Assembly: GCA_013214205.1 (NCBI GenBank)
Contig: JABSPQ010000168.1
Location: 1-43,149, forward strand
Source: Flavobacteriales bacterium
Lineage (GTDB): Bacteria > Bacteroidota > Bacteroidia > DT-38
Direction: 5' to 3'
DNA length: 43,149 nucleotides
In this document: piece after piece, positions 1 to 43,149 of the stretch
Layout: every line of letters starts with the position of its first letter
How positions within the stretch are numbered: the first letter of the stretch is position 1
Translations under genes and position numbers: made by a program
The notes under the pieces: model-generated
Database searches by the model: none
What the model saw: only the letters and a program-made list of their open reading frames with translations
Told to the model about the DNA's origin: nothing

Positions 1-269
1 AACAAATTACTACGATCTATAAAAAAAGATGGAAAGTAGAAGAGTATCATAAGTCGATCAAATCCAATACGTGCTTTGCAAAATCACCATCAAGAACCAC
101 CACTACACAAAAAAGCCATTTTATAGCTTCTATCGGAGCTTTCAATCGTTTTGAATTGATTAAAATGAGGAAGGGTAAAAATAATTTTTGCCTAAAACGC
201 TACATAAATATTATGGCAACAACGGAAGTGCAACAGTTATTAACACCCAATTTAGCAAAAGTGGCTTAA
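1..269 (+). CDS. IS4-type transposase, C-terminal fragment cut by the window edge
   Basis: An open frame (codons in phase with position 3) runs into the window from the left and ends at TAA 267-269, giving 88 visible residues. Near its start it reads YKKRWKVEEYHKSIK, which exactly fits the Y-x2-R-x3-E-x6-K signature around the catalytic Glu of IS4-type DDE transposases. The following KSPSRTTTTQKSHFIASIGAF stretch is also typical of the C-terminal region of this group. No start is visible because the gene continues outside the window, so whether it is intact cannot be judged. I could not identify a convincing terminal inverted repeat between its stop and the promoter region of the next operon. 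The family call is sound; the exact IS is unknown. Confidence 0.8.
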   Translation, partial: QITTIYKKRWKVEEYHKSIKSNTCFAKSPSRTTTTQKSHFIASIGAFNRFELIKMRKGKNNFCLKRYINIMATTEVQQLLTPNLAKVA

Positions 270-342
270 CGATGCGTAACATGAGTTATTAACAATGATC
301 AAACATTTAATCGTCTCGTTATCAGGTGGCATAAATACTTAT

Positions 343-373
343 TTGTTAATTAAAACAAAATAGTGTTCCTTTG
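343..373 (+). promoter_or_regulatory. candidate Bacteroidota promoter for the aromatic operon leader
   Basis: TTG at 343-345 (part of TTTG 342-345) is followed after 20 bases by TTCCTTTG at 366-373. This matches the Bacteroidota -33 TTG and -7 TAnnTTTG elements except for one base in the -7 box, and the spacing is in the usual 17-23 range. Transcription would begin near 380, about 25 bases before the leader peptide start at 404. The assignment is an inference from consensus and position. Confidence 0.45.
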
Positions 374-403
374 CAGGCTCGCGAATAGAAAAATGCGAAA
401 ACG

Positions 404-463
404 ATGAACAACGGTAATACATTTTATTTCTTTTATTATTGCGGAACTCAAAACGGGATCTGA
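404..463 (+). CDS. attenuator leader peptide rich in Phe and Tyr codons
   Basis: This 19-codon frame (ATG 404-406, TGA 461-463) encodes MNNGNTFYFFYYCGTQNGI. Codons 7 to 12 (422-439) are TTT TAT TTC TTT TAT TAT: three Phe and three Tyr codons in a row, just upstream of genes that make Phe and Tyr. The peptide itself probably has no function after synthesis. Its role would be to make the ribosome pause when charged tRNA-Phe or tRNA-Tyr is scarce. It lies between a candidate promoter and an intrinsic terminator that abuts pheA, as expected for classical ribosome-mediated attenuation. As is common in Bacteroidota, no Shine-Dalgarno sequence precedes it. Translation is inferred, not shown. A chance F/Y run is possible in AT-rich DNA, but the position and paired RNA structures argue against it. 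Confidence 0.8.
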   Translation: MNNGNTFYFFYYCGTQNGI

Positions 464-501
464 AGGAGAAGTATTACCATATAATCATCCATTAGTTCCC
501 G
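454..501 (+). promoter_or_regulatory. predicted antiterminator of the aromatic operon leader
   Basis: CGGGATCTGA (454-463), spanning the last codons and stop of the leader peptide gene, can pair with TTAGTTCCCG (492-501). This gives five pairs (454-458 with 497-501), one T-T mismatch, then four pairs including one G-T. It uses bases 497-501, the 5' arm of the terminator, so the two structures exclude each other. A ribosome paused on the Phe/Tyr codons (422-439) should leave 454-463 free, allowing the antiterminator. A ribosome that reaches the stop codon should cover it and let the terminator form. The pairing was found by eye and not scored thermodynamically. Confidence 0.65.
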
Positions 502-522
502 GCTTAGCTGGGATTTTTTTTT
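497..522 (+). terminator. intrinsic terminator (attenuator) directly before pheA
   Basis: TCCCGGC (497-503) pairs with GCTGGGA (507-513) across a TTA loop, seven pairs with one G-T, followed by nine T (514-522). The pheA GTG start lies only eight bases after the T run. A terminator this close upstream of the first gene, and downstream of the leader's promoter, must act conditionally if the operon is to be expressed. Confidence 0.85.
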
Positions 523-530
523 ATATATAA

Positions 531-1376
531 GTGAACGAAAAAAAGAAAATAGCAATACAAGGCGTAAAGGCAGCCTTTCACGATATAGTGGCTCACAAGT
601 ATTTTGGTGACGACATTATCATCAACGAATGTGAAACATTTAAAGCCCTTTGCGAATCGTTAAAGAACGGTGATTCGGATGCTGCTGTAATGGCCATCGA
701 GAATACATTGGCTGGTACATTATTGCCAAATTACAGCCTGTTACAAGAGTACGGTTTTCACGTTGTAGGAGAGTTGAATCTTCACATTCAAATGTGTTTA
801 ATGGCACTGCCTGGTGTAAAGATTGAAGATTTAAAATATGTTCAATCGCACCCAATCGCTTTACAGCAATGCGCTAAATTTATTAATGCCCATCCTAGCC
901 TAAAGGCACTTACGGTAGATGATACTGCTGGGTCGGCCAAGGCTGTACAGGAAGGCAAGCTAACAGATACGGCAGCAATTGCAAGTGAACAAGCGGCTGA
1001 GGCATATGGTTTGAACTTGCTTCAGAAAAATGTTGAAACGAATAAGTTAAACTTTACAAGGTTTTTGATGCTCAGTAGAGGGGCAGATTTAAAGCCAGTG
1101 GTAGGAGCCAATAAATCTTCTTTGTATTTCGAGTTGAGACACAAAGTAGGAAGCTTGGCAAAGGTGCTTACCATTTTTAACGACAACGGAATCAACCTAA
1201 ATAAAATTCAATCTATTCCGATTATAGGCAAGCCATTTGAGTTTACTTTTATAGTGGACTTACTATGGGAGGACGAGAATAATTACAGATATACAGTAGA
1301 TAAATTGCAAGACATAGTTATCAATTTACACATTTTAGGCGAGTACATACACGCTGATTTTCAATTGGATGAGTAA
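531..1376 (+). CDS. pheA: prephenate dehydratase with C-terminal ACT domain
   Basis: This enzyme converts prephenate to phenylpyruvate, the committed step to phenylalanine, in the cytoplasm. The 281 residues are the usual length for a monofunctional enzyme. Family marks are AIEN near 55-58, QSHPIALQQC (105-114), DTAGSA (131-136), AAIASEQAAEAYG (148-160) and the catalytic TRF (176-178). An ACT domain covers about 197-275. Its ligand motifs differ from the E. coli Phe-binding forms: GSLA (207-210) in place of GALV, and QSIP (227-230) in place of ESRP, so feedback by Phe may be altered. The GTG start at 531 follows the attenuator directly. The stop overlaps the ATG of the next gene (TAATG at 1374-1378), which indicates translational coupling. 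First structural gene of the operon. Confidence 0.95.
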   Translation: MNEKKKIAIQGVKAAFHDIVAHKYFGDDIIINECETFKALCESLKNGDSDAAVMAIENTLAGTLLPNYSLLQEYGFHVVGELNLHIQMCLMALPGVKIEDLKYVQSHPIALQQCAKFINAHPSLKALTVDDTAGSAKAVQEGKLTDTAAIASEQAAEAYGLNLLQKNVETNKLNFTRFLMLSRGADLKPVVGANKSSLYFELRHKVGSLAKVLTIFNDNGINLNKIQSIPIIGKPFEFTFIVDLLWEDENNYRYTVDKLQDIVINLHILGEYIHADFQLDE

Positions 1377-2560
1377 TGATAATTAATCAAGCAAATAGGC
1401 TCAACGAAGTCAAGGAATACTATTTCTCTACCAAATTGCAGGAGATTGCAAAGATGAGAGCGAGCGGATTAAATGTTTTGAATCTAGGAATTGGAAGTCC
1501 AGATTTAGCTCCTTCGGATGCAACTATTGATGCATTGATTGAAGCTGCAAAAATCCAGAGTAATCATGCTTACCAACCATACAGAGGCATCAACGAATTG
1601 CGTGAGGGTATTGCCGGTTGGTACAAATCGACTTACGGAGTTGATTTAAATTCAACAAACGAGATATTACCTTTGATTGGTTCGAAGGAAGGCATAATGC
1701 ACATTTCGATGGCTTTTTTGAATGAAGGCGATCAGGTTTTAGTTCCTAATCCGGGATATCCTACTTACTCTTCGGTTAGTAAATTGGTGGGTGCCGAAAT
1801 TGTAGAATACGAATTGAACGAGGCCAACAATTGGGCTCCTGATTTTGAGGCTTTAGAAAATTCTGATTTATCTAAGGTTAAAATTATGTGGGTTAATTAC
1901 CCAAACATGCCTACTGGTGCTGCGGCAACAGATGAGGTTTTTAGCAGACTAATTGAGTTTGGGAAAAAACACCAAATTTTAATTTGCAACGACAATCCAT
2001 ACAGTTTGGTGTTAAATACCGACGCGCCAAAAAGTATTTTATCTGTTGATGGTGCAAAGGATGTGGCAATTGAATTGAACTCTTTGAGCAAGTCGCACAA
2101 CATGGCGGGTTGGAGAATTGGGTTTGTATCTGGCGCTGCTGAATACATCAACACCATTATAAAAGTTAAATCCAACATGGATTCGGGCATGTTTTTGCCT
2201 TTACAAAAAGCAGCTGTTGAAGCATTAAAAAACAGCGATGAGTGGCACCAGCAAAGAAATGAGATTTACAAAGAGCGAAGAGAATTGGCTTGGAATATTT
2301 TAGAATCTATTGGTTGCACATTCGACAAAACCCAAGTGGGCATGTTTGTTTGGGCCAAAGTGGGCGAGGATGTTGCCAGTGTTGAGGAATTTGTAGATGA
2401 ATTTTTGCAAGAGGCAAACGTGTTTATTACACCAGGGTTTATTTTTGGATCGAAGGGAGAAGGGTACGTTAGAATTTCGCTTTGCAGCGATACGAAGGTG
2501 TTGGAAGAGGCATTAGGCAGAATTAGTAAAGTGATGGACAGTAAAAAAGCAACAGCGTGA
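1376..2560 (+). CDS. class I/II PLP aminotransferase, probably aromatic
   Basis: A 394-residue fold type I aminotransferase. The PLP-binding lysine is in NSLSKSHNMAGWRIGF; GSKEGIMH and NPGYPTYSS are also characteristic of the group. Its position between pheA and tyrA, with overlapping start and stop codons on both sides, suggests that it transaminates phenylpyruvate and hydroxyphenylpyruvate (or prephenate) to complete Phe and Tyr synthesis. Substrate specificity cannot be read from the sequence: relatives include aspartate and LL-diaminopimelate aminotransferases. The stop TGA (2558-2560) overlaps the GTG start of tyrA at 2557. Confidence 0.85.
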   Translation: MIINQANRLNEVKEYYFSTKLQEIAKMRASGLNVLNLGIGSPDLAPSDATIDALIEAAKIQSNHAYQPYRGINELREGIAGWYKSTYGVDLNSTNEILPLIGSKEGIMHISMAFLNEGDQVLVPNPGYPTYSSVSKLVGAEIVEYELNEANNWAPDFEALENSDLSKVKIMWVNYPNMPTGAAATDEVFSRLIEFGKKHQILICNDNPYSLVLNTDAPKSILSVDGAKDVAIELNSLSKSHNMAGWRIGFVSGAAEYINTIIKVKSNMDSGMFLPLQKAAVEALKNSDEWHQQRNEIYKERRELAWNILESIGCTFDKTQVGMFVWAKVGEDVASVEEFVDEFLQEANVFITPGFIFGSKGEGYVRISLCSDTKVLEEALGRISKVMDSKKATA

Positions 2561-3414
2561 AAATTGGCGTAATTGGTTTAGGTTTAATTGGAGGTTCATT
2601 GGCAATGAGTTTGAAAAAGAACGGAGTTGCCTCTAATATAATTGGTATGGACGCCAACGAAGCTAATGCTGCAAAAGCTTTAGAGCTTGGTATTATTGAT
2701 GGAATTGGTTCGTTGAACGATGTTTTAATGGACAGCGAACTAATTGTTTTGGCCATTCCGGTAGATAAAGCTAGGGTTGTTTTAGCCGAGGCGTTAGACA
2801 ATATTCCGAGCGGAACTGTTATTACAGATATGGGTTCTACCAAAGCCGGAATCTGTAAGTCGGTTGAAAATCACCCAAACAGAAGAAATTATGTTGCTTC
2901 ACATCCAATTGCTGGTACAGAGCATTCGGGGCCCGAAGCAGCTATCTCAAATCTTTTTGATGAGAAAGTAGCCATTATCTGCGATGTAGATGAAGTGGCT
3001 ATCTCCTTACTCTCGCGTGTGGAAGCGATGTATGCGTCTTTAAATATGCGCGTAGTTTACATGTCGCCAGAAGAACACGATTTGCACATGGCCTACGTTT
3101 CGCACCTGTCGCACATTAGCTCGTTCGCCCTAAGCACAACGGTTTTAGAAAAAGAAAAGGATGAAAAGACTATTTTTGACCTCGCTGGTAGCGGATTTGA
3201 GTCCACTGTAAGGCTTGCTAAAAGCTCTCCCGAAATGTGGGGACCTATTTTTAGGCAAAACTCAAAAAATGTATCTGAGGCATTAGGAACTTATATCGAA
3301 CATCTTACAAGTATCAAAGAGATGATGGATAATGGAGACGAAACGAAGATGAAAGGAATGATGAAAGATGCAAATGGCATCAAGAAAATATTAAATGGAA
3401 TAAATAACAAATAA
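2557..3414 (+). CDS. tyrA: prephenate dehydrogenase
   Basis: This enzyme oxidises and decarboxylates prephenate to 4-hydroxyphenylpyruvate on the way to tyrosine. The 285 residues begin with MKIGVIGLGLIGGSLA, a Rossmann GxGxxG nucleotide-binding motif. They continue with SHPIAGTEHSGPEAA and DLHMAYVSHLSHISSFAL, the substrate-site motifs of TyrA. No extra ACT or chorismate mutase domain is attached. The GTG start overlaps the stop of the aminotransferase, and the following gene begins four bases after this stop. Its presence in the same transcript as pheA explains why a leader that senses both Phe and Tyr would be useful. Confidence 0.93.
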   Translation: MKIGVIGLGLIGGSLAMSLKKNGVASNIIGMDANEANAAKALELGIIDGIGSLNDVLMDSELIVLAIPVDKARVVLAEALDNIPSGTVITDMGSTKAGICKSVENHPNRRNYVASHPIAGTEHSGPEAAISNLFDEKVAIICDVDEVAISLLSRVEAMYASLNMRVVYMSPEEHDLHMAYVSHLSHISSFALSTTVLEKEKDEKTIFDLAGSGFESTVRLAKSSPEMWGPIFRQNSKNVSEALGTYIEHLTSIKEMMDNGDETKMKGMMKDANGIKKILNGINNK

Positions 3415-3418
3415 TAAA

Positions 3419-4498
3419 ATGGAATTAAATATAACACCAATGCGTGAGTGGCTTCCAGATGTGAAGAAACCACTAATTATCGCGGGACCATGTAGCGCGG
3501 AACACGAAGATCAAGTAGTTAATACAGCAAAAGAAATACATGCTTTAGGAAAAGTAAGCGTTTTAAGAGCTGGTATTTGGAAACCAAGAACTCGTCCTAA
3601 TTGTTTTGAAGGAATAGGAGAAATTGGACTAGAGTGGTTGGCAACAGCTAAAAAGGAAACTGGAATGCTAACAACTACTGAGGTTGCTACACCTGAGCAT
3701 GTTGAATTGTGCTTAAAGCATGGTGTTGATATTCTTTGGATTGGTGCAAGAACTACGGTTAACCCGTTTTCTGTTCAAGCAATTGCAGATGCATTAAAAG
3801 GTGTTGACATTCCTGTTTTGGTTAAAAATCCAATTAATCCAGATTACCAATTGTGGTTAGGAGCAATGGAAAGAATCAACTTAGCAGGTATCACTAAATT
3901 AGGTGCTATCCATAGAGGGTTTTCTTCAGCTGAAAAATCTCCGTTTAGAAACATCCCAGGATGGAGCATGGCGATTGAGTTGAAAAGAAACTTCCCAAAC
4001 ATTCCTATCATCAACGATCCAAGTCATATTGCTGGTAACAGAGATTTGATTTCTTATGTTTCGCAAAAAGCATTGGATTTAGATTTAGATGGTTTAATGA
4101 TCGAAACACACATTCAACCAAGTGTTGCTTTAAGTGATGCTGCTCAACAAGTAACTCCAGAAAGATTGGGTGAAATATTAAACGAGTTGAAAGTGAGAGA
4201 AACTTCTTCTGATAACCAAGAGTTCACTGATCAGTTGGCTATCCTTAGAAAGGATATTGATGAATTAGACGAAGAGATCGTTCAAAAACTTTCTACTCGA
4301 ATGAAGATTGCTAAGAAAATTGGTGAGTTCAAAAGAGACAATGAAGTAACCATTTTGCAAATGAGTAGATGGGAAGAAATCGTTGAGAAACGTGTTTCTT
4401 TAGGAAAAGCAATGGGCTTAGATGAAAAATTCACAAAAGAATTATACCAAAGAATTCACAGTGAATCTATCAAAATGCAAGAAGAGTTGATGAAATAA
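3419..4498 (+). CDS. bifunctional DAHP synthase / chorismate mutase (AroQ type)
   Basis: The N-terminal part (about 1-250) is a DAHP synthase of the AroG/KDPG-aldolase-like class, with AGPCSAEHEDQV, LRAGIWKPRTRP, HRGFS, NDPSHIAG and MIETH. It condenses phosphoenolpyruvate with erythrose 4-phosphate, the first shikimate-pathway step. The C-terminal part (about 265-355) is an all-helical AroQ chorismate mutase starting at LAILRKDIDELDEEIVQKL, which makes prephenate for PheA and TyrA. The order DAHPS then CM is the one I know from Bacteroidota; Bacillus has the reverse. One protein thus holds the pathway entrance and the branch-point enzyme, and a shared polypeptide may allow prephenate or chorismate to inhibit the synthase. 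Last gene of the operon, before a strong terminator. Confidence 0.93.
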   Translation: MELNITPMREWLPDVKKPLIIAGPCSAEHEDQVVNTAKEIHALGKVSVLRAGIWKPRTRPNCFEGIGEIGLEWLATAKKETGMLTTTEVATPEHVELCLKHGVDILWIGARTTVNPFSVQAIADALKGVDIPVLVKNPINPDYQLWLGAMERINLAGITKLGAIHRGFSSAEKSPFRNIPGWSMAIELKRNFPNIPIINDPSHIAGNRDLISYVSQKALDLDLDGLMIETHIQPSVALSDAAQQVTPERLGEILNELKVRETSSDNQEFTDQLAILRKDIDELDEEIVQKLSTRMKIAKKIGEFKRDNEVTILQMSRWEEIVEKRVSLGKAMGLDEKFTKELYQRIHSESIKMQEELMK

Positions 4499-4519
4499 AG
4501 TCGACACTTAATAAAACTA

Positions 4520-4557
4520 AATGGCGCGATCAAGCAATTGATTCGCGCCATTTTTTT
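4520..4557 (+). terminator. strong terminator at the end of the aromatic operon
   Basis: AATGGCGCGA (4520-4529) is perfectly complementary to TCGCGCCATT (4543-4552). The stem can be prolonged by TCAA/TTGA pairs closing a GCAA (GNRA-type) loop at 4534-4537, with one bulged T. A T run covers 4551-4557. It lies 22 bases after the last stop codon. Confidence 0.93.
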
Positions 4558-4639
4558 GTTCATTACTTGAAGAGAATCGGATGTGAAATTTACAGCACAT
4601 GTTCTACTTTTATACTTCACATTTCAAAAAAAATATATT

Positions 4640-6352
4640 ATGGAAAAACGCTGGGCAATAAAGGAAAAGGGAGATCAATCAACGGTTGATTTACTTCAAA
4701 AAGAATTGGGGGTCGACTCCATATTAGCCAATCTTTTGATTCAACGTGGTGTTGATACTTTCGAAAAAGCCAAAGAGTTTTTCCGTCCGAGTTTATCTAG
4801 TTTACACGATCCGTTTTTAATGCAAGACATGGATCTTGCTGTAGAAAGATTAGAATTAGCAATTAATAGCGACGAAAGAATTTTAGTTTTTGGAGATTAC
4901 GATGTTGATGGCACCACGGCTGTTTCGATGATGTATTCTTTTATCCGTTCGGTTTATTCCGACGATCTTGCCTATTTAAATTATTACATTCCAGATAGGT
5001 ACAAAGAGGGATATGGCATTTCTAAAATCGGAATTGATTACGCCAAAGAAAACGACTACACATTAATTGTTTGCCTAGACTGCGGAATTAAAAGCGTTGA
5101 GCTGATTGCATACGCGAAAGAAATTGGAGTAGAATTTATTATTTGCGATCACCATTTAGCAGGTGATACTTTACCAGATGCGGTTGCAATTTTGGATCCT
5201 AAAAGACCTCAATGTAATTATCCGTTCGATGAACTTTGTGGTGCGGGAGTTGGTTTTAAATTGATTCAGGCTTATGCCATTCGCAACAACATTCCTTTCG
5301 AAGAACTCCATCAATATTTGGATTTGGTTGCCATTGCTATCGCGGCCGATATAGTGCCAATTGTAGATGAAAACAGAGCACTTTGCTTTCATGGTTTGGC
5401 AGAAATTAATGCTAATACTAGGATTGGGATTAAGGCCATTTTAAACACCAATAATGTACGCCGACCAATTAATGTGGGCAATGTTGTTTTTGTGATTGCG
5501 CCCAGAATTAATGCAGCAGGCAGAATTACAAGTGGTCGTTTGGCGGTTCAACTAATGACTTCCGAAACGATGGAAGATGCTGAGGGTTATTGCGCGCAAA
5601 TCAATACGAACAACACCGACAGAAGAGAACTAGACAAATCGATAACCGAAGAGGCGTTAAAGATGGTTGCCGATGAGGGCTTGGTAGACAATCGTTCTAC
5701 AGTGCTTTGTAAGGAAGATTGGCACAAAGGAGTTGTTGGAATTGTGGCGTCGAGAGTAATAGAAAAGCATTACAAACCAACCATTATTTTAACTGAATCT
5801 AATGGTATGTATGTTGGTTCGGCACGGTCTGTAAAGGGGTTTGATGTGCATGAAGCAATTAGTGCTTGTTCGGAATTATTGGAGCAGTACGGCGGACATA
5901 AATACGCAGCGGGCCTATCTATGAAGCCTGAAAACTTTAAAGCGTTCAAAGAAAAATTTGAAAAGGAAGTTGCAGGAAAAATTGAAGAACATATGCTTAC
6001 CGAAGAAGTGGTAATTGATTCCGAAATTGAGATGCACGAGATTACAGATAAGTTTTTCCGCATCTTAAAACAGTTTGCTCCGTTTGGGCCAGGTAATCCA
6101 AGCCCAGTATTTAAAACCGCTGGCTTGCGCGACAAAGGCAGTGCTAAGAAAGTAGGGGAGACACACCTCAAAATGGATTTGTGCTATCCCGAAAATATGA
6201 AAGTGGGTATGGGTGCCATTGCGTTTAATCAAGGCTTACACTTAGCTAAAGTAAATTCCCAAAAACCATTCGATGTTTGTTATTCCATCGAAGAAAACGA
6301 GTGGCTAGGTAAAGTCACGCTTCAGATGAATGTGAAGGACATGAAGTTTTAA
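4640..6352 (+). CDS. recJ: single-stranded-DNA-specific exonuclease RecJ
   Basis: This 5'-3' exonuclease resects DNA in recombination and mismatch or base-excision repair. I place the start at ATG 4640 (MEKRWAIKEK), the usual N-terminus in this phylum. A GTG at 4583 would add 19 hydrophobic residues (MKFTAHVLLLYFTFQKKYI) that look like upstream DNA. The 570 residues carry DHH-family metal sites: FGDYDVDGTTA (84-94), CLDCG (145-149) and DHH (170-172). The DHHA1 motif GGHKYAAGLSM lies in the C-terminal half, followed by an OB-like end. Its stop is 28 bases from that of dnaG on the other strand, without a clear shared terminator. Confidence 0.95.
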   Translation: MEKRWAIKEKGDQSTVDLLQKELGVDSILANLLIQRGVDTFEKAKEFFRPSLSSLHDPFLMQDMDLAVERLELAINSDERILVFGDYDVDGTTAVSMMYSFIRSVYSDDLAYLNYYIPDRYKEGYGISKIGIDYAKENDYTLIVCLDCGIKSVELIAYAKEIGVEFIICDHHLAGDTLPDAVAILDPKRPQCNYPFDELCGAGVGFKLIQAYAIRNNIPFEELHQYLDLVAIAIAADIVPIVDENRALCFHGLAEINANTRIGIKAILNTNNVRRPINVGNVVFVIAPRINAAGRITSGRLAVQLMTSETMEDAEGYCAQINTNNTDRRELDKSITEEALKMVADEGLVDNRSTVLCKEDWHKGVVGIVASRVIEKHYKPTIILTESNGMYVGSARSVKGFDVHEAISACSELLEQYGGHKYAAGLSMKPENFKAFKEKFEKEVAGKIEEHMLTEEVVIDSEIEMHEITDKFFRILKQFAPFGPGNPSPVFKTAGLRDKGSAKKVGETHLKMDLCYPENMKVGMGAIAFNQGLHLAKVNSQKPFDVCYSIEENEWLGKVTLQMNVKDMKF

Positions 6353-6380
6353 TCCTTGAAGAAAGGGGAGCTTTTAAATA

Positions 6381-8336
6381 TTACTTGATAATTACCCTAG
6401 TTAACTGCGCTGAAATCTGTTTCTGCGCCTCCATCAACAAAATTTGAGTTTGAAGTAACTCTTGTAAATCGTCGTGATTGGATGTCTTCATTTTATCCTG
6501 ATTGGCGATGAGCAGTTCTTCAACTTGTTTCATCTTCAAGGAGTTAACTGAATTAACAACAGACTGTTTTAGAATCGCTTCTTCTGTAGTAACAAATATC
6601 TGATGTTTCTCTTCCCAGTTTTTACTCAAGGAATGTGGCGAAGAAAGTAAGTCGACAACAGTGGAAGCGATGTCTCTGTTTTCGTGCTGAATAAAAAATT
6701 GCTCTTTAGGTAAGTCAGTTCCATTTTTAATTGCCTTTTCAAATTCCTGAATAATGAATTGATAGGATTTGGGTTTGAAAATAATATTGTCGGTTTGCAA
6801 ATCGGCAATAATAAAATCTGCAACCCGATGTACAGTTTCTTCCTCCTCTCCGTCCTCGTTCGTTTCGAAAAAATGAATGTTTTTATCACCATGTTCCATC
6901 AGCAAACGCATCAAATCTTTTTCCTGATACTCAGCCGAAAAGCCAGTTTCCTTTTGCTGTGTCGATCTATTTGATCGCAGATCAACTACTTCTTCATATC
7001 GGCTCTTTCTATCTGGTTGGCGAGATTCATAGAACTTGTTCTCTCTAACCTTTCCGACTTCCTGGTACAAAGATTCTTGTTCTACTTCCAGCACATTCCA
7101 GCACATCTTAATGTATTCGTCTCTAATAATTCTGTCGGGAATTACCGCGATGGTAGCTGCAATATCCTTAATCATACCGGCTTTGGCAACAGGGTCGTTT
7201 TCTTTTCCTTCCAATAAAAGCTTAGACTTAAACAGAATAAAATCTTTGCTGTTTGTGGCGATGAAATCCTTCATGCCCTCACCACCTAATTTCTTGGCTT
7301 GAGAATCGGGATCTTCTCCATCTGGAAAAGTAACCACTTTAACATTGAGGCCCTGCTCTAAAATCATGTCGATGCCCCTAAACGAAGCTTTGATTCCAGC
7401 GGTATCACCATCAAAAAGCATGGTAATGTTATTAGAAAATCTTTTAATTAAGGAAATTTGCTCCGTGGTAAGCGATGTACCAGACGACGCTACCACGTTT
7501 TCTATACTTACTTGGTGTAAAGAAATTACATCTGTATAGCCTTCAACCAAATAGCACAAATCGGCATTGATGATTGCTTTTTTGGCGTGATACATACCAT
7601 AGAGTACTTTGCTCTTAGAGTAAATGTCGCTTTCGGGAGAGTTTACATACTTGGCAGCTTTTTTATCGTTCTGTAAAATTCGGCCGCCAAAGCCCAATAC
7701 TTTTCCAGTAAGGTTGTGAATCGGGAACATTACACGGCCTTTAAATCTGTCGAAATTTCTATCGCCCTTGGCAATCGTTAAACCCGACTTCACCATATTG
7801 TCTATGTTGTAGCCAGCCTTTAAAGCCGTTTTGGTAAACGCATCGAAAGAATCTATGCAATAGCCCAATTCAAACTTTTCGATCATTTCGTCGCTAACTT
7901 TTCTTTCTTTGAAATAGCTTAAACCGATTGCCTTTCCTTCCTTGGATTTATGTAGATTTTCTTGAAAGTTGGTATTGGCAAAATTGGTGACAACAAACAA
8001 GCCGTCGCGCTCATTTTGTTTGAGAACTTCCTCAGGCGTTTGTTCCTTTTCTTCAATGTGAATAGCGTATTTCTGAGCGAGGTATTTTAATGCTTCGGGA
8101 TACGAATAATTCTCGTGTTGCATAATGAAATTCACCGAATTACCTCCTTCGCCACAACCAAAACACTTAAAGATTCCTTTTGCCACCGAAACGGTAAATG
8201 AAGGTGTTTTCTCATCGTGAAACGGACAGTTCCCGATCATGTTTACCCCACGCTTTTTTAGTTGCACAAAATCGCCCACAACCTCTTCTATGCGGCATGC
8301 ATGGAAGATTTGATCGATGGTTTCTTTAGGTATCAT
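6381..8336 (-). CDS. dnaG: DNA primase
   Basis: This enzyme makes RNA primers for DNA replication. The CHC2 zinc finger is intact (C37-x2-H40-x17-C58-x2-C61). The central TOPRIM core includes YLVEGYTDVISLH and MLFDGDTAGIKAS with its acidic metal-binding residues. From about residue 440 a long, poorly conserved C-terminal region follows, rich in charged and Gln residues, corresponding to the helicase-interaction domain. The total of 651 residues is normal for Bacteroidota. The ATG at 8334-8336 gives MIPKETIDQIFHACRIEEVV, the standard N-terminus. It appears to be transcribed alone or behind the prenyltransferase gene, 70 bases upstream. Confidence 0.95.
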   Translation of the reverse strand: MIPKETIDQIFHACRIEEVVGDFVQLKKRGVNMIGNCPFHDEKTPSFTVSVAKGIFKCFGCGEGGNSVNFIMQHENYSYPEALKYLAQKYAIHIEEKEQTPEEVLKQNERDGLFVVTNFANTNFQENLHKSKEGKAIGLSYFKERKVSDEMIEKFELGYCIDSFDAFTKTALKAGYNIDNMVKSGLTIAKGDRNFDRFKGRVMFPIHNLTGKVLGFGGRILQNDKKAAKYVNSPESDIYSKSKVLYGMYHAKKAIINADLCYLVEGYTDVISLHQVSIENVVASSGTSLTTEQISLIKRFSNNITMLFDGDTAGIKASFRGIDMILEQGLNVKVVTFPDGEDPDSQAKKLGGEGMKDFIATNSKDFILFKSKLLLEGKENDPVAKAGMIKDIAATIAVIPDRIIRDEYIKMCWNVLEVEQESLYQEVGKVRENKFYESRQPDRKSRYEEVVDLRSNRSTQQKETGFSAEYQEKDLMRLLMEHGDKNIHFFETNEDGEEEETVHRVADFIIADLQTDNIIFKPKSYQFIIQEFEKAIKNGTDLPKEQFFIQHENRDIASTVVDLLSSPHSLSKNWEEKHQIFVTTEEAILKQSVVNSVNSLKMKQVEELLIANQDKMKTSNHDDLQELLQTQILLMEAQKQISAQLTRVIIK

Positions 8337-8406
8337 GTGCTTTTTTTACGGGGGTATCTAAGTTAATCAATTACCCTTTAGAAAGGCGACTAATTAAGCG
8401 ATGTTA

Positions 8407-9381
8407 TTATTTTTTTCGATTAACGGTGTAAAGCACCAATTGTTCCAACGAATTTCGGGCTTTGCTTTCGGGGAAAGTCATGAGAACTTCGAGCGCCTTG
8501 TCTTTGTATTCGTGCATTTTCTTTTCGGCATACTCAATGCCACCACTGCTATTTACAAAATCGATGGCCTCCTTTACCTTAGTTCTGTTGGTGTTGTGGT
8601 TTTTAATAATGTTAATGATCCTTCTTTTGTCGCCATTTTGAGCATTGTTAAGCGCATAAATCAAAGGCAAAGTCATTTTTCGTTCCTTAATATCAATGCC
8701 CGTTGGCTTACCAATATCGTCGTAAGAACCATAATCAAAAAGATCATCTTTAATCTGAAACGCAATGCCAGTAAGCAATCCAAATTCGCCCATTCGTTCA
8801 ACATCTTCTTTCTTTTTACTTGCAGAAGAAGCGCCACAACCACAGCAAGAAGCAATAAGCGATGCAGTTTTTTTAGTGATAATGTCGAAGTAAACAGGTT
8901 CTTCAATATCTAAATTTCTTGCTTTTTCAATCTGAAGTAATTCGCCTTCACTCATCTCTCTAACCGCTTGAGAAACAATTCGGAGTAAATCGAAATCCCC
9001 GTTATCAACCGAAAGTAGGAGACCACGCGATAATAAATAGTCGCCCACTAAAACAGCAATCTTATTTTTCCAAAGGGCATTAATCGAAAAGAATCCTCGT
9101 CTTTCGTTCGAATCATCAATTACATCATCGTGAACTAAGGTAGCCGTGTGAAGCAATTCAATTAAAGAAGCAGCGCGGTAAGTAGCATCGGTGATTTCGC
9201 CAACGGTTTTGGCGCAAAGAAAAACAAAGATGGGGCGCAGTTGCTTACCTTTTCGTTTTACAATGTAGTGTGTAATCTTGTCGAGCAAAGAAACATCACT
9301 CTTCATGGAAGCCTTGAATTTTACTTCAAACTCCTCCATTTCTTTTACAATGGGTGCTTTTATTTTGTCTACTGTGCTCAT
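8407..9381 (-). CDS. trans-polyprenyl diphosphate synthase
   Basis: This enzyme adds isopentenyl diphosphate units to an allylic primer to build a long all-trans prenyl chain, probably the menaquinone side chain. In 324 residues it shows GKQLRP (45-50), the first Asp-rich motif DDVIDD (85-90) and the second KDDLFDYG near 215, both required for Mg-diphosphate binding. An inserted Cys/Ser/Ala patch (ASCCGCGASSASKKK) precedes the second motif. Length and motifs fit octaprenyl- or heptaprenyl-type synthases better than farnesyl synthase, but chain length cannot be fixed by eye. It is divergent from the amidohydrolase gene and, with ispD and ispG elsewhere in the window, belongs to isoprenoid metabolism. 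Confidence 0.9.
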   Translation of the reverse strand: MSTVDKIKAPIVKEMEEFEVKFKASMKSDVSLLDKITHYIVKRKGKQLRPIFVFLCAKTVGEITDATYRAASLIELLHTATLVHDDVIDDSNERRGFFSINALWKNKIAVLVGDYLLSRGLLLSVDNGDFDLLRIVSQAVREMSEGELLQIEKARNLDIEEPVYFDIITKKTASLIASCCGCGASSASKKKEDVERMGEFGLLTGIAFQIKDDLFDYGSYDDIGKPTGIDIKERKMTLPLIYALNNAQNGDKRRIINIIKNHNTNRTKVKEAIDFVNSSGGIEYAEKKMHEYKDKALEVLMTFPESKARNSLEQLVLYTVNRKK

Positions 9382-9447
9382 GCTATTTTGCCCTCATCCA
9401 AAAGTACAATAACGGAATCTAAATCACATGTCTTATTTTTGATCACC

Positions 9448-10617
9448 ATGAATAAAATATCTGCCGATTATATTTACACTTTAACCCAACCTCCAATTAA
9501 AAATGGTGTTGTGGTTGTGGATGATAACGGAACTGTAGTAGAAGTTTTAGAAAGCAGAGCAGGCGTTGACGACGTTGAAATTTACCAAGGAATAATTTGC
9601 CCCGGGTTTGTAAACACGCATTGCCACCTAGAACTGTCGTATTTAAAAGACAAAGTAGCCACAGGAACTGGAATTGCCGATTACATTTTGGCCGTTCAAA
9701 AGTTAAAAAGCGAAGGTGATGAGGTAAAGTTAGCCGCGATTGAAGCTGCCGATAAAGAAATGATTGAAAACGGAATTGTGGCCGTGGGAGACATCTCGAA
9801 CACGAATGTTTCTTTTTCTCAAAAGCTAAAAAGTGAAATTAAGTACCACACTTTTATTGAGGTATTCGGATTTAACCCAGATTACGCCCAACCAATTATT
9901 GAAGGAGCAAAAGAAACTGCCAAAGAATTAATAGCAATGAGTCTCGATTGGTCTATTGTGCCACATTCGCCCTATTCCGTTTCCGAAAAACTGTTTGACG
10001 AGATCATGGAATTTGCCAAGAGCGCATATTCTCCAATGTGCGTGCACAATCAGGAAAGTGAAGCTGAGAACGAAATGTTTTTAAAAGGCACTGGCAACTT
10101 GATTGAGATGAAGAAGGCTATGGGAACCGAGGTGCCTTCATGGAAATCTACTGGGAATAGAGCCATTGAAACCACCATTAATAATTTGGCTTCGGAGAAT
10201 AACTTGTTACTGGTTCATAACACTTTTACCAATGTGGAAGACATGCAGTTTGCGCAAAGTAAATCGGATTATTTGTACTGGTGCATGTGCCCAAACGCAA
10301 ATATGTATATAGAAGGCGCCTTGCCAGATGTCTATATGTTTGAAGACGCAGGCGTGAAAATCACACTTGGAACAGATAGTTTAGGATCTAATTATTCGCT
10401 TTCTATTTTAGATGAAATGAAAACGATTTCGAAATACTATAATCAAGTTACACTTGAGAGTTTACTTACTTGGGGTTGTAAAAATGGCGCAGAATTTTTG
10501 GGTCACGAAAGCTCTTTGGGTACAATTGAAGTTGGTAAAAAACCTGGCCTTAACTTAATTAGTGGATTGCAACAAGGTCTGCTAACAAAGGAGAGCAGGG
10601 TAACTAAGCTACAGTAG
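9448..10617 (+). CDS. amidohydrolase-superfamily metal hydrolase (deaminase-like)
   Basis: A 389-residue member of the metal-dependent amidohydrolase superfamily, nearest in appearance to the chlorohydrolase/guanine deaminase group. The metal-binding signs are NTHCHLEL (H58, H60), VPHSPYSVS, VHNQESEAEN and TLGTDSLGSN. A small beta-sandwich is formed by the N- and C-terminal ends (IICPGF, LGTIEVGKKPGLNLI). The start is taken at ATG 9448 (MNKISADYIYTL). An upstream start at 9241 would add 69 residues that lie antisense over the prenyltransferase gene and look non-coding. The substrate is unknown. Aminodeoxyfutalosine deaminase is in the same superfamily, but nothing here supports that assignment. 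Probably cytoplasmic. Confidence 0.85.
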   Translation: MNKISADYIYTLTQPPIKNGVVVVDDNGTVVEVLESRAGVDDVEIYQGIICPGFVNTHCHLELSYLKDKVATGTGIADYILAVQKLKSEGDEVKLAAIEAADKEMIENGIVAVGDISNTNVSFSQKLKSEIKYHTFIEVFGFNPDYAQPIIEGAKETAKELIAMSLDWSIVPHSPYSVSEKLFDEIMEFAKSAYSPMCVHNQESEAENEMFLKGTGNLIEMKKAMGTEVPSWKSTGNRAIETTINNLASENNLLLVHNTFTNVEDMQFAQSKSDYLYWCMCPNANMYIEGALPDVYMFEDAGVKITLGTDSLGSNYSLSILDEMKTISKYYNQVTLESLLTWGCKNGAEFLGHESSLGTIEVGKKPGLNLISGLQQGLLTKESRVTKLQ

Positions 10618-10629
10618 TTCCCGTTATTT

Positions 10630-10647
10630 AATCCGTTCACGGATTTT
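10630..10647. terminator. weak hairpin between convergent genes
   Basis: AATCCG (10630-10635) pairs with CGGATT (10640-10645) across TTCA, followed by two more T. It lies between the amidohydrolase stop and the stop of the minus-strand gene at 10660. With only six pairs and a short T run, its function as a terminator is uncertain. Confidence 0.35.
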
Positions 10648-10659
10648 ACAATCGCATTT

Positions 10660-11328
10660 TTAACAGGTTCTATGAACAAAGATCATGTCGCTAATTTCTT
10701 CTTCCGAAGTATATTTCATATTTATTTGAGTCATAGAATCGGGACAAAATACATTGTTCAGTACTTTTTCTTGATCTTCTTTAGTCCAATCAACAAACTT
10801 TTTAGACTTTAATTTAAAGATGTAATCTCGAAGTTTACTAATCAGTTTCAATTTAACAACTAGGAAAACGATGATTACAAAAACAATTAATCCGAAGAAC
10901 AAGAAATTGCTATCATTCTTTTGATCGCGTTGTTTTAAACCTAGTTCTTCCAATTGTTTAAACGTGGTTGTTTTCGACTCATTTTCAGTATTTTTCAAAT
11001 ATGCATTAAACAGAATGTCTTGATTTACCTCAGCTTGTAATATCAATATTAAACTGTCGTAGCCACCTTTATAAAAGGTCACTTCATGATGCATGCCATA
11101 TGGAGCTAACCCCAAATGCTGAGAATAAGTCCCCGATTCATCAGATTTTAAGTTGTAATGCCTATTAAAACCAATGCCAATCTGTTCGTACATGCCTCTA
11201 CCTTCAGTTTGTTTAAGCTGTTTGCCAATTTGCTCACTCAGTAGTTCTATTTCAACGTTTGGAAGAGCAGTAGTATCGGTATTGGAAACTATATATGTAT
11301 ATCCAGAAATGGTAGGTATTTCGTACAT
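10660..11328 (-). CDS. uncharacterised membrane-anchored protein with a disturbed N-terminus
   Basis: I do not recognise this protein. From the first ATG (11326-11328) it has 222 residues. A soluble, probably periplasmic part (about 1-140) is followed by a transmembrane helix, FLFFGLIVFVIIVFLVVKL, and a basic cytoplasmic tail. Upstream of the ATG the same frame stays open to 11397 and encodes a second hydrophobic helix, KKFWIYLIPTFVFLVFIGYY, that should belong to the protein. That stretch contains no ATG, GTG or TTG. In the other frame TTG-AAA-AAA precedes it across an A7 tract (T tract 11392-11398), so one base less would give a normal start. The true gene probably begins near 11405 and is frameshifted, or the read has an extra base. 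No clear operon partner. Confidence 0.6.
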   Translation of the reverse strand: MYEIPTISGYTYIVSNTDTTALPNVEIELLSEQIGKQLKQTEGRGMYEQIGIGFNRHYNLKSDESGTYSQHLGLAPYGMHHEVTFYKGGYDSLILILQAEVNQDILFNAYLKNTENESKTTTFKQLEELGLKQRDQKNDSNFLFFGLIVFVIIVFLVVKLKLISKLRDYIFKLKSKKFVDWTKEDQEKVLNNVFCPDSMTQINMKYTSEEEISDMIFVHRTC

Positions 11329-11784
11329 TTTGTAAACATAATAGCCAATGAATACAAGGAATACGAATGTGGGTATAAGATATATCCAGAATTTTTTTCA
11401 AACTCAGTCTAAAACTTGTTTTGGTTCTTTTTTGTGCTGCAAGTTAAAAAATAATCAGGTTTCGATTCAATTGATAAAAATACATTCGATAGACTTTAAT
11501 TTGAGATTTTGTTAGGTAATATTGCTTGCATGTAAGGTGTTGAAATACAGTAATTAATAAGAATTATAATGGAATTATTTTTACGATAATTGACAATTAT
11601 TTAGCAAAATCGAGATGTAATGCAAATAATCCATACCGTTCATCGATTAAAGGCTTCATCTCGTCGAAATAATCAAGTGGTTGTAGCTTATAGGTGTACA
11701 TTTATTAACGATATGTATGAAATTTTGTAGTCTTTTACAAGAGGCGATACGTACAAGTAAATTTTTTTTACAAAAAGAAGCTAA
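11329..11784. other. 456-base gap between divergent genes
   Basis: The first 70 bases hold the out-of-start N-terminal extension of the minus-strand membrane protein. A 34-codon minus-strand ORF is annotated separately at 11597-11701. The rest is very AT-rich. TACATTTA (11697-11704) resembles a -7 box for the plus-strand T9SS gene but lacks a properly spaced -33 TTG. I see no convincing terminator, repeat or RNA gene here. Confidence 0.6.
11597..11701 (-). CDS. possible 34-residue ORF or gene remnant
   Basis: ATG 11699-11701 to TAA 11597-11599 encodes a peptide beginning MYTYKLQPLDYFDEMKPLID and ending LHLDFAK. Its composition (mixed acidic, aromatic and hydrophobic residues) looks like ordinary protein rather than random translation of AT-rich DNA. 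I cannot match it to a family. It could be the start of a decayed gene, since nothing recognisable continues after its stop. Confidence 0.25.
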   Translation of the reverse strand: MYTYKLQPLDYFDEMKPLIDERYGLFALHLDFAK

Positions 11785-14700
11785 GTGATTAAGTATTTTA
11801 AAATTCTTGTAATATTATTAATCCCAACTTTCGGGTTTTCTCAAACTGGCCCTGGTGGGGTTCTTGATGCCACTAGTGCAACCGATAATCTGGTTCTTTG
11901 GCTAGATGCTAATGTTGGAGTTGAAGGGGCTGCTGGAGATGATTGTGAAGATGACGATGATGTAGTAATATGGCATGATCAATCTGGGTACGATAACGAT
12001 GCTACGCCAGGAAACTCTCCTTCATATAAAGCAATTGGAAATCTAGACGAAATTAATGGGCGTCCACAGATTTTCTTTGATGGAACTAATGAGTATTTGT
12101 CGGTTGCAGATGATGCCAGTTTAAATCCCGATGGAATAACAATTTTTGTAGTGGCTGATTTGGATGGGCCGAATAATGCATGGGAATCCATCTTGATGAA
12201 GTCAGATGATGATAATTGGGACACTGGATACGGTATTGGTAGAGAGAAGGATAAAGATAAATTTTTCGGAGTTGCTGATAATAAGTATGTTTATTGGGAC
12301 AACTTTACTGAGGGGACCTCATACATGTTAACTCTGGAACATGATAATAACGCGGCTGGAATGAATCAACCTCAATTTTGGGGAGATGGAGATTTTGAGG
12401 ACTCTAATATGGGAAAGGGAGTAATTAACGATGCTGGAAGTGACCTAATGATAGGAGCGAGTGTTTGTAATGGGCCTGTTGCATGCGAGTATATTAAAGG
12501 CAATGTAGCTGAAGTAATAATATTGAATTCTCCAGCAACAGAGGTACAAAGAATAATAATTCATAATTATTTGTCTGCAAAGTATGATGTGGATTGCGTA
12601 GATTATAACTATTACGGAGAAGATGAAACTGTAGATAATCATGATTACGATGTGGCTGGAATTGGACAAGCAACAGATGGATCGAGTCAAACAGATTCTA
12701 AGGGAACAGGTTGGGTTCAAATAAATAATGCATCCTCTCTTGGTAATGACGACTTTTTATTTTGGGGGCATGATGGTGACGATATTACCTCCGAAGAAAC
12801 TACTGATATACCTGGAGGTACTACAAACAGATGTAGCCGAGACTGGAGTGTTAGTCACCGTAATGATGTAGGTACGGTAGATTTGCAATTCGACTGTTCG
12901 GATTTTATTATCGGAGATCCAGCGGACTTGCAATTATTAATATCTACCGATAACGACTATTCAGCCAATGGTGCTGCTCATACAACAGGGCTGTCTTATG
13001 ACACGACAAATCATGTTGTAACTTTTACTGGTGTTGACTTTACAGATAACGACCATTTTACCCTGGGTTCATCGAGTAACCAAAATGTATTTGGAGGAAT
13101 CTATTATTCTATTGCCAACGGTGATATGAACTCTATAGATTCGTGGGCAATAACACGAGGCGGAGTTGATTGTAATTGTGCACCATCTGGAGGCAAAAGC
13201 GCAATAATTACTACGCATACAATGGATATGCAAAACGATGTTTACTTGCGTAATTTAAAGGTTGAAACAGGTACCCTGCAATGGACAACAGCAAACGACC
13301 GTTTGACGTTAGGAAATGGAGGAAGTCTTAACGTTAACGCTGGTGGATTGTTAGATGGCAACGGTAGAAGCCATTCGGAGATTTATCTTGCTGGATCAAC
13401 TGACAAGAACGTGATATTGCAAGGGGTTGGAGATCGAATTGTGGATGTTGAGAGGATTTATGTTACCAATACGGCCACTACTACATTCAGCGGAACAGGT
13501 AACCTTGAGCTGAATTATCTATTTGGATTGTATGGGGATAATGCTACTGCAGTTAACAGTCTCACAGGCTTATTAACTGCTGGGATAATTAGATTCGACA
13601 GTGACAATTGTACTTTTACAAATGCTGCCGATGCAGAACTCATTTTGAATGACATAAACCTTATAGCTACTGGAAGTATTTTTACAAACGCGGGAATAAC
13701 TACCTTAAATGACGACTTAAGATGTGGTGCTGTTACAGGTGCTTTTACAGTTACCAATACCGGCACAATGACAGTTACAGACGAAATTAACCCGAATTCT
13801 ACTGTATCGATAATCAATAATTCAGGAACGTTTACTCATTCAGGAGATTACAACAATGCTACCTCCTTAACTGTAAATAACCTAAATGGCGCTATCTGGA
13901 CAAGTTCTGCCACAGATCACACAGATGTTACTTACGATTGTGATGTAGCTACCAATACTTTCATTTTGAACAAGGCCGGTACACAGGATGTTGGTGTTGT
14001 TGCAGGAGGGTTCTATAACCTTACTATTCAAGGAGCTTCAGGTACAAAAAGTCCAGACGGTGATATAACTGTACTTAACGATTTTAGCATTGGAGGCGGA
14101 GCAATAGTTGATTTAAGTACCAGTTCAGCTAATATTACAGTTGCTGGTAATTTCATTAACAATAGTTCCGATGCAGGTGGCGGACTAACAGGAGGAAGTC
14201 AAGCGATAATTCTGAACGGAAGTGCGCTTCAAACTATTTCGGGTAGCGCCACAACAGTATTCAACGATCTTACTATTACCAATACCGTCACCAACTCAGA
14301 TGGTGTGAGACTAAGCGCCGATATCCAAGTTGATGGAACGTTAACAATGACAATGAGCAACGGTGGAGACTTCTTGTTAAACGGGCAAAACATTACCATT
14401 GGAACAAACGGAACGGTATCTGGCGAAAGTAGCGATGATCATATTTACGGTACAACGGGGAGTATAATACACATTATAGACATGTCGGCCACAACTACAT
14501 TGTATGATGATATAGCAGGTCTAGGGATAGCAATTCAAACAGGAGGATCCCAAGTTCCTGCCTCCACTACCATTACCCGAACACACGCAGTTGAATCAGT
14601 AAATGGCAATACATCCATATTAAGAGCATTTGATATCAGTACAACCAATTCAGGAAGTCTGAATGCCAACCTAAGAATCTCTTACTTCGATAGCGAACTC

Positions 14701-15402
14701 AACGGACAGCCAAGCTCGAGCGTTGATATGGCACTATGGAGATATGATGGAGCAGATTGGAACTGGAGAGGAGGAACCTTTACCGAAAATGGAGATTACG
14801 ACCAACTTACAGTTAGGTACATAAACACATTTTCTAAATGGACACCAAGTGATACAAGTACATCTCCATTGCCAATTGAACTGTTGTCGTTTAGTGCAGA
14901 ACCAGAAAACGAAGAAGTAAACGTATCCTGGACAACAGCAACAGAAACAAACAACGATTACTTTAGCATAGAAAGATCGAAAGATGGAATTAATTGGGAA
15001 TTAATTGTAATGGTGGATGGAGAAACAAGGAGCCAGGCAAACCTTTCGTACGAATATACCGATTACAACCCATATAGCGGCACATCGTACTACAGAATAA
15101 GCCAAACCGACCTAGACGGAACCAGCGAAACCTTCGATCCAGTTGCTATAAGCATGAGTGACCTAGAAATGAAGAAAATCTTAATATTCCCCAACCCAAC
15201 ATCAGCCGACATAACCATAGTTGGCAACAGCTTCCAGCTAAAAAACATAACCTTCTATAACCAAATGGGTCAAAACGTCACAGCCCAAATAACGCTAATC
15301 AGCAAAAACGACCAAAGATCAATATACGACCTATCCCAACTAAACGAAGGAATCTACTTCGTCAGAACAAACACCTCCTTCCACAAAATTATCAAAAATT
15401 AG
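11785..15402 (+). CDS. large secreted LamG-like protein with T9SS C-terminal sorting domain
   Basis: A 1205-residue secreted protein. The GTG start gives a clean signal peptide (MIKYFKILVILLIPTFGFSQ), followed by TGPGGVLDA. Residues about 25-270 look like a concanavalin/LamG-type jellyroll (LVLWLDANVG, GNVAEVIILN, YLSAKYDVDC). The next block includes YDVAGIGQATDGS and FLFWGHDGDD. About residues 440-980 are low-complexity beta-rich sequence full of Thr, Asn, Gly and Ser, suggesting a beta-helix or repeated strands. LPIELLSFSAEPE begins the conserved pre-CTD module, and a type A T9SS sorting domain ends the protein (IFPNPTSADITI ... LNEGIYFVRTN ... HKIIKN). It is expected at the cell surface; ligand or substrate unknown. 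The gene at 32439-34337 is a paralogue. The last ~500 bases have base composition unlike the rest. Confidence 0.88.
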   Translation: MIKYFKILVILLIPTFGFSQTGPGGVLDATSATDNLVLWLDANVGVEGAAGDDCEDDDDVVIWHDQSGYDNDATPGNSPSYKAIGNLDEINGRPQIFFDGTNEYLSVADDASLNPDGITIFVVADLDGPNNAWESILMKSDDDNWDTGYGIGREKDKDKFFGVADNKYVYWDNFTEGTSYMLTLEHDNNAAGMNQPQFWGDGDFEDSNMGKGVINDAGSDLMIGASVCNGPVACEYIKGNVAEVIILNSPATEVQRIIIHNYLSAKYDVDCVDYNYYGEDETVDNHDYDVAGIGQATDGSSQTDSKGTGWVQINNASSLGNDDFLFWGHDGDDITSEETTDIPGGTTNRCSRDWSVSHRNDVGTVDLQFDCSDFIIGDPADLQLLISTDNDYSANGAAHTTGLSYDTTNHVVTFTGVDFTDNDHFTLGSSSNQNVFGGIYYSIANGDMNSIDSWAITRGGVDCNCAPSGGKSAIITTHTMDMQNDVYLRNLKVETGTLQWTTANDRLTLGNGGSLNVNAGGLLDGNGRSHSEIYLAGSTDKNVILQGVGDRIVDVERIYVTNTATTTFSGTGNLELNYLFGLYGDNATAVNSLTGLLTAGIIRFDSDNCTFTNAADAELILNDINLIATGSIFTNAGITTLNDDLRCGAVTGAFTVTNTGTMTVTDEINPNSTVSIINNSGTFTHSGDYNNATSLTVNNLNGAIWTSSATDHTDVTYDCDVATNTFILNKAGTQDVGVVAGGFYNLTIQGASGTKSPDGDITVLNDFSIGGGAIVDLSTSSANITVAGNFINNSSDAGGGLTGGSQAIILNGSALQTISGSATTVFNDLTITNTVTNSDGVRLSADIQVDGTLTMTMSNGGDFLLNGQNITIGTNGTVSGESSDDHIYGTTGSIIHIIDMSATTTLYDDIAGLGIAIQTGGSQVPASTTITRTHAVESVNGNTSILRAFDISTTNSGSLNANLRISYFDSELNGQPSSSVDMALWRYDGADWNWRGGTFTENGDYDQLTVRYINTFSKWTPSDTSTSPLPIELLSFSAEPENEEVNVSWTTATETNNDYFSIERSKDGINWELIVMVDGETRSQANLSYEYTDYNPYSGTSYYRISQTDLDGTSETFDPVAISMSDLEMKKILIFPNPTSADITIVGNSFQLKNITFYNQMGQNVTAQITLISKNDQRSIYDLSQLNEGIYFVRTNTSFHKIIKN

Positions 15403-15491
15403 GCTAGAACCCAGTAAAGAATAGCACGTTAGACTAAATCGTTAGTAAACATAAAGGCCAAAGGCAAAAACTGCGCCTTGCGCATATATCA

Positions 15492-15513
15492 TCCCTCTCT
15501 AAATAGAGAGGGA
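15492..15513. repeat. perfect 9-bp inverted repeat between convergent genes
   Basis: TCCCTCTCT (15492-15500) and AGAGAGGGA (15505-15513) form a perfect stem with an AAAT loop. No T run follows on either strand. The sequence is followed by GGAGGGAGAG, which could compete for the same CCCTCTC arm. It may be a transcription end, or a copy of a short dispersed intergenic repeat; the second idea cannot be tested in this window. Confidence 0.55.
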
Positions 15514-15525
15514 CAGGAGGGAGAG

Positions 15526-16194
15526 TCAGGCAGTATTTAAAAGCGCAGTAGCAATCAAAAAATCCTTAGGCAGAGTAATCTTAATATTCTCAGGATTACC
15601 ATCAACCAAATGAATCTTTTCACCACTAGCCTCCACAATACTCGCATCATCCGTAAAACTATCCTTAGGCTCCTGATTATAAGCAGTCTTTAAAATATCA
15701 CTTTGAAAACATTGCGGAGTCTGAATCACCACAAAATCAGCGCGATTTTTGGAAGTATTGTCACCATCAACAGATTTCCTAATAGATTCATTTAACGGAA
15801 CACAAGGCACAGCATTACCAAACTCCTCAGCATTGTAATACACCGAAGCAATAGTTTCTCTTGAAACCAGTGGTCTAACCGAATCGTGAACAGCAACTAA
15901 GCAGTCGTCTGAGATTACACCCAGACCGTTTTTTACAGAATGAAACCGAGATGGACCACCAAAGGTTATTTCGTGTTTTATTCTATAGTCATGCGAATCG
16001 CATAACCTAGCCCAATGAGTGTGGTACTTAGGGTGTAGCACCAAAATAATTCTAATATCCTTATCATATTCTACAAATGCATTTATCGAATGCATTAGAA
16101 TAGGCAAGCCTTTAAGTTCCTGAAATTGCTTAGGAATTTTTGCGTTCATACGTTGCCCTTCACCTCCAGCAACTATAAGAACGACTTTTTTCAT
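15526..16194 (-). CDS. ispD: 2-C-methyl-D-erythritol 4-phosphate cytidylyltransferase
   Basis: Third step of the MEP isoprenoid pathway: it couples MEP to CTP. The 222 residues start MKKVVLIVAGGEGQRM, the glycine-rich nucleotide-binding loop with its Arg, then IPKQF with the conserved Lys. AVHDSVRPLVS, VVIQTPQCF and FTDDASIVE are further family motifs. Length is normal. It is the last gene of the ftsX-uppP-truB-queA-ispD cluster, nine bases after queA, and converges with the large T9SS gene. With ispG at 27769-29712 it shows that this organism uses the MEP pathway. Confidence 0.95.
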   Translation of the reverse strand: MKKVVLIVAGGEGQRMNAKIPKQFQELKGLPILMHSINAFVEYDKDIRIILVLHPKYHTHWARLCDSHDYRIKHEITFGGPSRFHSVKNGLGVISDDCLVAVHDSVRPLVSRETIASVYYNAEEFGNAVPCVPLNESIRKSVDGDNTSKNRADFVVIQTPQCFQSDILKTAYNQEPKDSFTDDASIVEASGEKIHLVDGNPENIKITLPKDFLIATALLNTA

Positions 16195-16203
16195 AGCATC
16201 ATT

Positions 16204-17250
16204 TTAGATAACTAACATTGCATCTCCGTAAGAGAACATGCCGTAATTTTCTTTCATGGCAATCTTGTAAGCTTTCATTGTAAAGTCGTAACCAGCAAAC
16301 GCTGCCACCATCATCAATAAAGTAGATTCTGGCATATGAAAGTTAGTAACCATGCAATTTGCTATACTAAATTCGTAAGGAGGAAAGATAAACTTGTGTG
16401 TCCAACCATCAAACGGCTTTAAAGTACCTTCCGTAGAAACAGAACTTTCAATAGCACGCATAGAAGTAGTTCCAATAGCACATATTTTATTTGTCCGTTT
16501 GTTTACAGAATTAATTAAATCGGCACTTTCTTGTGTGATATGTACCTCTTCAGATTCCATTTTGTGCTTGGTTAAATCTTCAACCTCCACATTTCTAAAC
16601 GAACCTAAACCAGGATGTAAAGTCACTTTCGCAAAATTAATTCCCTTGATCTCTAATTTCTTTAATAATTGTTTACTAAAATGCAAACCTGCAGTAGGAG
16701 CTGCAACAGCACCTTCAACCTCTGCGTAAACAGTTTGGTATCTTTCAGCATCTTCTGGCTCCGATTCTCTTTTGATGTATTTAGGAAGAGGAGTTTCGCC
16801 TAAAGTGTTAATTCTTTCTTTAAATTCTTCGTAAGGACCGTCGAATAAAAATCTTAAAGTTCTACCTCTAGAAGTAGTGTTATCAATTACTTCAGCAACC
16901 AATAAATCATCACCGAAATAAAGTTTGTTACCAATTCTGATTTTTCTAGCTGGATCAACCAATACATCCCAAAGTTTGCTTTCTCTGTTTAGTTCTCTCA
17001 ACAAGAAAACTTCGATTTTAGCACCAGTTTTTTCTTTGTTACCAAATAATCGAGCTGGAAAAACTTTTGTGTTGTTCAAAATCATCACATCACCATCGTC
17101 AAAATAATCAATGATGTCGGAAAACTTTTTGTGTTCGATCGTTTGTTCTTTCCTGTTTAAAACCATTAATCTAGCTTGATCTCTTTCTGCATCAGGATAT
17201 TCAGCGATTAATTTTTCAGGGAAGTTGTATTTAAACTTGGATAACTTCAT
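16204..17250 (-). CDS. queA: S-adenosylmethionine:tRNA ribosyltransferase-isomerase
   Basis: This enzyme transfers and isomerises the ribosyl part of SAM to preQ1-modified tRNA, giving epoxyqueuosine. The ATG at 17248-17250 ([19 protein letters not shown]) is the standard N-terminus; seven residues upstream in the open frame were left out. The 348 residues contain [41 protein letters not shown] and [32 protein letters not shown] in the order expected for QueA. A gap of 103 bases to truB upstream leaves room for a separate promoter; CGAATATA (17295-17302), read TATATTCG on the coding strand, is a weak -7 candidate. Confidence 0.95.
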
Positions 17251-17353
17251 TAGGTATTGTTTTTTTACCAATTGAGTGCTAAAATTAGCAGGCGCGAATA
17301 TAACAATTTATTAACAAAAAACCGACGCAAATGTGCGACACCTCTAGTTTCTT

Positions 17354-18064
17354 CTAGACCTTTTGTTCTTTAAATTTTTCGTCTAAAAGAGTCTCAAATG
17401 CTTCAACGGAAATAGCATCGGCTAGTTTTAATTTATTTATAGCAGTTCTGCAAAGTTTAGAAAGATGGCTGCCACTATTCAAATTTTGACCAAAATCGTC
17501 GGCAATAGACCGGATGTAAGTTCCTTTGCTACAGCTTATTCTGAAATAAACATTGGGCATTTCGATTTTTTCAACCTCAAAAGATAAAATTTCAATCGAT
17601 TTGGTTCCTGTATCAACAGCTTCACCTCTTCGGGCTTTTTTATAGGCTCTTTGGCCATTTACCCATTTGGCAGAGTAACTAGGAACCTTTTGCTCTGATT
17701 GGCCAACAAATGTTTTCGCACAAGCATAAATAGTTTCCTCGGTAATGTGATCGGTTGGGAATTGGGTATCTACTTCAGTTTCTAAATCGTACGACGGCGT
17801 AGTTCCTCCAAGTGTTATAACGCCAGTATATTCTTTGTGTTCGGCCTGTATTTCGTTAATTGTCTTGGTTTTTTTTCCAGTGCAAATTACCAGCAATCCT
17901 GTTGCCAGCGGATCAAGCGTACCAGCGTGGCCTACCTTAATTTTTTTAATTTTTGCATGGTATTTAATCATGCCCCGCACCTTGTTTACAACATCAAAGG
18001 ATGTCCAGCCAAGAGGTTTGTCGAACAGAAGAACTTCTCCTTCTAAGAAATTAAATTCTATCAT
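17354..18064 (-). CDS. truB: tRNA pseudouridine-55 synthase
   Basis: This enzyme isomerises U55 in the T-loop of tRNAs. The catalytic Asp is D51 in GHAGTLDPLATGLL. LFDKPLGWTSFDVVN near the N-terminus and SYSAKWVNGQRAYKKARRGE are also family motifs, and CSKGTYIRSIADDFG forms the substrate-binding strand. At 236 residues it is the short form without a PUA extension. It starts four bases after the uppP stop, so the two are probably co-transcribed. Confidence 0.95.
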   Translation of the reverse strand: MIEFNFLEGEVLLFDKPLGWTSFDVVNKVRGMIKYHAKIKKIKVGHAGTLDPLATGLLVICTGKKTKTINEIQAEHKEYTGVITLGGTTPSYDLETEVDTQFPTDHITEETIYACAKTFVGQSEQKVPSYSAKWVNGQRAYKKARRGEAVDTGTKSIEILSFEVEKIEMPNVYFRISCSKGTYIRSIADDFGQNLNSGSHLSKLCRTAINKLKLADAISVEAFETLLDEKFKEQKV

Positions 18065-18067
18065 GAT

Positions 18068-18847
18068 TTATCCAAAAACGATGGCGCCAATTCCTGCGAG
18101 TAAACAATAACCAGCAAAGTAGATTAATTTGCCTTTGTTTACGATCTTAATCATCCATGTACAAGCAATAAAGCCAATTACGAAAGAGGTGATAAAACCA
18201 ACTGCTACTGGCATAATCTCTAAGTCGCCACTGGATAAATCTCCGTCGGCAACGGCCAAAACGTTCATTGCTATAATAGGCACTAGCACCATTAAAAAGG
18301 AAAACTTAGTAGCTACTTCTTTTTTTACGCCTAAAAGTAAAGCGACGGAAATAGTTGCACCCGATCTGGAAAGCCCTGGGAGAACAGCAACGGATTGTGC
18401 TATGCCAATAATGATGGCCGAAACAAAACTGATTCCTTTTTCATTTTTCTTAGAGAAAAAAGTAAATCCTAATAGCACGGAAGTAATTATAAGCATGGCG
18501 CCTACAACCACAATATTCCCTTCGAATAAGCTTTCTACTTCATCCTTAAAAAACACGCCAACAATTCCCAACGGAATCAATGATGCTGCTAACTTGGCAA
18601 TGTATTGCGTATCCTCGTCCCACTTAAAACTGAGCAAGGATTTTAACAACGACCAAATTTCTTTGCGAAATACAACAATGGTACTTAAAACAGTACCTCC
18701 ATGAAGTATGATTGTGAAACTGGCATCATCCTTAACCTCTATATTACCAATGGCTTTTGCAAGCTCAATGTGGCCACTACTGCTTATTGGTAAAAATTCT
18801 GAAAGACCTTGAATGAGGCCTAGAATAAATGCTTCTATTAAAGACAT
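18068..18847 (-). CDS. uppP: undecaprenyl-diphosphatase
   Basis: This integral membrane enzyme dephosphorylates undecaprenyl diphosphate, recycling the lipid carrier used for peptidoglycan and other envelope polymers. The 259 residues form about seven or eight membrane helices. The two conserved catalytic segments are present: EFLPISSSGHIELA near the N-terminus and LPGLSRSGATISVALLLG in the middle. It follows the DUF3098 gene by nine bases and precedes truB by three, so the cluster ftsX-DUF3098-uppP-truB is tightly packed. Also known as BacA from its effect on bacitracin resistance. Confidence 0.95.
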   Translation of the reverse strand: MSLIEAFILGLIQGLSEFLPISSSGHIELAKAIGNIEVKDDASFTIILHGGTVLSTIVVFRKEIWSLLKSLLSFKWDEDTQYIAKLAASLIPLGIVGVFFKDEVESLFEGNIVVVGAMLIITSVLLGFTFFSKKNEKGISFVSAIIIGIAQSVAVLPGLSRSGATISVALLLGVKKEVATKFSFLMVLVPIIAMNVLAVADGDLSSGDLEIMPVAVGFITSFVIGFIACTWMIKIVNKGKLIYFAGYCLLAGIGAIVFG

Positions 18848-18856
18848 TAACTGGGG

Positions 18857-19099
18857 TTAATCTTTTTTAGGCGTTTTGAAGATCGCGTAAATTTCGAATC
18901 CATAACCGAATAAAATAATTAACGGCGCAACTGTAATTCTTCTGTGGCTAAATATCTCTGGATTGAAAACATTAGGATCGTCGGAGCCACCGCCCGACAT
19001 TAATGCGAATCCAAACACAATGATACTAATACCAATCAACATCAATTTATAATTCTCTTTAGAGAATACAAGCATTGCTTTACTACTGTTTTCTTCCAT
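18857..19099 (-). CDS. DUF3098 small membrane protein
   Basis: An 80-residue protein from ATG 19097-19099 (MEENSSKAMLVFSKENYK). It has two membrane helices: LMLIGISIIVFGFALMSGGG, then APLIILFGYGFEIYAIF. The intervening loop SDDPNVFNPEIFSHRR is characteristic of DUF3098, a family I know from Bacteroidota next to ftsX and uppP. A longer reading frame reaches back to 19171 into ftsX, but those 24 residues overlap the end of ftsX and are not protein-like. The function is unknown; the constant neighbourhood suggests a link to division or envelope synthesis. Confidence 0.88.
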   Translation of the reverse strand: MEENSSKAMLVFSKENYKLMLIGISIIVFGFALMSGGGSDDPNVFNPEIFSHRRITVAPLIILFGYGFEIYAIFKTPKKD

Positions 19100-19107
19100 A
19101 ATTTTTT

Positions 19108-19992
19108 TTAATAGAGTTCGCCAGTTCTTAGTTTTAAGTACTTGCTCACTGCAAAAGAGGTGGATAACCATGAGATTAAAACACCAATAAATAATACCGA
19201 TCCAAATAGAGAACCAAAGAGTTCTATATCTCTAAAATTGATTAAATCAGGGATTTCGTTCTGAATTAAAAACATGATTCCCAACAACATTAATATCGCT
19301 ATTAACGATCCATATATGCCATGTAGTACACCGGTGTAAATAAAAGGCTTTTTTATAAACCAATGTGTGGCTCCAACAAGTTCCATGGTTTTGATAATAA
19401 AGCGTTTAGAGTAGATGGATAGGCGAATGGTATTATTGATTAAAGCGATTGCCACAAGCAGTAGTAGACCGCTAAAACAGAGCAAATAGAAGCTTATTGT
19501 TCTAACATTCTCGTTAATCATATCTATCATAGATTTTTGATAGACTACCTCTTTTACACCTTTGTTCTCTAGTATTGATTTTTCGATCCATACCAAACTA
19601 TCGTTGTTGGCATAGGCAGCATTGAGGTTTACTGTAATTGAGGATGGGAGCGGGTTGTAGTCTCCTAAAAACGATACAAAGTTTTCATCAGGATCAAGAT
19701 CTTTCTTTAAATTCTCTATTGCTTGATCTTTACTGATAAAGTTGGTTGACTTAACAAAACCTTTGGTGTCGAGGCCTTTTTGAAGCTCAATAGCGTTTAC
19801 TTCCTTCACATTATCCTTTAAATAAACGTCCATGCTTACGTTTTCCTTGATGAAAACAGCTAAACGATCAGAAATTAGAATAACCAAACCAATACAGCCC
19901 AGCATAAACAGTACAAGTGAAATACTAACTATAGTCGATTGTCCCGACGATTTTAGTTTTCTCTTCGAATAAATTTCTTCAGCGTTCTGCAT
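19108..19992 (-). CDS. ftsX: cell division protein FtsX
   Basis: Permease-like partner of the FtsE ATPase; the complex sits at the division site and activates peptidoglycan hydrolases. The 294 residues have the FtsX topology. A basic cytoplasmic start (YSKRKLKSSG) leads to helix 1 (IVSISLVLFMLGCIGLVILI). A periplasmic domain of about 120 residues (VSMDVYLKDNV, FVSKDQ-like stretch, VKEVVYQKSMI) follows, then three further helices with the FtsX core around RLSIYSKRFIIKTMELVGAT. No ftsE gene is adjacent in this window. The gene diverges from leuS and probably heads the run ftsX-DUF3098-uppP-truB. Confidence 0.93.
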   Translation of the reverse strand: MQNAEEIYSKRKLKSSGQSTIVSISLVLFMLGCIGLVILISDRLAVFIKENVSMDVYLKDNVKEVNAIELQKGLDTKGFVKSTNFISKDQAIENLKKDLDPDENFVSFLGDYNPLPSSITVNLNAAYANNDSLVWIEKSILENKGVKEVVYQKSMIDMINENVRTISFYLLCFSGLLLLVAIALINNTIRLSIYSKRFIIKTMELVGATHWFIKKPFIYTGVLHGIYGSLIAILMLLGIMFLIQNEIPDLINFRDIELFGSLFGSVLFIGVLISWLSTSFAVSKYLKLRTGELY

Positions 19993-20012
19993 TTAAAGGC
20001 TCATTTGGGCAT

Positions 20013-20020
20013 CAAAGCTA
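20013..20020 (-). promoter_or_regulatory. candidate -7 box for the ftsX cluster
   Basis: On the minus strand the eight bases read TAGCTTTG, a perfect match to the Bacteroidota -7 consensus TAnnTTTG, 20 bases upstream of the ftsX start. No properly spaced -33 TTG was found (only CTG about 24 bases further up), so the call rests on the -7 element alone. Confidence 0.35.
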
Positions 20021-20115
20021 ACGAATTATTCTCGTTTGCTCTTTCAGTATAACGGTCTAAAAGCATTTTTAATTCCTAAATTCGCTACAGGTAAAAAGAA
20101 TCGCATAAAAAAACA

Positions 20116-23070
20116 ATGGATTACAATCATAAAATTATAGAAGAGAAGTGGCAAAAGTTTTGGAAAGACAACAAAACTTACAAAACCACAAATGAGTCGG
20201 ACAAAGAGAAATTTTATGTTTTGGATATGTTTCCTTATCCATCTGGAGCCGGCCTTCACGTGGGTCATCCGTTGGGTTATATCGCTTCAGATATTTATTC
20301 GCGGTTCAAAAAACAAAAGGGTTTTAATGTGTTGCACCCAATGGGCTACGATTCTTTTGGCTTGCCTGCCGAGCAATACGCCATTCAAACAGGGCAGCAT
20401 CCAGCATTAACAACCGAAGAGAACATTGCAACGTACCGCCGTCAGTTAGATCAAATTGGTTTTTCATACGATTGGGACAGAGAGGTTAGAACGAGCGATC
20501 CGAATTATTACAAATGGACGCAATGGATTTTTATCGAGCTCTTCAATTCTTATTACGACATCGAAAAAGACAAAGCTGTATCGATTGATAAATTGATTAT
20601 CATTTTTGAAAAGAAGGGCAATGAGTTTGTAAATGCGTGTCATTCGCAAGAAGAAATATTTACGGCGTCTGAGTGGAGCGCGATGAATGAAAAAGATCAG
20701 CGGGAAATTTTATTGAATTACCGATTGGCTTATTTGGCGGATACAATGGTTAACTGGTGCCCAGGTTTGGGAACGGTTTTGGCTAATGAGGAAGTAAAAG
20801 AAGGCAAATCTGAAAGAGGTGATTTTCCTGTTGAGCGAAAATTAATGCGACAATGGTCGTTGAGGATTACGGCGTATGCGGATAGATTACTGAAAGATTT
20901 AGACCCATTAGATTGGACGGATGCTTTAAAGGAAATGCAACGCCATTGGATTGGTCGTTCGCAAGGTGCTTCGGTTAAATTTAAGATTGACGGTAACGAT
21001 AATTTAATTGAGGTTTTTACAACCCGACCCGACACAATTTTTGGTGTTACCTTTATGGTACTTGCGCCAGAGAACGAATTGGTAGATGAAATTACTACTG
21101 CCGATTGTAAAGAAAAAGTAGCTGCTTATGTTAAAAGATCTTCTGCCAGATCGGAAAGAGAAAGAATGGCGGAGGTTAAAAATATTTCGGGCGAATTTAC
21201 TGGAGCTTACGCATTGCATCCTTTTTCGGGAGAGCAAATTCCTATTTGGATTGGCGATTACGTTTTAGCAAGTTATGGAACAGGAGCAGTAATGTCTGTG
21301 CCAGCACATGATAGTAGAGATTATGCTTTTGCAAAACACTTTGTGATTCCTATTGTAGAAGTGGTTGCGGGTGGAAACATCGAAGAAGAATCTTATGATG
21401 CGAAATCGGGTAAATTGATTAATTCCGATTTTCTTAACGGATTGGAAGTTAAGAAAGCAATGAAAACGGCCATTTATAAAATGGAAGAAGAAGGGATTGG
21501 AAAGGGTGAAATTAATTTCAGATTAAGAGATGCTATTTTCGGACGTCAAAGATATTGGGGTGAGCCGATTCCAGTTTATTTTAAAGACGATATCCCTTAC
21601 GTTTTAGAGAAAAGTGAGTTGCCTTTAGAATTGCCAGAAATTGATAAATATTTACCAACCGAAGCTGGCGATCCTCCGTTGGGAAGAGCTACCGAATGGA
21701 AATACAAGGGCGAGTACAGCTACGAATTAAGCACCATGCCTGGTTGGGCTGGATCGAGCTGGTATTTTTTAAGGTACATGGATGCCGAGAACAACAACGA
21801 TATTTTCTCTGACGATGCAACTAATTATTGGGGTAATGTAGATTTATATTTGGGTGGGGCAGAACACGCCACTGGCCATTTGCTTTATGTTCGTTTCTGG
21901 ACAAAGTTTTTATACGACATCGGCAAAATCTCTATTACCGAGCCAGCTAAAAAATTGGTGAATCAAGGAATGATTCAGGGGAGATCGAGTTTGATGTATC
22001 GTGCAACTATGCATATTTGGAGTAAGGGTGATGCTTATCCTCCAAGTGAGGTTCCTCCATTATTTGTTTCTAATGATGTTTACAAGTTATTCATGGAATC
22101 AAATAAAGTTGAGAGACTTAGTAAAGATGATGAGGATCGATTATCCTCTTATAAAGATGAAATTCGAGATTTGGAACAGGAGTCAACTACTAAGTTTCGA
22201 AGTCTTTATCCTAATAAATCGGGTGAGGTTCGTTATGGTACATCCTTTACGCCAATTAGGGTTCCAATAGCTATTGTTAAAAATGATGTTTTGGATATAA
22301 ATGCTTTTCAGAATAGTGGGCCTGAGAATAAATCTGCCCGATTTATCCTAGAAGACGGCAAGTACATTTGTGGTTCAGAGGTTGAGAAAATGTCGAAAAG
22401 ATGGGGCAATGTTGTTAACCCCGATGATCTTTGCGAACGATACGGGGCGGATACATTACGTTTGTACGAAATGTTTTTAGGTCCTTTGGAGCAACACAAA
22501 CCATGGGATACTAATGGGATTGAAGGCGTATCTAAATTCTTAAGAAAATACTGGAGACTTTGTCACAATGCAGATGGTGAGTTTGAAGTGTCTGACGGCG
22601 AGCCAACTTCAAAAGAGTTAAAATCGTTGCACAAAACAATTAAAAAAGTAGAGCAGGATATAGAGAAACTATCATTTAATACTTCGGTAAGTGCCTTTAT
22701 GATTTGTGTTAACGAACTTTCAGAATTGAAATGCAACAACAGAACGATCATATCAGACTTTACCAAATTGTTGTCGTCGTACGCGCCGCACATTGCCGAA
22801 GAGGTTTGGAATTTATTGGGAAATACGGAAAGTATCAGCATTGCCGACTTCCCTGCTTTTGATGAAGCCAATTTGACAGAAGACAATTTTGAATATCCTG
22901 TTTCGTTTAATGGGAAAACCAGATTCAAATTAGAATTGCCTTCCAATATGAGTAAAGACGATGTTGAAAAATCGGTGCTCGAATCGGAAGAAAGCGCAAA
23001 ATGGCTTGATGGGAAAACTCCTAAGAAGGTAATTGTAGTGCCTAATAGAATTGTGAATGTGGTGGTTTAA
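20116..23070 (+). CDS. leuS: leucyl-tRNA synthetase
   Basis: This enzyme charges tRNA-Leu. The 984 residues match the long Bacteroidota form. The class I signature HVGH is at 48-51 within [17 protein letters not shown], and the KMSKS loop reads [16 protein letters not shown]. The CP1 editing domain lies between ([18 protein letters not shown] and [19 protein letters not shown], with the Asp needed for editing). Two lineage insertions are visible: after [13 protein letters not shown], and just before the KMSKS loop (a charged segment around [20 protein letters not shown]). The C-terminal anticodon-binding part and small terminal domain ([18 protein letters not shown]) are complete. The ATG is 123 bases from the divergent ftsX start. 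Confidence 0.96.
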
Positions 23071-23136
23071 CTAACTCCGAAAAACAAGTTGGTACAGATG
23101 TTGTATAAAGTAAAGCAACCTTTAAAATTTATTTTA

Positions 23137-23916
23137 ATGAGAGCGCTTACAACATATCTTACATTCGCTATTTTATTCATCGGAATCGCTACAGCACAGG
23201 GCTATCGAGATATCTTTCAAGATCAGTATGCTAAAGGTGAAAGGTTGCTTTACCGGGTTCATTATGGCTTTATAGATGCTGGCGAAGTATTGCTGGAAAT
23301 AAAGTTCGAAGACGAACAGATTGACGGCAGAGATGTTTTTCACATGGTGGGTTTGGGCTATTCTACTGGTATGTTCGACTGGTTTTATAAGGTGGAGGAC
23401 AGGTACGAAACTTATATTGACGCCACAGCTGTTGTTCCGTTAAAGTTTATTAGAAGGGTAAACGAGGGTGGCTATAAAATTGAAAGAGATATTGAGTTTA
23501 AGCAGTTAGAGAATACAGCAATTGATGATAAGGGCGAACATGAAGTGCCCGACAATGTGCAAGATTTACTTTCTGCTTTTTATTATGCTCGTTGTTTAGA
23601 TTTTGACAATGCCACAGTGGGCGACATTTTTCCTATTAATACCTTTCTTGATCACGAAGTATTTAATATGAGTGTAAAATATTTGGGAAAGGAAGTAATA
23701 GAAAACGATGCTGGTACGTTTAACTGTATAAAGATAAGACCCATGTTGCAAGAAGGAAGGGTTTTTAAAGAAGAAGAGGACATGACTATTTGGGTGTCCG
23801 ATGATAAGAATCACATCCCGATTCGCCTACAAACCAATGTTGTGATAGGATCTATTAGAATGGATCTTATGGAATTCTCTGGTTTGGTAAATTCCTTGGC
23901 TCGAATTAAGCGTTAA
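23137..23916 (+). CDS. DUF3108 secreted or periplasmic protein
   Basis: A 259-residue protein from ATG 23137, chosen because it gives a good signal peptide, MRALTTYLTFAILFIGIATAQG. Starts at 23089 (TTG) or 23098 (ATG) would add a short basic segment. The mature part, with YAKGERLLYRVHYGFIDAGE, FDWFYKVEDRYETYID, FIRRVNEGGYKIERDIEF and MTIWVSDDKNHIPIRLQTNVVIGSI, matches the DUF3108 family, predicted to be a beta-barrel-like or lipocalin-like periplasmic protein. The function is unknown. It follows leuS and precedes an M23 peptidase, and in other Bacteroidota it is often near cell-wall peptidases. Confidence 0.85.
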   Translation: MRALTTYLTFAILFIGIATAQGYRDIFQDQYAKGERLLYRVHYGFIDAGEVLLEIKFEDEQIDGRDVFHMVGLGYSTGMFDWFYKVEDRYETYIDATAVVPLKFIRRVNEGGYKIERDIEFKQLENTAIDDKGEHEVPDNVQDLLSAFYYARCLDFDNATVGDIFPINTFLDHEVFNMSVKYLGKEVIENDAGTFNCIKIRPMLQEGRVFKEEEDMTIWVSDDKNHIPIRLQTNVVIGSIRMDLMEFSGLVNSLARIKR

Positions 23917-23925
23917 AAAATTTCC

Positions 23926-23939
23926 CACATTTAAATGTG
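23926..23939. repeat. 14-bp perfect palindrome after the DUF3108 gene
   Basis: CACATTTAAATGTG is its own reverse complement. It begins 10 bases after the DUF3108 stop and about 90 bases before the M23 peptidase start. It could be a weak terminator stem or an operator for a dimeric regulator. Only one copy was noticed. Confidence 0.4.
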
Positions 23940-24028
23940 TATATCTCATTTGGAAATCTGAATCCGCACGCTCTTTAATACATAATATTGTACTTCTTGG
24001 ATTGTTGAATTGATACAAGTACATAAGA

Positions 24029-25306
24029 TTGAAAAAAGTTTGGAATAGAATTATTGTTACCAGCCTCTTCGGCTTGGTTATTGGCTCTGTGTTTATGGCA
24101 TCGTCGGAAGATGAGCTCGCCGATATTATTGTCGATCAGATAGACAGTGTTGCGGTAGCGTTGGCAGCTGTTCCCGAAGAACCACCCGTTTTTAGATATG
24201 GTTTAGAAGAAGATAACTTTCTTATAAAGGATGCTAAAATTGGGAAGAACGAAAACCTGTCTATTATTCTTAGAAGGTTTGATGTTTCGCATGTAGATAT
24301 CGATCGCATTGCACGAAAATCTACAGATGTTTTTAACCTGAGAAGGATAAAGCAAGGAAAAAAATACTCTGTTTTTTATACAGAGGATTCCGCCAAGCAT
24401 GTTCAGTATTTGGTGTATCAAGATAATCATATCGACTACTATGTTTTTGATATGCGCGATACCATGAACGTGTACAAAGGCGAAAAGGAAGTAACTGTAG
24501 AGCGCAAAATGGTGGCAGGTGTTATTAATTCTTCCTTGTATCAAACTCTAGCAGATATTGGTGCGAATGTAATGTTGGCCAACGAAATGTCTGATATGTA
24601 TGCGTGGACAATTAACTTTTATAAGATTCAGGAAGGCGACAAGTTTAAAGTAATTTTTGAGGAGAAGTTTGTAGAAGGGAAGTCTGTAGGAATAGGTCAA
24701 ATTAAGTCTGCGGTGTTTGAGCACCAAAAGAGAGAAATCTATGCGATTCCGTTTGAACAAAGGGGAATTCCTGCATTTTACGATTTGCAAGGTAACGGCC
24801 TAAGACGTTCTTTCTTAATGGCTCCTTTAAAGTTCAGTAGAATTTCTTCTCGCTATTCGGGCAGACGTTTTCACCCTGTACAAAAGAGATACAAAGCTCA
24901 TCTAGGAACAGATTACGCTGCTCCCAAAGGAACTCCGATTATGGCTACCGCGGATGGAACCGTAACGCATGCAAAGTATAAAAAATACAATGGTAATTAT
25001 GTGAAGATTAAGCACAACTCTACCTACTCAACCCAGTACTTACACATGCATAAAATTGCAAATGGCATGAAACCGGGCAAAAGGGTTCGTCAGGGAGATA
25101 TTATTGGCTACGTGGGTAGTACTGGCCTTGCAACTGGCCCACATGTATGCTATCGTTTCTGGAAGAACGGTAAGCAAGTAGATGCCCTCAAACAAAACCT
25201 TCCTCCATCTGACCCTATAACGGATGAAAACAAAGCTGCTTTTGACAAGGTAAAAGAAAAGATAAAAGAAGAGCTAGACGAGATTAAGTACGAAGAGGAG
25301 AGTTAG
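24029..25306 (+). CDS. M23-family (LytM/LysM-type) peptidoglycan endopeptidase
   Basis: A 425-residue envelope protein with a TTG start giving MKKVWNRIIVTSLFGLVIGSVFMASS, an N-terminal signal or anchor helix. Residues about 60-270 form a mixed domain (OapA/LysM-like in position). The C-terminal part holds a complete M23 zinc peptidase: SRYSGRRFHPV, H and D of HLGTDYAAPKGTP, the HxH in YLHMHKI, and GPHVCYRFW. With all metal ligands present it should cleave peptide cross-links in peptidoglycan, perhaps during elongation or division. The tail is acidic (KEELDEIKYEEES). The last codons form half of a hairpin with bases after the stop. Confidence 0.92.
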   Translation: MKKVWNRIIVTSLFGLVIGSVFMASSEDELADIIVDQIDSVAVALAAVPEEPPVFRYGLEEDNFLIKDAKIGKNENLSIILRRFDVSHVDIDRIARKSTDVFNLRRIKQGKKYSVFYTEDSAKHVQYLVYQDNHIDYYVFDMRDTMNVYKGEKEVTVERKMVAGVINSSLYQTLADIGANVMLANEMSDMYAWTINFYKIQEGDKFKVIFEEKFVEGKSVGIGQIKSAVFEHQKREIYAIPFEQRGIPAFYDLQGNGLRRSFLMAPLKFSRISSRYSGRRFHPVQKRYKAHLGTDYAAPKGTPIMATADGTVTHAKYKKYNGNYVKIKHNSTYSTQYLHMHKIANGMKPGKRVRQGDIIGYVGSTGLATGPHVCYRFWKNGKQVDALKQNLPPSDPITDENKAAFDKVKEKIKEELDEIKYEEES

Positions 25307-25316
25307 TCTCCTCTTC
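25292..25316 (+). terminator. hairpin enclosing the stop codon of the M23 peptidase
   Basis: GAAGAGGAGA (25292-25301) and TCTCCTCTTC (25307-25316) are perfectly complementary over ten bases, and the loop GTTAG contains the TAG stop. A T5 run appears only about 12 bases later. The stem could end transcription or protect the mRNA end. Its 5' arm is also coding (KYEEES), so base composition alone could explain part of it. Confidence 0.5.
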
Positions 25317-25358
25317 AACCTACATCTTTTTGGTTAAAATCTTAAGTAGATTATAGCT

Positions 25359-26705
25359 TTATCGTGCAGACTTACCTTGTGGATACTCACCACCACCTGG
25401 CCTAAATATTTTTACCGTTCTTCTATATCGTCCTGTACGTATTGTACAGGCAACAAACTTTTGATTGTAATCAGGCGTGTATTCTAAGCTATATGTGCCT
25501 GCCTTTTGCTCTTTATCCACCAAAAATTCAATTACCCTACCTCCAATACTCGTGATTCCGAGTTTCACATGACCATCCTCTGGTACGGTGTAGGTTATGG
25601 TTGCTACACCTTGAAATGGGTTAGGGTTGCAACTTAATTTACATTTGGTATTATCTACTTGTGGGATAGTTGCCTCTCCTACAGTAAGGTCAGTGTATTT
25701 GTATACTCTGGCGCCTACAGCGTACAAGGTAGTTGGACTAACCCTTATTACACGGTTAAGAACGTCGCCATAGCCAGGGTCAATGGAGATTTGCGACCAT
25801 GAAGCTCCCCCATCTGTGGTTTCATAGGTCTTATCTCCGCCACCGGCCCATCCGAGCTGTGTGTCGAAGAAGCCTACGCCTAAGCCTTCGTAGTGGCCGT
25901 TTGTGTATACAGATTTGCTCCATGTTAGACCACCATCGTTGGTTATCATGATATATTGATCGTTGTTGTCATAATTGGTGATTTGAGCGTATCCGTTCAT
26001 TCTGTCCACAAAAAACACCTTCCAAAAGTGATCACTTTGTTCTGCAGCTACTTGAGTAAATGATTCTCCACCATCTGTTGTATAGTATATTCTACTTAAG
26101 GGATTACCATTGGTGTACCAACCGCCAAATCCGCCAACAACAATCCCAGTATCTGGATCGAAGAAATGAAGATCTACGAAGGACTCAGCCGGAGATGCAT
26201 AACTTGTCCAAGTTACACCTTTGTCGGTACTCTTTATCATTACATCGGGGCCGGCATATCTACCCACTGCAATAATGGTAGTATCATTTACTATTTGCAT
26301 GCCACATAGTCCTTTAATGTCATAAGTATTAGGTAAAGTGACCGCAGACCAGTTAGCACCTCCGTCAAAAGTTTCGTATAAAGGATTGCCATCGCTTGCA
26401 TTGTACCATCCACCCCTTCCAAGATTTCCAACAAAGCCATGCTGTGAATCAAAGAAGTCGATGCACCTAAAGGCAGTATTCGGCCAGTTTGTGATTCTTG
26501 TCCAGCTATCTCCACCATCAGTCGATTTGTTGATTCTGCCATCGAGATCACAAATCCAGAGTGTGTCCTCGTTAATGCATGCAATGTCGTCGTGATTCCA
26601 TTGTCCGCCGATGGGTGCATTAGGGAGTACTTGCCACGTAGCGTTTTGAGCCATGGAAAGAAATGGAATAAATAGTACAAGGACTGAGAGTATTAGTTTT
26701 TTCAT
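25359..26705 (-). CDS. secreted Ycf48/BNR-repeat-like protein with C-terminal T9SS-like domain
   Basis: A 448-residue protein with signal peptide MKKLILSVLVLFIPFLSMAQ. Residues about 22-340 hold repeated blades with ST-DGG-W motifs (KSTDGGDSWTRI, ETFDGGANWSAV, KSTDKGVTWTSY, YTTDGGESFTQV, ITNDGGLTWSKS, ETTDGGASWSQI). This is a sialidase/Ycf48-type beta-propeller without obvious catalytic residues. The end, CNPNPFQGVATITYTVPEDG through AGTYSLEYTPD and RRTVKIFR, resembles a type A T9SS sorting domain, but it is followed by a basic Gly-rich tail (PGGGEYPQGKSAR) where such domains usually stop. Converges with the M23 peptidase gene. Function unknown; surface binding is plausible. Confidence 0.8.
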   Translation of the reverse strand: MKKLILSVLVLFIPFLSMAQNATWQVLPNAPIGGQWNHDDIACINEDTLWICDLDGRINKSTDGGDSWTRITNWPNTAFRCIDFFDSQHGFVGNLGRGGWYNASDGNPLYETFDGGANWSAVTLPNTYDIKGLCGMQIVNDTTIIAVGRYAGPDVMIKSTDKGVTWTSYASPAESFVDLHFFDPDTGIVVGGFGGWYTNGNPLSRIYYTTDGGESFTQVAAEQSDHFWKVFFVDRMNGYAQITNYDNNDQYIMITNDGGLTWSKSVYTNGHYEGLGVGFFDTQLGWAGGGDKTYETTDGGASWSQISIDPGYGDVLNRVIRVSPTTLYAVGARVYKYTDLTVGEATIPQVDNTKCKLSCNPNPFQGVATITYTVPEDGHVKLGITSIGGRVIEFLVDKEQKAGTYSLEYTPDYNQKFVACTIRTGRYRRTVKIFRPGGGEYPQGKSAR

Positions 26706-26942
26706 AATGTTTAATATTTTTTAAATACCTAAGAATAAATGAAAATCATATAATATTATCTGGTAAATATGTATAAACATTAATTAAAATCCTATTAAAT
26801 TGTTAATTATAGAAAAATATTCTATTGGTCAACGTAAATGTTCATGATTTCAGCTTAATTCTTTCTTAATAGTTCTTTATTAGGGTATTTATGGAATTTC
26901 TCCATTTGCTGCATCTTATCATTAAACGAATCAAAACATTAG

Positions 26943-27656
26943 ATGATGAAAGTAAAAATTGGAATTATTGGGATGGGAATGTTGATTGCTCTGCAAGCTT
27001 GCAATACGGATTATGTACCTACCAGAAAGAAGCCTATTAAAACAATGCACTTAAGTGCTAATGGAAGTATTTCTGTTGAACCAGACGAGGCTCATATTAC
27101 GGTTTATTTGGAATGCAAAAATTTGAATTTGAAGAAATCGAAGCAGTGTTTGTTGGATAAATCTGAATTATTAAATCAATCGATTAGAGATTTCGGAATT
27201 GAAGAAAAGGACATCATGACCACTTCTGTTAGTCAGACTAAAGAATATCGATGGCACAGGAATTCCCAAGTTTTTAAAGGATATCAATGCAGCATGTCTA
27301 CCACTTTGTATATCCGAGATATGAAAATTATGGATGATTTATACACTTCTTTACTGATGAATGAGAACATTAGAATTGGCTACATGACTTTTGGACACAG
27401 CAAGCTAGATAGTTTAGAAAATGCAGCATATCGTTTGGCGATTGATAATGCAAATGAATTGGCAGATCAGCTTTTATCTAGGATGGGGGAGTCGGAAAAG
27501 GAGATTCTGAAGATTGGGAATGTGTCGTTGCCTACAACGCAGGGCTATTATGATTATGATAAGAATGCTGAATATGAAAATGCAGCTATTATGTCTGATC
27601 CTGTGGGAAAGTCAAAACAGAGTATTAGCATTAATAGCGGTACTGTTTATGTTTAG
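26943..27656 (+). CDS. SIMPL-domain (DUF541) lipoprotein
   Basis: A 237-residue protein with a lipoprotein signal: MMKVKIGIIGMGMLIALQAC, with the lipobox ending at Cys20. Lipidation and an envelope location are therefore likely. The mature part has the SIMPL/DUF541 pattern: MHLSANGSISVEPDEAHITV, LNQSIRDFGIEEKDIMTTSV, FKGYQCSMSTTLYIRDM and AYRLAIDNANELADQLLSRM. Members include the E. coli YggE stress protein; the molecular role is not established. The start could be either ATG of the ATGATG pair at 26943. The 237 bases upstream, shared with the divergent Ycf48-like gene, are AT-rich and show no clear promoter. Confidence 0.85.
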   Translation: MMKVKIGIIGMGMLIALQACNTDYVPTRKKPIKTMHLSANGSISVEPDEAHITVYLECKNLNLKKSKQCLLDKSELLNQSIRDFGIEEKDIMTTSVSQTKEYRWHRNSQVFKGYQCSMSTTLYIRDMKIMDDLYTSLLMNENIRIGYMTFGHSKLDSLENAAYRLAIDNANELADQLLSRMGESEKEILKIGNVSLPTTQGYYDYDKNAEYENAAIMSDPVGKSKQSISINSGTVYV

Positions 27657-27697
27657 AAGAGCTTGAATGTACAGTATCAGATAGAATAATTTTAGGG

Positions 27698-27763
27698 AAG
27701 ATCCTGCTAATGTTTATGTCATCCTGACTCCTCTTCGAAATGCGAACGAGGTGGCAGGATCTT
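27698..27763. repeat. nested inverted repeat between convergent genes
   Basis: AAGATCCTGC (27698-27707) is perfectly complementary to GCAGGATCTT (27754-27763). Inside, CCTCTTCG (27730-27737) and CGAACGAGG (27743-27751) form a second stem with one bulge, so the 66 bases can fold into one long hairpin. It lies between the ends of the SIMPL gene and ispG, and T-rich bases follow the outer stem on the plus strand. It may terminate transcription from both sides. An element GTCATCCTGAC at 27718 repeats part of the arm. The design resembles dispersed intergenic palindromes, but only one full copy is here. Confidence 0.65.
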
Positions 27764-27768
27764 TTAGT

Positions 27769-29712
27769 TTAAACCAACTCTCTTTCCTTCCAATCTCCAT
27801 TAGATTTTATGAGACCAATTAGTGCATCTACAGCTTGGTGAGATGGGATGTTTTTTTGGACTACCTCTTGACCTTTGTAGAGTGTGATTTTATCTACACC
27901 AGTACCTACATAACCGTAATCAGCGTCGGCCATTTCGCCAGGGCCATTTACAATGCAGCCCATAATACCAATTTTAATACCTTTTAAATGGTCGGTGCGC
28001 TCGCGGATTTTAGCAGTAGTTTCTTGGAGGTCGAAAAGGGTACGGCCGCATGATGGGCACGAGATGTAATCCGTTCTCGTAATTCTGCTTCTGGTTGCTT
28101 GCAAAATTCCGAAGCAAGTAGAATTGATTACTTGGTCAGTAATTTCTGCATCGCCTTTAATCCAAGTTCCATCGCCAAAGCCATCTATTATTAAACCACC
28201 AAAATCGGTGGAACTGTGCATTTGGAATGAGTTGGCATCTAAATTCTCGTAGCTTCTTTTAATCACCACAGGTACATCGCAATCCTTGTTTTGCAACTGG
28301 ATAAACCCCGATCGAATTTCTGAATAGGCGTGGAGATTGGTTGTTTCTATTACCAAAACAACTGTTTCATCTTGCTTTAAAAGCTTAATGGCATTATCGG
28401 TAAGATCAGCCACAGTAGCCAAAACAAAATTCATTTTAGCCGATTTATTAGCTGAGTCTTTGTAAGAGTTCAAACTAAATAAAGGATAATGTTGAGGTTG
28501 ATCCTCCCAAACATCCGCGTTTTGAATAACGCCAAGTGTACCTGGTAATGCAAAGTTGATTTCTCCATCAGCAACATATAAATAGTCGCACGCCATGTCG
28601 GTGAGGTTCCATTTATCCAGCTCTTTAGAGTAGCCATATCCAACCTTCGTTAAATCCTCTGCGGTAATATCAATCGATTCAGAGAAGTCGGCAATAACCC
28701 TCGGCACATTTTTATCGCCCAAGCTATTTACTGCTCTGTTGGCTCTTTTGGCAAATTCGAACGGATCGTAATTACTGAGATTTACCGCTGTAATATTATC
28801 ATGACCACTTCTGTTTTTGTATCGATTAACCAAACTTAACGCAACAGGAAGTTCAAATTCGGGTTCTTCTGTAAGCGAAACTCGAACGGTGTCGCCCAAG
28901 CCATCTTCCAACAAAGTACCAATGCCCACAGCCGATTTAATTCTTCCGTCTTCACCTTCACCAGCTTCTGTAACACCTAAATGAAGCGGGTAATTCATGC
29001 CTTCATCGGCCATCATTTTAATTAGCAATCTGTAGGCTTGTACCATCACCAATGGGTTACTGGCTTTCATTGACAAAACAATTTGGTCGAAATCTAATTC
29101 TTCACAAATTCTAACAAACTCCAAAGCCGATTCTACCATGCCTAGTGGAGTATCGCCATACCTGCTTAAAATCCTGTCTGACAAAGAACCATGGTTGGTT
29201 CCAATTCTTAATGCGGTGCCGTGTTCTTTACAAATTTTAACTAATGGACTAAAGCGTTCGCGGATTCTGTCTTTTTCTGATCCGTAGGATGCATCGTCGT
29301 AATCGTGCGTTTCGAACTTTTTTCTATCCGCATAATTTCCCGGATTCACCCTAACTTTTTCTACAATGCGGGCAGCTATTTCAGCCGCATTGGGCGTAAA
29401 ATGAATGTCGGCAACAAGAGGAGTATTGTAGCCTCGCTTCACCAATTCGTCCTTGATATTTCTTAAATTTTCGGCTTCTTTTTTACTGGGTGCGGTAATT
29501 CTAACATACTCACAACCCGCTTCAATCATGCGAATGGATTGCTCAACTGTTGCCATGGTGTCCATGGTGTCTGTTGTTGTCATGGATTGTACACGAATGG
29601 GATGATTTGCGCCCATGGGCACATCGCCAATTCTTACTTCCTTACTAACGTATCGGATATATTTAAAGAGGTTGTTGCAGTAACCGCCTTCTAAATGGGG
29701 TATTTCAGACAT
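27769..29712 (-). CDS. ispG: 4-hydroxy-3-methylbut-2-enyl diphosphate synthase (long form)
   Basis: This [4Fe-4S] enzyme performs the penultimate MEP-pathway step, from methylerythritol cyclodiphosphate to HMBPP. At 647 residues it is the long form with a large central insertion, known from plants, Chlamydia and Bacteroidota; E. coli IspG has about 370. The N-terminal TIM barrel shows VRIGDVPMGANHPIRVQSMT, GCEYVRITAP and VRVNPGNYADRKKF. The insertion covers roughly residues 290-540. The cluster-binding end has CPSCGRTLFD (two Cys) and IGIMGCIVNGPGEMADADYG (third Cys). The start is the ATG at 29710-29712. It converges with the SIMPL gene and works with ispD at 15526-16194. Confidence 0.95.
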   Translation of the reverse strand: MSEIPHLEGGYCNNLFKYIRYVSKEVRIGDVPMGANHPIRVQSMTTTDTMDTMATVEQSIRMIEAGCEYVRITAPSKKEAENLRNIKDELVKRGYNTPLVADIHFTPNAAEIAARIVEKVRVNPGNYADRKKFETHDYDDASYGSEKDRIRERFSPLVKICKEHGTALRIGTNHGSLSDRILSRYGDTPLGMVESALEFVRICEELDFDQIVLSMKASNPLVMVQAYRLLIKMMADEGMNYPLHLGVTEAGEGEDGRIKSAVGIGTLLEDGLGDTVRVSLTEEPEFELPVALSLVNRYKNRSGHDNITAVNLSNYDPFEFAKRANRAVNSLGDKNVPRVIADFSESIDITAEDLTKVGYGYSKELDKWNLTDMACDYLYVADGEINFALPGTLGVIQNADVWEDQPQHYPLFSLNSYKDSANKSAKMNFVLATVADLTDNAIKLLKQDETVVLVIETTNLHAYSEIRSGFIQLQNKDCDVPVVIKRSYENLDANSFQMHSSTDFGGLIIDGFGDGTWIKGDAEITDQVINSTCFGILQATRSRITRTDYISCPSCGRTLFDLQETTAKIRERTDHLKGIKIGIMGCIVNGPGEMADADYGYVGTGVDKITLYKGQEVVQKNIPSHQAVDALIGLIKSNGDWKERELV

Positions 29713-29742
29713 AGTTGCTTATAAACTACAAAGTAACTACTA

Positions 29743-30432
29743 TTATTTTATAGCGTCTTTCTTTTTAAAGAGAGCTTGTAGAACAATAGCGTGTTCTTTT
29801 ATTTCGCCCTTTTTCTTTTCTTGGTCTTTTCCGTTTTTTTCAATGTCTTTTTTAGCTTGTTCTATAGCAGCTTTTGCATCTTCAATTGCCTTTTCATTTT
29901 TCTCGATTAGTTTGTCAAGGTTTTCATCCTCTTTCACCAACTTCTCTTGTTCGCTTTCTAACGCTGCATGATCTTTTTCCGAATCCTTAATTTCTTCGTC
30001 TACTGCATTCTTACTTGTTTTTACCGCAAACTCTCTAAGAAATGCCGCAAACGACATGTATTGCTCGGGATGAGCCGAAGAGGATAAGAAAGCGCCTCCT
30101 AAATCTACTGCTACAATTAATTTTTGAGCGTCGCCATCTGCAACAACCTTTGCCCATACGTCAATGGTGTTAAGGCTTACAGACTTCATTAATACGTTGT
30201 CGGCAAAGAGTTCATTCTTTTTATAAGAAGTTTTTCCTTTGTTTTTCTTCATCAAACTTTTCCAATCTTTTAGAATGTGTTTATCGTCACCTTGAAAAAT
30301 TTGAACGGTTAAAACTTTGTTAGATGCTCCTCCAATCGATTCACTACTTTCCTTTACTTCAAGCGATTTTTGTCCGTAAACGTTTGCAATCATTCCAATG
30401 GCAAATACAAGCGATAATAATTTTTTACTCAT
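29743..30432 (-). CDS. secreted protein with C-terminal coiled coil, function unknown
   Basis: A 229-residue protein with signal peptide MSKKLLSLVFAIGMIANVYGQ. The first half (about 22-135) is a compact mixed domain with no motif I recognise (VLTVQIFQGDDKHILKDWKS, WAKVVADGDAQKLIVAVDLG). The second half (about 140-215) is an almost uninterrupted charged helix rich in Glu, Lys and Ala (EKLVKEDENLDKLIEKNEKA), strongly predicted to form a coiled coil. It sits between ispG and a DUF502 gene on the same strand. I would expect a periplasmic location and oligomer formation; nothing indicates an enzyme. Confidence 0.75.
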   Translation of the reverse strand: MSKKLLSLVFAIGMIANVYGQKSLEVKESSESIGGASNKVLTVQIFQGDDKHILKDWKSLMKKNKGKTSYKKNELFADNVLMKSVSLNTIDVWAKVVADGDAQKLIVAVDLGGAFLSSSAHPEQYMSFAAFLREFAVKTSKNAVDEEIKDSEKDHAALESEQEKLVKEDENLDKLIEKNEKAIEDAKAAIEQAKKDIEKNGKDQEKKKGEIKEHAIVLQALFKKKDAIK

Positions 30433-30447
30433 GTTTCTATTAATTTT

Positions 30448-30473
30448 TTACGGAATTCGTGATTACTCCGTAA
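30448..30473. repeat. 7-bp inverted repeat upstream of the coiled-coil gene
   Basis: TTACGGA (30448-30454) and TCCGTAA (30467-30473) are perfect complements 12 bases apart. They lie 16 bases before the start of the coiled-coil protein gene and just after the DUF502 stop. No T run follows the stem in either direction, so an operator is as plausible as a terminator. Confidence 0.35.
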
Positions 30474-30488
30474 TTCATAATGGTTTGT

Positions 30489-31046
30489 TTAATTTTCTTC
30501 TTTAACTGCTGTTACTCCTCCAGAAACGATAAATTTCATAGCATCTGCAGCATTCATATCTAATTCGGTTATGTTTTCGTTGGCTACTACAAATAGATTG
30601 CCAGAAAAATTATAAGAATGTGGAAGATATACAGCGCTTTTGCCTTCTGAGATACCTAAGTTACTTAAATCTTTTTGAGTAATGAAGCCGATTTTTTCTA
30701 ATCCGCTATCCCGTCCTATTTTAACAAGAACAGGCTTGTCAAAACGTTTTTTATTGCCAACAAATGCCGAGAGTAAATCCTTAATGCTGGTATAAATAAT
30801 TTTGATAAGCGGCGCCTTTTTAATTAAACCGTCGAAGTAAGATATGATGGGCTGTGCTAGGATAGTACTACCTATAAACCCTAAGAATGTAATTAATGCA
30901 AGTAGTACGGCAATCCCCAATCCAGGTATTTCGAATGGTATAATACCATCGATTAATTTCAGCAATGATACCGTGATGTAAATGGTAATTGCCACCGGGA
31001 TGATGTACAATAAACCTTGTAGAAAGTATTTTAATAACCTGTTCAT
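30489..31046 (-). CDS. DUF502 family membrane protein
   Basis: A 185-residue protein with two membrane helices near the start (LLYIIPVAITIYITVSLLKL, then LGIAVLLALITFLGFIGSTI). The family's PLIKIIYTSIKDLLSAF and FDKPVLVKIGRDSGLEKIGF segments follow, then a soluble C-terminal part with AVYLPHSYNFSGNLFVVANE. This is the DUF502 pattern. The function in bacteria is not established; plant members (COV1-type) affect membrane trafficking and vascular patterning. It lies between hemW and the coiled-coil gene on the same strand, with gaps that suggest at most loose co-transcription. Confidence 0.85.
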   Translation of the reverse strand: MNRLLKYFLQGLLYIIPVAITIYITVSLLKLIDGIIPFEIPGLGIAVLLALITFLGFIGSTILAQPIISYFDGLIKKAPLIKIIYTSIKDLLSAFVGNKKRFDKPVLVKIGRDSGLEKIGFITQKDLSNLGISEGKSAVYLPHSYNFSGNLFVVANENITELDMNAADAMKFIVSGGVTAVKEEN

Positions 31047-31125
31047 TAGCTCTGTTTGATAGGAATAATAAATGTAATTGAAAATTTACAAATACAAGGG
31101 TAGGCGCGGTACTATTTAGGAAGGC

Positions 31126-31197
31126 TTAATGCCGAGCAAGTCCGTTATCTAGGCATTCTTTAGCTATTAGAATGGCTTTTCTCTCAACTGGGTACAT
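31126..31197 (-). CDS. possible 23-residue peptide coupled to hemW
   Basis: One base after the hemW stop an ATG (31195-31197, context TAAAATG) opens a 23-codon frame, MYPVERKAILIAKECLDNGL plus ARH, ending at TAA 31126-31128. The spacing is typical of translational coupling and the peptide looks like an amphipathic helix. It has no recognisable family and may be a chance ORF or the beginning of a lost gene. Confidence 0.25.
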   Translation of the reverse strand: MYPVERKAILIAKECLDNGLARH

Positions 31198-31198
31198 T

Positions 31199-32326
31199 TT
31201 ACAAGATAAACAGTTCGGAAGAAATTCCATCGGCGATTAGCTTGCCTTTTTGGGTGAGGGTAAGGATACTACCTTCCTTTTTTATGTTTTGAGAAGTTAT
31301 TAAAGAGCTTGTAATTAGGTTGAGGTGTTGCTCGAAACTTTCGCCAAAATGTTGCTGTACATGCTCAAGATTTATTCCCCAAATGGTTCTTAAAGAAGTC
31401 ATAACGTACTCGTTGAACTGCTCGTTTTGTGTTAGGATTTCGTCTTGATAGTTGAGCGAATTATTCTTTATTCCCTCTATATACTTTACGTTGTTGGAGA
31501 TGTTCCACTGACGAGAGTTGCCATTATACGAATGTGCCGATGGACCAATGCCTAAGTATTTTTTGTTTTTCCAATAGGCTGAATTGTGTTTCGATTCGAA
31601 TCCTTCTTTGCAGAAGTTGGAGATTTCGTATTGAATAAAATTGTTGTCTTCTAATACCGACATTAAAAATTCAAATTGTTCTTGTCCTTTTACATCTGAA
31701 ATGTTTTCGCATTTGCCTTTTTTAATGGCGCTGGCTAAAGCGGTTTGGGGTTCTATTGTGAGGCAATAGGAGGAGAGGTGGGGCAAGTTGAGCGAGAGAA
31801 AGGTATCTAGATTCTTTCCCCAATCGTGGTTTGATAGGGTTTGAACGCCATAGATTAAATCCATTGTGATGTTGCTGAAACCTGCGTTTTGTGCTTCTTT
31901 AATTGAGGTAATGGCCTCGGTTGCGGTGTGGGCACGATTCATAAATTTTAAATCGGCATCGTGAAAAGATTGAACACCAATGCTGAGGCGGTTGAATGAA
32001 GCAGCTTTTAGGTCTTTTAATTTTTGAGGGTTGAGGTCATCAGGATTTACTTCGATGGTGATTTCTGCATCGTTTTCAACGGCAAAGTTTTTATTAACGG
32101 TTTCAATAATTTTTTCAAGCTCACTTTGAATTAGTAGAGAAGGGGTGCCGCCACCAAAATAAATGGTTGAGATGGATTCGTTTTCGAGATAGCTTTTTCG
32201 CTGTTCAATTTCTTTAACTATGGCATTAACTAATTCGGCTTTTCTGTTTAGCGTGGTAGAAAAATGGAAGTCGCAGTAGTTGCAAGCTTGTTTGCAGAAG
32301 GGTATGTGTAGATAGATGCCGGCCAT
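31199..32326 (-). CDS. hemW: radical SAM heme chaperone HemW
   Basis: A 375-residue HemN-like radical SAM protein. The [4Fe-4S] ligands are C11, C15 and C18 in FCKQACNYCDFHF. Coproporphyrinogen dehydrogenase HemN has a fourth Cys two residues later; here it is Phe, which favours HemW, the heme-binding protein that delivers heme to respiratory enzymes. SIYFGGGTPSLL (SAM-binding GGE-like strand), RLSIGVQSFHDADLKFMNRAH and DLIYGVQTLSNHDW are all conserved. The C-terminal HemN-type domain is present (MTSLRTIWGINLEHVQQHFG). Often annotated as coproporphyrinogen III oxidase; that activity is unlikely. No neighbouring heme genes. Confidence 0.9.
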   Translation of the reverse strand: MAGIYLHIPFCKQACNYCDFHFSTTLNRKAELVNAIVKEIEQRKSYLENESISTIYFGGGTPSLLIQSELEKIIETVNKNFAVENDAEITIEVNPDDLNPQKLKDLKAASFNRLSIGVQSFHDADLKFMNRAHTATEAITSIKEAQNAGFSNITMDLIYGVQTLSNHDWGKNLDTFLSLNLPHLSSYCLTIEPQTALASAIKKGKCENISDVKGQEQFEFLMSVLEDNNFIQYEISNFCKEGFESKHNSAYWKNKKYLGIGPSAHSYNGNSRQWNISNNVKYIEGIKNNSLNYQDEILTQNEQFNEYVMTSLRTIWGINLEHVQQHFGESFEQHLNLITSSLITSQNIKKEGSILTLTQKGKLIADGISSELFIL

Positions 32327-32438
32327 GGGGTAAAGATAAGAGAAAGGAGTGTGAGTTTTGAGATTGAGTAGAAGGAAAAAAGAGGCTCTAAAGTTTAATA
32401 ACCTTTTGGGTAATGTTTCCGCCGGCGGTTATGGCAGT

Positions 32439-34337
32439 TTAAACATATGCGCCTTTGGTTAAATGTTGAACGGAGATGTTTTCTGAGATAGTGCCTAAGT
32501 TGCTACTTTCTTGATCTGAACTATATACCAATCTGCCCGACATTGCGGTGATTATTATTTGAATGTTTTCGCCAGAGTTTAGGCCGTCTAGTTCTACCCA
32601 AATGTTATCGTTGGCTGGATTTGGGTACACCTTAATAGTTGCTTGTTGAGTATTGCCAACATAGTTTATTGCTCTAATGCCTTCTGTAGAAAACCTGCCA
32701 TCGTAATCTGTTTGAACAAGTTTGTAATAGTTAACACCAATCGCAGGATTGTTGTCTATACCCGAATAATACAGTTCGGTATTGCTATTTCCTGCACCGC
32801 TTTGAGTGAAAATGGTTTCCCCGTTTTGTGCGTCGGTAGACCTTGCAATGGTGAAGTAATCGTTGTTGATTTCTGTTTCCGTAATCCATTCTAATAACAC
32901 TTCGCTTTCTTCTAGTTCTACATCAAACGAAAGGAATTCGATAGGGAGAGGGGTTACATCGAAATCTACAGTACCTACCGTAAATTTAGAACCATTTACC
33001 ACTGTGGTAACACCGCTCCATTTATATTCTCCATTCGATTCTGCTGAGGCTCCAGAGATTGGGGTTTCTTCGCTGTAAACTCCATCGCCGTCGGTGTCTA
33101 TAATTAGTCGAAGGTCTGAAACGGTTTGATCTCCTTCCATCATTACGCTAATATCTATGCTGCCCACATCTACTGCTGCTCCGCCAGAGCTTTCTTCCGT
33201 AACGTACCAATCCTGCACGTATCTTATTTCTACGGTTCCTGGTAGATCGGTGGTTTGGGTTCCGAAGTTGTTGCCATTTAGTCCCCAAAATAAATATTCA
33301 TTGTTTGCTAGCCCAGTGGTGGTACTTATCCTAACATATCCAGTTCCTCTAGATTCTAAATGTTTAGAACCATCACTTGCTTGCCCAATACCTGAAACGT
33401 GATAATCGTAGCCTATATCGTCGCCATCGTAAATGTCGGCGCTGGAAAGACCAATATTGTATTTAGCCGACAGGTAGTTATTTACAATTACCATTTCGCA
33501 ATCGTTGAGTGCTTCGCCACTGTACATAAACATTTCGGGCAGGTATCCTTCCAGCACATAGTTGTTCATACACGGGTCGCTACCTGTGTAAGCCATAATG
33601 CTAACGTTGTCGGCATCTTCTGTTCCGTCTGTATAATTGGCCGCCCAAGTACCTGACGTTGCGTTGGTAGATTTATAAGTTTCTGTACCGTCGTTTTCGA
33701 AGAAGCCTACTTTTTTATCGGCATCGTCTATTCGCATGGCGTAAATATTTGGCGTACCATTTACCCAATCGGTAACAGTGGCTGGTTGAATTCCATCCGA
33801 ATATTCTTCGTACCAAGAATAAAAGTCGTTGCTGCCTGCATTTCTAGTTACAAAACCATAGCCAGAATTGTCCCAAACAGTTCCATAATCTTCCATTAGC
33901 ATAGATCCATACGTACAGCCGTTTCCGCAAGCTGCAGGTTGGTAAATCCCAAAAATGGTAGCGTCGTCGCTTGGTTGCATTCGTGTTCCAGCGTCGTCTA
34001 TCATTAAAGCTTCGTAGTTGTCGGCGTCAAAATAAACCGCTGGCATTCCGTTTCTCCATGCGTCTACATAATGCGGATCGTTGTAGCATGTTTCGTTGGT
34101 GTTGGAAATAGCTGTATCGGATGTGCTCGATTTGTCGCTCCATGTACCAACATCGGTTCCATCTGCCTGGCTTGCATCTTGAAGACCTTTCGCGTCTACC
34201 CACATGCATAAACTGCCTGTGCCGTCTGTATTACCAACTCCTCCCGGACCGGTATTTGAGGTAGATTGAGCCAAAAGACTGATAGAAAATAATAATGAAA
34301 TTATTAACGTGTGAAAAACGGTATTGAATTGTTGCAA
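32439..34337 (-). pseudogene. LamG-like T9SS protein truncated by a stop inside its sorting domain
   Basis: A paralogue of the 11785-15402 protein. The start is probably TTG 34335-34337, giving the signal peptide MQQFNTVFHTLIISLLFSIS-LLAQ and 632 residues; an open frame to 34589 adds 84 residues that look non-coding. The mature part has NTGPGGVGNTDGTGSLCMWV, a jellyroll region, YDYHVSGIGQASDGS, EYLFWGLNGN, LPIEFLSFDVELEE and a T9SS type A sorting domain (VYPNPANDNIWVEL). It stops at HLTKGAYV with TAA (32439-32441). Beyond it the frame continues TAITAGGNITQKVIKL to TAG 32388-32390, exactly the missing last strands of the domain. One base change in AAA would give the TAA, so this is either a nonsense mutation or a sequencing error. 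The truncated product would probably not be secreted. Confidence 0.75.
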
Positions 34338-34628
34338 TATGGAGAGCTTTGATTTGGCGATACTTACGGAGAGAAGGCGAAATTGGATACGGGCAGTACA
34401 TGTTTTTAACAAGGAATTAGTACTGAATTCGGATACGTGATTTTGACCAAGTGAAAAACGCAATTTCGCTTGTACTGTAATTTGCATATATAAATTATTG
34501 AATATGTTAGGTAAATTCATTACCCCCTTTTTTAACGTGTTTTGAAAGTCTCGCAGAAATGTACTACGCACATTTACTTGTACTGGCATATCTGGTTGTA
34601 AGTGAGATAATTACCCTGGTATTTAGGC

Positions 34629-35786
34629 TTATTTGTTCTTTTTTAGCACAATTCTAAAAGTGGTGCCTTTACCTGCTTCCGATTTTAAAACGGAGATGTT
34701 GCCTTGATGGTAGTTTTCTACAATTCGTTTTACCAAGGAAAGGCCAAGACCCCAACCTTTTTTCTTGGTTGTATAACCCGGATTAAAAACAGCGTTTTGC
34801 TTGGTTTTCGCAATGCCTTTTCCGTCGTCTTCAATGTCTATTAAAACAGTTTGTTTGTTGGTGGTCACATTAATTTTAATCGACCCTTCACCCTTCATGG
34901 CATCCACAGCATTCCTAATTAAATTCTCAATTACCCATTCAAACAGAGGGGCGTTAAGCATTGCCATGGCTGTGTCGTCTTCCGTTGTAATCGAAAAATG
35001 AACCCTATTAGAAACTCTTCGCTTTAAATAAGCAACTGCGTTGGTTAAAATTTCTACCACATTGTGCTCGTCAAGTTTTGGGGTTGATCCAATTTTTGAA
35101 AAACGCTCGGTAATGGTTTCTAGTCGGCTTACGTCCTGTCTAATTTCTTTGAGGGTCGCTTCATCTGCACCTTGCGATTTCAAAATCTCGAACCAAGCAA
35201 GTAGAGAGGAGAGGGGCGTGCCTAATTGATGAGCGGTTTCTTTTGCCATACCAACCCAAACGTAGTTTTGTTCGGCTTTACGGGATGAGCTAAATGCTAG
35301 GTAGGCAATAATGATAAATAGGGATATGATGCCCAGTTGGTAAATGGGGTAGTACTGCAATTTTACGAGCAGGGTAGATTTTTTGTAGTATAAAAGTTGA
35401 TAGTGATCATCGGAGATATATATCGGAATCGGCTCATGTTGCTCTTTCATAATGGCCAATTGCTCCTCTAAATATCCCGGTTTTTCGGCTTTTACGCTGT
35501 CTAAATTTCGATATCTATTAATACTATCGTTGTCAACCAAAATAATAGGAACCGTTTCGTTGCTTGAAATAATATTGATGGCCATGTTAAAGTCTTTGGA
35601 GCTGTTTTCAACATCCATGCTGGCAAGTTCCTTCATGGCCTTAGACCATAGCTCAACTTTTTTACGTTCTTCGTCGGCCAGTTTAGAAACAAATTCGTCG
35701 GTATACCACAAGCTTGCAACGCCAATTAAAATTGCCGAAACAAGCAGCACTAGTTTTAATTGTAGTTTTTGGTTGTATAAATTCAA
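34629..35786 (-). CDS. membrane sensor histidine kinase without a nearby response regulator
   Basis: A 385-residue two-component kinase. Two membrane helices (about 10-27 and 150-167) enclose a periplasmic sensor domain of about 120 residues with no recognisable ligand motif. The phospho-acceptor is H186 in AKETAHQLGTPLSSLLAW. The ATPase domain has all boxes: N (ENLIRNAVDAM), G1 (DIEDDGKGI), F (FNPGYTTKKKGW) and G2 (GWGLGLSLVK). No receiver or HAMP domain is attached. No response regulator gene is in the window, so its partner is elsewhere. It begins 23 bases after the AsmA-like gene stop, which suggests co-transcription and perhaps an envelope-related signal. Confidence 0.92.
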   Translation of the reverse strand: MNLYNQKLQLKLVLLVSAILIGVASLWYTDEFVSKLADEERKKVELWSKAMKELASMDVENSSKDFNMAINIISSNETVPIILVDNDSINRYRNLDSVKAEKPGYLEEQLAIMKEQHEPIPIYISDDHYQLLYYKKSTLLVKLQYYPIYQLGIISLFIIIAYLAFSSSRKAEQNYVWVGMAKETAHQLGTPLSSLLAWFEILKSQGADEATLKEIRQDVSRLETITERFSKIGSTPKLDEHNVVEILTNAVAYLKRRVSNRVHFSITTEDDTAMAMLNAPLFEWVIENLIRNAVDAMKGEGSIKINVTTNKQTVLIDIEDDGKGIAKTKQNAVFNPGYTTKKKGWGLGLSLVKRIVENYHQGNISVLKSEAGKGTTFRIVLKKNK

Positions 35787-35809
35787 AGTTGCTTGGTGAT
35801 GTAAGGTTA

Positions 35810-38407
35810 TTAATCTTCTTCCTCCGAATCAGCATCAGGGTCAAACTCTAACATGCCTCCCCAGCCGCTATCGTCTTCTTCCTCTTCTTTTTCTTTCTCC
35901 TCCTCAACGTCTTTTTTAACCTCTGTAGTATCTTTCTTAAAGATATTGAATTCTTCTTTTACCATTTGTTGAAAGATTAATTTCTCTTCAAATAGGTCGT
36001 GAGCAATTTTTATAAAAGTTTGTTTTTTATCGGTTTTAATAATAGGATTGTCAACGGTTCCTTCCATGGTAATGTAAATGGTGAGGCCTTTTCTGGTGCC
36101 ATCCTCGTATTCTTCATAGTCGATTTTATTTTTACTTTTCTTCACTTTTTTAGATAGTACTTCATCCAGTTGCACGTCGAATTTATAATCGATTTCGTTA
36201 TTGAATGTGTGATTCCCTTCTAAGTTTAGATTAAGTGCGGTACATTTAATTTCCGTTTTAGGAATGCTGATTGTTTGGTTTTTAATATCGATTTTATTCT
36301 CCATGCTCGAGAATTTAATGTGCTTTAATTCTTCTACATCAATGTAGTCGGAAAGCTCCATCATTGGGGCGTAATTAATCAATTCTCCGTCTTCTATTTT
36401 GATGTTTCCTTTGGCGAGGATCCTATCCAAATCTATGTTTAGCTGCGCGTCCCAAATAGATGCGAAGTGAAGGTCTGCTGTACCACGGCCCATTATGTTG
36501 TGTGCCTGTAGGGTGTTTTGACCAAAGTTTTCGAATTGGTAAAAGAGTTGGTTGATGTTGAGTTGATCTAAGTTTGCAGAGCAGGTTATTATGATGGCGT
36601 TTGGATTTCGGCCATCAACAACTCCTTCGAATTCTACACTGCCTTGCATGGTTTCGAAGGAAAGCGGATTGGCAGTGATAATTCTGTTTTTAAGTTGGAT
36701 TTTACCCTTGATTCTTTCGGCATTGAATTTTCTGAACATAATCGAATCTATTTCAACATCTAAGTTTAAATTGATTGTTCTAGGAATGTCTAAAGCATAA
36801 CCTGTATCACTTTTAGTACTGTCGGTTTTATTGGTGTTTCTTAGGATGTAATTGAAGTCGATTACTTTAGATTTAAGCTTTGCCTTCACGCTCAATTTGG
36901 CGTCTTTATCAATAACAAATTGGGCCATGTTTCTAAAGAACCCATCAAGGTGAAAATCACTTTGCTCCAATTTAAAGCTCAAGTTTTCTACCATTAAATC
37001 GTTGTCGTTGAAAATAAAATGACCAGTGATTTCTCTAAAAAGGTTTTCCGTTCCAACCAATCTAATGTCGACATTTTCTGCATCTAGCGATCCTTCGGTT
37101 TTTAAATCAACCATTTTTAAGCCACCTGTATTTTTATCGTCGACCATTCTTCCCGACATCACTGCATTTATTTTCAAGTTGCCTCGGGCTATTTCAAGCG
37201 TATCTAGTCTGAAAAATTCTTGTGCTTTTGCCATCTCCATAGATCCAATTAGTTCGGCCGAAATTTTAGGATAATGCAGATTGGTTAGTTTAAGTATTCC
37301 TCCTAATTTGCCTTCGCCTATGGTAAAGCTGAAGTCGGTTAAATCTAATACGCTCGATGCAATTGAACGTCTGGTTCCGTTGGTGTACTTGCCAATTAGC
37401 GTTACGTTTTCTAGTTCTTGGGGCGAACCTTTTTTAGAAACTGTTCCTTCAACAATTCCGAAATTGGCAACTACACTGGGGTCTGTGGAGTTGCTCATAA
37501 ACCCTGTAATCTCCGATTTGAAATAAAACTTACCGCTGCTTTGGTATTTTTTTATCTCCTTGGAATACACGTTTGGCAGTATGGATAGCGCGGATTGTAT
37601 GTCTAATTCGCTGCCATTAATTCTTAAATCCAATTCGGTATTGTTCTCTTGGTAAGTTGCCGTGCCATCAATATTAAAGAGCAAATCGGCAATGTATATT
37701 TCTCCATTTTGAAACGTATAAACGTTGCTATCTACATTTAAAATAACATCTACCCACGCTTCTTTTTGATCTACGTAATTTACTTTTCCAATTTTAAGCC
37801 AATCAATATCGAGATCGGATGAGATGTTTAGCACAAATTTTTCTCTGGCTATCTGACCTTCAATTTCGGCGTATTTGGCGTTTACATGAATGTTTTGGTG
37901 GTTGATATCGCTGATGTACCGAATGTCCATGTTTACTAAAATCAGTTCTTCTAGTTCAACTTTAACATTCTTTTTTACATCGAGGCTGTCTTCGGCCATC
38001 TTCCAGAAATTGTAATTGGTTTCGCCAGTTTTATCAATGTGAATGTGCATAAACCCGTTTTCGAGTTCGATGTTGTTGATGTTGTAATTTTTGGTGTAAA
38101 TGTCGATTACATTAAACTGAAGAAACAAACGTTTGGCAAACAACAGGGTGTCTTTGTCTTTGCTCATTTTGATGAAAGTTTCCTCCACCATCACATCAGA
38201 AAGCTCTAGTGTGGCGTAGGGGAATTTTTTAATCAAAGAAAAATGCGCCTCTTTTACCTTTACATCGGTGTTAAGCTTTTTGCTCAACTCTAATACTAGT
38301 TTGTCTTTAACCTCCTCGCCGTAGTAATGCTCAACAACTAATGCGAAGGATATGAAGAGGGCAATTACTACGAATAAGAAAATCAGTAGGTTTTTGAATG
38401 CCTTCAT
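35810..38407 (-). CDS. AsmA-like inner-membrane/periplasmic protein
   Basis: An 865-residue protein with one N-terminal membrane helix (LLIFLFVVIALFISFALVVEHYYG), followed by the AsmA start pattern ELSKKLNTDVKVKEAHFSLIKKFPYATLELSDV. The long remainder alternates beta-strands and the repeated phrase pattern NIELENG / ISAELIGSMEMA / NLNLEGNHTFNNEIDYKFDV, as in the AsmA/TamB group of bridge-like proteins implicated in moving lipids between membranes. The C-terminus is extremely acidic (EEEKEKEEEEDDSGWG and DPDADSEEED). It lies between a pseudouridine synthase gene and the histidine kinase on the same strand. Lipid transport is an inference from the family. Confidence 0.85.
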   Translation of the reverse strand: MKAFKNLLIFLFVVIALFISFALVVEHYYGEEVKDKLVLELSKKLNTDVKVKEAHFSLIKKFPYATLELSDVMVEETFIKMSKDKDTLLFAKRLFLQFNVIDIYTKNYNINNIELENGFMHIHIDKTGETNYNFWKMAEDSLDVKKNVKVELEELILVNMDIRYISDINHQNIHVNAKYAEIEGQIAREKFVLNISSDLDIDWLKIGKVNYVDQKEAWVDVILNVDSNVYTFQNGEIYIADLLFNIDGTATYQENNTELDLRINGSELDIQSALSILPNVYSKEIKKYQSSGKFYFKSEITGFMSNSTDPSVVANFGIVEGTVSKKGSPQELENVTLIGKYTNGTRRSIASSVLDLTDFSFTIGEGKLGGILKLTNLHYPKISAELIGSMEMAKAQEFFRLDTLEIARGNLKINAVMSGRMVDDKNTGGLKMVDLKTEGSLDAENVDIRLVGTENLFREITGHFIFNDNDLMVENLSFKLEQSDFHLDGFFRNMAQFVIDKDAKLSVKAKLKSKVIDFNYILRNTNKTDSTKSDTGYALDIPRTINLNLDVEIDSIMFRKFNAERIKGKIQLKNRIITANPLSFETMQGSVEFEGVVDGRNPNAIIITCSANLDQLNINQLFYQFENFGQNTLQAHNIMGRGTADLHFASIWDAQLNIDLDRILAKGNIKIEDGELINYAPMMELSDYIDVEELKHIKFSSMENKIDIKNQTISIPKTEIKCTALNLNLEGNHTFNNEIDYKFDVQLDEVLSKKVKKSKNKIDYEEYEDGTRKGLTIYITMEGTVDNPIIKTDKKQTFIKIAHDLFEEKLIFQQMVKEEFNIFKKDTTEVKKDVEEEKEKEEEEDDSGWGGMLEFDPDADSEEED

Positions 38408-38432
38408 TATAAGTTATTAACGTTTGTTTAGT

Positions 38433-39611
38433 TTATTTGGTACGTTTTAAAAATACTATTTCTTCTGGAGTTAAAAAACGGTAGCTGCCTCTTGGTAGGT
38501 CTTTTTTTGTTAGGCCTGCAAATACAACTCGGTCTAATCTGGCAACTTCGTAGCCCATAGATTCCATCATACGTCTTACAACCCTGTTTTTACCTGAGTG
38601 GAGCGTAATGCCCACTTCGTTTTTTTTGCCTCCTTGAACGTGGCTAGCATCATCGGCCTTTACAATTCCATCGTCTAAACTAACTCCTTTAACCAGTTGC
38701 CTAACGTCTGCTATTTTAACATTTTTATCGAGATGCACGTGGTACATCTTTTTGATGCTGTAACTAGGATGAGTTAATTTTTTGGCCATTTCGCCATCGT
38801 TGGTAAACAAAAGCAGGCCAGTTGTGGCTCTGTCTAATCTTCCAACAGGGTAAATTCTTTCTTTACAAGCAGGCCCAACAAGATCCATAACGGTTTTTCT
38901 GCCATGTGTATCCGAGGTGGTTGTAATTAAATCCTTTGGTTTGTTAAGGAGTAAATAAACCAACTGTTCTTGATTAAGTTCTTTTTCTTCGTGCTGAATT
39001 TTGTCGGTAGCTTCTACCTTATGCCCCATTTCTTTTATGACTACACCGTTCACCGAAATTAATCCCATCCTGATTAATTCATCGGCTTCCCTTCGAGAAC
39101 AGATGCCAGAGTTGGCAACCATTTTGTTTAAACGGATTCTACCGTCGTCGGCTTGAATTCTTTTTGGCTTCGGATTGCGTTTTCTGTCTTTGTCATCTTG
39201 TCGCGACCATTTTATTTTTGAACCGAAGTTTTTAGTTGGCACAGACATGTCGTCTTCATTGCGATCTCCACGATCTTCTCTTTTAGAACCAAAACTTCTT
39301 TTGCCTCCTCTCGAATCGTCGTCTCTTTTACGAGGTGCTTTCTTCGGATCGAATCTTGATTTTCCATCTCTTGGGCCAGATGGTTTGCTGTCTCCTCTTT
39401 TATCATCTCTTCTCGGGCCCGATTTACGGTCGCCTTTCTCTTCCGAATCTCTCCAATCAATTCTTTTTGGAGCGTATGCTTTTTTCCCATCGCTTGATGC
39501 GCCACCTCTATTTCTATCTGGGTTTTTAGGAACGAAAGGTTTTTTGTCGTCTCTGCTACCTGTAGATCTTTTAGATCCTTTGCCTCTTGATGTACTTTCT
39601 CTTTTTGCCAT
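38433..39611 (-). CDS. RsuA/RluB-family rRNA pseudouridine synthase with long basic N-terminus
   Basis: From ATG 39609-39611 (MAKRESTSRG) it has 392 residues. The first ~140 are disordered and basic, made of Arg, Lys, Asp, Gly and Ser runs (DKKPFVPKNPDRNRGG, GKRSFGSKREDRGD). Next come an S4 RNA-binding domain (IRLNKMVANSGICSRREADE) and the catalytic domain: GRLDRATTGLLLFTNDGE, which contains the catalytic Asp, and VRRMMESMGYEVARLDRV. It isomerises uridines in rRNA, probably of the large subunit (RluB-like). The basic extension is common in Bacteroidota homologues and may help rRNA binding. The start follows the yraN stop by one base, so the two genes are coupled; a TTG nine bases further up is less likely. 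Confidence 0.92.
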   Translation of the reverse strand: MAKRESTSRGKGSKRSTGSRDDKKPFVPKNPDRNRGGASSDGKKAYAPKRIDWRDSEEKGDRKSGPRRDDKRGDSKPSGPRDGKSRFDPKKAPRKRDDDSRGGKRSFGSKREDRGDRNEDDMSVPTKNFGSKIKWSRQDDKDRKRNPKPKRIQADDGRIRLNKMVANSGICSRREADELIRMGLISVNGVVIKEMGHKVEATDKIQHEEKELNQEQLVYLLLNKPKDLITTTSDTHGRKTVMDLVGPACKERIYPVGRLDRATTGLLLFTNDGEMAKKLTHPSYSIKKMYHVHLDKNVKIADVRQLVKGVSLDDGIVKADDASHVQGGKKNEVGITLHSGKNRVVRRMMESMGYEVARLDRVVFAGLTKKDLPRGSYRFLTPEEIVFLKRTK

Positions 39612-39612
39612 A

Positions 39613-39981
39613 TTATTCAACTGTTGGGGTAAAAGCGTCTTCGAAATGTTTTAATGAAACCGTTGTGTCGCCGTTAATAATTAACGACATGATGTCAAAT
39701 CTACATTCCATGTCGATGTCTTTTTCCTCAATGTATGCCTCGGTTGCCCGAATCAAATTATTTTCTTTTTTAATGTCTACAGATTCCTCTGGCGTACCAA
39801 ATTTATCACTGCTTCTTGTCTTTACTTCAACAATTACTAAAAAGTTATCTTTTGTAGCAATAATGTCGATTTCTGCTCTATCGTACCTCCAGTTTTTCTC
39901 GAGGATTTTATATCCATTTTTCTCCAGTTCAAGTGCTGCCACTTGCTCTCCTTTAATGCCTAAATCGTAATGTTTAGCCAT
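39613..39981 (-). CDS. YraN family (UPF0102) putative endonuclease
   Basis: A 122-residue protein with the PD-(D/E)xK nuclease pattern of the YraN family: LGIKGEQVAALELEKNGYKI, ILEKNWRYDRAEIDIIA and VIVEVKTRSS. The Glu/Asp of EIDII and the E-x-K of EVKTR would bind the metal. The family is widespread, and its biological role is poorly defined; links to DNA repair or Holliday junctions are suggestions only. The ATG at 39979-39981 overlaps the end of the LD-carboxypeptidase gene by 8 bases, and the stop is one base from the next start, so it is embedded in an operon. Confidence 0.92.
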   Translation of the reverse strand: MAKHYDLGIKGEQVAALELEKNGYKILEKNWRYDRAEIDIIATKDNFLVIVEVKTRSSDKFGTPEESVDIKKENNLIRATEAYIEEKDIDMECRFDIMSLIINGDTTVSLKHFEDAFTPTVE

Positions 39982-40879
39982 TATTAAATGATAATGTTAC
40001 ATCATCTCCCACCACCAATTCTGCCGGCGCGCCCATAATCAAAGCCCTGTTGTCGTCGATATGACCAGCTGGAAAATCGAAGCAAACGGGGAAGTCGTAA
40101 TTCTTAACTGCGTCTAAAATTATTTCGTGCGCATTTTTTCCGAACGCAACTGCATTGTCGTTCATATCCGTCATGCCACCAATTACCAACCCAGCAATTT
40201 TGTCGAACATTTTGGCTCGTTTCAAATTCATCATCATTCTGTCGATGTGGTACATGTACTCGTCTAAATCTTCTAGAAATAATATATTTCCGTCCGTTCT
40301 AACCTGAGAATCCGAACCCATCATGCTGTATATGATAGAAAGATTTCCGCCTATAACCATTCCTTTTGCAGTTCCTTTTTTATTAAGGGGATGAGCCGGT
40401 ATGGTGTGTACCAAAGGGGCGTTAAACAATGCTTTTCTTAAAGTAGAAATTGCCATTCGCGGGTCTTCGTCTTTAAAGAAATTGATTCCCATCAACGCGT
40501 GAATCGTTTGGTAACCCATGTTGTGAAAGCTCAAATGCAACACCGTAATGTCGCTAAAACCGATAACCCACTTTGGAGACTTTATGAACGTATTAAAATA
40601 AAGCTTATCTACAATTCTAACCGTGCCATAGCCACCTCGAGCGCACATAATGGCTTTTATACTAGGGTCGTCGAGCATCTCTTGCATATCCGCCGCACGA
40701 GCTTCATCCGTGCCCGCCATTTGGTTATCAATGTCGTAAATGTGCTTGCCTAAAATTACCCGTAAACCCCCCGATTTAAGGTGCTCAATGCAAGGGGCTA
40801 ATTCCTCTTTAGAGATCTTTCTGGCAGTAGAAACTAAGCCAATTCTGTCTCCTTCTTTTAAATGCGGTGGTTTAATCAC
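39974..40879 (-). CDS. LD-carboxypeptidase, peptidase family S66
   Basis: This enzyme trims the terminal D-Ala from peptidoglycan tetrapeptides during cytoplasmic muropeptide recycling. From GTG 40877-40879 (MIKPPHLKEGDRIGLVSTAR) it has 301 residues. The S66 catalytic triad is complete: Ser109 in GFSDITVLH, Glu203 in LFLEDLDEYM and His273 in PAGHIDDNRA; CARGGYGTVR forms the other family motif. The longer frame from 40921 (MCCIFAKITNVNII...) crosses the -7 box of the divergent metG gene and is less likely. MccF-type resistance proteins share this fold, but the envelope-gene context fits recycling. First gene of the minus-strand run ending at the histidine kinase. Confidence 0.92.
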   Translation of the reverse strand: MIKPPHLKEGDRIGLVSTARKISKEELAPCIEHLKSGGLRVILGKHIYDIDNQMAGTDEARAADMQEMLDDPSIKAIMCARGGYGTVRIVDKLYFNTFIKSPKWVIGFSDITVLHLSFHNMGYQTIHALMGINFFKDEDPRMAISTLRKALFNAPLVHTIPAHPLNKKGTAKGMVIGGNLSIIYSMMGSDSQVRTDGNILFLEDLDEYMYHIDRMMMNLKRAKMFDKIAGLVIGGMTDMNDNAVAFGKNAHEIILDAVKNYDFPVCFDFPAGHIDDNRALIMGAPAELVVGDDVTLSFNNG

Positions 40880-40897
40880 GATTATGTTGACGTTTGT

Positions 40898-40905
40898 TAT
40901 CTTTG
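40898..40905 (+). promoter_or_regulatory. candidate -7 box for metG
   Basis: TATCTTTG is a perfect match to the Bacteroidota -7 element TAnnTTTG, with the metG start 27 bases downstream, leaving a 5' leader of about 20 bases. No TTG with correct spacing was seen upstream, so the -33 element is weak or absent. Confidence 0.5.
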
Positions 40906-40931
40906 CGAAGATACAACACATCTAAAAATAG

Positions 40932-43007
40932 TTGAAGGATTTTAAAAGATATACGATAACCTCTGCGCTTCCATACACAAATGGAGAGGTTCACATTGGC
41001 CACATGGCGGGGGTTTATTTGCCTGCTGATATCTATGCAAGGTACCAGCGTTCGAGAGGCGAAGACGTACTGTTTGTAGGCGGTTCCGACGAACATGGGG
41101 TGCCAATTACATTGAAGGCAAAGGCCGAAGGAATCACTCCGCAAGACGTTGTTGATAAGTACCACGAGAGCATCAAAAAAACTTTTAAAGAATTTAAAAT
41201 TTCTTTTGATGTGTATTCTCGAACTTCTGCTCCAATTCACCACGAAACGTCTTCTGAGTTTTTTACTCACTTGCATGAACAAGGTGTTTTTTTAGAGCAA
41301 GAAAGCGAACAATATTATGATGAGGCGAACGATCAGTTTTTGGCAGATCGCTACATCACTGGGACATGTCCGAATTGTAAATCGGAAGGTGCTTACGGCG
41401 ATCAATGCGAAAACTGTGGAACATCTTTGAGTCCGAAAGAATTAATTAATGCTAAATCTGCTTTAAGCGGTGCTGTTCCAATTATGAAAAGCACCAAACA
41501 TTGGTATTTGCCTTTGGATAAAATGCAAGCGAAGTTGGAAACGTGGATTGATGGGCATAAAGGCGATTGGAAATCAAATGTATACGGGCAATGTAAATCG
41601 TGGTTAGATAGCGGCTTAAAACCCAGAGCCGTTACAAGAGATTTGGATTGGGGTGTAAAAGTGCCGTTAAAAGAGGCGGATGGAAAAGTGCTTTACGTTT
41701 GGTTTGATGCTCCGATTGGCTACATAAGTGCGTCGAAGGAATGGGCTGAAACCACAGGAAAAGATTGGAAGCCTTATTGGCAAGATGAGGATTCGAAATT
41801 GCTTCACTTTATTGGCAAGGACAACATTGTATTTCACTGTATTATTTTCCCAGCGATGTTAATGGCGCACGGCGATTACATTGTACCCGAAAATGTGCCA
41901 GCCAATGAGTTTTTGAACTTGGAAGGCAACAAAATTTCTACTTCTAAAAATTGGGCGGTTTGGTTGCCCGATTATTTAAAGGAGTTTGAAGGCAAGGCAG
42001 ATGTTTTACGTTATGTGCTTTGTGCAAATGCTCCGGAAGCTAAGGACAACGATTTTACTTGGAAGGATTTTCAAGCCAAAAACAACAATGAGTTGGTTGC
42101 TGTGCTCGGTAATTTCCTGAATCGTGCTGTGGTGCTTACGCATAAATATTACGAAGGAAAGATTCCTGAAAGGGGAGAATTGAACGATCAGGATCAAGCA
42201 GTTTTAGATCAGTTGGCTAATTTCCCTGGAATTATCGGCGGTAAAATTGAAAAGTATAAGTTTAAAGAAGCGCTTTTTGAGGTGATCAATTTGGCCCGCT
42301 TGGGTAATAAGTATTTGGCAGAAACAGAACCATGGAAATTGGTGAAGGAAGATGCTAAGAAGGTGGAAACGATTATGAATATCGCATTACAAATTAGTGC
42401 GACTTTAGCAATTGTGTTGGAACCTTTTTTACCAGATTCTGCCAAGAAAATGAGCGATCTTTTGGGCATCGGCGACAGAACTTGGGAAGAAGCAGGGAGT
42501 TCTGATTTACTCGCTCCTGGTGATCAAATTAACGAAGCAAAGATTTTATTCCCGAAGATTGAAGACGCTGAAATTGAAGCGCAGATTCAAAAACTAGAGA
42601 ATACTAAAATGAATAACGAATCCTCCGCCGCTAAAGCTAAGGAGGACGAAGAAAAAAGTATGGAAAAATCAGCTGTTAAAGAAGAAGTTGCATTTGATGA
42701 TTTCATGAAAATGGACATTAGAGTTGCTACTGTTTTAGAGTGTAAAAAAGTAGAAAAAGCAGATAAACTGCTTCAGTTTTTACTTGATACGGGCGTGGAT
42801 CAACGTACGGTTGTTTCTGGTATCGCCAAGCATTATAATCCCGAAGATTTGGTTGGCAAGCAAGTAAGTGTTTTAATGAATCTTGCACCACGAAAAATTA
42901 GAGGCGTTGTTTCTAACGGAATGATTTTAAGCGCCGAAAATTCCGATGGAAGTCTGAAGTTAATATCCCCTTACGAACCTGTTGATAATGGAAGTTCAAT
43001 AGGATAA
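40932..43007 (+). CDS. metG: methionyl-tRNA synthetase with C-terminal tRNA-binding domain
   Basis: This enzyme charges initiator and elongator tRNA-Met. A TTG start at 40932 gives [20 protein letters not shown], with the class I HIGH at 21-24. The zinc-binding knuckle has two CxxC pairs ([18 protein letters not shown]). The KMSKS-equivalent loop reads [14 protein letters not shown]. The anticodon-binding helices ([20 protein letters not shown]) follow, then a Lys/Glu-rich linker ([18 protein letters not shown]) and a Trbp111-type EMAP domain ([20 protein letters not shown]), which improves tRNA binding or dimerises. The 691 residues match the long bacterial form. It is divergent from the LD-carboxypeptidase gene and followed after six bases by tRNA-Arg, so both may share a transcript. 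Confidence 0.96.
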
Positions 43008-43013
43008 AGTATT

Positions 43014-43085
43014 GGCCCCTTAGTTTAATGGATAAAATAGAAGTTTCCTAAACTTTAGCTCCAAGTTCGATTCTTGGAGGGGCCA
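43014..43085 (+). tRNA. tRNA-Arg, anticodon CCT
   Basis: A full cloverleaf can be drawn over 72 bases: acceptor GGCCCCT (43014-43020) with AGGGGCC (43078-43084), D-stem GTTT/AAAT around a loop with GG, anticodon stem GAAGT/ACTTT, loop TTCCTAA with anticodon CCT at 43047-43049, T-stem CCAAG/CTTGG with loop TTCGATT, and discriminator A. It reads AGG codons. No CCA is encoded, so it must be added after transcription. The gene begins six bases after the metG stop and is followed by a terminator. Confidence 0.95.
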
Positions 43086-43097
43086 CGCAGTCTTAAT

Positions 43098-43127
43098 GCC
43101 TTGATACTTAATTGTATCAAGGCTTTT
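43098..43127 (+). terminator. terminator after tRNA-Arg
   Basis: GCCTTGATAC (43098-43107) and GTATCAAGGC (43114-43123) are perfect ten-base complements with a TTAATT loop, followed by TTTTGTGTTTT. It lies 12 bases after the tRNA end and would end both the tRNA transcript and any read-through from metG. Confidence 0.9.
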
Positions 43128-43149
43128 GTGTTTTATCCCTTACAGGAAT

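Follow-up and report, generated by a model that had tools for sequence, protein, structure and literature searches.

The pheA-aminotransferase-tyrA-DAHPS/CM operon of a Flavobacteriales bacterium is very probably tuned to the supply of charged tRNA-Phe and tRNA-Tyr by a classical ribosome-mediated attenuator, as judged from sequence comparison. The operon lies near the start of the 43,149-nucleotide stretch of DNA analysed here as a whole (contig JABSPQ010000168.1 of assembly GCA_013214205.1; hereafter, the window). The comparison establishes a short leader open reading frame (ORF) rich in Phe (F) and Tyr (Y) codons, an intrinsic terminator, an antiterminator that covaries with the terminator, a fixed spacing between the F/Y codons and the antiterminator, and a match between the residues of the leader and the product of the operon. 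A predicted Phe/Tyr attenuator of this kind recurs across most of the phylum Bacteroidota.

The leader region and its operon

The putative leader ORF upstream of pheA (Table 1) reads ATG AAC AAC GGT AAT ACA TTT TAT TTC TTT TAT TAT TGC GGA ACT CAA AAC GGG ATC TGA and thus holds an uninterrupted run of codons (FYFFYY) for the amino acids that the operon would produce. The preliminary description of this DNA had reported a 19-codon ORF at 404-463 with six consecutive Phe/Tyr codons, which proved exact on re-reading of the sequence, and it had assigned to the four aromatic genes identities that agree with their Pfam and NCBIfam matches; the next gene after them is recJ. ORFs of this type are rare by chance, since dinucleotide shuffling of the pheA upstream regions yields an ATG-started frame with six or more F/Y per ten codons in 0.7% of cases.

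Between the leader ORF and the first structural gene lies an intrinsic terminator (497-522), in which the stem TCCCGGC-TTA-GCTGGGA (497-513) forms seven pairs and is followed by nine T (514-522). The T run ends eight bases before the GTG start of pheA at position 531, and all the coordinates previously given for the stem, the T run and this distance are right. The segment 404-530 folds better than its own shuffles (z = -2.72). Terminator-like patterns were found four times in 6 kb, the expectation being 4.0; the terminator alone therefore proves little, and the case lies in the combination of elements and in their conservation.

Table 1. Features of the leader region and the operon in the window
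Feature	Position	Strand	Basis
Probable Bacteroidota-type promoter: -33 TTTG (342-345), 20-nt spacer, -7 TTCCTTTG (366-373)	342-373	+	sequence
Leader ORF MNNGNTFYFFYYCGTQNGI*, 19 codons	404-463	+	sequence
Alternative (1:2-type) hairpin, 413-420/471-478 and 427-435/461-469, control codons in 5' arm	413-478	+	minimum free energy fold
Control codons TTT TAT TTC TTT TAT TAT (F Y F F Y Y), six consecutive	422-439	+	sequence
Putative antiterminator strand CGGGATCT, end of leader ORF into stop codon	454-461	+	pairing with AGTTCCCG; covariation across loci
Putative antiterminator partner AGTTCCCG, overlapping terminator 5' arm	494-501	+	sequence, covariation
Intrinsic terminator: stem 497-503/507-513, loop TTA, T run 514-522	497-522	+	sequence, folding, pattern search
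pheA, prephenate dehydratase with ACT domain, GTG start	531-1376	+	Pfam PF00800, PF01842
Class I/II aminotransferase, presumed aromatic	1376-2560	+	Pfam PF00155; substrate inferred from context
tyrA, prephenate dehydrogenase	2557-3414	+	NCBIfam NF006307 above cut-off; PF02153, PF20463
DAHP synthase fused to chorismate mutase	3419-4498	+	PF00793, PF01817

The consensus of the Bacteroidota-type -7 box is TAnnTTTG, from which the -7 box TTCCTTTG departs by one mismatch. A promoter at 342-373, with a transcription start site predicted from it, is probable; TAnnTTTG precedes the leader ATG by no more than 80 nt in 58% of loci versus 8.6% of shuffles. Directly upstream of the promoter region, positions 3-269 hold a transposase-like C-terminal fragment, with a weak match to PF01609 below the cut-off.

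Such surroundings leave room for a different reading, in which the terminator is constitutive and ends transcription coming from upstream while the ORF is a chance T-rich frame. In favour of it are the chance rate of terminator-like patterns in the 6-kb stretch, the AT-richness of the region and the transposase-like remnant that ends at 269, while the promoter-like site between this remnant and the leader speaks against it. What decides the matter is the comparison with other genomes.

Searches of Rfam at the gathering threshold returned, for the whole window, a tRNA at 43014-43085 as the sole match, and relaxed E-values over positions 250-650 yielded no leader family and no T-box.

Conservation across Bacteroidota

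Homologues of PheA were sought with the window protein and then with a 15-sequence profile, both in a class sample and in a set of named genomes. The evenly drawn class sample comprised 396 genomes, with a PheA match in 121 and no match in 275. After the upstream regions had been oriented by the HMM match, 192 distinct ones were kept, in which a leader was called where an ATG-started short ORF had at least six F/Y in a ten-codon window. Such F/Y-rich leaders are present in 75.5% of the 192 pheA upstream regions, whereas dinucleotide shuffles reach 0.68% and reverse complements 0.5%; no residue pair ranks above F+Y. These figures, together with the covariation of the antiterminator described below, argue against the constitutive terminator with a chance ORF, a reading that the comparative data already contradict and that we regard as extremely improbable.

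Leader and terminator occur together, here with at least five F/Y in ten codons and an intrinsic terminator, in 139 of the 192 regions (86/113 in the class sample and 53/79 in the named set), a conservative count since several loci without a terminator call do have a hairpin, whose T run is short or interrupted. Across the 139 loci the control run consists of 45% F and 40% Y, and the carriers include Sphingobacterium, Pedobacter, Mucilaginibacter, Chitinophaga, Prevotella and Cyclobacteriaceae. About a quarter of the pheA upstream regions are without a leader, which we count against attenuation; pheA lies within 130 nt of the preceding gene in 13 of 45 leaderless regions versus 5 of 145 others.

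The alignment of upstream regions from related genomes, proposed earlier as a check, bore out the expectation that the F/Y-rich ORF and the terminator are kept while the sequence of the peptide drifts. In particular, the leader of a genome of the same genus encodes MNNGNTFYFFYYYGTQTGI, with six synonymous and two non-synonymous codon differences. This genome, the nearest one, keeps the leader, the antiterminator strand and the segment after the stop codon, and both promoter boxes are largely conserved; its terminator has an identical base and T run and a different loop.

Two contigs carry labels from elsewhere. One labelled candidate division KSB1 has MLSNTHFRFFFFYFFGSEPGS and the antiterminator-terminator arrangement CCGGGGTC / GGCCCCG before pheA, which suggests either that the element extends beyond Bacteroidota or that the contig was wrongly binned. 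The other, labelled Legionellaceae bacterium, has a Bacteroidota-like pheA with a leader and is probably mis-binned.

The antiterminator and its covariation

An attenuator reading of this region had been put forward in the preliminary description; the reading is supported, whereas the antiterminator that its mechanism needs was missing from that account and has now been identified, with support from covariation. The putative antiterminator in the window (454-461/494-501) forms seven pairs with one U-U mismatch and competes with the terminator stem, so that the two structures are predicted to be mutually exclusive. In the 139 loci, pairing of the segment that follows the F/Y run averages -16.7 kcal/mol with the terminator arm of the locus itself, -11.5 with the arms of other loci and -7.9 kcal/mol upon shuffling, and 137 of the 139 leaders prefer their own arm over the mean of the others. 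The covariation was retested, to limit the effect of shared ancestry, on 40 representatives below 60% PheA identity; their own mean was -14.70 versus a permuted mean of -9.61 (sd 0.42), and none of 10,000 permutations reached the observed value. Covarying pairs are GCCGGGACT/AGTCCCGGC, CGAGGCT/AGCCTCG, AGGATTGT/ACAATCCT and AGGTGGGA/TCCCACCT.

At the window locus the pairing energy is -10.4 kcal/mol with its own arm versus -10.3 kcal/mol with swapped arms, a negligible preference, and the antiterminator proposed there thus rests on homology and position. That the window has one of the weaker antiterminators (-10.4) is a point against attenuation in our weighing.

The same pairing bears on the possibility that leader and hairpin control the translation of pheA, by coupling or by sequestration of the start site, and not termination. 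The window would suit such control, with its hairpin so close to the pheA start (eight bases from T run to GTG). On the other hand, a T run follows the hairpin, the distance from hairpin to pheA varies widely, from about 11 to 238 nt, and the covarying pairing involves the 5' arm of the terminator, all of which makes translational control most unlikely.

Position of the ribosome and folding states

From the last F/Y codon to the start of the antiterminator the median distance is 10 nt (IQR 9-12), and this spacing falls between 7 and 16 nt in 95% of loci versus 22% when the leader segment is shuffled. Measured from the stop codon, the start of the antiterminator ranges from -30 to +5. Since the distance from the F/Y codons is fixed while that from the stop codon is variable, it is the control codons that determine the geometry. 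Bacterial ribosomes shield about ten nt past the A-site codon, so the antiterminator would begin about where a ribosome stalled at the last control codon ceases to cover the RNA. The spacing in the window, 14 nt, is at the long end of the range and weighs against attenuation.

From these features we infer translation of the leader, stalling, termination and a physiological response, along the following lines. When charged tRNA-Phe or tRNA-Tyr is scarce, the ribosome translating the leader would stall on codons 422-439, leaving 454-461 free to pair with 494-501; the arms of the terminator would then be kept apart and, with the terminator blocked, RNA polymerase would continue into pheA. When both charged tRNAs are plentiful, the ribosome would reach the stop codon (461-463) and cover 454-461, upon which the terminator at 497-513 could form and transcription would end at the T run.

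A folding model of the nascent RNA is consistent with this sequence of events, as the control codons are placed such that a stalled ribosome is predicted to free the antiterminator and a ribosome at the stop codon to cover it. The modelled probability of the antiterminator is 0.95 with the ribosome on the F/Y codons and 0.01 with the ribosome at the stop codon, and in the window 0.99 versus 0.00, the at-stop values following in part from the ribosome mask used. For RNA free of ribosomes the modelled probability averages 0.79 and is about 0.69 in the window, so that the prediction for the untranslated state is not sharp, which we also set against the attenuation reading.

A ribosome held at a fixed point ahead of the antiterminator would likewise be expected of a TnaC-like arrest, in which the nascent peptide senses free Phe or Tyr and no stall for want of charged tRNA occurs. 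Arrest peptides require specific residues, whereas outside the F/Y run the leader peptides are highly variable, F and Y interchange, and the spacing tracks the F/Y codons. Moreover, a TnaC-like leader would stall the ribosome, and so raise expression, when the amino acid is abundant, as would fit a catabolic and not a biosynthetic operon. Peptide-sensing arrest is thus very unlikely, and stalling on the control codons remains our preferred reading.

The minimum free energy fold further contains an alternative hairpin of the 1:2 type (Table 1), in which the region of the F/Y codons pairs with the segment after the antiterminator at a predicted -14.0 kcal/mol in the window and -18.1 kcal/mol in the same genus. 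A general 1:2 (protector) hairpin, which would form on an untranslated leader, is weakly supported across loci, where the values are -9.4 for the own partner, -8.1 for shuffled and -7.7 for swapped partners, and 86 of 139 loci beat swapped partners; the hairpin is thus proposed for the clade of the window only.

Leaders of other amino-acid operons

F/Y-rich leaders were found upstream of 0% of the hisG, trpE, ilvD and thrA genes examined. Two of these operons have leaders of their own, His-rich upstream of hisG in 62% of a small set (13 loci) and Trp-containing upstream of trpE in 73% of another (11 loci). At pheA, hisG and trpE, the residues encoded by the predicted leaders match the product of the operon.

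In the same genome as the window, the trpE locus is preceded by the leader MKTYNKYWWQQSYLR and the terminator AAAGGCTCGCCGTTCAGGCGGGTCTTT, a Trp counterpart of the Phe/Tyr element. Its hisG locus (L218, about 1320-1440) carries a leader that contains His, read as MHQFHHAS or as a longer peptide, together with the inverted repeat CGGGGA/ATCCCCG; a strict terminator with a T run was not found for this His leader at the locus. The hisG loci of most relatives examined show His-rich leaders, e.g. HHHHH, followed by terminators. Leaders before thrA and ilvD are not general, being T/I-rich in 3 of 9 thrA loci and I/L/V-rich in 2 of 11 ilvD loci; the Ile/Leu/Val-rich or Thr/Ile-rich short ORFs that precede these genes in some lineages are possible further attenuators.

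It is reasonably probable that attenuation is an ancestral and general control of amino-acid operons in Bacteroidota, with a mixed Phe/Tyr run before pheA, through which one operon would respond to both amino acids, and parallel Trp and His leaders (in some lineages Ile/Leu/Val or Thr/Ile ones), and that it reaches the neighbouring candidate phylum KSB1.

Relation to known systems

The element offers a testable account of how the synthesis of aromatic amino acids is controlled in Bacteroidota, a phylum that includes major gut and soil bacteria. A covarying antiterminator at a fixed spacing from the control codons also provides a route to leaders of this type where Rfam has no model, and the mixed Phe/Tyr run raises the testable question of whether one attenuator may integrate two amino acids.

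The closest textbook case is pheL-pheA of E. coli and other enterobacteria, in which an F-rich leader ORF and an alternative terminator and antiterminator control pheA. All these traits, the F-rich leader, the alternative structures and the control of pheA, are predicted for the window as well. Unlike in E. coli, the operon in the window combines genes for Phe, for Tyr and for DAHPS/CM, the control run mixes Phe and Tyr codons in about equal shares, the putative antiterminator strand sits at the end of the leader ORF or immediately behind it, and there is no Rfam leader match. The trp and his leader-peptide attenuators of Proteobacteria share the working principle, and His and Trp counterparts occur before hisG and trpE in the class of the host; the proteobacterial attenuators belong to another phylum, and again the window is without a match to an Rfam leader.

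In 2010, leader-peptide systems were described as known only from Proteobacteria and Actinobacteria, in addition to a newly found His leader in Firmicutes (PMC2965389); the present data point to classical attenuation as widespread in a phylum beyond those listed there. The preliminary description had further supposed that the element was undescribed for aromatic operons of Bacteroidota, which the accessible portions of two papers contradict. Table 7 of PMC1173090 (2005), based on Merino's database, has an entry for a putative attenuator ahead of pheA>hisHb>aroAI-beta-aroQ>tyrA of Bacteroides thetaiotaomicron, a case that has operon content, phylum and a predicted attenuator before pheA in common with the window. 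That entry is a prediction only, given in the accessible part without the leader peptide or its codon content, whereas the Phe/Tyr content is read here. The second paper, PMC9723704 (2021), reports strong clues to leader-peptide attenuation of amino-acid operons in Flavobacterium psychrophilum, and a structured 5' element upstream of its pheA that is conserved within Flavobacteriaceae and has no Rfam family. Gene and phylum are those of the window, while the operons that bear leader peptides are not specified in the part of the paper available. An experimental study of a pheA attenuator in Bacteroidota was not found in the open-access literature. Collectively, attenuation as a kind of control is known, and what the comparison of sequences adds is the Phe/Tyr content of the leader, the predicted covarying antiterminator, its regular spacing from the control codons and the wide distribution of the element.
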